From an uncultured SAR86 cluster bacterium (GTDB taxonomy: Bacteria; Pseudomonadota; Gammaproteobacteria; Magnimaribacterales; D2472), in NCBI GenBank assembly GCA_902547295.1, contig CACCNJ010000005.1, positions 1-64,000 on the forward strand: a stretch of DNA of 64,000 nucleotides, written 5' to 3'. Positions within the stretch are counted from its first letter, which is position 1, and each line of letters starts with the position of its first letter. Below are positions 1 through 64,000 of the stretch, piece after piece. A program made the translations under genes and the position numbers. Below the pieces are notes generated by a model. The model did not search any database and was not told where the DNA came from. It saw only the letters and a list, made by a program, of their open reading frames with translations.

Positions 1-1490
1 CAAATCTCCAAGAAATTGTATCTTTTTTGATTAAAAAAGATGTGAAGATTCTATCAACTGGTGGAACTTATAAAGCAATAAAAGAAATTACGGATAAGGT
101 TACAGAAGTTTCTGAGTTTACTGGATTTGAAGAAATGATGGATGGAAGAGTTAAAACTCTTCATCCAAAGATACATGCAGGCATTCTTGCAAGAAGAGAA
201 TCTGATATGAAGGTGCTTAAAGAGAGAGGATATGAAACCATTGATTTAGTAATTGTTAATTTATATCCATTTACAGAAACTATAAAAAAAGGTTCTTCTT
301 TTGAGGATGCGATAGAAAATATAGATATAGGTGGCCCTACAATGATCCGAGCTGCTGCAAAAAATTTTAAAGATGTCGTCATAGTATGCAATCCAAATGA
401 CTATAGTCATATTATTAGTGAGTGGAATGAAAATGATGGCATTTCATATGAAACAAGAAAGAATCTCTCTCAAAAAGTATTTGCCTTAATGGCCAATTAT
501 AATAAATCGATATCTGATTACCTCAAAGGAGAAGTTGAAGATATTCATTTCTATAATTTTTCAAATAATGTTAATTTAAGATATGGTGAAAACCCTCATC
601 AAAATGCAACACTTTTTACTTTTGATAATTTAAAAAATAAAAATATCGCAAATGCTGAAATTATCCAAGGAAAAGAGCTTTCATATAATAATATTGTAGA
701 TGCTGATGCCGCTTGGGAATGTGTTAGGGAATTTAGTAATCCTGCTTGTGTTATTGTTAAGCATGCTAATCCATGTGGTGTTGCTGAGGCAAAATCAATC
801 AATGAAGCTTATGACCTTTCTTTTAAAACAGATCCAACCTCTGCGTTTGGAGGAATTATTGCTTTCAATAAGAAATTAGATAAAGAAACAGCAAAAGAAA
901 TTAATCAAAGACAATTTGTTGAATTGGTAATAGCTCCAGATTATGAAAAGGATGCGATTAAAGATTTTTCTTCTAAAAAAAATATAAGAGTCCTTAGAGT
1001 TGATTTAGATCAAGATAATCCTTACCCAGGAACAATTAAGAAAGTCTCTGGAGGTATTTTGATCCAAGATGATGATACAAAAAAATTAGATGCTAACGAA
1101 CTAAGATGTGTTACCCAGAGAAAACCCTCTGACGAAGAGCTTGATGATCTTTTATTTGCATGGAAAGTGGCTAAATTTGTAAAAAGTAATGCCATCGTTT
1201 ATGTAAAGAACAAACAAACTATCGGTATAGGAGCTGGTCAAATGAGCAGAGTAATTAGTGCAGAAATTGCCAACTTAAAAGCCAAAGAAGAGGGATTGGA
1301 AGTAAAAAATGCTGTAATGGCATCGGATGCATTTTTTCCATTTAGAGATGGAATAGATAAAGCAGCCTCAAGCGGAATTGCTGCAATTATTCAACCAGGT
1401 GGGTCTATAAAAGATGATGAAGTAATAGCTGCAGCAAATGAACACAACATTGCAATGATGTTTACTGGAATGAGGCATTTTCGACACTAA
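1..1490 (+). CDS. purH: Bifunctional AICAR transformylase / IMP cyclohydrolase PurH, 5' end missing
   Basis: PurH catalyses the last two steps of IMP synthesis. The reading frame is open from the first bases of the window (frame of base 3), so the true start lies upstream; a TTG at 27 is not the start because residues before it still resemble the MGS-like domain. Visible marks are LSTGGTYKA in the N-terminal cyclohydrolase domain, KHANPCGV (near base 760) and [10 protein letters not shown] in the transformylase domain, and a C-terminal [11 protein letters not shown]. About 495 residues are seen, so only roughly 20-30 are missing. The stop overlaps the purD start by one base, indicating one purine operon. 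Confidence 0.97.
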
Positions 1491-2758
1491 TGAAAGTTCT
1501 GATAATTGGTTCAGGTGGAAGAGAACATGCTTTGGCCTGGAAATGTGCTCAAGATGATATCGTAAAACATGTTTTTGTCTGTCCTGGTAACGCAGGAACC
1601 TATCTGGAGGATAAAGTAAGCAATGTTGATCTTAACTTAAATGAATTTAGCTCAATAGAAAAATTTTGTTTAGAAGAAAAGGTAGAGCTTGTCATTATTG
1701 GTCCAGAACAGCCACTTGTTGATGGTTTGACTGATTTTTTACAGAGTAAAAATATTAAAACTTTCGGTCCATCTAAAAATGCAGCTCAATTAGAGGGTTC
1801 AAAAACCTTTTCTAAAGATTTCTTCGTAAAGTACAACATTCCAACAGCCAAATACAAATCGTTCGACAACTTTGAAAGCTCATTAGAATATCTACATGAG
1901 ATTTCTTTTCCAACAGTCGTTAAAGCTGACGGTTTGGCAGCTGGTAAGGGCGTAATAATTTGTCAAAACTCTGAAGAAGCAATAAAAGCACTAGATAGCA
2001 TTTTTAATGATAAGGCCTTTGGAACTGCTGGTAATCGAGTAGTAATCGAGGAATTTTTAGAAGGTGAGGAAGCATCATTTATTGCTGTAGTAAGTAAAGA
2101 TAAGATAATTCCATTGGCAACGAGCCAAGATCATAAGGCTGTAGGAGATGGTGATGTCGGGTTAAATACCGGAGGAATGGGTGCTTATTCTCCGGCACCA
2201 ATAGTAACTGAAGAAATTCATAAAAAGATTCTTAATGAGGTTATGTATCCCACTATGAATGGTTTAATTAATGAAGGTTCGCCTTATTTAGGATTTCTTT
2301 ATGCAGGGCTGATGATTAAAGATAATGAGATTAAGGTTCTTGAATTTAATTGCAGATTTGGTGATCCAGAAACTCAACCTATTTTATTAAGGCTTAATTC
2401 GAGTTTGGTTGAACTTTGCAAAGCAGCTATTGATGATGAATTGGATACATATTCAATTCAATGGACTGAAAAACATTCATGTGGAGTTGTAATTGCCTCT
2501 GAAGGCTATCCTGAAGACTATGAATCCAATAAAAAAGTTTCTATAAAAGAAAATAACATCAAAGATTCAAAGTTGTTTCATGCAGGAACAAAATATGAAA
2601 ATGAAATGGTACTTACAAGTGGAGGTAGGGTTTTTTGTGCAACAGCACTAGGGAGCGATTTGAAAGATGCACAAAAAAACGCATATAATCTCGTAAATAA
2701 TGTCGAATTTGACGGTGCATTTTTCAGAAAAGACATTGGATTCAAAGGAATTAAATGA
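1490..2758 (+). CDS. purD: Phosphoribosylamine-glycine ligase PurD
   Basis: GAR synthetase makes glycinamide ribonucleotide from phosphoribosylamine, glycine and ATP, the second step of purine synthesis. The 422-residue product has the family length. It shows GSGGREHALAWK (residues 7-18), GPEQPLVDGL (71-80), the ATP-grasp segment KADGLAAGKGV (145-155) and the RFGDPETQ signature near residue 290. The start ATG overlaps the purH stop by one base, and the stop overlaps the coq7 start (ATGA), so translation of the three genes is probably coupled. Confidence 0.98.
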   Translation: MKVLIIGSGGREHALAWKCAQDDIVKHVFVCPGNAGTYLEDKVSNVDLNLNEFSSIEKFCLEEKVELVIIGPEQPLVDGLTDFLQSKNIKTFGPSKNAAQLEGSKTFSKDFFVKYNIPTAKYKSFDNFESSLEYLHEISFPTVVKADGLAAGKGVIICQNSEEAIKALDSIFNDKAFGTAGNRVVIEEFLEGEEASFIAVVSKDKIIPLATSQDHKAVGDGDVGLNTGGMGAYSPAPIVTEEIHKKILNEVMYPTMNGLINEGSPYLGFLYAGLMIKDNEIKVLEFNCRFGDPETQPILLRLNSSLVELCKAAIDDELDTYSIQWTEKHSCGVVIASEGYPEDYESNKKVSIKENNIKDSKLFHAGTKYENEMVLTSGGRVFCATALGSDLKDAQKNAYNLVNNVEFDGAFFRKDIGFKGIK

Positions 2759-3390
2759 GCATTTTAAATAATATCGTAAATGAGCTTGATATAGCTTTAA
2801 GAACTCTATCAGATAAAAAAACTGGAACTGATAGAGAGTATCCACCTGCGCCAAAAGAAAAAAATACTGAAGAGCTTTCAAAAAAAGAAAAAGATTTATC
2901 TATTCAAATGATGAGGATAAATCATGCTGGAGAAGTTGCTGCACAAGCACTATATCGTGGACAGGCTTTTGTATGCAAAGATCCAAAAATAAAAGAACAT
3001 TTAATTCATGCTGGCGAAGAAGAAACAGATCATTTAGTTTGGTGTAAAAAAAGACTAGATGAGCTTGGTGGTAATAGTTCAATATTGAATCCCCTTTGGT
3101 ATGCTGGATCGTTTGCCATTGGAGCTATTTTTGGTTCTATGGGAGAAAAGACAAGTCTTGGATTTGTTGAAGAAACAGAAAAACAGGTAGTTATACATCT
3201 TCAAAAACACTTAGATAAAATTTCAGAGAAAGATAAAGAGACTATTGAAATATTAAAGACCATGCAAGCTGATGAAGATCTTCATGCCGGGCAAGCAAAT
3301 GAGTCAGGCGCAGAGGAATTAGAATCGCCTACAAAAAAAGTAATGGAAGTCACTGCAAAGATGATGACTTCTACAAGTGCTTACATCTAA
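2755..3390 (+). CDS. coq7: 2-polyprenyl-3-methyl-6-methoxy-1,4-benzoquinone monooxygenase Coq7
   Basis: Coq7 is a di-iron hydroxylase that adds the C6 (DMQ) hydroxyl in ubiquinone synthesis at the inner membrane. The 211-residue protein carries NHAGE (iron-ligand Glu60) and two ExxH motifs, EETDH (residues 89-93) and DEDLH in the C-terminal half, the di-iron arrangement of the family. It is translationally coupled to purD by an ATGA overlap. It is an alternative to the flavin-dependent UbiF found in enteric bacteria; ubiC and ubiA at 38.9-40.2 kb belong to the same pathway. Confidence 0.95.
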   Translation: MSILNNIVNELDIALRTLSDKKTGTDREYPPAPKEKNTEELSKKEKDLSIQMMRINHAGEVAAQALYRGQAFVCKDPKIKEHLIHAGEEETDHLVWCKKRLDELGGNSSILNPLWYAGSFAIGAIFGSMGEKTSLGFVEETEKQVVIHLQKHLDKISEKDKETIEILKTMQADEDLHAGQANESGAEELESPTKKVMEVTAKMMTSTSAYI

Positions 3391-3400
3391 TAATATCTAA

Positions 3401-4711
3401 ATGAATCAATCCACATCAGTAAACCAAGACAAAAACATGAGAAAGGTTGCCCTAACTGCTCTAGCTGGGACCAGTATTGAGTGGTATGACTTCTTTCTCT
3501 ATGGTGCTGCAGCAGCTTTAATATTTCCAACTGCTTTTTTTGGAGAAATACCTGAAACAACAGCTTTGATTCTTTCTTTATTAACATTTGCTGCGGGTTT
3601 TATAGCAAGGCCTATAGGTGGAATAATTTTTGGTCACTTCGGTGATAGGGTTGGAAGAAAAAAAACTCTTATTGCAGCTTTGATGTTAATGGGCATATCT
3701 TCAACTTTAATAGGATTATTACCAACCTATGCAATGATTGGAGTTACGGCCCCTATTCTCCTTACACTTCTAAGATTTGCTCAAGGTCTTGCAATTGGCG
3801 GTCAATGGGGAGGAGCGATGTTGTTGGTTACCGAGAGTGCTCCCTCAAATCAAAGAGGATACTATGGTGCCTTTGCACAGGCTGGCGCTCCAATTGGTGT
3901 AATCTTAGCCAACTTAGCGTTAATTGTTACAAGCGCGCTAGTGTCTGAAGAATTTTTTAATACGTGGGGATGGAGAATACCTTTCTTAGCAAGTGCTGTT
4001 CTTATTCTAATAAGCATGTATATACAACTTAATCTTGAAGATACTAAAGCTTTTAAAGCACTAGCAACAAATTCAGATAATAGCTCAAATGAAAAAGTAA
4101 AAAGTTCTCCTGTTGTTGAGGCAATAAGAAGATATCCAAAAAGAATCATGCTTGCTGCAGGTGCTTTTTTATCAGTTCAAGTAACCTTCTACATTTTGAT
4201 TGCATTTATGCTTGCTTATGGAGTTTCAAGTGCAAATATGGAAAGAGATGACATGTTAACTGCAGTTCTTATTGGCTGTGCCATTATGGTACCGCTTCAA
4301 TTTATGTTCTCATCATATTCTGATAGAAACGGTAGAAAAGGAATATTTATGCTAGGAGCAATCCTTTCTGGGATTTGGGCTTTTGCAATTTTTCCATTAG
4401 TTGATACTGGAAATTTTTGGTTAATAGTCCTCGCATTAACCTTTGGACTTATTTTTTTAGCAATGATGTATGGCCCTCAGGCAGCTTTTTTTACCGAGCT
4501 TTTTAGTACTGAAGTAAGATATTCTGGTGCGACATTGGGGTATCAGTTTGGAGCAATCGTGGGAGGAGCTTTTGCTCCGACGATAGCGGTTAAGTTATGG
4601 TCTGATTTCGATATTTTTTGGGTATCTGTTTACATTGCATTTGCAGCATTCTTGACGCTAATTTCTGTTATGGCATTAACAGAAACATATCAATCAAACC
4701 TTGACGATTAA
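3401..4711 (+). CDS. MFS transporter, metabolite:H+ symporter (MHS) family
   Basis: A 436-residue inner-membrane protein with about 12 hydrophobic segments. SIEWYDFFLYG near the N-terminus and GHFGDRVGRKK in the loop after helix 2 are signatures of the MHS branch of the major facilitator superfamily (ProP, ShiA and KgtP relatives). Substrates in this branch are organic acids, betaine or proline, shikimate and the like; the sequence does not let me choose. It starts 10 bases after coq7 and converges with the gene ending at 4722, with no clear terminator hairpin in the 10-base gap. Confidence 0.88.
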   Translation: MNQSTSVNQDKNMRKVALTALAGTSIEWYDFFLYGAAAALIFPTAFFGEIPETTALILSLLTFAAGFIARPIGGIIFGHFGDRVGRKKTLIAALMLMGISSTLIGLLPTYAMIGVTAPILLTLLRFAQGLAIGGQWGGAMLLVTESAPSNQRGYYGAFAQAGAPIGVILANLALIVTSALVSEEFFNTWGWRIPFLASAVLILISMYIQLNLEDTKAFKALATNSDNSSNEKVKSSPVVEAIRRYPKRIMLAAGAFLSVQVTFYILIAFMLAYGVSSANMERDDMLTAVLIGCAIMVPLQFMFSSYSDRNGRKGIFMLGAILSGIWAFAIFPLVDTGNFWLIVLALTFGLIFLAMMYGPQAAFFTELFSTEVRYSGATLGYQFGAIVGGAFAPTIAVKLWSDFDIFWVSVYIAFAAFLTLISVMALTETYQSNLDD

Positions 4712-4721
4712 TATCAAATCT

Positions 4722-5276
4722 TCAGGACTTCCACTTAATATTACAACCCATTGACGGAAACTGTTCATCTGAAATAGGTCTATTATTTTGTAAATTATCT
4801 ATTGCCGTCCTTAAGTCTTTGCCTGATGGAATTTGGTCAGAGCCAGGAGATGATTCATCTAACCTTCCCCGATATACGAGTTTTTGATTTGAATCAAAAA
4901 GATAAAATTCAGGCGTACACTCAGCTTTATATTTTCTTGCTATTTCTTGCGTTTCATCAAACAGATATGGAAATGATAAGTCTAAAGAGTTCCACATTTC
5001 TTTCATTTTGTGAGGGTTATCTTGGGGATGACTAATAATGTCATTAGAACTTATAGCTATCATATTAATACTTTCAGCATAATCCTCTTCAAGTCGAATA
5101 ATCTCATCATGATAATGAATGACATATGGACAATGATTGCAAATAAACATTATTAATGAAGGTTTATCTCTATCAATTGAGTCTGACGAAAAATTTTTAT
5201 TAGACACTGAGTTTAGTAAATCAAACTCAATAAGATTGGTTTGAAGTTCAAGCATGCTTGAGTAAGTTAAAGCCAT
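4722..5276 (-). CDS. Thioredoxin-fold redoxin of the AhpC/TSA type
   Basis: A 184-residue protein with a thioredoxin-like fold and the active-site segment CNHCPYV (Cys46 and Cys49, a CxxC pair). This is the pattern of the widespread 'thioredoxin family protein' with an AhpC/TSA or redoxin domain. There is no signal peptide, so it is probably cytoplasmic. It may act as a thiol oxidoreductase or peroxiredoxin-like enzyme; no specific partner can be named. It lies 7 bases downstream of the helicase gene on the same strand, at the end of the trp-linked operon. Confidence 0.85.
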   Translation of the reverse strand: MALTYSSMLELQTNLIEFDLLNSVSNKNFSSDSIDRDKPSLIMFICNHCPYVIHYHDEIIRLEEDYAESINMIAISSNDIISHPQDNPHKMKEMWNSLDLSFPYLFDETQEIARKYKAECTPEFYLFDSNQKLVYRGRLDESSPGSDQIPSGKDLRTAIDNLQNNRPISDEQFPSMGCNIKWKS

Positions 5277-5283
5277 ATTAATA

Positions 5284-6453
5284 TTATAGACTCATTTGCT
5301 GCCACTTAATTGGAACGCCCTCTAGCTTATATCTATTTGATTCTTCTCGTAATTTTTCGTACTCAGTTTTTGAAGAGTAAACAGTAACTATCAAAGCATT
5401 TTCTTTATTAGCAGTTATTCTTAAAACCCTTCCCATTCTTTGAATTCTTTGTCTTTTAGATGATGAGGCACTTAGAATCATTGCTCCATCTGCCTCAGGC
5501 ATATCAAAGCCTTCATCTAATGCAGTACAGCTTACCAAGACATTTAATTTGCCTGACTTAAAAGCCTCAAGATTTTCTTGTCTTTCATCGTCTTTAAGAT
5601 CTGTATTATAAATACCTGACTTAAATCCTTTCTTATTTATAATTTTGTTGAAGTCTTTCGCCTGCTTCTTATTTTCAGTAAAAACAATCCAGCTATCTCT
5701 TTTATATTTTTGAATAAGCTCAACACCATATGGGATCCTATTCTTAGAATTTTTTACAAGCCTAGCTCTATTAAAAATTAGCATTTTCAATGGATAATCA
5801 TTCATGTCTTGACCGCCAATAGTGGCTGCTCGTCTTTGTATGCTCTTTGTAAATTTTTTATATTTTTCTTCTTCTTCTGGTAATAAGGCTGCATAACCAT
5901 AAAGAAGTTTAAAATTTACTATTACCTCATCTTCTCTAGCATCTATGTAATCGTAATCAAAGATGATATCTCCGAGAATCTTTTTAATAATGATATAAAA
6001 ATTATCGTCATAGTCTCTCTCGGGAGTTGCTGATAATCCAAGTGTGGCATTCCAATTATTTGAGAGCATTTCTCCTCTTTTTTCTGTTCCAATTTTATGG
6101 CATTCATCAACTATTAATAACGTGTTTTGATAATTTACTTCTTCAATAATATTTTTTAATGAATCGATAGTTGTAATGCATATCTTTTTAAGTCCATTGG
6201 TTTGCTCTCCTCCTCCATTAAGTGAAATTTCTTTTGATTTAAATTCTTGTGAAAGACTTTCATACCACTGATCTAAAAGAGCTATTGAGGGGACTACAAT
6301 TAGAATATTCTTTTTAGGATCATCTTCTAGATATTGTTTTAAACAATGAATAGCAAAGAATGTTTTTCCTCCACCGGTGACAACTTTAATGATGCCTCTT
6401 TTTTTTGCCCACCAAAGCGGGAAAGCCTTTTCTTGCCATTCCCTAAGTTTCAA
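5284..6453 (-). CDS. Superfamily 2 DNA/RNA helicase, XPB/RAD25-like core
   Basis: A 389-residue protein made almost wholly of the two RecA-like helicase domains. Motif I is VTGGGKT (residues 25-31), motif II DECH (116-119), motif III SATP (141-144), and motif VI is QRIQRMGRVLR near residue 335. A Q-tip-like LREWQ near the start and the ResIII/Helicase_C arrangement match XPB-like helicases. No nuclease or methylase domain is attached. The first 11 bases overlap the end of trpC, so it is expressed with the trp genes, although no link to tryptophan synthesis is known. Its biological substrate is unknown. Confidence 0.88.
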   Translation of the reverse strand: MKLREWQEKAFPLWWAKKRGIIKVVTGGGKTFFAIHCLKQYLEDDPKKNILIVVPSIALLDQWYESLSQEFKSKEISLNGGGEQTNGLKKICITTIDSLKNIIEEVNYQNTLLIVDECHKIGTEKRGEMLSNNWNATLGLSATPERDYDDNFYIIIKKILGDIIFDYDYIDAREDEVIVNFKLLYGYAALLPEEEEKYKKFTKSIQRRAATIGGQDMNDYPLKMLIFNRARLVKNSKNRIPYGVELIQKYKRDSWIVFTENKKQAKDFNKIINKKGFKSGIYNTDLKDDERQENLEAFKSGKLNVLVSCTALDEGFDMPEADGAMILSASSSKRQRIQRMGRVLRITANKENALIVTVYSSKTEYEKLREESNRYKLEGVPIKWQQMSL

Positions 6454-7198
6454 AAAAATCTCCTTTCATCAAGCTTTCACCAATTAGAAAGACATTAATA
6501 TTATGTTGTTGAAGGTATTCGATATCTTTTTTACTTTTTATGCCCGATTCAGCAATAAAAATATTTTCTCCTTCAAAAATTTTTTTTAGTTCAACTGAAT
6601 TATTAATATCGACATCAAAAGTTTTTAAATTTCTATTATTGACTCCAATAATTGCATTAGAAAAATGCTGTACTCTTTGTAATTCCTCCTCATCATGAAC
6701 CTCAATAATATAATCAAGCTTGAGTCTTTCTGCTATTTCTGAAAATTTTTTTAATTCTTCGTCATTTAGTATTGAAGCAATGAGTAAAATACAATCTGCT
6801 CCAATCAACTTTGACTCATATATTTGATACTCATCAACTATGAAGTCTTTTCTCAGGATTGGAAGACTAGTAATTGCTTTGACATCCATAAGGTATTGAA
6901 TATTTCCTAAAAAATAATCTTCCTCTGTGAGAATGGAAAGTGCCGAGGCTCCAAAAGATTCATATTCTTTTGATTTTAAGACTGGATCAAAATTATCACT
7001 GATAATGCCTGCGCTTGGAGATGCTTTCTTAATCTCAGCAATTATAGCTTCAGCTTTATTCAGAAGACTTTTCTTAAAATTTGTTTCTTTAAGATTCTCG
7101 AAATCTATTTTAGAACTCAATTCTTCAAGCGATAGTCCTTGTTTTTTTTCTTCAAGTTTAGATTTTGTTTTTGCTACTATTTCATCAAGAATATTCAT
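6443..7198 (-). CDS. trpC: Indole-3-glycerol phosphate synthase TrpC
   Basis: Converts CdRP to indole-3-glycerol phosphate. The 251-residue TIM barrel is of standard single-function length. It contains IIAEIKKASPSAG (catalytic Lys on strand 1), LRKDFIVDEYQIYES, IIEVHDEEEL, IGVNNRNLKTF and AESGIKSKKDI, all conserved in the family. No PRA isomerase (TrpF) domain is fused. Its start overlaps the trpD stop by one base, the tight spacing of the trpGDC arrangement found in pseudomonads and other gammaproteobacteria. Confidence 0.98.
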   Translation of the reverse strand: MNILDEIVAKTKSKLEEKKQGLSLEELSSKIDFENLKETNFKKSLLNKAEAIIAEIKKASPSAGIISDNFDPVLKSKEYESFGASALSILTEEDYFLGNIQYLMDVKAITSLPILRKDFIVDEYQIYESKLIGADCILLIASILNDEELKKFSEIAERLKLDYIIEVHDEEELQRVQHFSNAIIGVNNRNLKTFDVDINNSVELKKIFEGENIFIAESGIKSKKDIEYLQQHNINVFLIGESLMKGDFFET

Positions 7199-8205
7199 TA
7201 TTCGTTCGAAACCCTCACATAATCTGCTAATTTTTGTGCAGCCTGTCCGTTATTCATGCAATCAAATGCCATTTCTACGCCATCACTTATAGAGTTAACT
7301 ACACTTGCTACATATAAAGCAGCCCCGCTATTTAATGCGATCATGTCTTGCACAGCAGAACTCTCTCCATTAAATGCGCTATTCACAAGTAAAAGACTTT
7401 CGTCCGAAGAATTCGCAGCAATTTGATCAAATGAAGATAGGTTTAGTCCGTAATCTTTTGGAGAAATTTTATATTCGCTAACTTTATTGTCTTTTAATTC
7501 TGAAACAATAGTTTCTGAACAAATTGAAATCTCATCAAGACCATCATCGCCGTGAACAATCATGACGTGTTTCATATCAAGATTTTTTGCAACATCAGAA
7601 AACATTCTTACAAGCTTCTCATCATAAACTCCTAAGACCTGTTTTTTTGCACTGCATGGATTAGTATGCGGTCCTAACAAATTAAAAATAGTTTTTTCAG
7701 CAATTTTTTGTCTAACTGGCATCACGAACTTCATCGCTTCATGATGAAGTGGAGCAAATAAAAATACGAATCCAACTTTATCAAAAATTGATATTAATTT
7801 TTCTCTTTCATGATTAATGTTTGCACCTGACTGTGTAAGAAAGTCTGCACTACCAGATTTACTAGAAATTGCTTTATTACCATGCTTAGTGATTTTAGCT
7901 CCTGCAGCTGCAGCAACAAAAGATGAGGCAGTTGAGCAATTAAAAGTATGTAGACCTGTTCCACCTGTTCCACAAGTATCAATATGTGAACCATCACCTA
8001 TGTCAAATTTTAAAGATTTTTCTTTCATGACAATTGCAGCAGCAGTAACTTCAGTCTCTGATATACCCTTTTCATTTAATCCAATTAGAAAAGATTCAAT
8101 ATCGTCATCATCAGACATACCAGACATTATTAAATTAATGGCTTCTTGCATCTCGTTAAGAGTTAGATCTTCTTTATTATTTATTTTGTTAATAAAGTCT
8201 TTCAT
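7198..8205 (-). CDS. trpD: Anthranilate phosphoribosyltransferase TrpD
   Basis: Transfers the phosphoribosyl group of PRPP to anthranilate. The 335-residue product has the glycine-rich PRPP loop DTCGTGGTG, then HGNKAISSKSGSADFL and NLLGPHTNP, all family signatures. It is a stand-alone enzyme, not fused to TrpG as in E. coli. It overlaps trpG upstream by four bases and trpC downstream by one base, so it is probably translationally coupled to both. Confidence 0.98.
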   Translation of the reverse strand: MKDFINKINNKEDLTLNEMQEAINLIMSGMSDDDDIESFLIGLNEKGISETEVTAAAIVMKEKSLKFDIGDGSHIDTCGTGGTGLHTFNCSTASSFVAAAAGAKITKHGNKAISSKSGSADFLTQSGANINHEREKLISIFDKVGFVFLFAPLHHEAMKFVMPVRQKIAEKTIFNLLGPHTNPCSAKKQVLGVYDEKLVRMFSDVAKNLDMKHVMIVHGDDGLDEISICSETIVSELKDNKVSEYKISPKDYGLNLSSFDQIAANSSDESLLLVNSAFNGESSAVQDMIALNSGAALYVASVVNSISDGVEMAFDCMNNGQAAQKLADYVRVSNE

Positions 8206-8768
8206 ATTTTCTTAATAAAGTTTTCTATAAGCTTTGTGCCGTTATTTGTATCAATTGATTCAGGATGAAACTGAACACCATAAATTGGTCTATTGATGTG
8301 CTCAACCGCCATGATTATTTCTTTATCATCACTCAAAGTTGCAGTCACATTGAGTTCGCTTGGCAAAGTTTTCATATCAATTATTAGGCTATGGTATCTT
8401 ACAACATCATAAGATTTTTCAATTTCACTAAAAAGCAGGCTTCCATCATGATCGATGCTTGAGGTTTTTCCATGAAAAACTTCTGGTGCCTTAATAATAT
8501 TTCCACCAAAAGCTGCACCAATTGCTTGATGTCCTAAACACACTCCAAGAATTGGAACTTCTGAAGACTTAATGAGTTCAACTGATATGCCTGCTTCTTT
8601 TGGGGTGCATGGACCAGGTGATATTACAATCTTGCTTGGATTGTTTTCCATAATTTCAGATACGGACATTTCATCATTTCTTATGACTTTGATGTCTTGT
8701 TCAAACTCACCAATATAATGGACTAGGTTATAGGTGAAACTATCATAATTATCTATAACAATGATCAT
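8202..8768 (-). CDS. trpG: Anthranilate synthase component II (glutamine amidotransferase) TrpG
   Basis: Supplies ammonia from glutamine to TrpE. I place the start at the ATG at 8766-8768, giving MIIVIDNYDSFTYNL, which is where family members begin; the frame is open 19 codons further upstream but those residues lie inside trpE and look unlike TrpG. The 188-residue class I amidotransferase has nucleophile Cys77 in GVCLGHQ, and His168 and Glu170 in QFHPES. The chosen start makes an ATGA overlap with the trpE stop. Confidence 0.96.
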   Translation of the reverse strand: MIIVIDNYDSFTYNLVHYIGEFEQDIKVIRNDEMSVSEIMENNPSKIVISPGPCTPKEAGISVELIKSSEVPILGVCLGHQAIGAAFGGNIIKAPEVFHGKTSSIDHDGSLLFSEIEKSYDVVRYHSLIIDMKTLPSELNVTATLSDDKEIIMAVEHINRPIYGVQFHPESIDTNNGTKLIENFIKKI

Positions 8769-10231
8769 GAAATCATCTCCATCGCGTCTAAAAATACTTT
8801 TGATTTTTGGACACATTCCTCCCATTCCTTTTTTGGATCAGAATCAGCAACTATGCCTGCTCCGGCTCCAACGTGAATTTTGTTATCCCTTATTACAGCT
8901 GTTCTTATCGCGATCGCAGTATCAATATTACCATTCCAAGATATATAACCTATTGCGCCGCCATATATACCTCTTGAACTTGGCTCAAGCTCATTAATTA
9001 TTTCCATGGCTCTTATTTTTGGTGCACCTGAAAGAGTCCCAGCCGGCAAAGTAGCTTTAAGAGCATCAGTAAAATTTAATCCCTTGGATAATGTGCCTAC
9101 TACATTTGATACTATATGCATGACATGGGAGTATCTTTCGATTACCATTTTTTCAGTTAGTTTCACACTACCAATTTCAGAAACTCTTCCAACATCATTT
9201 CTTCCAAGATCTATAAGCATAAGATGCTCAGCTAATTCTTTCGGATCATTTAATAAATCTTTCTCATTATTTTTATCCTCATCCACATTTGCACCTCTTT
9301 TTCTTGTACCTGCAATTGGTCTGAGAGTAATATTGCTATCTTCTAATCTAACTAATATTTCAGGTGAAGATCCAACCACCTCACACTCATCAAGGTTGAG
9401 GAAATACATATATGGTGATGGGTTTATCTGTCTTAGGGCAGAATATAATTCAAATGAATCGCCGTTGAAGGATTGATAAAAATCTTGTGCTAGTACAACC
9501 TGCATTACATCACCTTCTTTTATATATTCTTTAATTTTATTCACAGACGAAATGTACTCATTTTTTGTAAAATTTGATTTAAATTCTAATTGCCCAATAG
9601 TATTTGAATAAGAAGTTTCTTCAAGTTCTCCAGAATGATCAATGCTGTTTTGAATCTCATCAATGATTGCCAAAGCATCTTCATATAATGTCTTTTGAGG
9701 GTTTGCATTATAAACAGCTTGAATACTATTGTTAAAATTGTCGTAAACAATTATTTTTTCAGACTTTACCAAATAGATATCTGGCATATGTACATCAAAT
9801 TTTGAGTCTTTTCTTTGAAGGGCATTAATTCTATTTTCAGCATACTTAGCACTTTCATACGCAAAAAAACCGACATATCCTCCATAAAATCGTGGCATAC
9901 CATCTAAAATTGGGGTCTTGTATTCAGCAATTAATTTATTTAGTTCATTCAGGGGCTCTTTGCATTCAATTAGATTAGTTCCCAGAGCTGTTTTAATTTC
10001 AATTTTATTATCTGATACTTTAATAGAGTCTTTGCAATCCAATCCAATAATTGAGTACTGAGCCCATTTTTCCCCACCTTCAATGGATTCAAGCAAGAAA
10101 GTATTTTTTTTATTCTTAATTTTTGAAAATACTTTTATGGGTGAATCTAAGTCTTTATCAATAGTTTTAATCAATGGAACAATATTAAATCCATCTTCTG
10201 CAAATTTTATGTATTCTTCTTTACTTATCAT
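8765..10231 (-). CDS. trpE: Anthranilate synthase component I TrpE
   Basis: Makes anthranilate from chorismate with TrpG. About 488 residues. The N-terminal LLES motif (near residue 48) is the tryptophan feedback-binding segment, so allosteric inhibition is expected. The chorismate-binding C-terminal half shows PSPYMYFLNL, RPIAGTRKRG, HLMLIDLGRND and GTLSGAPKIRAME. The ATG at 10231 overlaps the stop of the upstream DUF192 gene; a TTG two codons earlier (10237) with a purine-rich AGAGGT upstream is an alternative start. I see no trp leader peptide in front, only the upstream gene. Confidence 0.97.
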   Translation of the reverse strand: MISKEEYIKFAEDGFNIVPLIKTIDKDLDSPIKVFSKIKNKKNTFLLESIEGGEKWAQYSIIGLDCKDSIKVSDNKIEIKTALGTNLIECKEPLNELNKLIAEYKTPILDGMPRFYGGYVGFFAYESAKYAENRINALQRKDSKFDVHMPDIYLVKSEKIIVYDNFNNSIQAVYNANPQKTLYEDALAIIDEIQNSIDHSGELEETSYSNTIGQLEFKSNFTKNEYISSVNKIKEYIKEGDVMQVVLAQDFYQSFNGDSFELYSALRQINPSPYMYFLNLDECEVVGSSPEILVRLEDSNITLRPIAGTRKRGANVDEDKNNEKDLLNDPKELAEHLMLIDLGRNDVGRVSEIGSVKLTEKMVIERYSHVMHIVSNVVGTLSKGLNFTDALKATLPAGTLSGAPKIRAMEIINELEPSSRGIYGGAIGYISWNGNIDTAIAIRTAVIRDNKIHVGAGAGIVADSDPKKEWEECVQKSKVFLDAMEMIS

Positions 10232-10670
10232 TAGCAAGTATTTTTTTAACCTCTATTGAATCTTCAACATTTATATCCTTTTCTTCAAACCACCCAGAGT
10301 TTACTTCAAGAGCATATTTAGCTGCCTTAGTTGAACAAACAGAATCTTTTGAAAACGGAACCATATCATATATTTCTATTATTTTTCCTTTAATATCAAT
10401 GTATGCAACGCTTAATGGAACAAAAGTATTTTTCATCCACATACATTGTTTTCCTTCATACGGCCAAATAAATAACATTCCATAGTCCTTTGGAATAGAT
10501 CTTCTGTACATAAGTCCTGTTTTTCTATCTTCATATTTTGAAACAATCTCTATCTCAGATAGATATTCTTTAATATCTATAACTTTTGATGCATGAAGAT
10601 TGCTTACAAAAAATAGAAATATAAAGTACTTAAATAATTTTTGAACGAAGTTCAGATATTGTTTGCTCAT
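10221..10670 (-). CDS. DUF192 family exported protein
   Basis: A 149-residue protein that begins with a hydrophobic signal segment ([13 protein letters not shown]) and then shows the DUF192 pattern: [36 protein letters not shown] and a C-terminal [11 protein letters not shown]. The family is small, extracytoplasmic and of unknown biochemical role. The start overlaps the end of rpe by 41 bases and the stop overlaps trpE; no later in-frame start would keep the signal peptide, so I keep the long overlap. Family assignment is strong, function is unknown. Confidence 0.85.
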
Positions 10671-11298
10671 AATTTTCAGTATTGAATATAGCTGAGCCTG
10701 CTACAAATGTATCAGCGCCTGCCTCAGATGCTAGACCAATTGTATCCTTATTTATTCCACCATCTACCTCCAAGCGGACATCTTTTCCAGACTCATCTAT
10801 CATTTTTCTAACTTGAGCAATTTTTTCAAGCGAGCTATGAATAAACGATTGGCCTCCAAAACCAGGATTTACACTCATAATTAATACTAAATCTAGATCC
10901 TCAAGAACACTTTCTAGCGTATGAAGTGGGGTTGCAGGATTGTAAACAAGTCCTGCTTTACAACCTTTGTCTTTTATTGAGTGAATTGATCTATGAATAT
11001 GTTTGGTTGCTTCGGGATGAAAACTAATTAAGTTTGCTCCAGCATCTATAAAGCTTTGGGCCAATTCATCTACTGGATCTATCATTAAATGAACATCAAT
11101 AAATTCTTTTATGCCGTATTCTCTTAAAGCTTTGCAAACCATTGGTCCGATAGTGAGATTTGGAACATAATGATTATCCATTACATCAAAATGAACCCAA
11201 TCAGCTCCTGCATCAAGGACATTACGTACCTCTTCTCCAAGTCTTGCAAAATCAGATGCTAGGATAGAAGGTGCAATTATATTTTTCTGGTCACTCAT
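10630..11298 (-). CDS. rpe: Ribulose-phosphate 3-epimerase Rpe
   Basis: Interconverts ribulose 5-phosphate and xylulose 5-phosphate in the pentose phosphate pathway. The 222-residue TIM barrel shows [23 protein letters not shown] and VHLMIDP (metal-binding Asp and His residues), then [10 protein letters not shown] and LEVDGGIN. Length and motifs are canonical. It sits next to the trp operon, as rpe does in several gammaproteobacteria, and 3 bases downstream of murU. Confidence 0.98.
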
Positions 11299-11301
11299 AA
11301 C

Positions 11302-11970
11302 TTAATTTTGATCATTATATAGGCTATTAGCAAGTTTTAAACGTTCATGCGTTCCAACATCTATCCATAAATCATTAGATTTGTGAGCCGATACATTTCC
11401 ATTATTAAGATAATTTGGAAGTACTGTATCCCAAATATTAAAAGAATCCGAACTAAAGTTTTTTTCCTTAAATATGATTGGATTTATAATGGAGATACCA
11501 CTCCAAGTTAAATCATTAAACTCGTCTATAGCAACTTTATTATCTTTGATGCAAAAGTCCCCTTCCTGGTTATGAGATGGATTTGGAACTCCAATTAAAT
11601 GAGCAGCATCAATTTCTTTTGGCAAATTTTTAATATCAATTTTATGAAAAATATCAGAATTCATAACTAAGAAATTTTCATCGCCCAATAAATCTATAGC
11701 ATTCAAAATACCTCCACCAGTTCCTAAAGGCTTATCTTCTTTTGAAAACTCAATATTAATATTGGAGAATTTTTCTTTTACATGATTTTCAATCATATGA
11801 CCAAGATGAGAAATATTAATAACGAATTCTGTAAAGTCATTTTTAATTAAGTGTTCAATGTTGTGTTGGATTAAAGTTTTATCGCCTATTTTTAAGAGCG
11901 GTTTGGGAGTTTCTTTGGTTAAGGGTAATAACCTTTTGCCATACCCAGCAGCTAATATCATTACTTTCAT
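11302..11970 (-). CDS. murU: N-acetylmuramate-1-phosphate uridylyltransferase MurU
   Basis: A 222-residue nucleotidyltransferase with the N-terminal signature AAGYGKRLLPLTKETPKPLL and the active-site segment MNSDIFH. Paired with amgK immediately upstream (4-base overlap), it fits MurU, which turns MurNAc-1-phosphate into UDP-MurNAc in the recycling route that bypasses de novo peptidoglycan precursor synthesis and gives fosfomycin tolerance in pseudomonads. Related mannose-1-phosphate guanylyltransferases look similar; the amgK partnership decides the call. Confidence 0.9.
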   Translation of the reverse strand: MKVMILAAGYGKRLLPLTKETPKPLLKIGDKTLIQHNIEHLIKNDFTEFVINISHLGHMIENHVKEKFSNINIEFSKEDKPLGTGGGILNAIDLLGDENFLVMNSDIFHKIDIKNLPKEIDAAHLIGVPNPSHNQEGDFCIKDNKVAIDEFNDLTWSGISIINPIIFKEKNFSSDSFNIWDTVLPNYLNNGNVSAHKSNDLWIDVGTHERLKLANSLYNDQN

Positions 11971-12923
11971 AATTGCTCAACAGTTTTCAATAAAAGTGGT
12001 TGAACTTCTTGTTCTAAAAAAAGTTTAGAAGAATGTTCTTCAGGAATCATCTTTATAAGATTTTTTAAAATTAAGGGCATATCTTTTAATCTAAAACTCC
12101 TATCTTTTGTTAAATATAAATCTGATAGAGTTCCAAGGATTCTAAGATTTCTTTGTATGCAGCCCCATCTAGTAAATTCAAAACATGCATCATCTGAATA
12201 TTCTGATTTAACATTTGTTGAGAAAAAATTTAAAAAACTCTTAATGTTGGAAATATCTGCTTCAAAATAGTGATCTACTAAGATCCCTGCCATATCAATA
12301 CCAATTGGTCCCTTTTTCATATCTTGATAATCGATAACTGTTAAATGATTATTCTTATTAAGTACTAAGTTACGTCTTTCAAAATCAAAATGACAATTAA
12401 CCCAAGGATGTTGATAAAGCTTATCAATGGTGTTCGATATTAAGTCATTAATAGATTTATCTGATGCAAGATTTAAAAATTTTTGGCAAAAAACTTTATC
12501 AAATAAGCTCATCTGATTAATTAAGTCTTCTTTTGAAAATTCTTCCAGATTCTTGATTTCAGATTCTTGTAATTCAATCAAAAGATTTAATGAGCTTTCT
12601 AATAGCTCTTTCTTATTATCGTCATTAAAAATTGATATCAAGTCTTTGTCTCCCAAATCCTCCTGAATAGTGACTCCAGCTTGTTTATCGTGATAAATAA
12701 TATCTACACCCGAAATATGATTTCTTTTAAGCTCGTTAGATATATTAATAAAATTTTCGTGATCGCCTTCGATCGGGTCTAAGTAGCACAAAATTATTGT
12801 TTCTTTGGCATCATTAATTATTCGCCAATACTCTCTTCCACTAGCTTCTCGTTTTAATGGAATTACCTCTAGAGGATTAAAGTTAAATTTTTTACTTAAA
12901 TTTATTACTTCTTCTTCTTTCAA
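11967..12923 (-). CDS. amgK: Anomeric N-acetylmuramate/N-acetylglucosamine kinase AmgK
   Basis: A 318-residue aminoglycoside-phosphotransferase-fold kinase. CHFDFERRNL carries the catalytic Asp in an HxDxxxxN-type loop, and VIDYQDMKKGPIGIDMAGI holds the metal-binding Asp. AmgK phosphorylates MurNAc at the anomeric carbon and feeds MurU. In pseudomonads amgK-murU lies next to lptD; here two SDR genes and one divergent DsbA-like gene separate them. The gene begins one base after the stop of the upstream SDR. Confidence 0.9.
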   Translation of the reverse strand: MKEEEVINLSKKFNFNPLEVIPLKREASGREYWRIINDAKETIILCYLDPIEGDHENFINISNELKRNHISGVDIIYHDKQAGVTIQEDLGDKDLISIFNDDNKKELLESSLNLLIELQESEIKNLEEFSKEDLINQMSLFDKVFCQKFLNLASDKSINDLISNTIDKLYQHPWVNCHFDFERRNLVLNKNNHLTVIDYQDMKKGPIGIDMAGILVDHYFEADISNIKSFLNFFSTNVKSEYSDDACFEFTRWGCIQRNLRILGTLSDLYLTKDRSFRLKDMPLILKNLIKMIPEEHSSKLFLEQEVQPLLLKTVEQL

Positions 12924-13781
12924 CTAACTATTCTTAATTTCATCAGGCAAGGGAGTATCTTCAGGAACAAAGAAATCTGGCATTAATTCTCCAAAAGGAA
13001 CCGAAGCATATTTTGAGAAGTCTTTTACCCCAGATTCATATAAAACAATATCATCTATGCAAAAATTTCCAGTGAATTCTTTAGAGTCTTTTGTAAGAAT
13101 CTCGTATGCTGAGTCAGCCATGATGTCTACATTTCTTGAAAGTTTCATAATTTCATCCCCACCAAGATGATTTTGTACAGCTGCTGTTGCTATTGCAGTT
13201 CTTGGCCAAAGTGCATTCACAGCTATACCGAATTCCTTAAATTCTTCTGACATTCCAAGAACACACATACTCATTGTGTACTTAGCCATTGTGTACGCAA
13301 CTGTTCCTGAGAACCATTTAGACTCCATGTCTAGAGGTGGCGCAAGATTTAAAATATGTGGATTATTAGATTTTTTTAAATGAGGTAAGCAATATTTACT
13401 TACCATGTAAGTGCCTCTTCCATTAATTTGGTGCATTAGATCATATCTTTTCATTTCAGTATCAGTGACATTCGTTAATTGGATTGCTGAAGCATTATTA
13501 ATACAAATATCAATTCCACCAAAATGATCAACAGTTTGATTAATGGCGTCTCTGACATTATCTTCATTTCTTATGTCACAAATCACTGGCAATGCTTCAC
13601 CACCTGCTTCAACTATTTCATCAGCTGCGGTATATATTGTTCCTGGTAGCTTAGGATGTGGTTCTGCTGTTTTTGCAGCTATAGCTATTTTTGCCCCATC
13701 TTCAGCCGCCTTTTTTACCATAGCAAGGCCTATACCTCTGCTTCCACCAGATATAAAAATTACTTTATCTTTCAAACTCAT
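12924..13781 (-). CDS. SDR family oxidoreductase, HSDL2-like
   Basis: A 285-residue short-chain dehydrogenase with the dinucleotide-binding motif SGGSRGIG near the N-terminus, the NNAS motif and a YTMAK active site (Tyr and Lys spaced YxxxK). The segment AAKTAEPHPKLPGTIYTAADE after the first beta-alpha unit is typical of hydroxysteroid dehydrogenase-like protein 2 relatives; the SCP2 domain found in animal HSDL2 is absent. The substrate is unknown, probably lipid-derived. It lies 19 bases downstream of another SDR and directly before amgK. Confidence 0.85.
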   Translation of the reverse strand: MSLKDKVIFISGGSRGIGLAMVKKAAEDGAKIAIAAKTAEPHPKLPGTIYTAADEIVEAGGEALPVICDIRNEDNVRDAINQTVDHFGGIDICINNASAIQLTNVTDTEMKRYDLMHQINGRGTYMVSKYCLPHLKKSNNPHILNLAPPLDMESKWFSGTVAYTMAKYTMSMCVLGMSEEFKEFGIAVNALWPRTAIATAAVQNHLGGDEIMKLSRNVDIMADSAYEILTKDSKEFTGNFCIDDIVLYESGVKDFSKYASVPFGELMPDFFVPEDTPLPDEIKNS

Positions 13782-13800
13782 ATTTTTTTTCCTCTAATTA

Positions 13801-14541
13801 TTAAAACTTTTCCATATAAGGACGTAAATCTAGTTCATGCGTCCATGCGCTTCTATGCTGCGTATGAACAAACCAATACGCATCAGCAATTGCATTAGGT
13901 TGTAGAATACCGTCTTTTTCTTTTAAAGCATATCTGTCAGGGAAATTTTCTTTTATAAATGCAGTATCTATTGCTCCATCGATTACAAAATGAGCAACAT
14001 GAATGCCTTGAGGTCCAAGTTCTCTAGCCATACTTTGTGAAACTGCCCTTAAAGCAAATTTTGCACTAGCAAATGCAGAAAAACCGGATCCACCCCTCAT
14101 TGAAGCAGTCGCTCCAGTAAAAAAGATAGACCCCTCATTCCTTGCCGTCATATATTTTGCAGCCTCTCTTCCAGTTAAAAATCCTGCAAAAGCTGCCATT
14201 TCCCAAACTTTCTTGAAGACTCTTGATGTAGTATCAACTATAGGAAAAAAAACATTTGCACCTGGGTTAAAAATAACAACATCTATAGGAGCAACCTCTT
14301 CCTCGACTTCTTTGAAAAACTGTGCGATTTCGTCCTCGTCTCTAGCATCAACTCCATATCCCTTTGCCCATCCACCAGAATTATTAATTTCATCTGCCAA
14401 TTTATTTACTTTCTCAATGCTTCTAGGACGTCTAGCTGGACAAACTTTATAGCCGTGACTTGCAAATTTCTTTGTCAACGCTGCTCCTGTAGCGTCACCA
14501 GCACCAATGATAATAGCCGAAAATTTTGAAAAATCTTTCAT
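13801..14541 (-). CDS. SDR-fold protein lacking the catalytic tyrosine
   Basis: A 246-residue Rossmann-fold protein of the short-chain dehydrogenase family. The nucleotide-binding loop is the unusual GAGDATGAA, and where the family has YxxxK this protein reads FASAK (bases 14056-14075 region, reverse strand), so Tyr is replaced by Phe. The preceding Ser (GATAS) and Lys remain. It may be a non-classical reductase, a binding protein or use another acid. It forms a pair with the downstream SDR and is divergent from the DsbA-like gene at 14584. Confidence 0.82.
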   Translation of the reverse strand: MKDFSKFSAIIIGAGDATGAALTKKFASHGYKVCPARRPRSIEKVNKLADEINNSGGWAKGYGVDARDEDEIAQFFKEVEEEVAPIDVVIFNPGANVFFPIVDTTSRVFKKVWEMAAFAGFLTGREAAKYMTARNEGSIFFTGATASMRGGSGFSAFASAKFALRAVSQSMARELGPQGIHVAHFVIDGAIDTAFIKENFPDRYALKEKDGILQPNAIADAYWFVHTQHRSAWTHELDLRPYMEKF

Positions 14542-14583
14542 AACAGTGTTTAATTGTTTTACTTTACAAAATTGTTAATAGAA

Positions 14584-15186
14584 ATGATAGTAGACTTTAT
14601 TTTTGATGTAGCAAGTCCAAATACATATCTTGCTCATAAAATTATTCCTCAAGTAGAAGAAAGAACAGGCGCAAAATTTGAATACATCCCATGTCTATTA
14701 GGTGGAATTCATAAATTATCTAACAATCAACCACCCTTTATCGCTTATGCAGATTGCAAAAATAAAAGTGATTATCAAATCATAGAAATAGATAGATTTG
14801 TAAAACAGCATAGTCTTACAAATTATAAATTTAACTCTCATTTTCCTCCTTCAACCATTCAAATACAAAGAGGTGCAATTGCAGCAAAAGAGCTAGGTAT
14901 CTTTGAAGATTATTTTGAATGTGTAATTAGTGCAATGTGGGAGCAGGATAAAAATATATCTGATGTTGAAATTCTTAAAGAAGTTCTTAAAGAAGACAAT
15001 TTAGATGTTGAATCAATTATGGATATTGTTCTTTCCCAAGATTGTAAAGATAAATTAATCAAAAACACTGATGACGCTGTAAATAGAGGATGTTTTGGGG
15101 TCCCAACATTTTTCTACGACAATCAAATATTTTTTGGTAAAGATCATCTTCATCAACTTGAACAATATATCAATTTAAATAAATAG
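14584..15186 (+). CDS. DsbA-family protein, 2-hydroxychromene-2-carboxylate isomerase-like
   Basis: A 200-residue thioredoxin-fold protein. MIVDFIFDVASPNTYLAHK at the start has SPNTY where DsbA has CPHC, the hallmark of the HCCA isomerase / kappa-class GST branch, and the C-terminal FGVPTFFYDNQIFFGKDHL is the cis-Pro and terminal segment of that branch. The ATG at 14584 is preferred over an earlier in-frame TTG/ATG region because it matches the family N-terminus. The role is probably a glutathione-dependent isomerase or transferase; the true substrate is unknown. Confidence 0.88.
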   Translation: MIVDFIFDVASPNTYLAHKIIPQVEERTGAKFEYIPCLLGGIHKLSNNQPPFIAYADCKNKSDYQIIEIDRFVKQHSLTNYKFNSHFPPSTIQIQRGAIAAKELGIFEDYFECVISAMWEQDKNISDVEILKEVLKEDNLDVESIMDIVLSQDCKDKLIKNTDDAVNRGCFGVPTFFYDNQIFFGKDHLHQLEQYINLNK

Positions 15187-15234
15187 TAGAACTTTTTAAA
15201 CAAAAATCTATCAAACTAATAAAATATCTATTGA

Positions 15235-17667
15235 ATGAAAAAAATAACGAAAATATTTTATCTTTTGGTTTTGATTTTTAATCAAAATTTCTTATTTAGT
15301 AATATTTTAGAATCTGATGTTTTTGTGGAAAACAATACTAATAGTTCATGCATGATATATCAGCCATATTTAGGTGTTGTAAAGGATGCAGAAAGCTTAG
15401 ATATAAAGTCTGATAAATTTGAAATAACAGACGAGAAAGTTTTGATATTGAATGATAATGTGCGAATTGATTTCCCTGAGGGCATTCTCAATGCCGGTAA
15501 AGCAAGAATTGATCAAGAAAATGGTTTTGTTAATTTTAAAAAAGGTGGCGAACTTATATTAAAAGACTATTTTTTTAATTCAGAGGAAGGAATCTTTGAT
15601 AGGAATAAGTTATTTGTAGACTTCACTGACGGGGAAACTTACATAAACAATAGAGGTTTTGTAATTAGCTTCAAAAAACTAACTGGTAATCTAGATAATC
15701 AAATAACTTTAGAAGACATATCAATGACTTCATGCAAAGATCCAAAAAATGGCTGGAAGTTAAATGCTGAAAGCATAACGCTAGACGATAATACTATGAG
15801 GGGCTATGCTAAAAAAGTTAAGGTAAACGCATTTGATAGAACTATCTTAAGGATACCTTATCTACCGTTTGCCACTTCACAAGAGAGAATGTCTGGTTTT
15901 TTAGAACCTAAGATATCATATTCATCTGATGGGTTAGATTTCATGATTCCATACTATAGAGTTTTATCAGAGACATCTGATTTTACAATTGCGCTCAGAA
16001 ATATATCGGATAGAGGTCTAGGTTTTGAAGCAAATTCTAGAAATCTCCACGGAAATTATAACCTAAGAAGTATTGATTTTATTTATTTTAATAATGATAA
16101 AGAGTATGAAAGTATCTATCCATCAGATTCTGATTCAAGGTGGGCATTTAGCATAAATGATTCTTTTGGTGATAAAAAAAATTTTTGGGTAGATGTAGAT
16201 TGGTCAAAGTCATCAGATAGTTTGGTTTTGAGAGATATTCCAGGAGACATTACATCAATTGGAAGTCAAAGAGAACAAAGTTTAAAACAAAATGTAAAAA
16301 TTAATGGTGCATTTAAAAATTTTCAAGTTAGTGTTTCTCAAGAAGGGTATCAAGCCTTAAATCCAATTCTTACAAATGGTTATAAAAAATCTCCTTCAAT
16401 AAACTTAAATTATTTTAAAAACTTCAAAAATGTTTCCGTTCATGAGTACTTAAACTATACAAATTTTGTTGCAGATACCATTCACGGGTTCTTTGGTATA
16501 GATAAAAATAATAAATTTAGATCATCTATACCAAACCCTGTTGAAGGAGAGAGAATTTTTTATATGCTAGAAATTTCAAATTCTATGAATTTAAATGGCT
16601 ATCAATTAAATACATCTGTTGGCGTAAGGGGTATTGATTTTGACATTGTTGATAATAAAACAAATCCTAATTCAGTGATGGTTCCAACTTTTAAGTTTGA
16701 TTTAAGTACCTTATTAATCATGAAAAGTGGAATGAAAAGCCATGTATTAAAACCAAGAATATTTTATGGGTATGTTGGGCATGAAGAACAAGATGATAAT
16801 CCTGTCTTCGATACTTATAAGTTGCGCATGATGAATCAGGTATTTAATCTTAATCGCTTCACCGGAATGGATAGAATTGGTGACCAAAATTTTTATTCAT
16901 TGAGTATGGAATATAAAAGGCGTCAAATGAATATGAATAATATCTCTTTAAAGATAAGTCAAAAATTCTATCTAAAAGACAGAAAAGTATTTATCAATAA
17001 TATGAATATGAATTCAATGCTCTCTGACATGATGTCGAATACTATGAATATGGGAATAATGTCGAATTCAATGAATATGAACACAATGTCTGATTCAATG
17101 GATATGGGAATGATGACTATGATGAATGGTGACAAAGATCCAATAATGATTATGGCTAAATGGATGCCAAATATGAAAACAATGTTTATGGCCTCAGGAA
17201 GCTATTCTGGAGAGATGAAGAAGTTTCCAATGGCAGGACTAACAATAAATCATATGTTTGATAAAGGAAAAGTTGGGTATGCAAAAAGATATACCAGGAT
17301 GACAGGAGATTTTAATCAAACTCTAGACTACTCTGAATTTTTTACTAATCTTAAAATAAAGGACAATGTGAGTTTTGTTGCAGAAGTTAAGAGAGACGAT
17401 GAAAATAGTTCTAATATCGAATCCTCTGTTGGGATTGGATTTGAGAATTGTTGTTTTTCTTTTAGGATCTTAGCTTCAGATAAAAACTTATCGAAGTATC
17501 TGGACGGCTACCGACCTGAAGCATATCAATATTTAGGTGATGCTTGGGATGATATAATTAGAATTGAAAGCAAAAGTAGAATTAATTTTGAATTCGAGCT
17601 AAAAGGATTGAACTCTTCCTTTGAAAAAGTTTCAAGATTCATGAATAATTCACTATTGAGCCACTAA
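15235..17667 (+). CDS. lptD: LPS-assembly outer-membrane protein LptD with a methionine-rich insertion
   Basis: An 810-residue protein with a signal peptide (residues 1-22), a periplasmic OstA-type domain (about 50-180) and a long beta-barrel region. Four cysteines, Cys39, Cys167 and the pair Cys739-Cys740, match the four-Cys disulfide pattern of E. coli LptD. LptD with LptE inserts LPS in the outer leaflet of the outer membrane. It is followed 7 bases later by surA, the chaperone for its folding, and then pdxA-rsmA-apaH, the conserved gammaproteobacterial order. Residues 588-630 are an odd Met/Asn/Ser-rich stretch with a 9-residue tandem repeat (separate entry). Confidence 0.95.
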   Translation: MKKITKIFYLLVLIFNQNFLFSNILESDVFVENNTNSSCMIYQPYLGVVKDAESLDIKSDKFEITDEKVLILNDNVRIDFPEGILNAGKARIDQENGFVNFKKGGELILKDYFFNSEEGIFDRNKLFVDFTDGETYINNRGFVISFKKLTGNLDNQITLEDISMTSCKDPKNGWKLNAESITLDDNTMRGYAKKVKVNAFDRTILRIPYLPFATSQERMSGFLEPKISYSSDGLDFMIPYYRVLSETSDFTIALRNISDRGLGFEANSRNLHGNYNLRSIDFIYFNNDKEYESIYPSDSDSRWAFSINDSFGDKKNFWVDVDWSKSSDSLVLRDIPGDITSIGSQREQSLKQNVKINGAFKNFQVSVSQEGYQALNPILTNGYKKSPSINLNYFKNFKNVSVHEYLNYTNFVADTIHGFFGIDKNNKFRSSIPNPVEGERIFYMLEISNSMNLNGYQLNTSVGVRGIDFDIVDNKTNPNSVMVPTFKFDLSTLLIMKSGMKSHVLKPRIFYGYVGHEEQDDNPVFDTYKLRMMNQVFNLNRFTGMDRIGDQNFYSLSMEYKRRQMNMNNISLKISQKFYLKDRKVFINNMNMNSMLSDMMSNTMNMGIMSNSMNMNTMSDSMDMGMMTMMNGDKDPIMIMAKWMPNMKTMFMASGSYSGEMKKFPMAGLTINHMFDKGKVGYAKRYTRMTGDFNQTLDYSEFFTNLKIKDNVSFVAEVKRDDENSSNIESSVGIGFENCCFSFRILASDKNLSKYLDGYRPEAYQYLGDAWDDIIRIESKSRINFEFELKGLNSSFEKVSRFMNNSLLSH
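17032..17124 (+). repeat. 27-bp in-frame tandem repeat in lptD encoding a Met-rich 9-mer
   Basis: Three imperfect 27-bp units start at 17032, 17059 and 17086 and encode MSNTMNMGI, MSNSMNMNT and MSDSMDMGM, followed by a partial unit MTMM to 17124. Consensus is M-S-(N/D)-(S/T)-M-(N/D)-M-(G/N)-x. The surrounding 43 residues (588-630) hold 17 methionines. The reading frame is kept, so the repeat expanded within a functional gene. Confidence 0.95.
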
Positions 17668-17673
17668 AATCTT

Positions 17674-18915
17674 ATGAAAAAAACTTTTATAACATCACTT
17701 TTAATATCATCTGCTTTATTAAATGCAAAAATTGAGCTTTTGGATAGAATTGCAATCATAGTAGACGATGGTGTTGTGATGGAGTCTCAAATCAACAAGG
17801 CAATGGCAACCCTTGAAGAAGGATATCGAGAACAAAATATTCAATTACCTCCTAAAGATGTCCTTTTAGATCAAATAAAAGAAAGATTAATAATTGAAGA
17901 ACTCCAACTTCAGCTTGCTGACAGAGCTGGCGTAAAAATAAGCGATGCAGAATTAAACTCTACCTTCTCAAGGTTAGCATCTAATAATCAAATGTCGCTT
18001 GAAGAATTTATATCATTTATTGAAACTAATGGAGATTCATACGAAGAAGTTCGTGAAACGATGAGAAAAGAGATGCGTATTCAAAGAATACAAAGAGGAA
18101 GAGTTAACTCAAATATCGAAATTACTGAAAAAGAGTTTGAAGCATTTTTAGCAACAGATGAGAGCCTTGGCGAACTTGAACCAGAACTTCAAGTTAGACA
18201 AATTTTGGTAAAAGATAAAAGTATTGCTGACAAGGTCATCAATCTTATAAATGAGGGAACAAGTTTTTCTGAATTAGCTTCGGAATATTCTATAAGCTCA
18301 AACGCGTCAAATGGAGGCCTAATGGATTGGAGAAAGACAATAGATATGCCTGAACTATTTGAAAACGCTTTAAAAAATAAATCTATTGGATATGTGACAG
18401 AACCATTGGAAAGCGGCTCCGGTTTTCACATCCTAAAACTTGAAGATAAAAGAGGACAATTTGTTCAATTTGAAGATCAATGGAATGCTCGTCATATACT
18501 TATGATTCCATCTGCAATCAGAAGTGATGATGAGACAGAAAGCCAACTTCAAGAAGTAAGGCAAAGAGTTATGGATGGTGAAGATTTTGCCTTGCTTGCT
18601 GAAGAGTTTTCAGAAGATCCAGGCTCTGCAAAAATTGGTGGTGATCTTGGTTGGATGGGTCTTGGAGTTTTTACACCTACATTTGAGGAAACTATGCTTA
18701 AAACTGAAGTCGGCTCGATTTCAGAGATATTTGAAAGCGAATTTGGCTATCACTTTCTTGAGGTTTTAGGAAAAAGAAATCATGAACTTACCGATAAACT
18801 CATTGAAGATAGAGCTTATGGAATGCTTTATTCAAGAAAATTTGATGAAGAACTTGAGAATACATTAAGAACAATGAGAGCAGAAGCTTTCGTAGAATTT
18901 AAAGACCTAGATTGA
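17674..18915 (+). CDS. surA: Periplasmic chaperone / peptidylprolyl isomerase SurA
   Basis: A 413-residue exported protein (signal peptide to about residue 18) with the SurA N-terminal domain and two parvulin-type PPIase domains, at roughly residues 170-265 and 268-365 (each with VRQIL/ARHIL, FSELASEYS or FALLAEEFSED, and GGLMDWR or GGDLGWM). SurA escorts outer-membrane proteins, including LptD encoded just upstream, across the periplasm. The stop overlaps the pdxA start. Confidence 0.97.
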   Translation: MKKTFITSLLISSALLNAKIELLDRIAIIVDDGVVMESQINKAMATLEEGYREQNIQLPPKDVLLDQIKERLIIEELQLQLADRAGVKISDAELNSTFSRLASNNQMSLEEFISFIETNGDSYEEVRETMRKEMRIQRIQRGRVNSNIEITEKEFEAFLATDESLGELEPELQVRQILVKDKSIADKVINLINEGTSFSELASEYSISSNASNGGLMDWRKTIDMPELFENALKNKSIGYVTEPLESGSGFHILKLEDKRGQFVQFEDQWNARHILMIPSAIRSDDETESQLQEVRQRVMDGEDFALLAEEFSEDPGSAKIGGDLGWMGLGVFTPTFEETMLKTEVGSISEIFESEFGYHFLEVLGKRNHELTDKLIEDRAYGMLYSRKFDEELENTLRTMRAEAFVEFKDLD

Positions 18916-19892
18916 AAAAAATTATCTATTCGCCTGGTGAGCCAAGTGGAATCGGTCCAGACTTAATAATTAAATTATCCTCTTCAAATTTATGGGAAGA
19001 TCTTAAAATACCCATTGTTTCTATTGGTGATCCAAAACTTTTTTTAGACAGGGCAGCTTTGTTGGAGAAAAAAATAAAAATTATTGAATTGGAGTCACTT
19101 AATCAGGTAAGTAAAAATAGCAAAGGGCTTATACAAATTATAAAAGTGACTAAATGCTCTAATACCAAGCCGGGAAAACTATATAAAAGCAATGCTCAAT
19201 ATGTTCTTAATAATCTCACTTACTCTATTGAACAAACTATGCAAAATGAAGGAACGGCATTGGTAACAGGCCCATTAAGTAAAGAAAATATCATTTCAAT
19301 TGATAAATTATTTACTGGGCATACTGAATATATAAAAAAAATTACCAAAAGTAAGGATGTTTTAATGATGCTTGCGTCGGATCAGTTACGTGTTGCCCTA
19401 GCTACAACTCATATACCTCTTAAGAATGTATCTAGAACAATATCGAAAAAATTAATTATTAACAAGGTAAAAATTCTTAATGAAGATTTAAAAAATAAGT
19501 TCAATATTAAAAAACCTAATATAAAGGTCCTTGGTCTTAATCCTCATGCAGGAGAGAACGGTAAAATAGGCAAAGAAGAACAAGATCATATAAAACCAGC
19601 AATAAGAGAATTAAGAAAGAAGAAAATTAACGTATCAATGCCCATTTCAGCAGATACTGCATTTTCTAGAAAATCATTGAAAGAGGCTGATGCCTATTTG
19701 GGTATGTATCACGATCAAGTTTTGCCAGTCTTAAAAACCTTAAGTTTTGGAAACTCAATTAATATTACACTTGGAATTCCAATAATTAGGACTTCTGTTG
19801 ATCATGGGATTGCTTTGGATATTGCTGGAACAAATAAATCAGATCCCTCATCATTAATACTAGCCGTAAAAACTGCAAAGAAATTGATTTAA
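18912..19892 (+). CDS. pdxA: 4-hydroxythreonine-4-phosphate dehydrogenase PdxA
   Basis: Oxidises 4-phosphohydroxy-L-threonine in the DXP-dependent pyridoxal phosphate pathway. The 326-residue protein shows SPGEPSGIGPDL, TGHTEYI (metal-binding His), LNPHAGENGKIGKEE and MYHDQVLPVLK, all diagnostic. It begins with TTG at 18912, overlapping the surA stop (TTGA); no nearby ATG gives the conserved N-terminus. The stop overlaps the rsmA start by one base. Confidence 0.97.
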   Translation: MKKIIYSPGEPSGIGPDLIIKLSSSNLWEDLKIPIVSIGDPKLFLDRAALLEKKIKIIELESLNQVSKNSKGLIQIIKVTKCSNTKPGKLYKSNAQYVLNNLTYSIEQTMQNEGTALVTGPLSKENIISIDKLFTGHTEYIKKITKSKDVLMMLASDQLRVALATTHIPLKNVSRTISKKLIINKVKILNEDLKNKFNIKKPNIKVLGLNPHAGENGKIGKEEQDHIKPAIRELRKKKINVSMPISADTAFSRKSLKEADAYLGMYHDQVLPVLKTLSFGNSINITLGIPIIRTSVDHGIALDIAGTNKSDPSSLILAVKTAKKLI

Positions 19893-20653
19893 TGAGATCA
19901 AGAGATATTAGAAGAAAATATGGTCAAAACTATCTAACAGATAAATCAGTATTGTTTAAAATGGCTGATGCAATATCACCAATATCTTCAGATAATTTCT
20001 TGGAAATTGGTCCTGGTCTTGGAGCCTTAACTGAACAAATTAATAAAGATGATATAAATATTATTGCGATCGATATAGATTCAGAAAATACAGAGATATT
20101 AAAAAAGAAGTTCACCGGTCCTGCAAACTTTCAATTCCTAACTGATGATATTTTAAAATATAAGATTAAAAATGATCGGCAAAGAATAGTTGGAAACCTT
20201 CCCTATAATATTTCTACTCAAATAATTCTAAAGCTCATAGATAGCTGTGAGAAGATACTTGATATGCATTTTTTAGTACAAAAAGAAGTAGCTGAAAAGA
20301 TTGCAGGGAAAGTTGGAACTAAAAGTTGGGGCAAGTTAGCTATTAAAATTGCTGCTTTTTTTGATAACGAAATTTTGTTTGATGTTCCCCCTGAGGCATT
20401 TGATATAAAACCTAAGGTAAATTCAAGCTTTTTAAGGCTTATGCCAAATGAGAATCTTAAAGAAAATATAAATCAAAAAGATAATTTTTTTAAGTTGATT
20501 GACTTAGCTTTTGCATCAAGAAGAAAAAATATCAAGAACAACTTAAAAAGCTTAAGTATTAATTGGAATGAAGTTGATATTGATCCAACTAAAAGACCTG
20601 AAGAAATATCTCTTAATGATTATCTTCTCCTCTCAAAGGTTTTAGTGCTCTGA
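19892..20653 (+). CDS. rsmA: 16S rRNA A1518/A1519 dimethyltransferase RsmA (KsgA)
   Basis: A 253-residue SAM-dependent methyltransferase that dimethylates two adjacent adenines in helix 45 of 16S rRNA during 30S maturation. RRKYGQNYLTD at the start, EIGPGLGALTE (SAM motif I) and NLPYNIST (catalytic NLPY motif) identify it. It is flanked by pdxA and apaH with one-base overlaps; apaG, which lies between rsmA and apaH in E. coli, is absent here. Confidence 0.98.
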   Translation: MRSRDIRRKYGQNYLTDKSVLFKMADAISPISSDNFLEIGPGLGALTEQINKDDINIIAIDIDSENTEILKKKFTGPANFQFLTDDILKYKIKNDRQRIVGNLPYNISTQIILKLIDSCEKILDMHFLVQKEVAEKIAGKVGTKSWGKLAIKIAAFFDNEILFDVPPEAFDIKPKVNSSFLRLMPNENLKENINQKDNFFKLIDLAFASRRKNIKNNLKSLSINWNEVDIDPTKRPEEISLNDYLLLSKVLVL

Positions 20654-21453
20654 TGTCTCACTATGTGATTGGAGATGTGCAGGGTTGTTATGATGAACTT
20701 ATTAATTTATGTTCAAAAATAAAATTTAATCCAAAAAAAGATAAATTAATCTTTGCTGGAGATCTCGTTAATAGAGGTCCTAAGTCGCTTGAAGTCTTGA
20801 ATTTCTGTCTTGAAAATAAAAAATCTATTAAAGCTGTTCTCGGCAATCATGATTTTTATCTCTTATATCTTATAGAACACAAAAAGAATAATAGATCATT
20901 AAAAACAATTCTAAACGCTAACAATATTTCTAAAATACACAAATGGCTAAAAAAACTACCACTACTACTAAAATTTAAAATTAATGGTCACAATTTTTGG
21001 ATTTCTCATGCTGGAATACCGTATATATGGGATTTTAAAACAGCCAAAAAACTATCAAAAGAAGTTCAGGTTGCTCTTAAAGAAGATTCCTATAATTTAC
21101 TGAAAAATATGTGGGGCGATACTCCAAGCAAATGGAACACTAAACTAGTTAAATACAAGCGCAATAGGGTAATAATCAATTACTTTACTAGAATGAGATT
21201 TTTAGATAACAAAGGTGCTCTAAAGTTAAAGAAAAAAAATCTAAAATCAGAAAAAAATCATATTCCTTGGTTTGAGCAAACTACTCATAACTTAAAAGAA
21301 GATGAGTCTATTATATTTGGGCATTGGGCAGCACTTGAAGGAAAAACAAATTTAGATAATATAATCGGCTTAGATACTGGATGTGTTTGGGGTAATAAAC
21401 TAACAGCAATAAGATTAGAAGATAAAAAACTATATCAAGTAAGAAGAAAATGA
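20653..21453 (+). CDS. apaH: Symmetrical Ap4A hydrolase ApaH
   Basis: A 266-residue metallophosphatase that splits diadenosine tetraphosphate into two ADP; it also removes Np4A caps from RNA in E. coli. The metal ligands are visible in GDVQGCYDEL, GDLVNRGPKSLEVL and LGNHDFY, with ISHAGIP and GHWAALEG further on. Length is near the usual 270-280 residues. Single-base overlap with rsmA upstream and a four-base overlap with cca downstream. Confidence 0.97.
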   Translation: MSHYVIGDVQGCYDELINLCSKIKFNPKKDKLIFAGDLVNRGPKSLEVLNFCLENKKSIKAVLGNHDFYLLYLIEHKKNNRSLKTILNANNISKIHKWLKKLPLLLKFKINGHNFWISHAGIPYIWDFKTAKKLSKEVQVALKEDSYNLLKNMWGDTPSKWNTKLVKYKRNRVIINYFTRMRFLDNKGALKLKKKNLKSEKNHIPWFEQTTHNLKEDESIIFGHWAALEGKTNLDNIIGLDTGCVWGNKLTAIRLEDKKLYQVRRK

Positions 21454-22463
21454 AAGTTTACAAAGTTGGTGGTGCTGTAAGAGATTCGCTTATGGGCGTT
21501 AAGTCTTCCGACAATGATTGGGTCGTTGTGGGCTCATCTCCTGAAGAAATGGTAGCAAATGGTTTTAAACCAATAGGTAAGGACTTTCCAGTATTTTTAC
21601 ACCCAGAAACAAATGAAGAGTATGCTCTAGCAAGAACAGAGAAAAAAACAGGAACTGGTTATAGTGGGTTTACGTTTTATTACGGAAAAGACGTTACTAT
21701 AGAAGAAGATCTATCAAGAAGAGACTTTACTATCAATGCTATTGCTCAAGATGATGCTGGTATCATTATTGATCCTTTTAATGGTCAAGATGATATAAAA
21801 AATAAACTTTTCAGACACGTTTCTGACGCTTTTTTTGAAGATCCTTTAAGAGCAATTAGATTAGCAAGATTTTTTTCTTATGATCATCTTAAAGATTTCG
21901 ATATAGATGCATCTACTATTGAATGCATTAAAAAAATTGTTTCATCGAGAGAAATAGCAGACATTTCATCAGATAGAATCTGGTCTGAAACTGAGAGAGC
22001 TTTATCTAATTCAAATCCAAGTAATTACTTTGAAAAAATAATATCTTTAAACTTATTAGACCCTTATTTTAGTAAGCTAACAAAATCTTATTGTGACAGC
22101 CACAACAATAAGATATTGAGGTGGACTGAACTTCAAATAAATAATGATTTCGAATTAGGAAGCGAGCTTCCCCTCCCCAATGATTTCAAAAATATTGTTG
22201 AGGTATGTAAAAGTGCATTGAAATTAAATAAAGATACCAATCAAGACGACTTAATTTTATTAATTGATAAAATTAATTTTGATAGAAATTTTGAATTAAT
22301 TAATCAGTTAATTTCGCTACCTCATTTTAGCGAAAACAAAGATTTTATTTACCAGCTTGCAAAAAAAATTAAAACAACTGATTTCTCATATTTATCAAAT
22401 GTATCAAAGGAGAATATTGAGGAAGAAAAGATTAAAATATATAAAGAAATTATTAACAGCTAA
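21450..22463 (+). CDS. cca: tRNA nucleotidyltransferase (CCA-adding enzyme), form without HD domain
   Basis: A 337-residue class II nucleotidyltransferase. VGGAVRDSLMG is followed by the catalytic pair in SSDNDWVVVG, then RRDFTINAIA and DPLRAIRLARF, the motifs of gammaproteobacterial Cca. E. coli Cca is 412 residues with a C-terminal HD phosphohydrolase domain; this protein ends before such a domain, so it likely adds or repairs CCA without the phosphatase activity. It overlaps apaH by four bases. Confidence 0.96.
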   Translation: MKVYKVGGAVRDSLMGVKSSDNDWVVVGSSPEEMVANGFKPIGKDFPVFLHPETNEEYALARTEKKTGTGYSGFTFYYGKDVTIEEDLSRRDFTINAIAQDDAGIIIDPFNGQDDIKNKLFRHVSDAFFEDPLRAIRLARFFSYDHLKDFDIDASTIECIKKIVSSREIADISSDRIWSETERALSNSNPSNYFEKIISLNLLDPYFSKLTKSYCDSHNNKILRWTELQINNDFELGSELPLPNDFKNIVEVCKSALKLNKDTNQDDLILLIDKINFDRNFELINQLISLPHFSENKDFIYQLAKKIKTTDFSYLSNVSKENIEEEKIKIYKEIINS

Positions 22464-22465
22464 AA

Positions 22466-23191
22466 ATGAATAAAACAATTTTTATAACTGGGGCTGCTAA
22501 AAGAATTGGTAAAGAGATAGCTCTTACCTTTAAAGAATTAGGCTGGAATATTATTATTCATTACAACTCATCAAAAGAAGCAGCTGATGATCTTGCCGCT
22601 GAAATAAATAATTCAAATGCTAACTCTGCAGTTACTGTTCAAGGAAATTTAGATGTCAAAGAAGATGTTGAAAAAATTATCAGTTTAGTTCTTGATGCAT
22701 TTCCGAGTATAGATCTACTAATAAATAATGCGTCCACTTTTTATCCTACTCCAATTGATGATATTTCAGAAGATCATTGGGAGAAATTAATTGGAAGTAA
22801 TTTAAAAGGACCGTTGTTTTTAATTAAAGGGCTCAAACAAAAACTTAAAGAATCAAACGGATCAATTATTAACATCACTGATACCAATTTATCAAAAGGG
22901 GTTGCTAATTACTCCATTTATTCTGCTGCAAAGGCTGGATTAGAGGCAATTACAAAAGGACTGGCAAGAGAGTTAGCTCCTGAAATAAAGGTAAATGCAA
23001 TTGCTCCAGGTGCAATGCTTGAACCACCAGATGTTACTTGGACTGAGGAACAAAAAAATAAAGTCATTGATTCTATTCCCCTTAAAAGGATGGGTTCAGA
23101 GAAAGATATTGCTGAAGCAGTAAAATTTATAGCTGATTCTGAATATATAACTGGGCAAATTATAAAAGTTGATGGAGGTAGATCGCTCTAA
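22466..23191 (+). CDS. folM: Pteridine reductase, FolM/PTR1-type SDR
   Basis: A 241-residue SDR with TGAAKRIG near the N-terminus, the NNASTFYPTP segment and an active site of Asp139, Tyr152 and Lys156. Having Asp 13 residues before the Tyr (instead of Ser) is the pattern of pteridine reductase PTR1. It probably reduces dihydrofolate or dihydromonapterin. Folate genes folB and folK lie 2 kb away on the other strand. Gene symbol is by function and motif, not by close identity to E. coli FolM. Confidence 0.85.
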   Translation: MNKTIFITGAAKRIGKEIALTFKELGWNIIIHYNSSKEAADDLAAEINNSNANSAVTVQGNLDVKEDVEKIISLVLDAFPSIDLLINNASTFYPTPIDDISEDHWEKLIGSNLKGPLFLIKGLKQKLKESNGSIINITDTNLSKGVANYSIYSAAKAGLEAITKGLARELAPEIKVNAIAPGAMLEPPDVTWTEEQKNKVIDSIPLKRMGSEKDIAEAVKFIADSEYITGQIIKVDGGRSL

Positions 23192-24246
23192 TGAAGCCTC
23201 TAGATGATGCAAAGTTCTCAGGAACCAAGGAAGTTGATGAAAAACTCAGAATTAGCTCATCAAAGCTGCAACCATGGATTGACGAGAATGTACCTAATGC
23301 CGGTAAAATCGAAACGATTGAGCAATTTAAAGGTGGTCAAAGTAATCCAACCTATAAAATTATCACCAACAAAAAAAGTTTAGTACTGAGACGGAAACCT
23401 CCTGGAAAACTTCTACCTTCAGCGCATGCTGTTGATAGAGAATATAAAGTAATAACTGCTCTTTATGAAACAGATGTTCCAGTTCCTAAAACCTATGGAC
23501 TATGTGAAGATGATGATGTTGCAGGAACTGCATTCTTTGTAATGGATTTTTTAGATGGTGATCTTTTTTGGGACCCAATGATTCCCTCAATGACAAATAG
23601 AGATAGAACAGAAATATATAATAATAAGAATAAAACTCTAGCAAAACTTCATAGTGTTGATTATAAAAAAATTGGTCTTGAAGATTATGGTAAACCTGGC
23701 AACTATGTTGCTAGACAGGTATCAAGATGGTCTAAGCAATATAGGGCTTCAGAAACAGACAATATTGAAGCTATGAATAATCTAATTGACTGGTTGCCAA
23801 AAAATATACCTGATGATGATGAGACAACTATAGTTCATGGCGATTACAGATTAGATAATATGATATTAAAAAATAATGAAGTAGTTGGTATTCTGGATTG
23901 GGAACTATCAACTCTGGGCCATCCAATCGCAGACTTTAGTTATCACTGTTTATCATGGAGAACTCAAGAAGCTTTTTGGGACGAAGCTAAGCTCAAAGAA
24001 CTTGGTATACCCTCTGAAAGGGAATATATGGAAATGTATTGTGAGAATTCTGGTAAAGATTTGTCTAAAAATTGGGAATTTTATATGGCTTTTAATATGT
24101 TTAAGATTGCTGGAATTTTACAGGGCATACTAGGAAGAGTAAGAGATGGAACAGCTGCATCAAAACATGCTGAGGAAAGAGGCAATATGGTCTTTCCTCT
24201 TTCTGAAGCAGCGTGGTCAACAATTGAAGAAAATTTTCTTAAGTAA
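23191..24246 (+). CDS. Phosphotransferase-family protein, ACAD10/11 N-domain-like
   Basis: A 351-residue aminoglycoside-phosphotransferase-fold protein. VHGDYRLDNMIL is the catalytic loop and GILDWELSTLGHPIADF the metal-binding segment, both as in the kinase domain of ACAD10/ACAD11 and their bacterial stand-alone relatives. In ACAD11 this domain phosphorylates 4-hydroxyacyl-CoA; a similar role in hydroxy-acid catabolism is plausible but unproven here, and no acyl-CoA dehydrogenase gene is adjacent. It overlaps the pteridine reductase stop by one base. Confidence 0.88.
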   Translation: MKPLDDAKFSGTKEVDEKLRISSSKLQPWIDENVPNAGKIETIEQFKGGQSNPTYKIITNKKSLVLRRKPPGKLLPSAHAVDREYKVITALYETDVPVPKTYGLCEDDDVAGTAFFVMDFLDGDLFWDPMIPSMTNRDRTEIYNNKNKTLAKLHSVDYKKIGLEDYGKPGNYVARQVSRWSKQYRASETDNIEAMNNLIDWLPKNIPDDDETTIVHGDYRLDNMILKNNEVVGILDWELSTLGHPIADFSYHCLSWRTQEAFWDEAKLKELGIPSEREYMEMYCENSGKDLSKNWEFYMAFNMFKIAGILQGILGRVRDGTAASKHAEERGNMVFPLSEAAWSTIEENFLK

Positions 24247-24251
24247 TTTCT

Positions 24252-24857
24252 TTATCTTTTAACAAAGAAAAGCGTAATACCTGATACTGAAGTCACTAGA
24301 GCAAGAACTGATAAAATTTGTAGCAAGATATTATTTATATTATCTCGTTCACGATAATCCATAATATGTAGTGACCACAAAAAATCCCATATTCTCCATG
24401 AGTCTGATCTTATTGATCCAATATCGCCCGTCATATATCCAACATAGACATTGATACCGTCCTTGGTATCTGTCGTAACTTTATATACTGGTAGATCTCC
24501 TCTGTATTCTGCACCGGGATATAGCTCTGTTACTAAACTTACCTCCATTGGATTTAAAGTAGTTTTTTGAGCAGTTATTTTTATGGCCTCTTCCTTCGTA
24601 ATAGGTTCTATGGCGTTACCTTCAGGATAAGTTTGATAAGTCTTTTTACCCTCCTCTATAGTTTCGATTACAGAAATGCCAAGCCTATCGAATATCCGAT
24701 ACTCTATATCTTTGGGAAGACGATACTGCTCTCCCCTAACCAATTCAATTTTATTGTAGGCAAAATAAATTCCAGATATCGTCCACAGCAATAGCTGTAT
24801 TGAAACAAATATACTTAAATACCTATGAAAATTTCTTACAAATCTTTTTGTTTTCAT
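24252..24857 (-). CDS. PepSY-domain membrane protein
   Basis: A 201-residue protein with an N-terminal transmembrane helix (IQLLLWTISGIYFAYN), a periplasmic middle part with a PepSY-like segment (EAIKITAQKTTLNP... then YRGDLPVYKVT) and a C-terminal helix ending TLFFVKR. WDFLWSLHIMDYRER before the last helix is common in PepSY-associated TM proteins, some of which accompany ferric-siderophore reductases. Exact role unknown. It begins at the stop of folK and so is the last gene of the tsaD-folB-folK run. Confidence 0.75.
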   Translation of the reverse strand: MKTKRFVRNFHRYLSIFVSIQLLLWTISGIYFAYNKIELVRGEQYRLPKDIEYRIFDRLGISVIETIEEGKKTYQTYPEGNAIEPITKEEAIKITAQKTTLNPMEVSLVTELYPGAEYRGDLPVYKVTTDTKDGINVYVGYMTGDIGSIRSDSWRIWDFLWSLHIMDYRERDNINNILLQILSVLALVTSVSGITLFFVKR

Positions 24858-25234
24858 TAAATTAGTTCTTTTAAAGGCACGGATACGAACTCATATTTGT
24901 GAATTTCGTCACTCTCAAATAATATATCATCATTTTCATCTATTTGAAGAACTATATCTATATCAAGAGTTCTGGCACTAAATTTTGGAGCATTTCTATT
25001 TCTTCCAGCATTATCTTCAATTAACTTTAATTTTTTATTAAGGCCCTTAAAATCCAGTTCAGAATTTCCACAAACTACTGAGTTAAGAAAATCATCACCT
25101 TCAAAGCCTTCAGCTTTTGTTTGATGAATTGATGAAGATTGAGTGTTTGAAAGTATTTTTTTTAGTTCTTCTAAAGCAAATTCTAAATTTTTCTCGGCAT
25201 TAATATTGCTGCCTAAGGATAAGAAATATTTCAT
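24857..25234 (-). CDS. folK: 2-amino-4-hydroxy-6-hydroxymethyldihydropteridine pyrophosphokinase FolK, short form
   Basis: HPPK transfers pyrophosphate from ATP to 6-hydroxymethyl-dihydropterin in folate synthesis. The 125-residue protein shows SLGSNINAEKNL at the N-terminus and RTLDIDIVL with the two magnesium-binding Asp residues. E. coli FolK is 159 residues; here the PH-x5-R-x-F segment after the DxD motif is degenerate (EIHKYEFVSVPL) and the tail is short. Context with folB supports the call, but reduced or altered activity is possible. Confidence 0.9.
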   Translation of the reverse strand: MKYFLSLGSNINAEKNLEFALEELKKILSNTQSSSIHQTKAEGFEGDDFLNSVVCGNSELDFKGLNKKLKLIEDNAGRNRNAPKFSARTLDIDIVLQIDENDDILFESDEIHKYEFVSVPLKELI

Positions 25235-25581
25235 TATCTATGAATTATGAGGCCAACATCTTTAGCACCTCGAAGTGCTCCAGGCTTAGACACACGCAAT
25301 TTGATCGATTCAACTCCGTATGTATCTTTTACGAGCGACGCAATTCCCTCTGCAAGTGATTCTTGTAATTGAAAGGACGATTCCTCAACAAACTTTATTA
25401 CTCCTTTGCAAATGGTTTTATAATCAACAGTATCTTCAATTGAATCATTCTTTGCAGCTCTTTTACAATCAAAAGGAAATTCCATATCTATGCTAACTTC
25501 TTGTTTAACTTTTCTTTCCCAGTCAAAGATACCAATGATTGTTTTTACTCTTAAATCTTTTATGTAAATTATATCTTTCAT
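25234..25581 (-). CDS. folB: Dihydroneopterin aldolase FolB
   Basis: A 115-residue protein of the DHNA fold. The N-terminus IYIKDLRVKTIIGIFDWERKV holds the conserved Glu in the GxxxxE segment, and a C-terminal KPGALRGAKDVGLIIHR carries the pterin-binding elements. It produces 6-hydroxymethyl-dihydropterin, the substrate of FolK, whose gene overlaps by one base downstream. It overlaps tsaD by four bases upstream. Confidence 0.94.
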   Translation of the reverse strand: MKDIIYIKDLRVKTIIGIFDWERKVKQEVSIDMEFPFDCKRAAKNDSIEDTVDYKTICKGVIKFVEESSFQLQESLAEGIASLVKDTYGVESIKLRVSKPGALRGAKDVGLIIHR

Positions 25582-26582
25582 GCTTTCAACTCATCTAACG
25601 GCCACCGGGCTCTTGCACTTGAAGATCTGTCATTTTCAATTGATGGCTTCATCATAGATCCTACAAATGCAATCATTGCAGCATTATCGCCACAATATTT
25701 CAAATTAGGATAATACACTTTTATGTTATGTGATTCTTCAAGCTTTTTAAACTCACTTCTCAAAAACTTATTTGCAGCAACACCTCCAGCTATAATAACT
25801 TCCTTTCTTCCAGTCGTCTCAAGAGATTTCTTAATTTTTGCGACCAACACATCTGAAATTGCTTGTTGAAATGATGCAGCAATATCTGATTTTATCTCTT
25901 CAGTAATATTAGATATCTTTTGAACAGCATATAAAACTGACGTTTTTAGTCCGCTCAGGCTCATGTTTAAATCATCACTATTAATCATAGGTCTAGGGAA
26001 ATCAAATGCATCCGATCTTCCTTTAAGTGCCAGTCTCTCAATATAGGGGCCACCTGGATAAGGTAAATTTAGCAACTTAGCTACTTTATCAAAAGCTTCT
26101 CCAACTGCATCGTCTTGAGATTGGCCAATAATTTCATATTGTCCTTTATCTTTTACATCAACGATCATGCTGTGGCCACCAGAGACAAGCAAACATATAA
26201 AAGGCATTTTTATCTCAGGGAATTCCATCATTGGTGACATCAAATGTCCCTCTAAATGGTTTATTGGTATTAGGGGAATATTTAGAGCTGTTGAAAGTCC
26301 TTGAGCAAAACTTTCTCCAATTAAAAGAGCTCCCAGTAAACCTGGTCCAGATGTATAAGCAATCTGATCAATACTATCAAGAGAAAGGTTTCCTAAGGCG
26401 TCTTCAAGCACATCCACAATTTTTAAACAATGGTCTCTTGAGGCTAATTCGGGCACCACTCCCCCATATTCGGCATGCATGTCCATCTGACTATGAACAG
26501 ACTCTCCAATAATTCCGTCTTTAGAATCATAAATAGCTATTGCCGTTTCATCACAGGATGTTTCTATTCCTAAAGTTTTCAT
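25578..26582 (-). CDS. tsaD: tRNA N6-adenosine threonylcarbamoyltransferase TsaD
   Basis: TsaD forms the t6A37 modification in ANN-decoding tRNAs together with TsaB and TsaE. The 334-residue ASKHA-fold protein shows GIETSCDETAIAIYD at the start, INHLEGHLMSP (metal-binding HxxxH), LLVSGGHSMI and IIAGGVAANKFLR. It is divergent from rpsU, from which it is separated by 49 bases, an arrangement widespread in gammaproteobacteria. Confidence 0.98.
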   Translation of the reverse strand: MKTLGIETSCDETAIAIYDSKDGIIGESVHSQMDMHAEYGGVVPELASRDHCLKIVDVLEDALGNLSLDSIDQIAYTSGPGLLGALLIGESFAQGLSTALNIPLIPINHLEGHLMSPMMEFPEIKMPFICLLVSGGHSMIVDVKDKGQYEIIGQSQDDAVGEAFDKVAKLLNLPYPGGPYIERLALKGRSDAFDFPRPMINSDDLNMSLSGLKTSVLYAVQKISNITEEIKSDIAASFQQAISDVLVAKIKKSLETTGRKEVIIAGGVAANKFLRSEFKKLEESHNIKVYYPNLKYCGDNAAMIAFVGSMMKPSIENDRSSSARARWPLDELKA

Positions 26583-26590
26583 AAAAAGTT

Positions 26591-26619
26591 TTGCAAAATT
26601 GTTAATAAAAGCCTAAACT
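26591..26619 (+). promoter_or_regulatory. Putative sigma-70 promoter of rpsU
   Basis: TTGCAA at 26591-26596 and TAAACT at 26614-26619 are separated by exactly 17 bases, 13 bases before the rpsU ATG. The -10 matches four of six consensus positions. It lies in the only gap between the divergent tsaD and rpsU genes. No strong Shine-Dalgarno is visible before rpsU. Confidence 0.5.
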
Positions 26620-26631
26620 ACGCGTCACATT

Positions 26632-26847
26632 ATGCCTTCAATTATTATAAAAGATACAGAACATTTTGATATTGGTTTGAGGAAATTCAAGCGTGCTTGT
26701 GAAAAAGCAGCAATTGTTCCTGAAATAAGAGCAAGAGAATTTTATGAAAAGCCAACTGAGAAAAGAAAACGTCTAATGGCAGCAGCTGTCAAAAGAGCAA
26801 AGAAATCCAATAGAAAGTTTTCATTCCCAAGACAAAGATCTAGATAG
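26632..26847 (+). CDS. rpsU: 30S ribosomal protein S21
   Basis: A 71-residue basic protein, the exact usual S21 length. [23 protein letters not shown] and a Lys/Arg-rich C-terminus identify it. S21 sits on the platform of the 30S subunit near the anti-Shine-Dalgarno end of 16S rRNA. It heads an operon with the yqeY-like gene, which begins two bases after its stop. Confidence 0.98.
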
Positions 26848-26849
26848 TT

Positions 26850-27293
26850 TTGACGCTTTTATCAGATATTAAAAACGACCTAAAACAAGCTATGCTTGAT
26901 AAAAATGATTTGGTTAGAGACACCATCAGAATGTTTTTATCAGAAGTCCAAAGATTCGAAATAGATAACAAAGAAGAAGTTGATGATGCAAAGGCATTAC
27001 AAATTATTAATAAAATGATTAAACAAAGAAATGATTCTATTTCTCAATTTAAAGAAGGTGGCAGAGAGGATTTAGCTGATAAAGAACAACAAGAAGTTGA
27101 AATTCTTTCAAAATATAAACCAGAGCAGCTAAGTGAAGAAGATATTACTGAAAAAGTAAAAAGTGCCATCGAAGAAACCGGTGCCGAGTCTATGCAGGAT
27201 ATTGGTAAGGTAATGGGAGTTTTAAAATCAGCTTTAGCTGGCTCAGCAGATATGGGGCTTGTTAGCAAAATAGTAAAAGATCAGCTTGCTTAG
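26850..27293 (+). CDS. GatB/YqeY domain protein
   Basis: A 147-residue helical protein of the GatB/YqeY family (the C-terminal domain of amidotransferase subunit GatB as a free protein). [44 protein letters not shown] and [12 protein letters not shown] are typical. It starts with TTG two bases after rpsU; the usual gene order is rpsU-yqeY-dnaG, but here rph follows and dnaG is not present. It may act on misacylated tRNA, but the function is not established. Confidence 0.93.
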
Positions 27294-27310
27294 TAATATT
27301 TTTCAAAAAC

Positions 27311-28015
27311 ATGAAAAGAAATCAAGATCGAAGTAATAATCAACTAAGAGATATTACTATTGAACCAAATATAAATATTCATGCCGAAGGTTCTGTATTA
27401 ATTTCATTTGGTAATACAAAAGTCATTTGTAATGCATCAATAGAAAATAATGTTCCTAGATGGATGAAAAATTCAGATGAAGGTTGGGTGACTGGTGAGT
27501 ATGGAATGCTTCCAAGGTCTACTAATGAAAGAATGAGCAGAGAGGCTGCAAGAGGCAAACAAAGTGGCAGAACACAAGAAATTCAGAGACTCATTGGAAG
27601 ATCATTAAGGCAGGCAGTTAATCTTAAATATCTTAAAGGAAAAACTATAAATGTTGATTGTGATGTTATACAAGCTGATGGTGGAACAAGAACAGCATCA
27701 ATCACAGGTGGTTGCGTAGCACTCTTTTTAGCTATTAAAAATCATCATGACGATCAACGTGCAATTAAATCATTTGTGGCAGCAGTATCAATGGGTATTA
27801 AAGAAAATCAAGTTCTACTTGATCTGGACTATGATGAAGATAGCACTGCAGATACTGATTTAAATATTGTTATGAACGATAAAGACAAATTAATTGAAAT
27901 TCAAGGCACCGCTGAAGATGCTCCTTTTTCAAAAAAGGAACTTGATGATATGCTTGTGTTGGGCAGCCAAGCAATAGCTGATATTATTAAAAAACAAAAA
28001 GCTTGTATTGAATAA
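27311..28015 (+). CDS. rph: Ribonuclease PH
   Basis: A 234-residue phosphorolytic 3'-exonuclease that trims tRNA 3' ends. Conserved segments include [20 protein letters not shown] (as [16 protein letters not shown]), [15 protein letters not shown] and [19 protein letters not shown]. Length is near the usual 238 residues, so unlike the frameshifted rph of E. coli K-12 this gene looks intact. pyrE follows directly (stop TAA, then GTG), the conserved rph-pyrE pairing. Confidence 0.98.
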
Positions 28016-28654
28016 GTGAAAGATTATCAAAAGTCATTTTTAAATTTAGCAATAGAATCTCAAGCACTACAATTTGGAGAATTTACACTTAAATCAGGCA
28101 GACAAAGCCCATATTTTTTTAATGCTGCAAATATGCTTAAAGGCTCTAATTTATTCCAGTTAGCACAATGTTATGTCGACGCAATAATTGATAACAATAT
28201 TGAGTTTGATTGCATATATGGTCCTGCCTATAAGGGTATTTTTCTTGGTTCTATTGTTGCTACAGTTTTCAGTGAACAGGGTAAAAATTATCCTGTTAGC
28301 TTCAATAGAAAAGAGGTGAAAGATCATGGAGAAGGTGGAAATATTATAGGTCCGGATCCAAGTGGAAAAGTGTTAATTATTGATGATGTTTTATCGGCTG
28401 GAACTGCTGGAAGAGAATCAATTAATTCAATAATTAATCATAATGCGACTCCTTCCAGTTTTGTTGTTGGTCTTGATAGACAGGAGAAAGGAGTTTCTGA
28501 TGAATCAGCCAGTAAAGAATTAGAAAATGAATTCAATATGAGTGTTACATCGATAGTAAATCTTGACTCTCTGATTGCATACGTCAAAAATGAAACTGAG
28601 CTTACAGAACATCTTGAAGGCTTAAATAACTATAGAGAGACCTGGGGCGCTTAA
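28016..28654 (+). CDS. pyrE: Orotate phosphoribosyltransferase PyrE
   Basis: Makes orotidine 5'-phosphate from orotate and PRPP. The 212-residue protein has LKSGRQSPYFFN near the N-terminus, the flexible-loop segment RKEVKDHGEGGNIIG with catalytic Lys and His, and the PRPP motif VLIIDDVLSAGTAG. It starts with GTG directly after the rph stop codon. pyrB lies 600 bases downstream on the opposite strand. Confidence 0.98.
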   Translation: MKDYQKSFLNLAIESQALQFGEFTLKSGRQSPYFFNAANMLKGSNLFQLAQCYVDAIIDNNIEFDCIYGPAYKGIFLGSIVATVFSEQGKNYPVSFNRKEVKDHGEGGNIIGPDPSGKVLIIDDVLSAGTAGRESINSIINHNATPSSFVVGLDRQEKGVSDESASKELENEFNMSVTSIVNLDSLIAYVKNETELTEHLEGLNNYRETWGA

Positions 28655-29266
28655 ATGTTTTCAGGAATTGTTCAAGGTACAGGAAAAATATCCAAAATAA
28701 TTTCAAAAAAGAATCATATTACTTTGGAAATATCTGCTCCTAAAAATTTTAATAAAAATCTAAAAAAAGGAGCTAGCGTATCAATAAATGGAATCTGCTT
28801 AACCTCTTTAGATAATGGTAAAAAGAACCTGAAGTTTGATGTTATCAATGAAACATTATCAAAAACAAATATTGGTAAAGCTAGAAAAGGTTCTTTAGTA
28901 AATTTAGAAAGGTCAATTACAGCATCAACAGAAATAGGCGGTCATCTAATGTCGGGGCATATCCATTTTGCTGGAAAAGTTGAGAAGATAATAACGAAAA
29001 ACACCAATAAAGATCTTCAAATTAATTTTCCAAAGAAATATAAGCAATATATTTTTGAAAAAGGCTATATAGGTGTAAATGGATGCAGCTTAACTCTTGG
29101 GAAAGTTAATAATGACTCTTTTTATGTGCATTTAATACCTGAAACTCTAGAAATTACCAACCTTAGTGACTTAAAAAAGGGTTCTTTTGTAAATATCGAG
29201 ATTGATCAAAATACGATTGCTATAGTTGAAACAGTTAAGAATTCTTTAGCTGCCCAAAAATCTTGA
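28655..29266 (+). CDS. ribE: Riboflavin synthase alpha chain
   Basis: A 203-residue protein with two lumazine-binding repeats: MFSGIVQGTGKI with SINGICLTS, and then GGHLMSGHIHFAGKV with VNGCSLTLG. It dismutates two 6,7-dimethyl-8-ribityllumazine molecules to riboflavin. No other rib gene is adjacent. Its last 21 bases overlap the tail of the convergent pyrB gene, leaving no room for a separate terminator. Confidence 0.97.
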   Translation: MFSGIVQGTGKISKIISKKNHITLEISAPKNFNKNLKKGASVSINGICLTSLDNGKKNLKFDVINETLSKTNIGKARKGSLVNLERSITASTEIGGHLMSGHIHFAGKVEKIITKNTNKDLQINFPKKYKQYIFEKGYIGVNGCSLTLGKVNNDSFYVHLIPETLEITNLSDLKKGSFVNIEIDQNTIAIVETVKNSLAAQKS

Positions 29267-30151
29267 TAATACAGCCATTCTTATTGCAACACCATTTGCA
29301 ACCTGTTGCCTAATTACAGAATTTTCTGAGTCATATACAGCTTCTGTTATTTCAACATAATTAACCGGTCCTGGATGCATTACTATTGCGTCACCTTTTG
29401 CAGACCCAAGTTTTTCAGAAGACAATTGATACTCTGATTTATATGTTTCAAGATCTAAATTAAGCTCTTTTTCAAATCTTTCGTACTGAATTCTCAAAGC
29501 CATTACAACATCTGCATTTTCAAGGGCTGACTCTAAGTGAGATTCATACTTGCCAATCTTAGGATTTTGATACTTGGTACACATTTCAGGATGCCCACAA
29601 AATATTAGCGATCCTAAATCAAAATTTGATACACCTTCAACAAAAGAGGAAGTAACTCTAGAATGATCAAGATCTCCTACTATAACAATATTCAGACCAT
29701 CTAAATTTTCTTTATGATCGATAATTGTCTTTATATCTAAAAGCGCTTGTGTTGGATGTGAGATTGATCCTTCCCCTGCATTTATGAAAACCATTTTTGG
29801 CAAACATTCAGCTAATTCTCTAATTACAGATTCGGGATGTCTTAACACACATAAATCTACACCCATAAGATTGAGAGCATCTACAGTTTCAAAAATAGAT
29901 TCTCCCTTTTGGACTGAGGAATTGTCAATATCGAAATCTATTACTGAGCATCCTAAATTGTTTGCAGCAATTGCAAAAGATGACTTTGTTCGTGTACTTG
30001 GCTCACAAAAAACATTTGCAACTATTTTGTCTGGAAAAAGATTTTCTTTCCTAAAGTTACCTTCATCATCAATGAAGTTATTTGAGAACTCTATCACGTC
30101 CAGTATGTCTTTTTTTGAAAGATCGTTTATTGATAAAAGATTATTAGCCAT
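29246..30151 (-). CDS. pyrB: Aspartate carbamoyltransferase catalytic chain PyrB
   Basis: Condenses aspartate and carbamoyl phosphate, the first committed step of pyrimidine synthesis. The 301-residue chain has the carbamoyl-phosphate motif FCEPSTRTKSSF, then NAGEGSISHPTQALLD and MHPGPVN. No pyrI regulatory gene or inactive pyrC-like gene is adjacent, so the holoenzyme type cannot be told. It overlaps ridA upstream by eight bases and ribE downstream by 21. Confidence 0.97.
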   Translation of the reverse strand: MANNLLSINDLSKKDILDVIEFSNNFIDDEGNFRKENLFPDKIVANVFCEPSTRTKSSFAIAANNLGCSVIDFDIDNSSVQKGESIFETVDALNLMGVDLCVLRHPESVIRELAECLPKMVFINAGEGSISHPTQALLDIKTIIDHKENLDGLNIVIVGDLDHSRVTSSFVEGVSNFDLGSLIFCGHPEMCTKYQNPKIGKYESHLESALENADVVMALRIQYERFEKELNLDLETYKSEYQLSSEKLGSAKGDAIVMHPGPVNYVEITEAVYDSENSVIRQQVANGVAIRMAVLSRFLGS

Positions 30152-30530
30152 TAATTAATACTATTGCCTCTATTTCAACATTTACTCCAAGCGGGAGACC
30201 AGAAACCTCCACAGTGGCTCTTGCTGGATATGGTTCAGAAAAATACTCTTTCATCATATCGTTAACAACTGCAAAATTACTCAAGTCAGTAAGAAAAATT
30301 GAAATCTTTACAATATCATCAAGGCTACACCCCGCAGCTTTGCAAATACTTTTCACATTTTCTAAAACTTGTTTAGCCTGATCTTCTATTGATCGCGATA
30401 CTAAGTCGCCAGTCTCAGGATCCAATGGTATTTGGCCAGATATAAACATTAAATTTCCTGCTTTTACTGCTTGAGAATATGGTCCAATTGCCTGTGGTGC
30501 ATTTTTTGTTGAAATAATTTCTTTTGCCAT
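30144..30530 (-). CDS. ridA: Reactive intermediate/imine deaminase RidA
   Basis: A 128-residue YjgF/UK114 protein that hydrolyses 2-aminoacrylate and related enamines. NAPQAIGPYSQAVKAG, FISGQIPLDPETG, and PARATVEVSGLPLGVNVEIEAIV (with the substrate-carboxylate Arg) are diagnostic. It sits between spoT and pyrB in one minus-strand run; spoT-ridA adjacency is typical of pseudomonad-like gammaproteobacteria. Confidence 0.97.
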   Translation of the reverse strand: MAKEIISTKNAPQAIGPYSQAVKAGNLMFISGQIPLDPETGDLVSRSIEDQAKQVLENVKSICKAAGCSLDDIVKISIFLTDLSNFAVVNDMMKEYFSEPYPARATVEVSGLPLGVNVEIEAIVLING

Positions 30531-30565
30531 CTTAATATTCTCCTTGTAAAAAATACTCTATTTTA

Positions 30566-32749
30566 CTACTTATCATTAATATTTCTTTTACAACTTGTTG
30601 TAAATTTTAGCGATCTCACTTTTTGCATAATACTCTTTAGTTCTTCTTTGTCTTTAACTTCTATCTGTATCTCAAATCCTGCAAACTTTTTATCAATTGT
30701 TTTTGTATTTACAGATCCTATGTTTATTCCTGATTTGGCAAATACAGAACCTAAATCTGATAAAACTCCAACTTTATCTTCAGTATTTACATCGATTTTC
30801 ACTTTATAAGAATGCTCTTTTTTATTTTCTCCCCATATAGCAGGCATATATCTTGGATCTTTTTTTAAGAAAGGTTTTACCTGTTTACATTTTTGATTAT
30901 GAATAATCATGCCTTTTTCGGTATCAGAGTGTGCAACAACTTCATCTCCGTAGACTGGGAAGCAGCACTTAGCAAACCTAACTGTCACACTTTCAATTTT
31001 ATTATCAAGAATTAAGACCGGCTTTGGCTCTTTTATTCCTTCTCTTATTTGAAGTCCTGAATAAAATCTTTCTGCAATAATGCTACCAGTTCTTTTTCCA
31101 AGCCCAAGATCAGTAAGAAGTTTATTAAGAGAGGTTACTCCGATGGAGTCTAGGATCTTCTTGAGTGAGTTTCCTCTATATTCCTTCAAACTAGATCCAG
31201 CTCTTTTAAGCTCAGTTTCAAGCATAACTTTGCCAGCTTTTCTTGCATCAGATGCTTTTTGTTTTCTTAGTCTAGACCGAATTGCACTTCTAGCCTTGCT
31301 TGTTGCTACATAATTTAACCATGATGGATCTAGGTATGGTTCTTTTTTGGATGTAATAATCTCAACAGTTTGTCCTGACTCTAACTCAATGTTCAAAGGC
31401 ACTTCACTTCTATTTACTTTACATCCAATAATTGTGTCTCCTAGATCAGTGTGAACCTCATAAGCAAAATCTATTGGAGTTGAGCCCCTTCTTAAAGCAT
31501 ATATATCACCTTTTGGAGAGAACAAGAAAACTTCATCAGAACTGAGGTCAGTCTTAATTGATTGAGCAAATTCTGATGGATCATTAGTTTTCTTTTGAAG
31601 ATCTGCTAATCCCAATAGCCATCTTGAAGCTCTTAGTTCTGATCCTTGTTTTTTATCATCAGTTTTATACTGCCAATGCGCTGCAATACCAAAGTTTGCA
31701 ATCTCAGCCATATTTCTTGTTTGAATCTGAACTTCAATAGGAAAAGCGTCTAATGCTAACAAACTAGTATGAAGAGCCTGATAGCCATTACTTTTAGGGA
31801 TAGCGATATAGTCCTTAAATCTATTTTCTATCGGAGAGAAATAGTTATGGATGATACCTAAAGATCTGTAACACTCATCGATAGAATCAACTAATATTCT
31901 GAATCCGTAAACATCTAATATTTCAGAAAATGGCTTATGTTTAGATTTAATTTTTCTATAAATACTATAAATATTTTTCTCTCTTCCTTTTACTCCTACT
32001 TGCTCAATTCCGTTTGATTTGAGTTTACGCTTAAGCTCCTTTCTTATTTTTGAAATTATTCTTTTTCTTCCACCACTTGATTTATTAATTGCACTTTCAA
32101 GCATGGATGCTCTGAGTGGATGAATACATCTAAATGCAAGATCCTCCAACTCAGATCTAATTTCTTGCATACCTATTCTTAAAGCTAATGGTCCATATAA
32201 TTCTATTGTCTCTTTAGACTTCATTATTTGTTTTGATCTTGGGAGATGTTCGATAGTTCGCATGTTGTGAAGACGATCACAAATTTTTACGAGAATTACT
32301 CTAACGTCTTTAGACATTGCTAGCATCATTTTTTGAAGATTATTAGCATCTCTGTCTGATCGACTAGTTATATCAAGCTTACCAAGCTTACTAACTCCAT
32401 CTACGATGTTTGCAACATCATTTCCAAATAAATCTTCCAAGTTCTTTTTTGTAACATCACAATCTTCTAATACATCATGCATAAAAGCTGCACAGATAGA
32501 ATCTGGATCCATTTTTAAATCCAATAATATTGTTGCAACTGCAAGAGGATGAGTAATATATTTTGATCCATCCATTCTGTCTTGGCCATCATGAGCATAG
32601 AAGGCAAAAGAGTATGCGGTCTGGATTTTTTTTATTTCGTCTTTGTTGAGATATTGTTTTGCGCTTTTATAAAATTTTGCTGGTAACCTTAATAGGTTTG
32701 CTTCGTTGAAATTCTCTAATAATATGTTTGGGAGCACATGTTCGCTCAA
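30566..32749 (-). CDS. spoT: Bifunctional (p)ppGpp synthetase/hydrolase SpoT
   Basis: A 727-residue RelA/SpoT homolog. The N-terminal hydrolase domain has YITHPLAVA and HDVLEDCD with the HD pair; the synthetase domain has RFKDYIAIPKSNGYQALHT, where the RxKD motif marks bifunctional enzymes rather than RelA. TGS (IFLFSPKGDIYALRRGSTPIDFAYEVHT region), the zinc-finger-like RFAKCCFPVYGD and a C-terminal ACT domain follow. It is in the conserved gmk-rpoZ-spoT-ridA order and is the only RSH protein seen in this window. Confidence 0.97.
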   Translation of the reverse strand: MSEHVLPNILLENFNEANLLRLPAKFYKSAKQYLNKDEIKKIQTAYSFAFYAHDGQDRMDGSKYITHPLAVATILLDLKMDPDSICAAFMHDVLEDCDVTKKNLEDLFGNDVANIVDGVSKLGKLDITSRSDRDANNLQKMMLAMSKDVRVILVKICDRLHNMRTIEHLPRSKQIMKSKETIELYGPLALRIGMQEIRSELEDLAFRCIHPLRASMLESAINKSSGGRKRIISKIRKELKRKLKSNGIEQVGVKGREKNIYSIYRKIKSKHKPFSEILDVYGFRILVDSIDECYRSLGIIHNYFSPIENRFKDYIAIPKSNGYQALHTSLLALDAFPIEVQIQTRNMAEIANFGIAAHWQYKTDDKKQGSELRASRWLLGLADLQKKTNDPSEFAQSIKTDLSSDEVFLFSPKGDIYALRRGSTPIDFAYEVHTDLGDTIIGCKVNRSEVPLNIELESGQTVEIITSKKEPYLDPSWLNYVATSKARSAIRSRLRKQKASDARKAGKVMLETELKRAGSSLKEYRGNSLKKILDSIGVTSLNKLLTDLGLGKRTGSIIAERFYSGLQIREGIKEPKPVLILDNKIESVTVRFAKCCFPVYGDEVVAHSDTEKGMIIHNQKCKQVKPFLKKDPRYMPAIWGENKKEHSYKVKIDVNTEDKVGVLSDLGSVFAKSGINIGSVNTKTIDKKFAGFEIQIEVKDKEELKSIMQKVRSLKFTTSCKRNINDK

Positions 32750-32769
32750 GATAACCCCCCTATAGTCAT

Positions 32770-33039
32770 CTATCCTATGTTTTCGTCTTCTTTATTACTT
32801 GGAGCAGAGAATTCATCTAACAATACATCTTCCTCGAGAGTTTTTTCAAGAGTTTCTCTATCAAGAAGCCCTTCTTCAATCTCTCTTAATGCTACTAATG
32901 TTGGCTTATCATTATCCCACTCAACCAAAGGATCTCGACTTGTAGTTGATAATTGTCTTGCCCTTTTTGAAGCCATAAGTATTAGATCAAATCTACTAGG
33001 AATTTTTTCCAAACAATCTTCTACTGTTATTCTTGCCAT
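32770..33039 (-). CDS. rpoZ: RNA polymerase omega subunit
   Basis: An 89-residue protein beginning [30 protein letters not shown], the strongly conserved omega N-terminus, with [13 protein letters not shown] further on. It helps assemble RNA polymerase and forms part of a ppGpp-binding site in E. coli. It lies 20 bases upstream of spoT, linking the ppGpp enzyme with one of its targets. Confidence 0.97.
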
Positions 33040-33082
33040 TTATTAATCTCCTGGGACGAGTATTCTAATTCTAATCACCCCA

Positions 33083-33703
33083 TTAATCCAATAAATTTTT
33101 TAATATATTTTTATTATAAGTTTCATTATATTCATAATTCTTATTAAATATAATAGAAGTTATGTCATTAAGAGCTCTATTAAAATCATCATTTAAAACA
33201 ATATAATCAAAATATTTAGCATGCTTCAATTCTTTTATTGCATTTTCCATTCTTCTATTAATAACATGATCAGCATCAAGACCTCTTAAGATTAATCTCT
33301 TTTTTAATTCGCCTAATGATGGAGGAATAATAAAAATTGATATAACTTCTTTAATTGAGTTACTAATTTGAATAAATCCTTGAACGTCAATATCTAAGAC
33401 AACGCTGATATTATTATCTAGCTTCTCTTCAACAAAAGCTTTAAGAGTTCCGTATTGATGTCCATGAACATCAGCACTCTCAATAAATGCGTCTTTTTTC
33501 TTAAGATCATTAAACTCGTTATCAGTAATAAAAAAATAATCTTTGCCATGAGTTTCTCCTTCTCTTGGTGATCTTGTTGTCGCAGATACTGATAATTCTA
33601 TATTCTCATTATTACTAATGATTTCTTTTATAAGAGACGACTTTCCGGCACCTGAAGGTGCTGCAAAAACAATTAACTCTCCTTTTTTTAAATCATTCAA
33701 CAT
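33083..33703 (-). CDS. gmk: Guanylate kinase
   Basis: A 206-residue GMP kinase with P-loop APSGAGKSSL near residue 15, the GMP-binding TTRSPREGETHGKDYFF segment and VVLDIDVQGF. It begins inside the last bases of yicC (11-base overlap) and precedes rpoZ. The pool of GDP/GTP it feeds is the substrate of SpoT, encoded two genes later. Confidence 0.97.
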   Translation of the reverse strand: MLNDLKKGELIVFAAPSGAGKSSLIKEIISNNENIELSVSATTRSPREGETHGKDYFFITDNEFNDLKKKDAFIESADVHGHQYGTLKAFVEEKLDNNISVVLDIDVQGFIQISNSIKEVISIFIIPPSLGELKKRLILRGLDADHVINRRMENAIKELKHAKYFDYIVLNDDFNRALNDITSIIFNKNYEYNETYNKNILKNLLD

Positions 33704-34541
33704 TTTGAGTTTGCTCTCTCATTTCTTCAATAAGTAACTTCATATCAAGTGCATAATTTTTTAGTTTTGAGTCGTCGATCTTTACTGCAAGAGTATTTGA
33801 CTCTCTAAAAAGCTCTTGCAATATAAAATCTATTTTTTTTCCACTTGATGTTTTCTTTGTTAGCTCTTCATTTATTGTTTTCGTATGAAAAAAAATTCTA
33901 TCTAATTCCTCTGAAATATCATGTTTCAAAGCAAGCATAGCAACCTCTTGATCCAACCTAGTTTCGTCAAAATCTTCTATAAGATTTTTTATTTTATTTT
34001 TATAATTTTTTATTCTTTTATTAAGAGTTTTTTTCTCCATATTCTGAATACTTCGAGCAATCTTTTCTATGCTCTTAGTCTTTTTAGATAATACGTTTTC
34101 AATCTTTTTTCCTTCTTTAAATCTTGAATTAATAAATTCTTTTAAGGCAGTATTAAAGTTATTTTTGATTAGTTTCTTATTGATACTTTGAGACGTTTCT
34201 ATATTAAAAATTCCTGACACATCTTTTATATCTGAAAAATTTAAGTCTACTCTATTTCCAAGTGCTTCTTTTAATGAGCTTTCAAGCATTCTAAGTAGTT
34301 TTTTATTGATCTCATATTTTGTTTTTGAGGATGATTTTGCTTTTATCTTTACCTCTATTTTGCCTCTATTTATATTTTTAGATATTGCTTCCCTAATGAA
34401 GTCTTCTATATCATTACCCAAATTATTAGATTTTATTGATAGTTCTAAAAATCTATGATTTACACCTCTAATTTCAATTGAGATATTGGACGTTTTATCA
34501 AAAGATTCAGACAAACCGAACCCAGTCATGCTACTAATCAT
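33693..34541 (-). CDS. yicC: YicC-family endoribonuclease
   Basis: A 282-residue protein starting MISSMTGFG, the invariant YicC N-terminus, followed by EIRGVNHRFLELSIK and a C-terminal DUF1732 segment (GKKIDFILQELFRESNTLAVK). E. coli YicC is an endoribonuclease linked to sRNA decay. The yicC-gmk neighbourhood is conserved. The gene is followed on its 5' side by a separate epimerase-like gene 32 bases away. Confidence 0.94.
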   Translation of the reverse strand: MISSMTGFGLSESFDKTSNISIEIRGVNHRFLELSIKSNNLGNDIEDFIREAISKNINRGKIEVKIKAKSSSKTKYEINKKLLRMLESSLKEALGNRVDLNFSDIKDVSGIFNIETSQSINKKLIKNNFNTALKEFINSRFKEGKKIENVLSKKTKSIEKIARSIQNMEKKTLNKRIKNYKNKIKNLIEDFDETRLDQEVAMLALKHDISEELDRIFFHTKTINEELTKKTSSGKKIDFILQELFRESNTLAVKIDDSKLKNYALDMKLLIEEMREQTQNVE

Positions 34542-34573
34542 TTAAACATTGTATTTTGCAAAAGAGTTGAGTT

Positions 34574-35248
34574 CTAGTCGTATTCATCAAAAATAAAGCC
34601 TAAACTCTTCAATTTTGAATTTGAGATATTGCCCTGTTCGTCATTTCTATCTTCTGCACAATTAAATATCTCATGTTCTTCTGAATTAAATTCGTTCTCT
34701 ATAAAGAATTTAATAATATTTGCAGCATTATTTCTGTGTAAGTAATTTGCAAACTTTCTTTCAGTTACTGTTTGATAAAGACCAGCAAATCTTAAAATTA
34801 TTAGGTTTTTGCGATAATTTTTTATTTGGTTATTTTCATAGTTAACTAGAGTTTTGCTCCTAAAATCATCTTCGCTTAAAGGATCTGATTCTATGAAGAT
34901 ACCGGACTTATTATTTCCGTACACTCTTGTTGATGAGATGGTTATAAATTTTTTATATGATAATTCACTAGTCAATCTAAAAACATTTTCTGAGGAATTG
35001 ATAAAACCTTTTTTGTATCCATCTTCGTCAAACGAGCTTGGTTTTGGTATAAAAATTATTGAATCATATTCAGTTATATCTAATTTTGGGATCTCCTTTG
35101 ATAACCAGTCCCATTTAATATAATTTTTTATATCTGATTTGTGATTACCCCTCGATATTGGGTACAACTCATATTCATTATCCTTGATAATATGACTAAT
35201 TCTTTTAGCAATATCGCCAAAGCCTATTATGAGAACATTTTTTTTCAT
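34574..35248 (-). CDS. NAD(P)-binding epimerase-like protein (extended SDR)
   Basis: A 224-residue Rossmann-fold protein. LIIGFGDIAKRIS near the start is the nucleotide-binding GxGxxA-type loop, and FITISSTRVYGN with a later RNLIILRFAGLY are typical of the short SDR_a5/YeeZ-like epimerases in gammaproteobacteria. The substrate is unknown. It lies between yicC and hppA, whose terminator at 35272-35299 separates the two transcripts. Confidence 0.8.
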   Translation of the reverse strand: MKKNVLIIGFGDIAKRISHIIKDNEYELYPISRGNHKSDIKNYIKWDWLSKEIPKLDITEYDSIIFIPKPSSFDEDGYKKGFINSSENVFRLTSELSYKKFITISSTRVYGNNKSGIFIESDPLSEDDFRSKTLVNYENNQIKNYRKNLIILRFAGLYQTVTERKFANYLHRNNAANIIKFFIENEFNSEEHEIFNCAEDRNDEQGNISNSKLKSLGFIFDEYD

Positions 35249-35271
35249 GTTGTGCCTACATTAACTCAAAA

Positions 35272-35299
35272 AAAATCCAGGGCTGCAACCCTGGATTTT
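35272..35299 (-). terminator. Rho-independent terminator after hppA
   Basis: AAAATCCAGGG (35272-35282) and CCCTGGATTTT (35289-35299) form a perfect 11-bp stem with a 6-base loop. Read on the minus strand it is followed by a run of T (TTTTTTTT continuing to 35265), 16 bases past the hppA stop. Confidence 0.93.
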
Positions 35300-35314
35300 A
35301 TTGCGTTAAAAAAT

Positions 35315-37297
35315 TTATATGCTTAATAATGGCGCAATTACAAGGCTAACTATAGCCATTACATTTATTAAAATATTCATTGATGGTCCTGACGTATCTT
35401 TAAAAGGATCGCCTACGGTATCACCTACTACAGCTGCTGCGTGAGTATCAGAACCTTTGCCACCTAGGTTACCCTTCTCAACATATTTTTTTGCATTATC
35501 CCAAGCACCTCCGGCATTCGCCATCATAAGTGCGAGAGATACACATCCTAACAGCCCACCAGCAAGCATACCTCCCAAAGCTTGAGCACCAAGACCAAAA
35601 CCAACAATAGCTGGCATAGAAACTGCAATTACTCCTGGTAACATCATTTTCTTTAATGCAGCTTTGGTTGCTATCTCAACACATTTTTCAGAGTCAGGCT
35701 CAGCTGTGCCTTCCATTAAGCCAGAAATTTCTTTAAATTGTCTTCTGATCTCATTAATCATTTCAAATGCTGCATCACCAACAGCAGTCATAGTTATTGA
35801 AGAAACTAAAAACGGTATACAAACTCCTATAAACATTCCAACTAAAACAATTGGCTCTGTAAGTGCTAATGAAAATTCAGGATTTGCTACACCTACTACA
35901 GCAGAAAAAGCTGAAATTATTGCTAAAGCAGCTAACGCTGCAGCTCCAATTGCAAAACCTTTTCCGATTGCAGCAGTAGTATTTCCTAATTCATCAAGAG
36001 AGTCTGTAATTTCTCTTACTTCCTCACCCATACCTGACATTTCAGCTATGCCACCAGCATTGTCAGCAACCGGTCCATATGCATCTATTGCCATAGTTAT
36101 TCCAACAGTAGCAAGCATACCAACAGCAGCAATTCCTACACCATAAATGCCCGATAGTTGAGTTGAAGTAAGGATGATGCCTGCTAGAATAACAATAGGT
36201 ATTACAACTGATTGCATTCCTACTGATAAACCTGAAATCATTACAGTTGCAGAACCAGTTTCTCCTGATTCAGCAATTTTCTTTACTGGGCCTCCACCTG
36301 TGTAATATTCTGTAATAAGTCCAATCAATACACCGCCAACAGCTCCAGCAATAACACACCACCATACATTCATTCCAACTCCGTCAAAAGAATTAATTAT
36401 GAAATAGGCCATGGCCACAAATATTACTGGCGCTAAAAGAGTTCCAGATCTCAATGCACTTGCAGGTGCTTTTGCTGACTGAAGCTTAACTATAAATATT
36501 CCGATTATTGAAGCTATTAAACCAGTCGCAGCTAAAGCGAGTGGAAGCATCATCATATCTTGGTTTCCAAGCGTATAAGCTATTGCTATTGATGCAATCA
36601 TAGAACCGCAATATGACTCAAATATATCTGAACCCATTCCAGCAACATCACCAACATTATCTCCAACATTATCCGCAATAACACCCGGATTTCTTGGATC
36701 ATCTTCAGGAATACCAGCTTCAATCTTACCAACAAGATCAGCTCCAACATCAGCGCTTTTTGTAAAAATTCCTCCACCTACTCTGGAAAAAAGTGCTACA
36801 ACAGATGCTCCCATAGCAAAACCTTCAAGCTTATGAGGATCAATTTCAGCTGGGATGTAGAAATAATATAATCCACCTAAACCAATGAGACCCAATGATG
36901 CAACACATAGACCCATTATAGAACCACCATAAAAAGAAACCGACAAAGCCGCTGCTGGACCATCTTTTTGAGCTGCAGTTGCAGTTCTAACATTTGCTTT
37001 AGTAGCTGCATACATACCAATAAAACCTGCAACAGATGAGCATATTGCTCCAACAACAATAGAAATTGCTGTATAAGGTCCCAATGCATACCACGCTAAT
37101 AAAACTATTACCGCAATAAATATGGATAAATATTTATACTCTGTTTTCATGAAAGCGAGAGCTCCAGCATGAATCTGATCGCCTATTTTTTTTACCTTAT
37201 CCTCGCCATCGGGATATTTCATGACAAGCTTATAAACAACAAATGCCATTACCATACCCAATATGCCAAGAACTGGTGGAATGATTAAATTATCCAT
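35315..37297 (-). CDS. hppA: Membrane-bound ion-pumping pyrophosphatase, K+-dependent type
   Basis: A 660-residue integral membrane protein with many helices that couples pyrophosphate hydrolysis to ion pumping. [18 protein letters not shown] is the substrate-binding loop, and [21 protein letters not shown] the second Asp-rich site. The segment [10 protein letters not shown] has Ala where K+-independent enzymes have Lys, so the enzyme should need K+; such enzymes pump Na+ or H+. I start at the ATG at 37297 (MDNLIIPPV), which has an AAGGGG-type ribosome site; an in-frame start 12 codons upstream lacks one. Confidence 0.95.
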
Positions 37298-37360
37298 ATA
37301 AAACCCCTTATTTTTAATAAAGCATTCTAGCAAATTATTCGAAACAAAAACGTTTTTTCT

Positions 37361-38617
37361 CTATTTATTAAATATGTTTTTGTCTAAAAGTTCTTCTGAA
37401 TTTGCAACAACGCACGCCACCGCTGCATCACCAGAAACATTTACTGATGTTCTTATCATGTCGAGAATTCTATCAACCGCCAAGATTAATCCAATTGCAT
37501 CAAGAGGAAGCCCTAATGAGCTCAAAATAAGAGCTAATGTAATAGTTCCAGCAGATGGGACAGCAGCTGCTCCAATAGAAGCCACCATTGCAAGAAGAAC
37601 TATTTGAATATATTCAATCATAGATAGATCTACACCAACAGTGCTTGCAATAAACATAGTTGCTAGGCCCTGCATAATTGCAGTGCCATCCATGTTTATC
37701 GTCGCCCCAACAGGAATTACAAATGAGGAAACATCCTTTTTAACACCTAGTTCATCAGTTACTGTCCTAAGAGTTACTGGAATAGTTGCTGCACTTGATG
37801 ATGTTGTAAACGCAAACAAAGCAACGTTTCTCATTTTTTTAAAGAAAATAATTGGATTTAAATTAGCAAATATTTTTAGTACTAATGAATATGTAAAAAA
37901 TAAATGAAACAGTAAAACAAAAATTAGTATCAAGACGTATTGAATTAAATCTCCAAAAATATTTAATCCGTTATCCATTACATAACTACCCATCAAACAA
38001 AAAACACCAATAGGCGCAAAACTCATGATAATTAAAACTATCTTCATAAAAACTATATTTAATCTTTCAAAATTCTTAGAAAGATTATCAGTAAGATTGT
38101 CAGTAAGATTTAGAGCGATGCCAAACAAAATACTTATGAAAACAATTCCCAACATATTATTTTCAACAAAAGCTCCAAAAATATTATTAGGAAAAACTTT
38201 TAAAACAGTATCATATAAACTGGCTTCGCCTGAGGGTGCGTTAAATGATGTAACTTCACCTTCATATCCAGAAATGTTAAATGCCCATCCAAAAAATATT
38301 GCTATTACAACAGCAAAAGCGGTAGTTAATAAATAAAGCAGTACTGTTTTTGAGGCAATTGATCCAAGCTTAACCATATTTGATAATGAAGAAATGCCAG
38401 AAACTAGAGAAAAGAAAACCAGAGGAACTACTATTAACAAAAGTAGGTTCTTGAAAATTTGTCCGCCTAAGTTAAAAAGATATTTTTCTATGCCTAGAAA
38501 AACCGATTGAGAAATTGAATCTTGAAAATAAAAGAAGATAGAAGCTAAAAGTACACCTGAGAACATGCCCACCAAAACATTTCTTGTTAGATTTTTTGGA
38601 GGGTCTAATTGACTCAT
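37361..38617 (-). CDS. Dicarboxylate/amino acid:cation symporter (DAACS family)
   Basis: A 418-residue inner-membrane transporter of the GltP/DctA/GltPh family. The serine-rich re-entrant loop [15 protein letters not shown] and the substrate/Na+ site segment [14 protein letters not shown] are both diagnostic, as is the [15 protein letters not shown] hairpin. Substrate may be glutamate, aspartate or C4-dicarboxylates. Its start codon overlaps the stop of the upstream rubredoxin gene (ATGA). If the pyrophosphatase next door pumps Na+, it could support this carrier, but that is inference. Confidence 0.93.
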
Positions 38618-38787
38618 GTTATCTCTATCATATCAAAATCTTCTTTACCGACACCACACTCTGGACATAACCAATCTTCGGGAACATCTTCCCATGCAGT
38701 TCCTGGCTCAATTCCATCATCAGGCCAACCTAATTCTTCATCATATATTAGTCCGCAGACAATACATTCCCATTTTTTATATTTCAT
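38614..38787 (-). CDS. Rubredoxin
   Basis: A 57-residue protein read from the ATG at 38785-38787: it has CIVCG near the N-terminus and LCPECG near the C-terminus, the two CxxC knuckles that bind one iron, plus [20 protein letters not shown], the typical rubredoxin middle. It is an electron carrier, e.g. for alkane hydroxylases or oxygen/peroxide detoxification; no partner reductase is in the window. The stop overlaps the symporter start by four bases. Upstream on the other strand is ubiC, 70 bases away. Confidence 0.95.
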
Positions 38788-38857
38788 AAAGTGCTAAAAA
38801 TTAAGTTATTTCGTTTATAACAAGGAGGCTATAATATCAGATTTAACCATTAAATTA

Positions 38858-39349
38858 ATGAAGCTAAAGCAAAAATCTTCTTGGATAACTTATAAAGAAA
38901 TGATGAATAAAGTCAAAAATGACTCTGTAAAGTCTTGGCTAACTGAAAATGGTCCAATTACAAAAAGAATTTCTGCAAATGAAGATTTCGAGTTAAGTTT
39001 AATACGTGACGAAATTGATAAAGTTGATGAAATGGATAAAAAATATTTAGATAACGAAGTTGGAGACATAAAGGTAAGAGAGGTTATCTTATTAGGCAAC
39101 AAAATTCCTAAGGTTTTCGCTAAATCACTAATACCCGTTAATACCATTGAAAATGGATTTTCAAAACTAGGAAGTCTAGGAACGAAACCTTTGGGAGACA
39201 TCTTATTTGAAAAAAATATATTTAATAAGATTGAAGTTATTTATTCTACTTTCTCAGATGAAATTAGTATATTTTGGGGCAGAAAAACAAAGTACTTAGT
39301 TAAGAGCCTTCCCTTTTCAGTCATGGAAATTTTTTTAATAGAAGAATGA
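38858..39349 (+). CDS. ubiC: Chorismate lyase UbiC
   Basis: Cleaves chorismate to 4-hydroxybenzoate and pyruvate, the entry to ubiquinone. The 163-residue protein shows VREVILLGNKIPKVFAKSLIP, LGSLGTKPLGDILF and a final WGRKTKYLVKSLPFSVMEIFL, which match UbiC active-site and product-lid segments. The direct four-base overlap with ubiA supports the call. It competes with TrpE for chorismate. Confidence 0.93.
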   Translation: MKLKQKSSWITYKEMMNKVKNDSVKSWLTENGPITKRISANEDFELSLIRDEIDKVDEMDKKYLDNEVGDIKVREVILLGNKIPKVFAKSLIPVNTIENGFSKLGSLGTKPLGDILFEKNIFNKIEVIYSTFSDEISIFWGRKTKYLVKSLPFSVMEIFLIEE

Positions 39350-40200
39350 AAAATAAAATGTACTCTTTTGTAAAGATTGCAAGACTTGATAAGCCGATAG
39401 GTATTTATCTTTTGCTTTGGCCATCTTTATTAGGGTATGTGTTAGCAGGAATAAATTCAGAACTTGAGTTTAAAAACTTTCTAATCGTGGTCTTTGGCTC
39501 TATCTTAGTTCGATCTTGTGGCTGTGTTATTAATGATATTAGTGACTATAAGATAGATAAGCTTGTAAAAAGAACTTTAAACAGGCCTCTCGCATTGGGT
39601 TCAATTTCTTTAATTGAAGCTTGGTTATTTTTCCTAGCCTTAAGCGTTATGTCATTGTTGCTTTTATTTGAAACAAATTCTCTTACTATAAAGATCTCTA
39701 TATTTTTTGCTATTTTAATAATTTTGTACCCTCTTACAAAAAGATTCTTTGTTGCGCCACAGTTCATTCTTGGAATTACATTTGGATCTGGTTCAATTAT
39801 TGCTTATTCACTTGAATCGAATATCTTCTCTATGTCACTAGCGATTTTATATTCTGGAATAATTGCATGGATAATAAGTTTTGATACCTACTACGCTATG
39901 GAAGATAAAAATGATGACGAACAGATAGGTGTAAATTCTACAGCAATTTTATGGGGCAATAATTCAATAATATATTCGAAAATACTTCATATATTCTTTT
40001 ACATGTGTCTTTTAACTGTAGGATTGATTAATAGTTTTTCATACCTTTTTTTCTTGTTCTTTTTCATACTCATATATCTTTTTTTTCATCAGTCAAAAAT
40101 TATCAAAGAAGAGAAATATATCGAAGCATTTAAAATTAATAATTGGGTTGGTATTGTGGCTCTTGCTAGTTTTACATTTGAAATAATTTACTTGGGTTAG
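39346..40200 (+). CDS. ubiA: 4-hydroxybenzoate polyprenyltransferase UbiA
   Basis: A 284-residue polytopic inner-membrane enzyme that attaches the octaprenyl-type tail to 4-hydroxybenzoate. The first Asp-rich motif is NDISDYKIDKLVKRTLNRPL and the second is DTYYAMEDKNDD, the Mg-pyrophosphate sites. Length is typical. It is coupled to ubiC upstream, and the next gene starts at the base after its stop. Confidence 0.97.
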   Translation: MKNKMYSFVKIARLDKPIGIYLLLWPSLLGYVLAGINSELEFKNFLIVVFGSILVRSCGCVINDISDYKIDKLVKRTLNRPLALGSISLIEAWLFFLALSVMSLLLLFETNSLTIKISIFFAILIILYPLTKRFFVAPQFILGITFGSGSIIAYSLESNIFSMSLAILYSGIIAWIISFDTYYAMEDKNDDEQIGVNSTAILWGNNSIIYSKILHIFFYMCLLTVGLINSFSYLFFLFFFILIYLFFHQSKIIKEEKYIEAFKINNWVGIVALASFTFEIIYLG

Positions 40201-41337
40201 ATGAGTACTAATTTAAATTTTGTTGATAATTTTGATTCAATAGATGAAGCTCAGTTTAGTAAATTAATACGAAAGAATGATGCTCCTTTTATACAATATT
40301 CTTTTTTAAAGGCACTTGAAAATTCAGGGTGTGTTGGAAGAGACTTGGGCTGGACTCCCAAACATCTTGTGAAATCAAATGAAAATGTTTTAAGTGGTTT
40401 CATGCCAATGTACATAAAAAATAATAGTCATGGTGAGTTCGTTTTTGATCACTCATGGTCATATGCATTAAATAGAGCGGGAAGAAATTATTATCCTAAA
40501 TTGCTTACTGCTATACCCTTTACCCCATGTGAGACTAGAAAAATTATCACTGAATCAGATGCAAATGAATATGTTGAGAAAATAATTGAATTTATGGAAG
40601 AAAAAAATATTGAATCTTGGCATGTTCTCTACCCAGATGCAGATTTAAAAGAATTATTTCTTGAAAATAAACTTATAGAACGTTTTGGGTATAAATTTAT
40701 ATGGAAAAATAAACAATATGAGACATTTAATGACTACCTAAATATCTTTAAATCAAGACAAAGAAAAAATATTAAAAATGAAAGAAAAAAAATATCTGAC
40801 TTAAATATTACTTTCCAAATAAAAGAAAGTGACTCTTTGACACTTGAAGACTGGGAAGAATTTTTTAAATTTTATAAAAATACATATGAAGAAAGGTTAC
40901 AAAGACCCTATCTAAATATCGATTTCTTTAAAGAAATTCATAAATTCAAAAAAATCCTTAAGCCTGTTATTTTTTTTGCAGTGCATGATGATAAAAAAAT
41001 AGCTGGATCATTGTGTTTCATTGGTAATGACACCCTATATGGACGGCATTGGGGATCTTCTTTCAACATTGACTCACTTCATTTTGAAACCTGTTTTTAT
41101 CAAGGTATAGAATTTTGTATTGATAAAAAAATAAATTACTTTGATCCTGGTGTTCAAGGTGAACATAAAATAAGAAGAGGATTTGAGCCAATAAGGACTA
41201 GCTCATTCCACTACATAAAAGAAAATGATTTTAGAAATGCCATAATTGAATTTTGTGAGAAAGAGGAAGTTGAAATTAATAGATATCTCAAAGCATGTGA
41301 GAGATATACACCTTTTAATAAAGAATATAAAATTTAA
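40201..41337 (+). CDS. FemAB/GNAT-like acyltransferase family protein (PF04339-type)
   Basis: A 378-residue soluble protein. FIQYSFLKALENSGCVGRDLGWTP near the N-terminus, a Lys/Arg-rich SRQRKNIKNERKK, the RPYLNIDFF region and GRHWGSS...CFYQGIEFCI, then FDPGVQGEHKIRRGFEP, are typical of the family annotated as peptidoglycan biosynthesis/recognition or N-acetyltransferase. The fold is two GNAT-like domains as in FemX; the substrate is unknown. It follows ubiA without a gap. Confidence 0.87.
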   Translation: MSTNLNFVDNFDSIDEAQFSKLIRKNDAPFIQYSFLKALENSGCVGRDLGWTPKHLVKSNENVLSGFMPMYIKNNSHGEFVFDHSWSYALNRAGRNYYPKLLTAIPFTPCETRKIITESDANEYVEKIIEFMEEKNIESWHVLYPDADLKELFLENKLIERFGYKFIWKNKQYETFNDYLNIFKSRQRKNIKNERKKISDLNITFQIKESDSLTLEDWEEFFKFYKNTYEERLQRPYLNIDFFKEIHKFKKILKPVIFFAVHDDKKIAGSLCFIGNDTLYGRHWGSSFNIDSLHFETCFYQGIEFCIDKKINYFDPGVQGEHKIRRGFEPIRTSSFHYIKENDFRNAIIEFCEKEEVEINRYLKACERYTPFNKEYKI

Positions 41338-41339
41338 GA

Positions 41340-41762
41340 ATGATTAAATCTTTACCAAAAACAAGTCATCAGTTAGCTGTGTGCGAAGCTAACTTTTTGC
41401 GGTTAAAGAAAATCCTAAATAATTTTTCTGTGAATAAATATTTGTTTGAAACAATTAATCCTGACTCTTCATCTAATCCAATATCCTTTAGCGTAATTCA
41501 TAGAACAAAACATACATTAATAATTGAAGCTAAGCAGAAAATTAAATTAAAAAAGATGGAAAGTCTTATCATCAGAATACAAATTTCTTTAGATGCTAAA
41601 TTAGCTGAAGTTATATCTTTTCAAGGGGAGAGAGCAGTTCCATATTTTATGAAAGTTCTTAAAACGCAATCACGTGATGAAAAAATACAACAAAATAGAT
41701 TCTTAACTGAATGGCTGGAGAACATTTTTGCAAATGGAATAAATCCTCAAATTAAGATTTGA
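41340..41762 (+). CDS. DUF1249 protein, YqiB-like
   Basis: A 140-residue protein with HQLAVCEANFLRLKKIL near the start and a conserved LDAKLAEVISFQ segment, as in E. coli YqiB (DUF1249). The function is unknown. In E. coli yqiB lies in the nudF-yqiB-cpdA-yqiA-parE cluster; here yqiB and yqiA are adjacent and cpdA is missing. The stop overlaps the yqiA start (TGATG). Confidence 0.88.
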   Translation: MIKSLPKTSHQLAVCEANFLRLKKILNNFSVNKYLFETINPDSSSNPISFSVIHRTKHTLIIEAKQKIKLKKMESLIIRIQISLDAKLAEVISFQGERAVPYFMKVLKTQSRDEKIQQNRFLTEWLENIFANGINPQIKI

Positions 41763-42334
41763 TGGTAAAAACAATTTTATATTTTCATGGATTTGCCTCT
41801 TCTTCAGATTCAGATAAAGCAAAAATTATTAAGAGTTACATATCAAAAATTTCCAAAAAAATAAAAATATTTACTCCAGATCTTAGCAATAATTTTAAAG
41901 AAGCAAATAATCAGATAACAAAACTCATTGAAGAGAATGAAAAAGATTTTGTATTCATGGGAAGTTCTTTGGGTGGATACTATGCAAATTTTTTTGGAAG
42001 CATTAATAAATCAAAAGTTATCTTAATTAATCCAGCTATTCCTCCATTAAAAGGTTTTGAAGAATACCTTGGTGAAAATGAAAATTATTCGACTGGAGAA
42101 AAATTTATAGTTACCAAAGATGATATAAAATTTTTAAGATCACTTGTAACAAAAAAATTTAATAATCAAAAAAATACATTAGTCTTTCTAGAATCCGGAG
42201 ATGAAGTTCTTAATTATGTTGAGGCTGCTAAATACTTTTTAGGGTCAAATATAGATATAACATATGGTGGAAGTCATTCATATGAATCCATTACAAATAA
42301 ACTAGAAAAAATTGTCAGATTTATAAATATTTAA
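41762..42334 (+). CDS. yqiA: YqiA-type alpha/beta-fold esterase
   Basis: A 190-residue small hydrolase (UPF0227). YFHGFASSSDSDKAKII near the start, the nucleophile elbow MGSSLGGYYANFF (GxSxG) and a final GGSHSYE carrying the His are family marks. E. coli YqiA has esterase activity on short acyl chains. I choose ATG 41762, overlapping the DUF1249 stop, over the TTG one codon earlier. Confidence 0.9.
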   Translation: MVKTILYFHGFASSSDSDKAKIIKSYISKISKKIKIFTPDLSNNFKEANNQITKLIEENEKDFVFMGSSLGGYYANFFGSINKSKVILINPAIPPLKGFEEYLGENENYSTGEKFIVTKDDIKFLRSLVTKKFNNQKNTLVFLESGDEVLNYVEAAKYFLGSNIDITYGGSHSYESITNKLEKIVRFINI

Positions 42335-42369
42335 TTTATTGAACTGAAATTGAACATAAAACTTCCTTT

Positions 42370-42471
42370 TGCACAGAATTAATGCATAATATTACCTATA
42401 TTAGTGCAAATATATCAATTTAATGCATTAGTAGTATATATAATCAAAATTAAAATTTACATTTGTAGGAG
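42370..42471 (+). promoter_or_regulatory. glnA regulatory region: half-palindromic TGCA repeats, -10 box and ribosome site
   Basis: TGCAC-N7-ATGCA at 42370-42386 has the size and ends of an NtrC site but matches its centre poorly. TTAGTGCA (42401-42408) and the perfect palindrome TAATGCATTA (42421-42430) follow. TATAAT at 42439-42444 is a good -10 without a consensus -35, and AGGAG at 42467-42471 is a strong ribosome site six bases before the ATG. I see no sigma-54 GG/GC promoter. An activator-dependent sigma-70 promoter is one reading. Confidence 0.4.
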
Positions 42472-42477
42472 AAATAA

Positions 42478-43449
42478 ATGAAAACATACGAATATATTTG
42501 GCTTGATGGTTATCAACCTGAGCCATCGATGAGAAGTAAAGTTAAAGCGACTAGGGATGAAACACCGCCTGAATGGTCCTTTGATGGATCTTCAACTCAA
42601 CAAGCAGAGGGAGGAAGTTCAGACTGTCTACTATTACCAGTTCAAACATATGAAAATCCAAATGGGCATGATTTAGTTATGACACAAGTTCAAGCAGCTG
42701 ATCACACTACTCATCCATCAAATTTTAGAGCAGCTGCAGCCGAAGTTGTCACAGATGAATGGTGGTTTGGATTTGAACAGGAATACTTTTTTACTGATCC
42801 TGAAACTGGTGAACCATTGGGATGGGAAAATGGAGAGCCTGGTCCTCAAGGTCCATACTATTGTGCGGTTGGAGCTGGAAATGTTTCTGGAAGAGAAGTT
42901 TCTGATGCTCACCTAATGGCTTGCTTAGATCTAGGAATAGAATTAACTGGAACTAATGCTGAAGTTGCAATAGGTCAATGGGAATATCAATGTTTTGGTA
43001 AAGGTATCAAAGCTGCCGATGATCTATGGGTAAGTCGATACATGCTGTATAAGATTGCTGAAGAGTTTGGTGTTGGTGTAAATATCCATCCAAAGCCAAA
43101 AACTGGTGATTGGAATGGATCAGGGATGCATACAAACTTTTCAAATGAAGCTATGCGAACTGGTGGAAGTGAAGAACTCTACTCATCAATTTGCGATAAG
43201 CTTGGTGAAGTTCATGAAGAAGGTATTTCATCATATGGCTCTGACAATGATATGAGACTTACTGGATTACATGAAACTCAAAGCATTGAAAAATTTTCAT
43301 ATGGTGTGAGTGACAGAGGTGCCAGTATAAGAATACCTGTTGCTACAGTTGAGAATGGCTGGAACGGATATCTTGAAGATAGAAGGCCAGCTTCAAACGC
43401 TGATCCATATAAAATCCTATCTCATATAGTAGGAACGCTTACAAAGTAA
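42478..43449 (+). CDS. glnII: Glutamine synthetase type II (eukaryote-like, GlnII)
   Basis: Makes glutamine from glutamate, ammonia and ATP. The 323-residue length and the pattern (YEYIWLDGY, WSFDGSSTQQAEG, WWFGFEQEYFF, GPYYCAVGAG, NAEVAIGQWEYQ, NGSGMHTNFS, and RIPVAT) are those of type II synthetases from eukaryotes, rhizobia and some actinomycetes. Type I enzymes of most gammaproteobacteria are about 470 residues and end with an adenylylation Tyr loop, absent here. It is followed, after a terminator hairpin, by ntrB and ntrC, the place where type I glnA sits in enteric bacteria. Confidence 0.96.
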   Translation: MKTYEYIWLDGYQPEPSMRSKVKATRDETPPEWSFDGSSTQQAEGGSSDCLLLPVQTYENPNGHDLVMTQVQAADHTTHPSNFRAAAAEVVTDEWWFGFEQEYFFTDPETGEPLGWENGEPGPQGPYYCAVGAGNVSGREVSDAHLMACLDLGIELTGTNAEVAIGQWEYQCFGKGIKAADDLWVSRYMLYKIAEEFGVGVNIHPKPKTGDWNGSGMHTNFSNEAMRTGGSEELYSSICDKLGEVHEEGISSYGSDNDMRLTGLHETQSIEKFSYGVSDRGASIRIPVATVENGWNGYLEDRRPASNADPYKILSHIVGTLTK

Positions 43450-43460
43450 ATAATTTTATT

Positions 43461-43495
43461 ATCTGCCTCATAAAAAATATATGAGGCAGATTTTA
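43461..43495 (+). terminator. Hairpin with short T tract between glnII and ntrB
   Basis: ATCTGCCTCAT (43461-43471) and ATGAGGCAGAT (43481-43491) form a perfect 11-bp stem with a 9-base loop, followed by TTTAT. It begins 11 bases after the synthetase stop and ends just before the ntrB ATG at 43501. It should stop most transcripts, leaving ntrBC at a lower level. Confidence 0.88.
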
Positions 43496-43500
43496 TAGAT

Positions 43501-44580
43501 ATGAAGATAAGCAAATCAGAATTAAATTTCCTGAATCAGTTAACCACTGAGATAATTATTTTAGACAAAGAATACAGAATCATTTGGTTGAATGACTCTG
43601 CTTTGAATAAAGGCTGGGTAATTGACTCCAATAAAGATAAAAATCTTATTTCACTTCAACTATCTGAGGAGACTGCAGCATCTGTAATAAAATTACTAAA
43701 TAAATCAGTGGATAAAGGAAGCTCTCAAACTAGAAGAGATTTTCCATTAAAAACCACTAAAGATAAAAAACGAGAAATTGATTTTACAGTAAGGTTTATT
43801 AATTCTTATGACTGTATCTTAATTGAGATCTCATGTGTCGATAATCTTAATAAAATTATTGATTCAACTAAAACCTTTTCAACTCAAAAGATTGCAGCTA
43901 ATCTTGCGAGAACCCTTGCCCATGAAGTAAAGAATCCCCTATCAGGTATTAAAGGAAGTGCACAAATCTTAGATAAAAAGCTTACAGATGATTATTCATC
44001 TAAATTTTTAAAAATCATTATTGATGAAACAGATAGATTAAACTCAATAGTAACGAAAATTCTTACTCCTCCATCAAAGCCAAACCTAAGTCTTTTTAAC
44101 ATTCATTCTGCACTTGAGCAGGTATATGCTCTTGTGAAGGCAGATAAAAAAAATATTAAATTTATCAGAGATTATGATCCAAGTATTCCTAAGATTAACG
44201 GTGATGAAAATCTTTTTGTTCAAGCAATTTTAAATATTGTTAAAAATGCTCAACAAGCAATTGAAAACGAAGATGATCCCTCGATCACAATAAAATCAAG
44301 AATTCAATATGGTAGGCCTGTAAATGGAACCGTCTATCCAACAATATGCTCTATAGATATTATTGACAATGGGCCTGGTATTCCTAATGAAATACATGAT
44401 CAGGTTTTCTTTCCAATGGTATCTGTTAAAGAAAATGGCTCCGGTCTTGGCTTAACAATTGCTCAAGACATTATAAGAATTCATGGAGGTGGAATAATTT
44501 TTTCATCTAACCCCGGCGATACAGTTTTTTCAATTCAAATCCCTATAAAGGTTGCGGATAAGGAGTCTAAAATTGCATAG
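43501..44580 (+). CDS. ntrB: Nitrogen-regulation sensor kinase NtrB (GlnL)
   Basis: A 359-residue cytoplasmic histidine kinase. An N-terminal PAS domain (about 10-115) precedes the H-box LARTLAHEVKNPLSGIKG with phospho-acceptor His141, an N-box NIVKNAQQAIE, and G-boxes DNGPGIP and GSGLGLTIAQ. There are no membrane helices, as expected for NtrB, which senses nitrogen through PII protein. The start lies directly behind a terminator hairpin, and I see no good Shine-Dalgarno. ntrC follows with an eight-base overlap if its TTG start is used. Confidence 0.95.
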   Translation: MKISKSELNFLNQLTTEIIILDKEYRIIWLNDSALNKGWVIDSNKDKNLISLQLSEETAASVIKLLNKSVDKGSSQTRRDFPLKTTKDKKREIDFTVRFINSYDCILIEISCVDNLNKIIDSTKTFSTQKIAANLARTLAHEVKNPLSGIKGSAQILDKKLTDDYSSKFLKIIIDETDRLNSIVTKILTPPSKPNLSLFNIHSALEQVYALVKADKKNIKFIRDYDPSIPKINGDENLFVQAILNIVKNAQQAIENEDDPSITIKSRIQYGRPVNGTVYPTICSIDIIDNGPGIPNEIHDQVFFPMVSVKENGSGLGLTIAQDIIRIHGGGIIFSSNPGDTVFSIQIPIKVADKESKIA

Positions 44581-45949
44581 CATATGGGTGGCAGACGATG
44601 ACGAGGCAATAAGACTAATTCTAGAAGAAAGTCTCACAAGCTCAGGCTTTGAAACAAAAAGTTTTTCATCTGGAGAAGAATTAATAAAAGAATTAGATGC
44701 TTCTCAACCAGATTTAATAATTACCGATGTGCAAATGCCAGGTATGCTTGGTTATGACCTTCTTAAGCATATAAATAATAATTACGAAGATATTCCTGTG
44801 ATTATTATGACAGCTTTTGCTGACATGCAAGCAGCAGTAGAATCTTTCGGAGGTGGTGCATTTGAATATTTACCAAAACCATTTGATTTAGAAGAAGCTA
44901 CTGAAATAATAAATAGAGCACTTGAAGATAAACCAAAAACAAAAGGTTTAAAAAAAGATAATAAGTTAGACATCATTGGTGAATCTCATGCAATGCAAAA
45001 TGTTTTTAGAGCAATTGGAAAATTATCAACTACAATTGCGACGGTTCTAATTCAAGGTGAGTCTGGTACAGGTAAAGAGTTAATTGCTAAATCACTCCAT
45101 AAGAATAGTCCAAGATATGACATGCCATTTATTGCTCTTAACATGGCAGACATTCCAAAAGAACTAGTTGAGTCAGAACTTTTTGGACATGAGAAAGGTT
45201 CATTTACTGGGGCAGTTGACAAAAGAATTGGTAGATTTGAGCAAGCAAATGGAGGAACGCTTTTTCTTGATGAAATTGGAGATATGCCACTAGATTCGCA
45301 AACAAGGCTTTTAAGAGTATTGTCAAATAAAGAGTTTTATAGAGTTGGTGGAGATAAACCTATAAAAGTAGACGTAAGAATTATTGCTGCAACACACCAA
45401 AATCTTAATAACCTAGTTTCTCAAAAAAACTTTAGAGAAGATCTTTTCTATAGACTAAATGTTATCAAAATTGACGTGCCGCCTCTTAGAGACAGAATTG
45501 AGGACATAACAGATTTATCAAAGTATTTCTTGAAAAACTACTCTGATTCACTAGACGAAGATTTAAAAGTTGTCACTGAAGATGCTATGAATTTAATGAA
45601 AAAGTATGATTGGCCGGGAAATGTTAGACAGTTAGAAAATATTTGTTACTGGCTAACTTTAATGTCTCCTTCACAAAATGTTAAATCTCAGGATCTTCCT
45701 TCAGAAATAAAGGAGTTTGAAGTTACTGATATTCCATCATCTTCATGGGAGGATGGAATGCAAAACTGGCTTAAGAATGTATCAATGAATATTGACTCAG
45801 GTTTATCTGAAATAGCAATTACAAAAATTGAGAAAATGTTAATTAAGACTGCTTTAGAAAGATCAAATGGCAAAAAGAATGATGCAGCTCAAATTTTAGG
45901 ATGGGGAAGAAATACACTTTCAAAGAAAATGAAAGAACATGGCATTTAA
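44573..45949 (+). CDS. ntrC: Nitrogen-regulation response regulator NtrC (GlnG)
   Basis: A 458-residue sigma-54 activator: receiver domain with Asp52 in TDVQMPG, AAA+ domain with GESGTGKE (162-169), sigma-54 contact loop GSFTGA (209-214, Ser for the usual first Ala) and a Fis-type helix-turn-helix at the end (AAQILGWGRNTLSKKM). I place the start at TTG 44573: AAGGAG lies seven bases before it and the protein then begins like other NtrCs (HSIWVADDD). An in-frame ATG at 44552 inside ntrB is less likely. Confidence 0.95.
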   Translation: MHSIWVADDDEAIRLILEESLTSSGFETKSFSSGEELIKELDASQPDLIITDVQMPGMLGYDLLKHINNNYEDIPVIIMTAFADMQAAVESFGGGAFEYLPKPFDLEEATEIINRALEDKPKTKGLKKDNKLDIIGESHAMQNVFRAIGKLSTTIATVLIQGESGTGKELIAKSLHKNSPRYDMPFIALNMADIPKELVESELFGHEKGSFTGAVDKRIGRFEQANGGTLFLDEIGDMPLDSQTRLLRVLSNKEFYRVGGDKPIKVDVRIIAATHQNLNNLVSQKNFREDLFYRLNVIKIDVPPLRDRIEDITDLSKYFLKNYSDSLDEDLKVVTEDAMNLMKKYDWPGNVRQLENICYWLTLMSPSQNVKSQDLPSEIKEFEVTDIPSSSWEDGMQNWLKNVSMNIDSGLSEIAITKIEKMLIKTALERSNGKKNDAAQILGWGRNTLSKKMKEHGI

Positions 45950-46350
45950 ACCAATGGAAGATTGCTCATTTTCCACTCATTAATACCCCCTCTTAAAATA
46001 AAAATATCTTTTAACCCCTCTTTCTTTAATGTTTCGCCCGCATTGGTAGACGAACTTCCCGTTTCACATACTAACACTACAGATTTTGTAGAATTAATAA
46101 TTTCATTTGATCTTCTTGAAACATCATTTACAGGAATATTAATTGATGCTGTTATATGACCGGAATTAAAAGCTTCAGAACTTCTAAGATCAACAATTAA
46201 TGCCTGATCTTGGTTTGAAAGACTAATTAATGATTGGCAAGATATTTTTGTTCCACCTTTTTTAGAATTTGATATAAAAAATAGTATAAGAATAATTACA
46301 AGAGGTACTGAAAAATAAAAATGTTCTATTAAAAAATTAATTAGTTCCAT
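45946..46350 (-). CDS. Rhodanese-domain protein with N-terminal membrane anchor
   Basis: A 134-residue protein with one N-terminal helix (FSVPLVIILILFFIS) and a rhodanese domain: LIVDLRSSEAFNSGHITASINIP and VVLVCETGSSSTNAG, where the Cys is the sulfur-carrying active site. It resembles YibN, which is encoded beside gpm genes in gammaproteobacteria; here gpmA lies divergently 45 bases away. Its stop overlaps that of ntrC by four bases, tail to tail. Confidence 0.9.
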   Translation of the reverse strand: MELINFLIEHFYFSVPLVIILILFFISNSKKGGTKISCQSLISLSNQDQALIVDLRSSEAFNSGHITASINIPVNDVSRRSNEIINSTKSVVLVCETGSSSTNAGETLKKEGLKDIFILRGGINEWKMSNLPLV

Positions 46351-46395
46351 ATGTGTATTATCTATTAAAATGGAAGATATTAATAAAAAATATAA

Positions 46396-47019
46396 ATGAA
46401 TAATACAAGTTTAATTTTAGTTCGGCACGGTCAAAGCGAATGGAATGAAAAAAATCTTTTTACTGGTTGGGAAAATCCAGGACTGACAAAAAAAGGAATT
46501 GATGAAGCAAAACATGCTGGCATATTAATAAACGACCTCGATATCGAATTTGATCATCTATTTACTTCAGTTTTAGATAGAGCCAAACTCACCGGAGCAA
46601 TCATTCTAGAGAATATCAATCAGAAAGATCTAGATTCTATTGAAAACAAAGCTCTCAATGAAAGATTCTATGGTGACCTTCAAGGTCTTAATAAAGATGA
46701 ATGTAGGCAAAAATGGGGTGCTGAACAGGTACAAATTTGGAGAAGATCTTATGATGTTGGTCCGCCTGGGGGAGAGTCACTAAAAGAAACTGGAGAGAGA
46801 GTTTTACCATATTATTTAAATGAGATTTACCCATTAATACTTCAAGGCAAAAATGTTTTGGTAGCTGCACATGGAAATTCTCTTAGGTCATTAATAATGC
46901 ATTTAGACAAATTGTCATCTGATGAAATTGTTAAATTGGAAATACCAACTGGGGCTCCTATTCAATATATCTTTGATAATGAGGGTGAAGTATTAATTAA
47001 AAAAAATTTAATAGAATAA
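46396..47019 (+). CDS. gpmA: 2,3-bisphosphoglycerate-dependent phosphoglycerate mutase
   Basis: Interconverts 3- and 2-phosphoglycerate in glycolysis. LVRHGQSEWNEKNLFTGWENPGLT is the phosphohistidine signature, RFYGDLQGLNK and SYDVGPPGGESL follow, and AAHGNSLRSLIMHLD holds the second His. At 207 residues it is the shorter form; E. coli GpmA is 250, and the missing part falls in the middle loop. The stop is one base before the mutY start. Confidence 0.95.
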   Translation: MNNTSLILVRHGQSEWNEKNLFTGWENPGLTKKGIDEAKHAGILINDLDIEFDHLFTSVLDRAKLTGAIILENINQKDLDSIENKALNERFYGDLQGLNKDECRQKWGAEQVQIWRRSYDVGPPGGESLKETGERVLPYYLNEIYPLILQGKNVLVAAHGNSLRSLIMHLDKLSSDEIVKLEIPTGAPIQYIFDNEGEVLIKKNLIE

Positions 47020-47020
47020 T

Positions 47021-48031
47021 TTGAAACAAAATAATAAAAATTTTTCTCAGGTTATTCCGCAGTGGTACATGACCTCTGGCAGAAATAACTTGCCGTGGAG
47101 AAAAGGAATATCTCCATACAAGGTTTGGATATCTGAGATAATGCTTCAACAAACTCAAGTCAAAACAGTCATACCTTTTTTTAATGCTTTTATAAAAAAA
47201 TTTCCAAACTTAAAATCGATATCAAAAGCTTCAGAAGATGAGATTCTCGCTCTTTGGACGGGTTTGGGTTTTTATAGGAGAGCAAAAAATATCTTTAAAA
47301 CTAAAGAAATAATTAAAAATGAATTTAAGAATAGATTTCCAAAAAAATTTGAGGAATTAATTCTTTTACCAGGTATTGGTAGATCGACTGCAGGAGCAAT
47401 TATGTCAATTGCATACAACAAATCGTATCCGATACTTGATGCAAATGTTAAAAGAGTTATTTCAAGATACGAAAATATAGATATTGAACAAAAAAATGCA
47501 ATTAAGTCTTTATGGGAATTATCTGAAACATATACCCCTTCAGAAAACATCTTTGAATATACTCAAGGAATCATGGACTTAGGCGCAACAATATGCCACT
47601 TGAGATCTCCAAAATGTTCAATTTGTCCTTTAAACGTTTCTTGTAAAAGCGCTTTTAAAGACTTCAAAACTGTTAAGAAGGTCAAAAAACAAAAATTAAT
47701 CAAAAGAATTAATTTTACGTTAGCTCACTCAAATCAATCCTTTCTATTATTTAAAAAAAATGAGCAGAGTTTTTGGGAAAGTTTATGGACTCCATATGAC
47801 AATCAACTTCTAAAAAGTAAAAGCATTTTTAAAGATCCAAAGAAGGTTGAAACTCGTCACCTCAATCATGCGCTATCCCATATAGATTTGGATATTACTG
47901 TTGAAATTTTTGAGTACGACAAACCTTTTAAAATTGAAACTAACCTGGAACATCAATGGATAAATAAATCTGAAATTAATGATTTTGGTCTGCCTAAGCC
48001 TATAAAGACTATAATACAAACCTATGTCTAA
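47021..48031 (+). CDS. mutY: Adenine DNA glycosylase MutY
   Basis: Removes A mispaired with 8-oxoG. The 336-residue protein has Glu39 in SEIMLQQTQV, Asp140 in ILDANVKRV following the HhH segment LPGIGRSTAG, and an iron-sulfur cluster loop Cys192-x6-Cys199-x2-Cys202-x5-Cys208. A C-terminal Nudix-like 8-oxoG-recognition domain follows, with LNHALSHIDLD. It starts with TTG one base after gpmA; no ATG fits. It overlaps yggX by eight bases, the conserved mutY-yggX pairing. Confidence 0.96.
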   Translation: MKQNNKNFSQVIPQWYMTSGRNNLPWRKGISPYKVWISEIMLQQTQVKTVIPFFNAFIKKFPNLKSISKASEDEILALWTGLGFYRRAKNIFKTKEIIKNEFKNRFPKKFEELILLPGIGRSTAGAIMSIAYNKSYPILDANVKRVISRYENIDIEQKNAIKSLWELSETYTPSENIFEYTQGIMDLGATICHLRSPKCSICPLNVSCKSAFKDFKTVKKVKKQKLIKRINFTLAHSNQSFLLFKKNEQSFWESLWTPYDNQLLKSKSIFKDPKKVETRHLNHALSHIDLDITVEIFEYDKPFKIETNLEHQWINKSEINDFGLPKPIKTIIQTYV

Positions 48032-48293
48032 AAAAATACTTTGTAAAAAGCTTAATAAAGAATTGCCTGCTTTAAATAATCCTCCTATGCCTGGTCCAAA
48101 AGGAATTGAACTAATGAATTCTATCTCAGAAGAAGCATGGGAAATGTGGAAATCTCATCAAACAACTCTCATAAATGAAAAACATTTAGATATGTCAGAT
48201 CCTGAAAATAGAAGATGGCTTCAAGATCAAATGGATAAATTTTTTAACAATGAAGACTATGAAAGTGCTGCAGGATTTAAGGCACTTGATTAG
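48024..48293 (+). CDS. yggX: Probable Fe(2+)-trafficking protein YggX
   Basis: An 89-residue protein with KILCKKLNKELPALNNPPMPG at the N-terminus, EEAWEMWKSHQTTLINEK and RRWLQDQMDKFF, near-invariant YggX segments including the single conserved Cys. It protects iron-sulfur proteins such as MutY from oxidative damage. It overlaps the end of mutY. Confidence 0.96.
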   Translation: MSKKILCKKLNKELPALNNPPMPGPKGIELMNSISEEAWEMWKSHQTTLINEKHLDMSDPENRRWLQDQMDKFFNNEDYESAAGFKALD

Positions 48294-48385
48294 CAATTTT
48301 TACCTACAAAAATCCTAAAATTTTTTGATTTACAAAGTAAATAAAATAGAGTTTAATTTTCTTAAATATCCTTGGGGAAAATTCT

Positions 48386-50989
48386 ATGACTGATAATTCA
48401 AATTCAAAATTTCCATCCGAAGCTGAAGTCGTTATCGTAGGCGTGGGAGGCATAGTTGGGTCTATGTTGGCATATTGGCTTGCTGAGCTTGGACAAAAAA
48501 ATATTGTCGGTTTGGAAAAATCAACGATAATCCCATCTGATATTGCATCCACAGCACACGCATCCGACTTTGTTTATAACACAACACACGATAAGTTAGG
48601 TTGTTGGACGACTGCATTCAGTAGAAAGTTTTATGAAGATAATGGATTTTTTTTAAAAAAAGGTGGATTAGAAATTTGTCGAGTTGGTGATGATGAGCGC
48701 TGGGAAGAATTAAAAAGAAAAGTTGCATCAGGGAAGGCATTTGGCACAAATGTAAGCTTGATATCTGCAGCTGAAGCCGTTGAAAAATTTCCATTATTAG
48801 AAGAAGAGTCAATGATAGGTGCTATGTGGGACCCAGATGCTGGATTGGTGGTTCCACGATCACAGGAAGTTGTTAACTTCGCCGTTGAGAGTGCTAAAGA
48901 AAAAGGGGCACTGAAAACATTTACGAATACTCCCGCAACAGGCTTTGAAATAGAAGATGGAAAAATTGTTGGTGTTAAGACTGACAAGGGAACAATTAAA
49001 ACTAATAAAGTTGTAATTGCTTCAGGAATTTGGGGGCCTTTAATGGGTGATAAGGCCGGTGTTGGTGTTCCTTTGATGCCGGTTGAACATCCACTATTAT
49101 TTTTTGGTCCATATGAAGAAATCCAAGATACTGAAGAAATGCTTGTCTACCCTCTTCTAAGAGATCAAGGTAACTCAGCTTATGTAAGAGATACAGGAAA
49201 ATTTCATGGCGGCATGCTCGAATGGGGATATTATGAAGATAAAAACCCTAGACTAGTTGATCCTGAAGATATTGGGAATCCTGATAAAACAATGTTGTCA
49301 GATTCCATGAGATATTTAGAACTTGAAGAAATTGCTGAACCTCTTGAAAAAGCTTTTGAAACAACACCTATACTTAGTGAATTGGGTTGGGATGAAAAAA
49401 GTTCATTTAACGGACTTTTATCTGTAACAGCGGATGCAGGCTCTTTAATTGGTGAAAGTCCAGAGGTTAGAGGATTTTGGTTATGTGAAGCTGTATGGGT
49501 AAAAGATGGGCCAGGTTGTGCCAGGCTTTGTGCAGAAGCAATGGTTAATGGTAAAACTCAAGTGGATATGCATTCTTTTGATATATCAAGATTCTACCCA
49601 CATCAAAAAGAAAAGGAATATGTAAAAACAAGAGCATTTGAAAATTCTCAAACTATTTATACTCCTGCTGTGCATCCTAGAGAACCATATATTACTCAAA
49701 GAGAAATGTTTGTGAGTCCTTTTTATGAAAGAGAAAAAGAGCTTGGAGGACATTTTGAAAATGAAGTTGCAGGCTGGGAAAGAGCTCTTGCTTACATGAG
49801 TAATAGAGAAAAACTTGATAAATACATTAAAGAAGTTCCATTTAGAGAAAATGAGTGGGATACACGTCACGTACCATATGACGTTGCAAATGCTGAACAT
49901 CTTGCCATGAGTGACTCAGTCGGCATGATTAATTTATCCCATTTTCCCATCATGGATATTAAAGGTCCAGATGCCGAGAGAATGTTAGAGTACCTCTCCG
50001 TTGCAAAAGTTGGTGGCAACACTCCTGATGGTAAAGTTATATATACTAACTTTTTAGACGAAGACGGTGGAGTCCATGCAGACCTTACTATCTCTCGCCT
50101 TGGCAATGACAGTTATAGAGTTGTAACTGGTGGTGCTGACGGGAATCGTGACTGGATAACCTTACGTAATTACAGAGATGATAATGGATTAAATGCTGAT
50201 ATAAATATTAGAACTCATGACATAGCAACATTAGGATTATGGGGGCCTAAAGCAGTTGAAGCCTTAGGTAATTTTATAGATCCTGACGAAATTGATATTA
50301 AGAACTTTCCATTTGTATCAGCAAAAAACCTAACCTTAAATCTTTCTGGCGGGAAAAAAGTTGATGTATGGGCGGCCAGAATTTCCTATGTTGGTGAAAG
50401 TGGCTGGGAAATTTATTTTAATAATAATAAAGATGATGGTTTAGCTTTGTATGACTCCTTGTTAGAAGTTGGGGTTGTGCCAGTTGGCATTGAGACATAT
50501 GCAAATAGTAGACGTCTCGAAAAAAGCTTTAGACTTCAAGGCGCAGACCTTGAGACAGAATATACAGCTATTGAGGCAGCAATTCAGAGACCCTTGGTAA
50601 AAGAAGCTGATTTTCATGGTAAAGCAGCACATCTAGCTCATAGAGAAGAAGATCCCTGTGCAATATTATGTACCATGACATTAGATGATCTTAATGTGTC
50701 TGGAAAGACAAGATATCCTGTTGGCATTTCACCAATTATTGATCCTGCAACAGGTGAGGTACCAATAGATAGCAAAGGTAGAAGATCATATACAACTGGT
50801 ATGTCTTATTGTCCGTCTCTTAAGAAATTTGTGGTTATGGGTTATTTACCAAAAGAAATTGCCATTCAAGGCAAGTCACTCTTAATCGAGTACTTTAATG
50901 AAGATGGTGATGGTTTGTATCCTATGACTGTTCAAGTAGTTGGTAAGGGATCTCTTTATGATCCTACTAACGAAAGAGTTCGCGCTTAA
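48386..50989 (+). CDS. FAD-dependent oxidoreductase with GcvT domains (dimethylglycine/sarcosine dehydrogenase-like)
   Basis: An 867-residue protein. Residues 1-400 are a DAO-type FAD domain with VVIVGVGGIVGSMLAYWLAELG; STAHASD (His58) sits where DMGDH-type enzymes attach FAD covalently. An FAO_M linker follows (about 400-450), then GcvT N- and C-terminal folate-binding domains (about 450-860, with GLWGPKAVE, YVGESGWEIYF and SRRLEKSFRLQGADL). Such enzymes demethylate N-methylated glycine derivatives and pass formaldehyde to tetrahydrofolate. Here the exact substrate is unknown. A GGGGAA ribosome site precedes the ATG; no partner gene is adjacent. Confidence 0.88.
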   Translation: MTDNSNSKFPSEAEVVIVGVGGIVGSMLAYWLAELGQKNIVGLEKSTIIPSDIASTAHASDFVYNTTHDKLGCWTTAFSRKFYEDNGFFLKKGGLEICRVGDDERWEELKRKVASGKAFGTNVSLISAAEAVEKFPLLEEESMIGAMWDPDAGLVVPRSQEVVNFAVESAKEKGALKTFTNTPATGFEIEDGKIVGVKTDKGTIKTNKVVIASGIWGPLMGDKAGVGVPLMPVEHPLLFFGPYEEIQDTEEMLVYPLLRDQGNSAYVRDTGKFHGGMLEWGYYEDKNPRLVDPEDIGNPDKTMLSDSMRYLELEEIAEPLEKAFETTPILSELGWDEKSSFNGLLSVTADAGSLIGESPEVRGFWLCEAVWVKDGPGCARLCAEAMVNGKTQVDMHSFDISRFYPHQKEKEYVKTRAFENSQTIYTPAVHPREPYITQREMFVSPFYEREKELGGHFENEVAGWERALAYMSNREKLDKYIKEVPFRENEWDTRHVPYDVANAEHLAMSDSVGMINLSHFPIMDIKGPDAERMLEYLSVAKVGGNTPDGKVIYTNFLDEDGGVHADLTISRLGNDSYRVVTGGADGNRDWITLRNYRDDNGLNADINIRTHDIATLGLWGPKAVEALGNFIDPDEIDIKNFPFVSAKNLTLNLSGGKKVDVWAARISYVGESGWEIYFNNNKDDGLALYDSLLEVGVVPVGIETYANSRRLEKSFRLQGADLETEYTAIEAAIQRPLVKEADFHGKAAHLAHREEDPCAILCTMTLDDLNVSGKTRYPVGISPIIDPATGEVPIDSKGRRSYTTGMSYCPSLKKFVVMGYLPKEIAIQGKSLLIEYFNEDGDGLYPMTVQVVGKGSLYDPTNERVRA

Positions 50990-51002
50990 CTAATTGCACT
51001 TA

Positions 51003-51031
51003 ATGACAACAGTTGTAAACTTGCCTATAAT
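51003..51031 (+). promoter_or_regulatory. Sigma-70 promoter of tRNA-Phe
   Basis: ATGACA (51003-51008) and a perfect TATAAT (51026-51031) are 17 bases apart. The expected start is about ten bases before the mature tRNA 5' end at 51048. It lies outside the inserted cassettes, so tRNA expression survives integration. Confidence 0.85.
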
Positions 51032-51047
51032 CCGAAGTTCATTCTAA

Positions 51048-51123
51048 GCCCAGATAGCTCAGTTGGTAGAGCAAAGGACTGAAAATCCTTGTGTCGGTGG
51101 TTCGATCCCACCTCTGGGCACCA
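51048..51123 (+). tRNA. tRNA-Phe (anticodon GAA)
   Basis: A 76-base cloverleaf: acceptor GCCCAGA pairs with TCTGGGC (51113-51119), discriminator A, encoded CCA at 51121-51123. Anticodon stem AAGGA/TCCTT encloses loop CTGAAAA with GAA at 51081-51083, and the T loop reads TTCGATC. Its 3' 46 bases (51078-51123) are repeated exactly twice downstream, so it served as an integration target. The gene remains complete. Confidence 0.98.
51078..51123 (+). repeat. att-like direct repeat, copy 1 (within tRNA-Phe)
   Basis: This is the 46-bp segment from the end of the anticodon 5' stem to the CCA of tRNA-Phe. It is identical to 54008-54053 and 54813-54858. By analogy with tRNA-targeting islands it is the left attachment site. 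Confidence 0.93.
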
Positions 51124-51153
51124 TTCTTACAGCATTCTTACCCTAACAATTTT

Positions 51154-51189
51154 ATGAACAGTTATGAACAGTTGCTTTACTGTTCATAA
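51154..51189. repeat. Iterated ATGAACAGT repeats near the left end of unit 1
   Basis: ATGAACAGT occurs at 51154-51162 and 51164-51172, ten bases apart, and inverted as ACTGTTCAT at 51179-51187. TTATGAACAGT (51162-51172) and ACTGTTCATAA (51179-51189) make a perfect 11-bp inverted repeat. The same word recurs at the right end of the unit. The spacing of one helical turn suggests protein-binding sites, as in recombinase arm sites; without a T run it is a poor terminator. Confidence 0.6.
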
Positions 51190-51193
51190 ATAT

Positions 51194-51964
51194 TTACGAA
51201 TTGATATTCAAATAAAAAATTTCTCTTCTATCGTCTATAGGAAATGATTTATCCCATTGTCGTGGTTCTCCAGAAATATTTTTATAAATCCATTCTTTGT
51301 TTAATTCGGACTTACTAATGCTATATGCCCTTTTATTTTCGCTGTTACTATTGCTTCCAATCCAAATTCTTCTTGCAGCGATCATAATCTTATTTTTGTA
51401 TCTTTCAAAATACTCTTCAAAAGACAATACTTTGATTTCATGAATATTTTCGTGGGAGATTTTTTTTGGCGCAATCAAAATATAATCTACTTGATGAGAT
51501 GAAATTTTTGTATCTGCATAACCTCTCATCATTAAGAAATATAAGAGTTCTCTGAAGTCATTTTCTGAAAATATTTTACTCCATTGAATATCCCTATTTG
51601 ATCCTTGATTTACTTTATCAATTTCCAAATCCAATAGCGAAATTGTTTTATCAACCAAATCTAATTTATTTGGAAATAAATAATTGATTAGATTTGGTAA
51701 ATGTTTTCTTTGAATTTTGTTATATAAAGGAGCACACTCTTCTTTGAGCGAAATTCCAAAATCATTTAAATAAACGTCTGCTTTTTTATATCTATCATTA
51801 GAAGAGAAGTTCTTTAAGTCTGATGTATTTCTAACTATTTTTTTATCTTCTTTGATTGGCATTGAAACTTCTTTTAAACAACCAATAATGGGAAGATTTA
51901 ATGGTTTTTCATTTTGCAGTGATTGAACTAAAAAACTAATTACTGATTCTTCATTGCCAGGCAT
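51194..51964 (-). CDS. Probable type II restriction endonuclease (partner of the HaeIII-like methylase)
   Basis: A 256-residue protein transcribed away from a cytosine-5 methyltransferase whose start is 34 bases from its own. KKADVYLNDFGISLKEE (residues 60-76) looks like a PD-(D/E)xK nuclease core with Asp63 and SLK (Lys74), and resembles the KADxYxNxxGxSxK pattern I recall from several type II enzymes. With the methylase type this points to GGCC cleavage (inference). A Cys/Trp-rich helix follows. No controller (C) protein gene is present. Confidence 0.72.
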   Translation of the reverse strand: MPGNEESVISFLVQSLQNEKPLNLPIIGCLKEVSMPIKEDKKIVRNTSDLKNFSSNDRYKKADVYLNDFGISLKEECAPLYNKIQRKHLPNLINYLFPNKLDLVDKTISLLDLEIDKVNQGSNRDIQWSKIFSENDFRELLYFLMMRGYADTKISSHQVDYILIAPKKISHENIHEIKVLSFEEYFERYKNKIMIAARRIWIGSNSNSENKRAYSISKSELNKEWIYKNISGEPRQWDKSFPIDDRREIFYLNINS

Positions 51965-51998
51965 TCACTAAGATTAGCATTTATGAGAGTATTGTCAT

Positions 51999-53003
51999 AT
52001 GAGAATTAGTTCATTTTTTACAGGAGCAGGTGGATTGGATCTTGGGTTTAAAAAATCCGGTGCTCAAATTTTGTATGCAAATGAATTTGATAAAAAAATT
52101 TGGTCAACTTTTGAACTGAATTTCACCAAAAAGTCTAATACTTATTTAGACAAAAGAAGTATTACCGATATTGATGCTTCTGAAGTCCCAGACTGTGATG
52201 GAATAATTGGTGGACCACCATGCCAAAGTTGGAGCGAGGCAGGTGCACTAAGGGGAATTAACGATAAACGCGGACAACTGTTTTTTGATTTTATTAGAAT
52301 TCTTGAAGCAAAAAAACCGTTATTTTTTTTAGCAGAGAATGTTTCTGGAATGCTTGCAGGTAGACACAAAGACGCTCTTAAAAATATTATTCATCTTTTT
52401 AAAAAAAGTGGGTATACAGTGACTTATGAATTGCTGAATACAAGTGATTTTGGTATTCCACAAGATAGAAAAAGGGTTATATTTGTAGGTTATAGAAAAG
52501 ATTTGGGAAAGAAGTTTATCCATCCCTCGCCCACTACATTTAACATTGATAAAAAATTAACCTTAAAAGATGCGATTTGGGACTTGAGAAGTAATGCATT
52601 GCCTGCAAGAGAAAAGAATCAATCGAATTATGAAAAGTGTAAGGTTCCAAATCATGAATATATGATCGGGAGTTTTTCAACTATCTACATGTCTAGAAAT
52701 AGAGTCAGACCATGGAACAGGCAATCCTTTACAATCCAAGCAGGAGGAAGGCATGCACCCATACATCCTCAAGCACCAGAGATGGAGCATGTTGAAAAAA
52801 ATAAAAAAATTTTTGTGCCTGGCAAAGAAAATCTTTATAGACGATTGTCTGTAAGGGAGTGTGCGAGAATTCAAACATTTCCTGATAACTTTATTTTTGA
52901 TTACGACAATGTTGCTGAGGGATATAAAATGATTGGTAATGCTGTTCCGGTAGATTTTGCAAAAGTTCTTGCAAACCAGATTAAGTCTGACCTAGATTTA
53001 TAA
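51999..53003 (+). CDS. DNA (cytosine-5) methyltransferase, M.HaeIII-like
   Basis: A 334-residue C5 methylase with all motifs: I FTGAGGLDLGF, IV GGPPCQSW with catalytic Cys75, VI AENVSG, VIII QDRKRV, IX RECARIQTFPDNF and X GYKMIGNAVPV. The target-recognition region HEYMIGSFSTIYMSRNRV...FTIQAGGRHAPIHPQAP closely follows, from memory, the recognition region of M.HaeIII, so GGCC is the predicted site. It protects against the divergent endonuclease next to it. The 34-base gap must hold both promoters or they lie in the coding regions. Confidence 0.95.
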   Translation: MRISSFFTGAGGLDLGFKKSGAQILYANEFDKKIWSTFELNFTKKSNTYLDKRSITDIDASEVPDCDGIIGGPPCQSWSEAGALRGINDKRGQLFFDFIRILEAKKPLFFLAENVSGMLAGRHKDALKNIIHLFKKSGYTVTYELLNTSDFGIPQDRKRVIFVGYRKDLGKKFIHPSPTTFNIDKKLTLKDAIWDLRSNALPAREKNQSNYEKCKVPNHEYMIGSFSTIYMSRNRVRPWNRQSFTIQAGGRHAPIHPQAPEMEHVEKNKKIFVPGKENLYRRLSVRECARIQTFPDNFIFDYDNVAEGYKMIGNAVPVDFAKVLANQIKSDLDL

Positions 53004-53025
53004 AAACATAAGATTTTTTTGAAAA

Positions 53026-53057
53026 CTGTATATAAAGATTTTTTAAATCCTGTATAT
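53026..53057 (+). repeat. Two direct CTGTATAT repeats upstream of the unknown gene at 53065
   Basis: CTGTATAT occurs at 53026-53033 and 53050-53057, 24 bases apart, ending eight bases before the ATG. The position fits an operator for the following gene, but the words are AT-rich and short. Confidence 0.35.
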
Positions 53058-53064
53058 TGAAATC

Positions 53065-53457
53065 ATGTCTAATGTTGTAAGTATTTTTGGTGAATTTCAA
53101 AACCCTGAAGCAAAAGAACATGAAAAAATCATTAATGCTGAAGTCACAGAGAGTCTAGAACATTTCTCAGATCTAATGGAAAACCTTATTCATGAACATT
53201 TCAGATCAATAAATAACAAACGTCACATACGATCAAAAAAAGTTATTACAGAAGGAATGGTGTTGCATATGAGTTATGTAGGACTGATCGAGGTGATGTT
53301 TGAAGAATACGAGATTATTTTTGGCGCTACAAAATATATAAAAGGTAAAAAAGCGTATTTTTATAGCAGAATAATGCCTTTTTTTGAGAAAAGTCTTAAA
53401 AAATATAATTATCTAATCGATATGGATGAATGCATGAAGAAGTATAATAGTTACTAA
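53065..53457 (+). CDS. Unrecognised 130-residue cassette protein
   Basis: I do not recognise this protein. It is soluble by appearance, acidic at the N-terminus and Lys/Tyr-rich at the C-terminus (KSLKKYNYLIDMDECMKKYNSY), with HEHFRSINNKRHIRSKK in the middle. No helix-turn-helix, nuclease motif or membrane helix is evident. It lies 61 bases downstream of the methylase on the same strand with CTGTATAT repeats before it, and converges with the next gene (4-base gap). Codon choice looks like that of neighbouring genes. It could be a regulator or accessory defence protein; this is a guess. Confidence 0.7.
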   Translation: MSNVVSIFGEFQNPEAKEHEKIINAEVTESLEHFSDLMENLIHEHFRSINNKRHIRSKKVITEGMVLHMSYVGLIEVMFEEYEIIFGATKYIKGKKAYFYSRIMPFFEKSLKKYNYLIDMDECMKKYNSY

Positions 53458-53461
53458 GTCA

Positions 53462-53764
53462 TTATCTCCAAAAATCAGTAGAATATTCTATTTCATATTC
53501 GTCACATAATTCTCTTAAATCTTTTACAGTAAATCTCTCTTCAAATGTAAACCCTTTCCAAAAAGAACAAAGAATAAATTTTGCGACATCCTTTTGATGA
53601 ATCATCATAAAGTATTCGTACTCATCGGTTCCCCAAAAGTCTCTAACGCCCTCTCCGAGGTCATGTTCACAAAAATGAAGGTTTCCTTGATCATCCCAAT
53701 CGCAATGAACATTATGATTAATTTTTCCATTAGGATTATTAATTTCGCATTTAAATACTTGCAT
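53462..53764 (-). CDS. Unrecognised 100-residue cassette protein
   Basis: A small acidic protein, start set at ATG 53764 (MQVFKCEI) because GGAG lies seven bases before it; an ATG four codons upstream overlaps that ribosome site. HCDWDDQGNLHFCEHDLGEG and GTDEYEYFMMIH, then FTVKDLRELCDEYEIEYSTDFW, resemble small bacterial proteins of unknown function that often end with an acidic, aromatic tail. I cannot name a family with certainty. It is transcribed toward the gene at 53065 and is the last gene before att-like copy 2. An immunity or anti-defence role is conceivable but not shown. Confidence 0.68.
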   Translation of the reverse strand: MQVFKCEINNPNGKINHNVHCDWDDQGNLHFCEHDLGEGVRDFWGTDEYEYFMMIHQKDVAKFILCSFWKGFTFEERFTVKDLRELCDEYEIEYSTDFWR

Positions 53765-53796
53765 ATTTTTCTCCATAAAAAACACACCCAAAATTA

Positions 53797-53814
53797 GGTG
53801 AGTAAAAGTGAGTA
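53797..53814 (+). repeat. Two direct GTGAGTAA repeats
   Basis: GTGAGTAA occurs at 53797-53804 and 53807-53814, ten bases apart (one helical turn), about 190 bases inside the right end of unit 1. Possible binding sites for a recombinase accessory protein or for a regulator of the gene ending at 53764. Confidence 0.45.
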
Positions 53815-53938
53815 ATGGAATTTGAAATAAGGAATTTATTTCTTTCTTTACACTTATTTATATGGGGACTTTTTAGACAAATTCAATGTCAAAAATGTTC
53901 ATAATTCAGTAGGTATGTTGCTTGCTTTATTTCTTTTT

Positions 53939-53959
53939 ATGAACAGTAATATGAACAGT
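53939..53959 (+). repeat. ATGAACAGT repeats near the right end of unit 1
   Basis: ATGAACAGT at 53939-53947 and 53951-53959, 12 bases apart and each followed by AA. They sit 48 bases inside att-like copy 2, mirroring the pair 30 bases inside copy 1 at the left end. A degenerate inverted match (TGTTCATAA) lies near 53898. Confidence 0.6.
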
Positions 53960-53967
53960 AATCTCTC

Positions 53968-53998
53968 AAAAGCGCACCACTAAACGCTTTTTTGTTTT
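53968..53998 (+). terminator. Terminator-like hairpin before att-like copy 2
   Basis: AAAAGCG (53968-53974) and CGCTTTT (53985-53991) form a 7-bp stem with a 10-base loop, followed by a T-rich tract TTGTTTT. It could insulate the element from transcription through the att site. Confidence 0.6.
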
Positions 53999-54007
53999 GA
54001 GACAAGA

Positions 54008-54053
54008 ACTGAAAATCCTTGTGTCGGTGGTTCGATCCCACCTCTGGGCACCA
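54008..54053 (+). repeat. att-like direct repeat, copy 2 (tRNA-Phe 3' fragment)
   Basis: Exact 46-bp copy of the tRNA-Phe 3' segment. The 5' half of a tRNA is absent (upstream sequence is T-rich), so it is not a tRNA gene. It forms the boundary between units 1 and 2. Confidence 0.93.
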
Positions 54054-54224
54054 CTCAAACCCATTAAAATCAACACTTTCAGACGATTTCAGTAGTATTA
54101 AACTGTTAGAAATATTTTTGCACATTCGTGCACACCTACAAACGTGTACATTAATATAAAATTTTTAATTTAAAAATTTATTAGAATTTGTCTTTTGAAA
54201 AGAAGAAGTGTTTAAAAATGACTA

Positions 54225-54683
54225 TTACTTAATTAAAGACTGAACTAATTCAGGATTTTCTTGAAGTGCAATTCCTATGTTTTCACTCAATTTAACTACA
54301 TCTTCGCTGAGCATTAGCATAGACTTCTCAATCATAAGAGATTGTTTGTTGGTTATAGAGATTCCCTCCTTGGTTTTCATAAAATTATAAAGTGCTAATA
54401 TTTCATCATCAGAATAAATATCTTTATACAGAGCAGGAACTTTTTTCTCAACGTTGTTTAAATATTCATTTATAAAAGGATCTAAGAAATCACTCATTGC
54501 TTTGCTTTTAACATTTAAACCCATTGATTCCATCATGGTGTACATAGTATTTTTCATTGTATCTTCTTGTTGTGAGAGGAATTGTTCTTGAACAATGAAG
54601 TTTACCATCTCATCAACAGAAATTTCGTCCGCGCTAATAAAAGTATTAAAAATTAAAACAAAAGAGATATAAATTTTTTTCAT
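54225..54683 (-). CDS. DUF2059 family exported protein
   Basis: A 152-residue protein starting at ATG 54683 (MKKIYISFVLIFNTFISADE), a clear signal peptide cut near residue 17. The mature part is helical, with YSDDEILALYNFMKTKEGISI, the DUF2059 hallmark. Function is unknown; proteins of the family are periplasmic. It is the only gene of unit 2 and ends 171 bases inside copy 2. A TTG two codons upstream is a weaker start. Confidence 0.85.
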   Translation of the reverse strand: MKKIYISFVLIFNTFISADEISVDEMVNFIVQEQFLSQQEDTMKNTMYTMMESMGLNVKSKAMSDFLDPFINEYLNNVEKKVPALYKDIYSDDEILALYNFMKTKEGISITNKQSLMIEKSMLMLSEDVVKLSENIGIALQENPELVQSLIK

Positions 54684-54766
54684 GAACAAATCTTATATAA
54701 AAAGAAATGTAAGTTTAAGTATAAAATTTATTAATATATATTTAATCAATTTAGTAAATTTAAATA

Positions 54767-54800
54767 CGAGCAGGACTGTTTAAATTTATCACCTTGCTCG
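54767..54800. repeat. Inverted repeat CGAGCA...TGCTCG near the right end of unit 2
   Basis: CGAGCA at 54767-54772 and TGCTCG at 54795-54800 form a 6-bp stem around a 22-base AT-rich loop, 13 bases before att-like copy 3. There is no T run, so a protein site is as likely as a terminator. Confidence 0.35.
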
Positions 54801-54812
54801 GTTTCAATAAAA

Positions 54813-54858
54813 ACTGAAAATCCTTGTGTCGGTGGTTCGATCCCACCTCTGGGCACCA
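54813..54858 (+). repeat. att-like direct repeat, copy 3 (tRNA-Phe 3' fragment)
   Basis: Third exact 46-bp copy. The next host gene starts at 54886, so the ancestral uninterrupted tRNA gene would have stood 28 bases before it. This is the right outer boundary of the inserted region. Confidence 0.93.
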
Positions 54859-54885
54859 TTAAATATCTTAAGATACAATACACAC

Positions 54886-55863
54886 ATGATATCAAAACAA
54901 CAAAAGCCAATAAAATCTGGATTTCATGCTAAAACAAATGCTGATGAAATAATAAAAGGAGTTGATCTTAGTAATAAAGTAGCCATTGTTACAGGTGGTT
55001 ACTCAGGAATTGGACTTGAGGCCACTAGAGAACTTATTAATGCTGGTGCGAAAGTGATTATTCCAGCTAAAAGAGAAGAAATTGCTACAAAGAATCTTCA
55101 AGGCATAGTATCTAAAGAAGATATTATTGAAATGGATCTTGGCAATTTAAATTCGGTTAAAAACTTTACAGATGGTTTTAAAGAAAAGTTTAATAAATTA
55201 GATCTATTAATTAACAATGCAGGAATTATGGCCTGTCCCGAGACTAGAATAGGAAATAAATGGGAGAGTCAATTTGCTGTTAATCATATTGGGCACTTCT
55301 TGCTTACAAAAGAATTAATGAACACAATGGCAGAGAATGATGGTGCAAGATTTGTAAGCCTTTCGTCTTCAGCCCATTCACTTACAGGAATGCTTTGGGA
55401 TGATATTCACTTTCAAAATAATCCTTATGATAAATGGATGGCATATGGTCAATCTAAAACAGCGTCTTCACTAATTGCTATCGAATTTAATAGAAGAATG
55501 ATAGATAAAGGTGTTTCTGGGTTTTCCGTGCATCCAGGCGGCATTCTTACACCTCTGCAACGGCACCTTCAAAAAGAAGAAATGGTGGCTCTGGGTTGGA
55601 TGGACGAGAACGGATCACCTTCAGAGATGGCAAAAAATTTCTTTAAAACGACTAGTCAAGGTGCATCAACTACTCTTTGGTGCGCAACCAGCTCTAGCCT
55701 AAATGGAATAGGTGGAGTATTTTGTGAAGACTGTGATATTGCAAAAAGAAAAAATGAAGTAGATGAGTCACTACAGAGATATTTTGGTGTTGCCGATTGG
55801 GCTGTTGATACTGAAGAGGCATCAAAATTATGGGATGTGACTGAAAAAATGCTTGTATCGTGA
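54886..55863 (+). CDS. SDR family oxidoreductase, retinol dehydrogenase-like
   Basis: A 325-residue SDR with VTGGYSGIGLEATREL, LINNAGIMACP, a YGQSKTAS active site (YxxxK) and VHPGGILTPL. This layout matches the retinol dehydrogenase/WW-domain oxidoreductase-like bacterial SDRs. The start is ATG 54886 (MISKQQKPIKSGF); upstream in-frame codons belong to att-like copy 3, so a longer product is not credible. The gene now lies behind inserted DNA, so its original promoter may have been altered. It overlaps pip by four bases. Confidence 0.88.
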   Translation: MISKQQKPIKSGFHAKTNADEIIKGVDLSNKVAIVTGGYSGIGLEATRELINAGAKVIIPAKREEIATKNLQGIVSKEDIIEMDLGNLNSVKNFTDGFKEKFNKLDLLINNAGIMACPETRIGNKWESQFAVNHIGHFLLTKELMNTMAENDGARFVSLSSSAHSLTGMLWDDIHFQNNPYDKWMAYGQSKTASSLIAIEFNRRMIDKGVSGFSVHPGGILTPLQRHLQKEEMVALGWMDENGSPSEMAKNFFKTTSQGASTTLWCATSSSLNGIGGVFCEDCDIAKRKNEVDESLQRYFGVADWAVDTEEASKLWDVTEKMLVS

Positions 55864-56822
55864 GTCAGGTAAATACACTTTTTGAAAATATTGAGCCTTT
55901 TTCAACAGGTTACTTAGAAGTTGATGAGCATAAAATTTATTATGAGGAATGTGGAAATCCAAATGGGAAGCCTGCTGTTTTTCTTCATGGAGGACCAGGT
56001 GGCGGTGGTAGTGCAAAAGTAAGAGGATTTTTTAATCCAGAGTTATTTAGAATTGTGGTATTTGATCAACGCGGTTGCGGAAGAAGCAAACCTCATGCAT
56101 GTCTAAAAAATAATACAACTTGGAATCTAGTTGAGGATATTGAGATGCTAAAAGAAAAGCTCAAGATAAAAAAATGGCTTATTTTTGGTGGTTCTTGGGG
56201 AAGCACACTAGCATTAGCTTATGCTCAAACATATCCTAATTCAGTTTCAGAACTAGTTCTAAGAGGAATATTTATGTTAAGAGACAAGGAACTAAAATGG
56301 TTTTATCAAGATGGTGCTAGCAGAATATTTCCTGAGGCTTGGGAGGGATTCTTAAAACCAATTAACCAAGAAAATAGACATAATTTAATGGATGCTTACT
56401 ACAAAATTTTTACAGGTGATGATGACGAAAAAAAAATGGAGGCAGCAGTAGCATGGTCTAAGTGGGAAGGATCTGTAAGTACACTAAGTCATAAAGCTGA
56501 CATGGTCTCATCATATTCTGAGTCAAAGTTTGCTTTAGCCTTTGCCCTTATTGAAAATCATTATTTTGTTAACAAGGGTTTTCTTGATAGAGAGGATCAA
56601 TTAATTGCATCAGAGTCGATTGATAAAATTCGTCATATACCTGCAAAAATAATCCAAGGTAGATATGATATTGTTTGTCCGATGGAAACAGCATGGGAAC
56701 TTAAAAAAAATTGGCCTGAAGCAGAATTAATAGTTGCGCCCTCCTCAGGACATAGTGCATTTGAAAAAGAAATTACTCATGAACTTGTTAGGGCAACTGA
56801 GGAATTTGCAAAAAATGATTAA
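55860..56822 (+). CDS. pip: Proline iminopeptidase
   Basis: A 320-residue alpha/beta hydrolase that removes N-terminal proline. FLHGGPGGGGSAK (oxyanion HGGPG motif), FDQRGCGRSKPHA, GGSWGSTLALAYAQTYP with nucleophile Ser112 and a final SSGHSAFE with the catalytic His are family signatures. It starts with GTG overlapping the SDR stop and runs into the next gene by eight bases. Confidence 0.95.
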   Translation: MSQVNTLFENIEPFSTGYLEVDEHKIYYEECGNPNGKPAVFLHGGPGGGGSAKVRGFFNPELFRIVVFDQRGCGRSKPHACLKNNTTWNLVEDIEMLKEKLKIKKWLIFGGSWGSTLALAYAQTYPNSVSELVLRGIFMLRDKELKWFYQDGASRIFPEAWEGFLKPINQENRHNLMDAYYKIFTGDDDEKKMEAAVAWSKWEGSVSTLSHKADMVSSYSESKFALAFALIENHYFVNKGFLDREDQLIASESIDKIRHIPAKIIQGRYDIVCPMETAWELKKNWPEAELIVAPSSGHSAFEKEITHELVRATEEFAKND

Positions 56823-57309
56823 CATTAGTTTCATTGGTATGGCGGCTTGTGGTAAATCTACAATCGGAAAAGCTGTTGCTAATAAAATAGGTGTCAGCTT
56901 TGTTGATACCGATTTGCTTATTGAACAAAAACATGCGGCCACACTTGAAGAAATCAAAAATAAATATGATTACAAATTTGTAAGAGATGAAGAGGAAAAA
57001 GTAATACTTGGTCTAAACTCATCGAATAGAATCATATCTACTGGTGGAAGTGCAGTCTATTCTGCAAAATCGATGGAACATCTTAAAAAATTTTCTAAAG
57101 TCATATATATAAATACACCTCTTGAGATAATTATGGAAAGAATTGATATTGATCAAAAAAGAGGTCTTGCAGTTCCAGAGGGGATGTCAATTCCTGAGAT
57201 TTACTCTGAAAGAGAGCCTATGTATCAAAAATACTGCGAGACAATTTTGGATGGATCAAAAACTATTGATCAGCTTGTTGGTGAAACCATAAAACAATTG
57301 CATGAGTAA
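56815..57309 (+). CDS. Shikimate kinase-like protein
   Basis: A 164-residue P-loop kinase from ATG 56815 (MINISFIGMAACGKST). DTDLLIE, the FVRDEE segment with the substrate-binding Arg, STGGSAVY (in place of the usual TGGG) and SEREPMYQKYC with the lid Arg follow the shikimate kinase pattern. The Walker A is GMAACGKST, and the GGG motif is GGS, so it may be an AroK paralog with another substrate. It overlaps pip by eight bases. Confidence 0.82.
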   Translation: MINISFIGMAACGKSTIGKAVANKIGVSFVDTDLLIEQKHAATLEEIKNKYDYKFVRDEEEKVILGLNSSNRIISTGGSAVYSAKSMEHLKKFSKVIYINTPLEIIMERIDIDQKRGLAVPEGMSIPEIYSEREPMYQKYCETILDGSKTIDQLVGETIKQLHE

Positions 57310-57973
57310 AAATATTTTAATTGTTGGAGCTTCTGGTTTAGTCGGCGGCGAAATACTTAAAAACTTAAAAACAACCAATAATGACTTAATTTTACTCAGT
57401 AGAAAAAAGGTTCTATATGAAAATAATGTTAATCAAATAGTTATTGATTTTGAGGATATTGATTCTTTGGATACAAATCTCAATATCGATGAAATTTATA
57501 TCGCAATTGGGCATAAATTAAGCCTTTCTGAGCTTGTTTATATAAAAAGAAATAATAGAAAAAGTTTTGTTAATGTAGATTATAACTACATTAAAAAAGT
57601 TGCTGAATTTGCTAAAAACTGTGGAGCTAATTCAGTTGGTTTGATATCTGCAATCGGGGCAAATACTAAATCTTTGAATACATACTTAAAAGTTAAAGGT
57701 GATGTTGAGCAGGAGATTAAATTAGTTGGATATAAAAAAATTATTATTGCTCATCCAAGTCATTTGTTAGGAAAGCGTGCTGGAGAAGATATTCCTTTGA
57801 ATGTAAAAGTATTTGAACAAATAACAAACTTATTTGGCCTCCTAATGATTGGGCCATTACAAAAATTTAGAAATGTAGAGGCAAAAAAAGTGGCTAAAGC
57901 AATCATTTCCAAAATGGATTCAGTTGAAGAAGGCATTCACTATATAGATTATAAATATTTCAAAAATTTTTAA
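57302..57973 (+). CDS. NAD(P)-binding oxidoreductase, HTATIP2-like
   Basis: A 223-residue Rossmann protein with the loop VGASGLVGGEIL at the start, VGLISAIGANTKSLNTYLKVKGDVE and a VAKAIIS tail, close to the atypical SDR group containing HTATIP2/TIP30 and YwnB-like proteins. The substrate is unknown. It overlaps the previous gene by eight bases; its 3' end overlaps the convergent small membrane protein gene by 14. Confidence 0.8.
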   Translation: MSKNILIVGASGLVGGEILKNLKTTNNDLILLSRKKVLYENNVNQIVIDFEDIDSLDTNLNIDEIYIAIGHKLSLSELVYIKRNNRKSFVNVDYNYIKKVAEFAKNCGANSVGLISAIGANTKSLNTYLKVKGDVEQEIKLVGYKKIIIAHPSHLLGKRAGEDIPLNVKVFEQITNLFGLLMIGPLQKFRNVEAKKVAKAIISKMDSVEEGIHYIDYKYFKNF

Positions 57974-58220
57974 CCCTCTTGTTTTTAGTTTTAATTATTT
58001 TCTTTATGCCGTTACATGCATTAAGAAGCCAAAATGCATTTGCAAATACAAAGTAGTATAAACCTAGATATAGTTGCACAATTATCGCGAAAAAGCTTCC
58101 AGCAATGACAGCAGAAAGTCCTACCATTCTTTTTTTGGCTTTTTTTGAAACAACAAGAGGCGCGGCTATCAAAGTACCGAAAAAAACACTCAATAATTGA
58201 ATTAAATCAAGCATATTCAT
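57960..58220 (-). CDS. Small membrane protein, unknown
   Basis: An 86-residue protein with three hydrophobic segments (DLIQLLSVFFGTLIAAPLVV, VGLSAVIAGSFFAIIVQ, FANAFWLLNACN) and a Lys/Arg-rich C-terminus. I cannot assign a family. Starts MNMLDLIQ at 58220; an ATG at 58232 and one at 58214 are alternatives, and all lie within or next to the large palindrome 58213-58259, so translation may be controlled by structure. Confidence 0.55.
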   Translation of the reverse strand: MNMLDLIQLLSVFFGTLIAAPLVVSKKAKKRMVGLSAVIAGSFFAIIVQLYLGLYYFVFANAFWLLNACNGIKKIIKTKNKRVKNF

Positions 58221-58259
58221 ACTAATAAACACTCAGAATATGCTTATTAGTATGAATAT
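58213..58259. promoter_or_regulatory. Perfect 16-bp inverted repeat between divergent genes
   Basis: ATATTCATACTAATAA (58213-58228) and TTATTAGTATGAATAT (58244-58259) are exact inverse complements with a 15-base spacer. The repeat covers the start codon of the minus-strand gene. It may be a repressor operator or an mRNA hairpin. Confidence 0.6.
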
Positions 58260-58362
58260 TGGCGCGTATTATGAATACTTAAAATTAAAAGTAAAGATAT
58301 TTTTGGAACTTTTGGAAAAAAAATGTAATCTAATATATGTCAACAAATATAAGGTGATTATT

Positions 58363-58734
58363 ATGAAGAATTTTACAATTATATTAAGTTTTTTTCTTTG
58401 TTTTATGCTTGTCGCAGACGATCATAAAGACAAGAAAGAAACTATGAAGGATAAGTTTATGAACAATCCAAACTATCTTATGGATTTTAAAGAATGCAAA
58501 GAAATGAAAGATGGAGTCTTTGGATTACTCTCTTTAGGCGACTCGGTTTGGAAAGAAATTGAACTCAATCCTGAGAACGAAGAAAAATGGCTTGAGGTTA
58601 GTATTTTGGCAGATATGGCGGCTAACTATTCAACTATTTATGATGTTTGGTGCAAGGACATGATTAATCATAGAATGAAAATGAGAATGATGTCTGAAAA
58701 AAAGAAAGGTAAAAAAGAAAAAGAAGATAATTAA
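58363..58734 (+). CDS. Small exported acidic protein, unknown
   Basis: A 123-residue protein. MKNFTIILSFFLCFMLVADD is a signal peptide, preceded by an AAGGTG ribosome site six bases upstream, which decides the start over an ATG at 58240 inside the palindrome. The mature part is very rich in Lys, Glu and Asp and ends EKKKGKKEKEDN; a CKEMKDGVFGLLSLGDSVWKEIE region may be the folded part. No family recognised. It converges with the next gene with a four-base overlap. Confidence 0.7.
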   Translation: MKNFTIILSFFLCFMLVADDHKDKKETMKDKFMNNPNYLMDFKECKEMKDGVFGLLSLGDSVWKEIELNPENEEKWLEVSILADMAANYSTIYDVWCKDMINHRMKMRMMSEKKKGKKEKEDN

Positions 58735-58955
58735 AATTTTCCTCTTTGAAACCTCATTCTTATTGCATAAACCCTTATTAAAGCTACAACGGTAATAATT
58801 AACTGAACGAAAATTGATATTTTTATAGGATCTGCCCATTGCCAATTATCAATTGTTAGCCATAAAAGATATGTTTGTAATGGAAAATTAATTACAGCGC
58901 CCATCATTACAACAATAACTGCTTCTCTTAGAGCAACTTTTTCTGTTTTATTCAT
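58731..58955 (-). CDS. Small two-helix membrane protein (DUF7220-like)
   Basis: A 74-residue protein with two hydrophobic helices (EAVIVVMMGAVINFPLQTYLLW and ISIFVQLIITVVALIRVYAIR) and a basic tail RMRFQRGKF. The EAVxxxxxGxxINFPLQ pattern resembles small proteins of the DUF7220 type found in phage and marine bacteria; I am not sure. It lies eight bases downstream of ybjQ on the minus strand. Confidence 0.6.
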   Translation of the reverse strand: MNKTEKVALREAVIVVMMGAVINFPLQTYLLWLTIDNWQWADPIKISIFVQLIITVVALIRVYAIRMRFQRGKF

Positions 58956-58963
58956 ATTTCTTC

Positions 58964-59290
58964 CTATTTAATTTTGACACCAGTCCCATAAGCTAAGATT
59001 TCTGCTGCTCCACTAGCTACAGTTGAAGTCTGAAATCTAAACCCAAGGACTGCATTGGCACCTTTGGATTTTGCATCTTCTATCATTCTTGCATATGCCT
59101 GCTCTCTTGAAGTCTGTAAAAGTTTAGAATAGCCAACAAGCTCTCCTCCAACTATGTTTTTAAGATTTGCTAGAAAGTCTGAGCCAACATTTCTCGCTCT
59201 TACAGTACTTCCTTGAACAAGACCAATATGTTTTTCAATCTCAGCACCGTCGATATCATATGTGGTTACTACTATAAAATCTTCATCCAT
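58964..59290 (-). CDS. YbjQ family (UPF0145) protein
   Basis: A 108-residue protein. VVTTYDIDGAEIEKHIGLVQGSTVRARNVGSDF, NIVGGELVGYSKLLQTSREQAYARMIEDAKSKGANAVLGFRF and AYGTGVKI match the UPF0145/YbjQ family, a heavy-metal-binding-like fold that forms pentamers. No biochemical function is established. Confidence 0.93.
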   Translation of the reverse strand: MDEDFIVVTTYDIDGAEIEKHIGLVQGSTVRARNVGSDFLANLKNIVGGELVGYSKLLQTSREQAYARMIEDAKSKGANAVLGFRFQTSTVASGAAEILAYGTGVKIK

Positions 59291-59326
59291 GACTTTTTCC
59301 TAATAATGGTTTAAGTTATAAATATA

Positions 59327-59659
59327 ATGCAAGAATTAGTAGAAGCAAAGTTTTCAATTGGAAATGTTGTAAAACATAAATTTCTTAATTTTCGTGGTGT
59401 TATTTTTGATTTAGATCCTTCTTTTAATAACACTGAAGAATGGTATAACTCGATTCCAAAGGACTTCAGACCAAAAAAAGACCAACCCTTTTATCATGTT
59501 TTTGCAGAAAATGAAGAAATATTTTATATCGCTTATGTCTCAGAGCAAAATTTAATTAATGATGTTGAAAGTGGTCCTGCAAATCATCCTGATATTAAGA
59601 AAATTTTTTCACACTTTGATGGAAATTCTTATATTCCGCATAATTTAGCAACAAACTAA
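59327..59659 (+). CDS. hspQ: Heat shock protein HspQ
   Basis: A 110-residue hemimethylated-DNA-binding-domain protein. KFSIGNVVKHKFLNFRGVIFDLDP, then FYHVFAENEE and YVSEQNLINDVESGPANHPDI are diagnostic. In E. coli HspQ binds the Lon protease and adjusts its specificity; the old name for the domain is YccV. Its stop overlaps the convergent aminotransferase stop by four bases. Confidence 0.95.
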   Translation: MQELVEAKFSIGNVVKHKFLNFRGVIFDLDPSFNNTEEWYNSIPKDFRPKKDQPFYHVFAENEEIFYIAYVSEQNLINDVESGPANHPDIKKIFSHFDGNSYIPHNLATN

Positions 59660-60867
59660 ACACTAATTTCAAAATGAGCAACTTCTACAGAGGTTATAAA
59701 AACATTCATAGCATCAGCTAGCTCTTCTTTACTTACATATGTAGGAGCTAACCTAATAACGCTATCATTAGGATCATAATTTTTAGGAAAAGTAGAGCCA
59801 GCAGGAGTTATTAATACGCCAAGATCTTTACATAATTTTACAACCTTGGATGCGATAGGTTTTGAAGTGGAATATGTAATAAAGTATCCCCCGGTTGGTT
59901 TAGAAAATGAACCACATTCCTCCGGAAGTTTTTTTAAATAGTCATATGCTAACTCAAACTTTGGTCTCACTAATTCAGCATGTTTTTTCATATGGGACTT
60001 GATATTTTCAACATTCTTGAAAAACTCAACATGTCTTTTTTGATTTAATTTATCAGGACAGATAATCATTGTTGTTCTTACCTTTTTAATCAAATCTAAT
60101 GAGTGTCCTGAAGTAGCCATAAAAGAGATCCCACCTCCACCAAAAGTAACTTTTGAAAAAGAGGTTGTAACTACGGTTTGATCTTGCACATTAGACTCCT
60201 CAACAACTTGCCATAAAGGTTTTTGTTCTGGAGTTGGTAAAAAGTCATGAATCAAATATGCATGATCAAAAAGAAACAAAAATTTATTTGAATATTGCGA
60301 TCCTATTTCAAACATCTTTTTTAAATTCTCATCTGAATAAATTTCTCCAGATGGATTTGAATGTTTTGGAACACATAATATTCCTACATAATCATCTCCA
60401 GTTTTTAGTACATCTTCAAACGCATTTAAATCTATACCATCATCAGTTAAAGGAATCGGTACCGCTTCAATCCCAAAATCCTCAAGCATCATAAAATGTC
60501 TATCAAATCCTGGTACTGGGCATATAAATTTTGGATTTTTTAAATTTTTCCAAGGAATTGGTTCTGCAAAAAGGAAATTTGAAAGAACTGTTTGATATGT
60601 AAGTAAAAGACTTGATTGTTCCCCCGCAAGAATATTCTCAATAGGAGCGTTTAAGAGTTCAGAACCAAGTCTTCTTGCTTCAATTATTCCAAAAGGCTCG
60701 CCATAGTTCCTTAGATCTGCGCCATCATCTGATGAAGTAGGAATAGATATATCAATAAGATCATTAGATAGGTCTAGTTGATCTTTGTCTGGCTTTCCTC
60801 GAGTAATATCAATAGATATTTGCTTTTCTTTCAAGGAATTAAATCTTTCTATAATTTCTTGGTGCAT
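59656..60867 (-). CDS. PLP-dependent aminotransferase, type Ic (aspartate aminotransferase-like)
   Basis: A 403-residue fold-type I enzyme of the group with a KSLEKEKS-like start (FNSLKEKQISIDITRGKPDKDQLDLS). VPGFDRHFMMLEDFGIE, CVPKHSNPSGEIYSDEN and TTSFSKVTFGGGGISF, with the PLP Lys in SFSKVTF, match the Ic-type aspartate aminotransferases (COG1167-unrelated, PF12897). The substrate is probably aspartate or a related amino acid. No operon partner on the minus strand. Confidence 0.9.
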   Translation of the reverse strand: MHQEIIERFNSLKEKQISIDITRGKPDKDQLDLSNDLIDISIPTSSDDGADLRNYGEPFGIIEARRLGSELLNAPIENILAGEQSSLLLTYQTVLSNFLFAEPIPWKNLKNPKFICPVPGFDRHFMMLEDFGIEAVPIPLTDDGIDLNAFEDVLKTGDDYVGILCVPKHSNPSGEIYSDENLKKMFEIGSQYSNKFLFLFDHAYLIHDFLPTPEQKPLWQVVEESNVQDQTVVTTSFSKVTFGGGGISFMATSGHSLDLIKKVRTTMIICPDKLNQKRHVEFFKNVENIKSHMKKHAELVRPKFELAYDYLKKLPEECGSFSKPTGGYFITYSTSKPIASKVVKLCKDLGVLITPAGSTFPKNYDPNDSVIRLAPTYVSKEELADAMNVFITSVEVAHFEISV

Positions 60868-60895
60868 AATATATGTGTAATTTTATACTAACATC

Positions 60896-61783
60896 ATGAT
60901 TAATTACTTAATATTTATATCTTTAATTCTCATTTTAGGGGTATTAATTTATCTAATCTTTAGTATAAAAAATAAAGAGACCTCAGATATTGGAGAAACT
61001 CAAATACTTCAAAACAAACTTAACGAAGTTTCAAATGATATAAATAAGATAGAAATCGACTTAGCATCAGTAACTACACCAATTAATGAATTAAATAGGT
61101 TCTTAGGAGGAAATGTTACAACTGGAAGGCTTGGCGAATGGAGTCTTGAGTCAATTGTTCAAGATATAATGCCAAGCGATAGTTATAAATTTCAGGCTCA
61201 AATAAATTCTGAATCGTCTGACAGAGTAGATTGTGCAATAACAAGTGCAGAGGGCTTTATTATCCCTATTGATTCAAAGTTTTATGCTGGTCAATATCAA
61301 AACTATCAATCAGCAAGTAATGATGTAGATAGAAAAAAGGTTTTGAGGGATCTCAGGACCGCTTTATTGAGAGATGCTGAGGATATTTCTAACAAATATA
61401 TTTTGCAAAATACTACATCTAATTATGCTGTGCTTTACATAGCCTCAGAAAAGCTAATCGATCTTGTGGATATGATTGATAACTTAAGACAAGAGTGTCT
61501 CACAGAAAAAAAGATTCTTATATTAGGACCTAATACGCTAGCTGCCTTTCTTGATACTATAAGAGTCGGACATCATTATTTAAAGTTAAATGAAACTGCA
61601 GCGAAAGTTGCCAAAGTTGTGAGCGATATTCAAAAAGAATTTTCTAATCTAGATTTAAGTACAGAATCTGTAATTAAAAGATTAGATGGCGCTTTAAAGG
61701 ATGTTCAAAAACTTCAAACTAGGGTAAATGTTCTAGGAAATAAACTAGAAAAAGGCGCAGAAAGTTTAGACGAAGAGCAATAA
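60896..61783 (+). CDS. rmuC: DNA recombination protein RmuC
   Basis: A 295-residue protein with an N-terminal transmembrane helix (residues 3-24), a short coiled coil, and the RmuC nuclease-like domain: GGNVTTGRLGEWSLESIVQDI, VDCAITSAEGFIIPIDSKFY and TLAAFLDTIRVG. E. coli RmuC is about 475 residues; this form has a shorter coiled coil. RmuC limits inversion at short repeats and defends against foreign DNA in a proposed role. It overlaps the ABC permease start by one base. Confidence 0.92.
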   Translation: MINYLIFISLILILGVLIYLIFSIKNKETSDIGETQILQNKLNEVSNDINKIEIDLASVTTPINELNRFLGGNVTTGRLGEWSLESIVQDIMPSDSYKFQAQINSESSDRVDCAITSAEGFIIPIDSKFYAGQYQNYQSASNDVDRKKVLRDLRTALLRDAEDISNKYILQNTTSNYAVLYIASEKLIDLVDMIDNLRQECLTEKKILILGPNTLAAFLDTIRVGHHYLKLNETAAKVAKVVSDIQKEFSNLDLSTESVIKRLDGALKDVQKLQTRVNVLGNKLEKGAESLDEEQ

Positions 61784-63333
61784 TGCAAAATTTGAGATTA
61801 TGGAAATATATTTCATTGCCATGGATTATGTTCACATTTATTTTCTTTATTATCTTTTTTATTCTTTCTTTTACTAATGACATTGATATTGAATTCTTAT
61901 CAAATAGATATTTATTAAGCCTATTCAAAAATACAATTTTATTGTCTTTTGGGTCTGCTTTGATATCTATGCTCTTAGCTGTTCCTTTAGCAATATTAGT
62001 TACTTTTTATAAATTTCCAGGTTGTAATTTTTTTAGTTGGGCTTTGAGTCTTTCAATAGCATTTCCTGCATATGTTTATGCATTTATTTTTGTTGGAATG
62101 TTTGAATACTCAAGTCCCATATCTGAATTTTTAAGAAATTTCGGTATTGCTCTTCCATCAATAAAAAACATATTTGGCGCATCTCTGATAATGTCAATGG
62201 CATTATTTCCCTATATTTATCTCATAATCAAAGCTCAACTTTCATCAGTTGGTATCAAGATATTTAAAGCAGCAAAATCTTTAGGTGACTCGAATTTAGG
62301 CGCTGTAAGAAAAGTAATACTTCCATCATTAAAGCCCGCAATTATAGGAGGAATGGCCTTAGTAATCTTTGAAATAATCGCAGATTTTGGCGGGGTTTCA
62401 ACTTTAAGGATAGATACATTTACAGTTGGCATATATGACGCCTGGTTTGGATATCAAAGTTATTTTTCTGGAGCTAGACTGGCTGGATATCTTTTAATAT
62501 TTGTTATTTTCATTATGCTACTTTCTAAATACTACACAGATAGTCCACGTGGGGTTGCTACAAGAACTGCAGAATTGATAAATAAAGTTGAACTCAATAA
62601 ATCTAAACAAATAATGTTCTCATTAATATGCTCATTAGTATTTTTAATTGTATTTTGCTTACCATTATTTCAACTTATTTATTGGCAGTTATCTGAATCA
62701 AGTATCAATCTTCTTAGTAATGTTAACTTATTAATTAATTCTTCGATTCTAGGTTTCGCCGTTGGTATTTTTACAATCTTTTTCGCAACTGCTCTTTCAC
62801 TATCCTATAGACAGTCAAATAAATTAAAATCATTAATTTCAATTTCCACATCAGGTTATGCCATCCCGGGGTCTGTAATATCTGCAGGACTTTTAATTGG
62901 CTTTGATGCTATCTTTGGAACTTCTATTACAATTTATGGAATATTTGGTTTAATTCTTTGTTTAAGTTTGAGATTTATGACACCTGCATATAATTATTCT
63001 AGTTCCTCTTTGGCTAATATATCCAAATCATCAGAAAATGCATTATCTCTTATTCCGAGCAATCCTCTAAAAGCATTTATTGCATTTTATTATCCACAAA
63101 TGAGATCAGCCTTATTTCTAGGGTTCATGATTGTCTTTATTGAGTCAGTAAAAGAACAACCTGCAACTCTTCTTTTAAGGCCAGTTGGATTTGATACCCT
63201 TTCAACTAAAATTTATAACTTTACAAGTGAGGGAGAGTGGGAGATGGCAGCAAGTCCAAGTATCCTATTGATATTTTTAAGTCTAGCATTTGTATATTTA
63301 ATCAATAAAAATATTGAGCTAAATACTAAGTAA
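61783..63333 (+). CDS. Iron(III)-type ABC transporter permease, FbpB-like
   Basis: A 516-residue protein with about 12 helices, a tandem duplication of the six-helix permease domain. The EAA loop reads AKSLGDSNLGAVRKVILPSLKPAI in the first half and LSLIPSNPLKAFIAFYYPQMRSA in the second, as in FbpB/SfuB ferric iron permeases. No periplasmic binding protein or ATPase gene is adjacent, so these must be encoded elsewhere. Substrate iron is inferred from family only. Confidence 0.88.
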   Translation: MQNLRLWKYISLPWIMFTFIFFIIFFILSFTNDIDIEFLSNRYLLSLFKNTILLSFGSALISMLLAVPLAILVTFYKFPGCNFFSWALSLSIAFPAYVYAFIFVGMFEYSSPISEFLRNFGIALPSIKNIFGASLIMSMALFPYIYLIIKAQLSSVGIKIFKAAKSLGDSNLGAVRKVILPSLKPAIIGGMALVIFEIIADFGGVSTLRIDTFTVGIYDAWFGYQSYFSGARLAGYLLIFVIFIMLLSKYYTDSPRGVATRTAELINKVELNKSKQIMFSLICSLVFLIVFCLPLFQLIYWQLSESSINLLSNVNLLINSSILGFAVGIFTIFFATALSLSYRQSNKLKSLISISTSGYAIPGSVISAGLLIGFDAIFGTSITIYGIFGLILCLSLRFMTPAYNYSSSSLANISKSSENALSLIPSNPLKAFIAFYYPQMRSALFLGFMIVFIESVKEQPATLLLRPVGFDTLSTKIYNFTSEGEWEMAASPSILLIFLSLAFVYLINKNIELNTK

Positions 63334-63337
63334 ATCC

Positions 63338-63823
63338 ATGCACGAAAATGAATACAGACTGAATGTTGGTGTAATTGTTGCCAATAAACATGGAAATTTA
63401 TTGTTATGTAAAAGAAAAGGTATGAATAGTTGGCAATTTCCTCAGGGAGGAATTGATTTTGGAGAAAATTCCTTGAAAGCTGCTAAAAGAGAACTTTTTG
63501 AAGAAGTGGGCATAAGCTCAAAATCAGTAAAACTTATAGATTCAATCGACGATTGGTTAAAATATGATATCCCTAAAAAAAGCAGAAGAAAAAAAATATT
63601 TAAAACAAATTTTAAGGGCCAAAAACAAAAATGGTTTTTATTTAAATTAAAAGAAGATGTAAAAATATCTTTTGATAATGATCCTGACAATGAGTTTGAT
63701 TGTTTTAAATGGGTATCCTACTGGTACCCTCTCAATGTAATTATTTCATTCAAAGAAAAAGTCTATAGAGAGGCATTAAATAAATTAAAATATTCTTTCT
63801 GTAAAGAGTTTAATAATGTTTGA
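63338..63823 (+). CDS. rppH: RNA pyrophosphohydrolase RppH
   Basis: A 161-residue Nudix hydrolase that removes pyrophosphate from mRNA 5' ends and triggers decay. YRLNVGVIVANKHGNLLLCKR at the start and the Nudix box GGIDFGENSLKAAKRELFEEVGI (Gx5Ex7REx2EE) are the RppH pattern, with FKWVSYWYPLNVIISFKEKVYREAL at the end. It overlaps the next gene by eight bases. Confidence 0.96.
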   Translation: MHENEYRLNVGVIVANKHGNLLLCKRKGMNSWQFPQGGIDFGENSLKAAKRELFEEVGISSKSVKLIDSIDDWLKYDIPKKSRRKKIFKTNFKGQKQKWFLFKLKEDVKISFDNDPDNEFDCFKWVSYWYPLNVIISFKEKVYREALNKLKYSFCKEFNNV

Positions 63824-64000
63824 TGAAATTTTAATATTTGGGGCGCTAGGTATCCTTTCTGGATTATTAGCTGGTATGTTTGGTATTGGTGGGGGGCTTA
63901 TCATGGTGCCAGTTCTTATAGGTACATTTATTAACCTTGGGTTTGAAAATGAGATTATCGTAAAGCTTGCAATTGGTACATCAATATCATGTATCATCTT
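63816..64000 (+). CDS. TauE/SafE-family membrane protein, 3' end missing
   Basis: Starts at ATG 63816 (MFDEILIFGALGILSGLLAGMFGIGGG), with AAGAG eight bases upstream. 61 residues are seen before the window edge. GLLAGMFGIGGGLIMVPVL is the conserved first repeat of the sulfite exporter TauE/SafE family (DUF81). The rppH-tauE-like neighbourhood is seen in marine and other gammaproteobacteria. Substrate unknown, perhaps sulfite or a sulfonate-derived anion. Confidence 0.88.
   Translation, partial: MFDEILIFGALGILSGLLAGMFGIGGGLIMVPVLIGTFINLGFENEIIVKLAIGTSISCII

Follow-up and report, generated by a model that had tools for sequence, protein, structure and literature searches.

A methionine-rich loop of the SAR86 LPS translocon LptD, its Met wall and a Met/His insert in LptE: a possible soft-metal device

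LptD, the outer-membrane LPS translocon of an uncultured SAR86 cluster bacterium, carries a methionine-rich tandem repeat in an extracellular loop of its barrel (L9), and methionine itself seems to be what selection keeps there. The loop is found together with a set of conserved methionines in strands 17-20, on the inferred lumen face (hereafter, the Met wall), and, in the subclade of the bacterium studied, with a Met/His insert in the partner protein LptE. Taking these features together, we see roughly even chances that the LptD-LptE translocon of this SAR86 lineage could double as a soft-metal device, most likely binding Cu(I) and also Ag(I). Three features favour this predicted metal binding: selection specific to methionine, the Met wall inferred to face the lumen, and the LptE insert. 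In the literature searched, no paper combines LptD with methionine-rich sequences and none deals with SAR86 LptD; the pattern formed by loop, wall and insert is undescribed there. To our knowledge, no metal role of LptD has been reported.

The gene lies in a stretch of 64,000 nucleotides (contig CACCNJ010000005.1, positions 1 to 64,000), which we call the window, and comes from a genome of about 32% GC. Its product matches Pfam PF04453 over the cut-off (E 8.9e-29; 101.4 bits against a cut-off of 22.4), and this was the only Pfam domain found in it. The AlphaFold model, built from 50 homologues (pLDDT 79.7, pTM 0.66), has 26 barrel strands and superposes on solved LptD structures with Z 27.6 for 9kn3_A (rmsd 4.6, 680 aligned residues) and Z 27.1 for 5iva_A. 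The cysteines C39, C167, C739 and C740 are invariant in the first alignment, and C167, C739 and C740 are likewise conserved in a 50-row alignment; paired as two N-terminal and two adjacent C-terminal residues, they fit the disulfide pattern of LptD, the disulfides being predicted. From the open reading frames, we take the gene order in the window to be lptD-surA-pdxA-ksgA-apaH. The system is like the LptD/LptE translocons of Escherichia coli, Shigella and Pseudomonas aeruginosa (PDB 4q35, 5iva, 8h1r) in its 26-strand barrel with an N-terminal periplasmic domain, its four conserved cysteines, its lptD-surA-pdxA-ksgA order and the location of lptE between leuS and holA. In contrast, the solved LptD relatives that we aligned have neither the Met-rich L9 nor the Met wall. 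Two NYXO01 contigs (L072 and L104), titled Euryarchaeota archaeon isolate ARS96, encode a SAR86 LptD at 95% identity and are probably mislabelled or mis-binned.

Table 1. Features of lptD and its product, with positions in the window
Feature	Position	Strand	Remarks
lptD	15235..17667	+	810-aa outer-membrane LPS translocon barrel; PF04453 and PDB LptD matches
Extracellular loop L9, residues 580-636	16972..17142	+	Between predicted beta17 (567-579) and beta18 (637-646), AlphaFold model
Met-rich core of L9, residues 588-630	16996..17124	+	17/43 Met, zero Cys/His
Three in-frame 27-bp tandem units	17032..17112	+	MSNTMNMGI / MSNSMNMNT / MSDSMDMGM; TRF
Met 545 (loop L8, FTGMDRIGD motif)	16867..16869	+	24/26 genus members
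Met 565, 567 (periplasmic turn beta16-beta17)	16927..16935	+	24/26 and 25/26 genus members
Met 638, 640, 644 (beta18, inferred lumen face)	17146..17166	+	Each Met in 22-25/26 genus members
Met 647 (periplasmic turn beta18-beta19)	17173..17175	+	25/26 genus members
Met 650, 652 (beta19, inferred lumen face)	17182..17190	+	Invariant, 26/26 genus members
Met 666 (beta20, inferred lumen face)	17230..17232	+	24/26 genus members
Met 689 (start of loop L11)	17299..17301	+	25/26 genus members

A preliminary description of this DNA had reported 17 methionines and a threefold 27-bp unit in residues 588-630 of LptD (NNMNMNSMLSDMMSNTMNMGIMSNSMNMNTMSDSMDMGMMTMM), and both figures proved exact by count and by TRF, which reports a period of 27 bp, 3.9 copies and 71% matches at 17010-17115. 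Its suggestion of a surface loop in the barrel half was supported when the barrel was modelled: the insertion sits between beta17 and beta18 and, since odd-numbered strands run outward, the loop joining them is extracellular L9, adjoining L8. The loop core (589-631) is disordered in the model, with pLDDT below 50, and the model thus gives no loop shape. The methionine density is exceptional within the sample. The best 45-residue window of LptD holds 17 methionines, against 8 in the runner-up among 503 ORFs (556 kb of sampled stretches, about half of the genome), so that no comparable Met-dense protein was found among them, and no random reordering of the LptD residues reached 17 in 20,000 trials.

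The loop varies in length among relatives, as the preliminary description had proposed. Across 26 members of the genus, the region 586-632 spans 22-47 residues with 25-49% Met, and one 9-residue unit is absent in G007 and in G031, although a close relative of each has kept the unit. The sister species G051 and G044, of a neighbouring genus, differ by 15 residues, with loops (588-632) of 30 and 15 residues, respectively. The remaining genera of the family have loops of 8-30 residues, with Met down to 0-3 in the distant ones, and beyond the family the L9 region is short and nearly Met-free. Two readings that would have refuted the preliminary description were discarded. The stretch is not a normal barrel strand conserved in all relatives, and the loop is short in other SAR86 genera; nor is it an assembly artefact, because separate assemblies of the genus, from single cells and from metagenomes, also contain it. 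The compared species are related, and sequence counts are not independent events.

Such a turnover in a surface loop could reflect escape from phages or predators, the selection evoked in the preliminary description. Phages are known to use LptD as a receptor (PMC12685063, PMC12892993), and L9 is both exposed and variable in length. However, the loop keeps its Met composition even as its sequence and length change, contrary to what escape predicts. Moreover, in the solved LptD-phage complex the main polar contacts are made with EL3-5 and EL11, not with EL9, and the back of the barrel (EL6-EL9) is static when the gate opens (PMC12685063). The strand methionines and the LptE insert would be left unexplained as well, and we regard phage or predator selection as highly improbable as the main cause.

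The codon usage of the loop points to selection for methionine. Pooling the 26 species, ATG makes up 384 of the 396 ATN codons of the loop (97%), compared to 17% in the rest of LptD and to 8% expected under neutrality, as estimated from third positions with four-fold degeneracy. Tested singly, all 13 of the chosen lineages gave p <1e-6 for the ATG excess, with codons treated as independent, which the repeat units are not. Methionine accounts for 93% of the hydrophobic residues of the loop versus 5% elsewhere in LptD, with only 9 Leu and 12 Ile beside the 384 Met. In an AT-rich genome, a loop kept only for hydrophobicity should come to consist largely of Ile and Leu; selection is for methionine and not for hydrophobicity as such, and its target seems to be the thioether. 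The same data bear on neutral repeat slippage, by which an unconstrained surface loop would have grown from a chance Met-rich seed. The gain and loss of 27-bp units between close species is what slippage would produce, and non-synonymous change in the loop is often above that in the rest of the gene. Nevertheless, unselected ATG should decay to ATA and ATT in such a genome, and the 97% ATG includes lineages that cannot be aligned in the loop. Slippage also fails to account for near-invariant Met positions in non-repeat strands and for the same trend in LptE, an unlinked locus, and we hold it to be very unlikely.

The Met enrichment of LptD extends past the 588-630 box of the preliminary description. 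Methionine at positions 545, 565, 567, 638, 640, 644, 647, 650, 652, 666 and 689 is kept, at each site, in 22-26 of the 26 genus members (Table 1). In strands 17-20, 186 Met occurrences fall on the inferred lumen face versus 5 on the lipid face, the faces being assigned from hydropathy averaged over every second residue in out-of-genus species rather than from coordinates. The wall positions are mostly polar in distant genera, and those of beta18 (638, 640 and 644) are there mostly polar or other residues. Neighbouring genera have most of the Met wall with a shorter loop, so that the wall probably preceded the long loop. Wall and loop Met counts correlate (Spearman 0.88 over 33 representatives, or 0.75 when only the Met clade is considered; uncorrected for phylogeny). 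The G056/G037 lineage has few methionines in wall and loop alike, and Met 565 and Met 567 are both absent from G015, whose loop is the shortest in the genus.

In known systems, the products of lptD and lptE form one complex. In the genome studied (G000), lptE lies outside the window, on a contig other than that of lptD, between leuS and holA (G000:C13:13235-13756). The idea that LptE had been lost, with the loop as its substitute, could thus be discarded. The identification rests on a lipoprotein gene in leuS-holA synteny, on a Cys 19 that is invariant in SAR86 LptE and on a SAR86 LptE profile that matches the solved LptE 2n8x (hmmsearch, E 4e-4). Pfam PF04390 (LptE) gave zero matches in the own genome or for the LptE protein itself, which may be a limit of the Pfam model. 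The same Pfam model misses LptE in nearly all of 60 genomes of the SAR86 order, where synteny and the clade profile recover it (L175:4236-4757).

In the window's subclade, LptE carries a length-variable Met/His insert (SMKMDHSMHSNHSMQMNH). Eleven species, all close relatives of the window's bacterium, bear the variable form SKSMKMDHSMHSNHSMQMNH, which fills 6 to 30 alignment columns. A 22-residue scan of Met+His+Cys density over the 503 ORFs, to which the LptE locus had been deliberately added, placed LptD first and LptE second, and the sole DNA match to the codon pattern M[DN]HxM in the whole own genome falls within LptE. The insert (SKSMKMDHSMHSNHSMQMNHSNK) sits in a hairpin aligning to the last hairpin of solved LptE and adjoins the position of the E. 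coli PIS117-119 site, which matters for LptD oxidation and assembly (PMC6164715). In the closed state, LptE Thr95 is in contact with EL4 at the outer side (PMC12685063); the insert hairpin, being opposite to the Thr95 side, should be directed to the periplasmic end. One gain on the tree suffices to explain the insert, G011 aside. This genome (SAR86A, scaffold JH611157) was left out as evidence: its lptD neighbourhood (L074/L002) has 96% DNA identity to the window over 14 kb, versus only about 71% for leuS-lptE-holA (L176) on the same scaffold, which is therefore recombined or chimeric. Most Met-loop species have no LptE insert; the role of the loop, whatever it is, therefore does not depend on the LptE part.

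Flexible methionine bristles have a precedent in the M domain of the signal recognition particle. In a similar manner, L9 might fold into the barrel mouth and pack against the Met wall, so as to close the lumen or to fit a changed LptE. The covariation of wall and loop counts, the replacement by Met of residues mostly polar in distant genera and the difference of LptE in the same subclade are all coherent with such a plug. On the other hand, Leu and Ile could do much of that job and are nearly absent from the loop, the LptE insert is polar and His-rich, and the placement of the loop in the lumen is unsupported by the model. For these reasons, we consider a plug unlikely.

The putative soft-metal binding by LptDE can be compared to known methionine-based copper systems. 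The nearest functional precedent is OprC of P. aeruginosa: 11 of its 16 visible methionines are strung out as a track that leads from the surface in the direction of the copper site, and Ag(I), standing for Cu(I), is bound at three-Met clusters (PMC8610252). SAR86 LptD is alike in being an outer-membrane barrel with methionines leading inward from the surface. Conversely, OprC belongs to the TonB receptors, with a plug and a principal site of the type CxxxM-HxM, and SAR86 LptD has neither the plug domain nor such a site: we found no TonB-dependent receptor domain in it with Pfam, and no CxxxM in the protein sequence. The low-complexity motifs of L9 and of the LptE insert (MxM, MxxM, MDHSM) presumably resemble, in an unscored comparison, those of the CueO Met-rich helix, the PcoA/CopA MDHxxM repeats and the Ctr1 ectodomain. 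Those hosts are dedicated copper oxidases or transporters, whereas the SAR86 host is an essential LPS translocon.

By analogy, the methionines of L9 could act as an outer collector of Cu(I), and those of the inner wall of strands 17-20 and of the periplasmic turns could line up as a track on the barrel back. The LptE insert, of the MDHSM type, might contribute one more Met/His site, either inside that lumen or at the end that faces the periplasm. The hold of three-thioether clusters on Cu(I) would be weak, as it is in the methionine track of OprC. Since the barrel back is static on gate opening, a site in that part could exist without interfering with LPS insertion. The purpose might be surface buffering of Cu(I), in cells seemingly without CopA, multicopper oxidase and CusA, or the passing of copper inward to the aa3 oxidase; as the Met positions reach the periplasmic turns, we lean slightly towards capture and guidance over buffering.

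The gene context gives no support to a metal role. A CopA-type ATPase was found in 0/60 SAR86 relatives, with the same search positive in 14/14 control genomes; a multicopper oxidase domain was found in 0/60, a CusA/CzcA-type pump over the cut-off in 0/44, and PCuAC in none of the family members searched. Many of the searched genomes are incomplete, but we consider the pooled absence strong. The SAR86 order thus seems to be devoid of CopA-type ATPase, multicopper oxidase and CusA/CzcA-type pump, and the searches for copper detoxification genes, linked to lptD or genome-wide, returned none. No copper operon or regulon accompanies the loop, which in the window's species has zero Cys and His, and LptD has no recognisable high-affinity site. 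The own genome encodes COX1, COX2 and Cox11, and on this gene content the cell requires copper, for an aa3-type oxidase. In the same genome, a stretch rich in His, Asp and Glu (HHMDEDEHHEDEEDHHEGEDEH) lies in a 753-aa ORF (L145:7335-9593, contig C7); it may be a zinc-type loop belonging to an outer-membrane receptor.

A redox role would predict the choice of Met over Ile too. As an oxidant sink, the surface and lumen methionines would intercept oxidants such as H2O2 in sunlit water, shielding the essential translocon and its disulfides, and an exported methionine sulfoxide reductase would regenerate part of the oxidised residues. A candidate enzyme exists: the genome encodes an MsrA-thioredoxin-MsrB fusion with a signal-like N-terminus (L146:2873-4237, contig C1), and MsrA occurs in 42/44 relatives, with matches in long open frames across the order. 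However, Msr is just as frequent in genera that do not have the loop, and a periplasmic reductase would be out of reach of an outside loop. Furthermore, an oxidant sink leaves unexplained the His residues and the MDHSM motif of the LptE insert, as well as the near-invariant single positions in strands 18-19. We judge it rather unlikely.

Returning to metal binding, a more specific proposal is that LptDE provides a TonB-independent entry route for Cu(I), or a surface buffer, standing in for copper systems that seem to have been lost; we find this doubtful at present. LptD, an antibiotic target, is both essential and conserved, and SAR86 are among the most abundant bacteria of the surface ocean. 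If soft-metal binding by LptDE is true, the LPS translocon, an essential outer-membrane machine, would hold a second job. If the metal is copper, this would show how a streamlined cell handles Cu(I) seemingly without CopA, multicopper oxidase or CusA.
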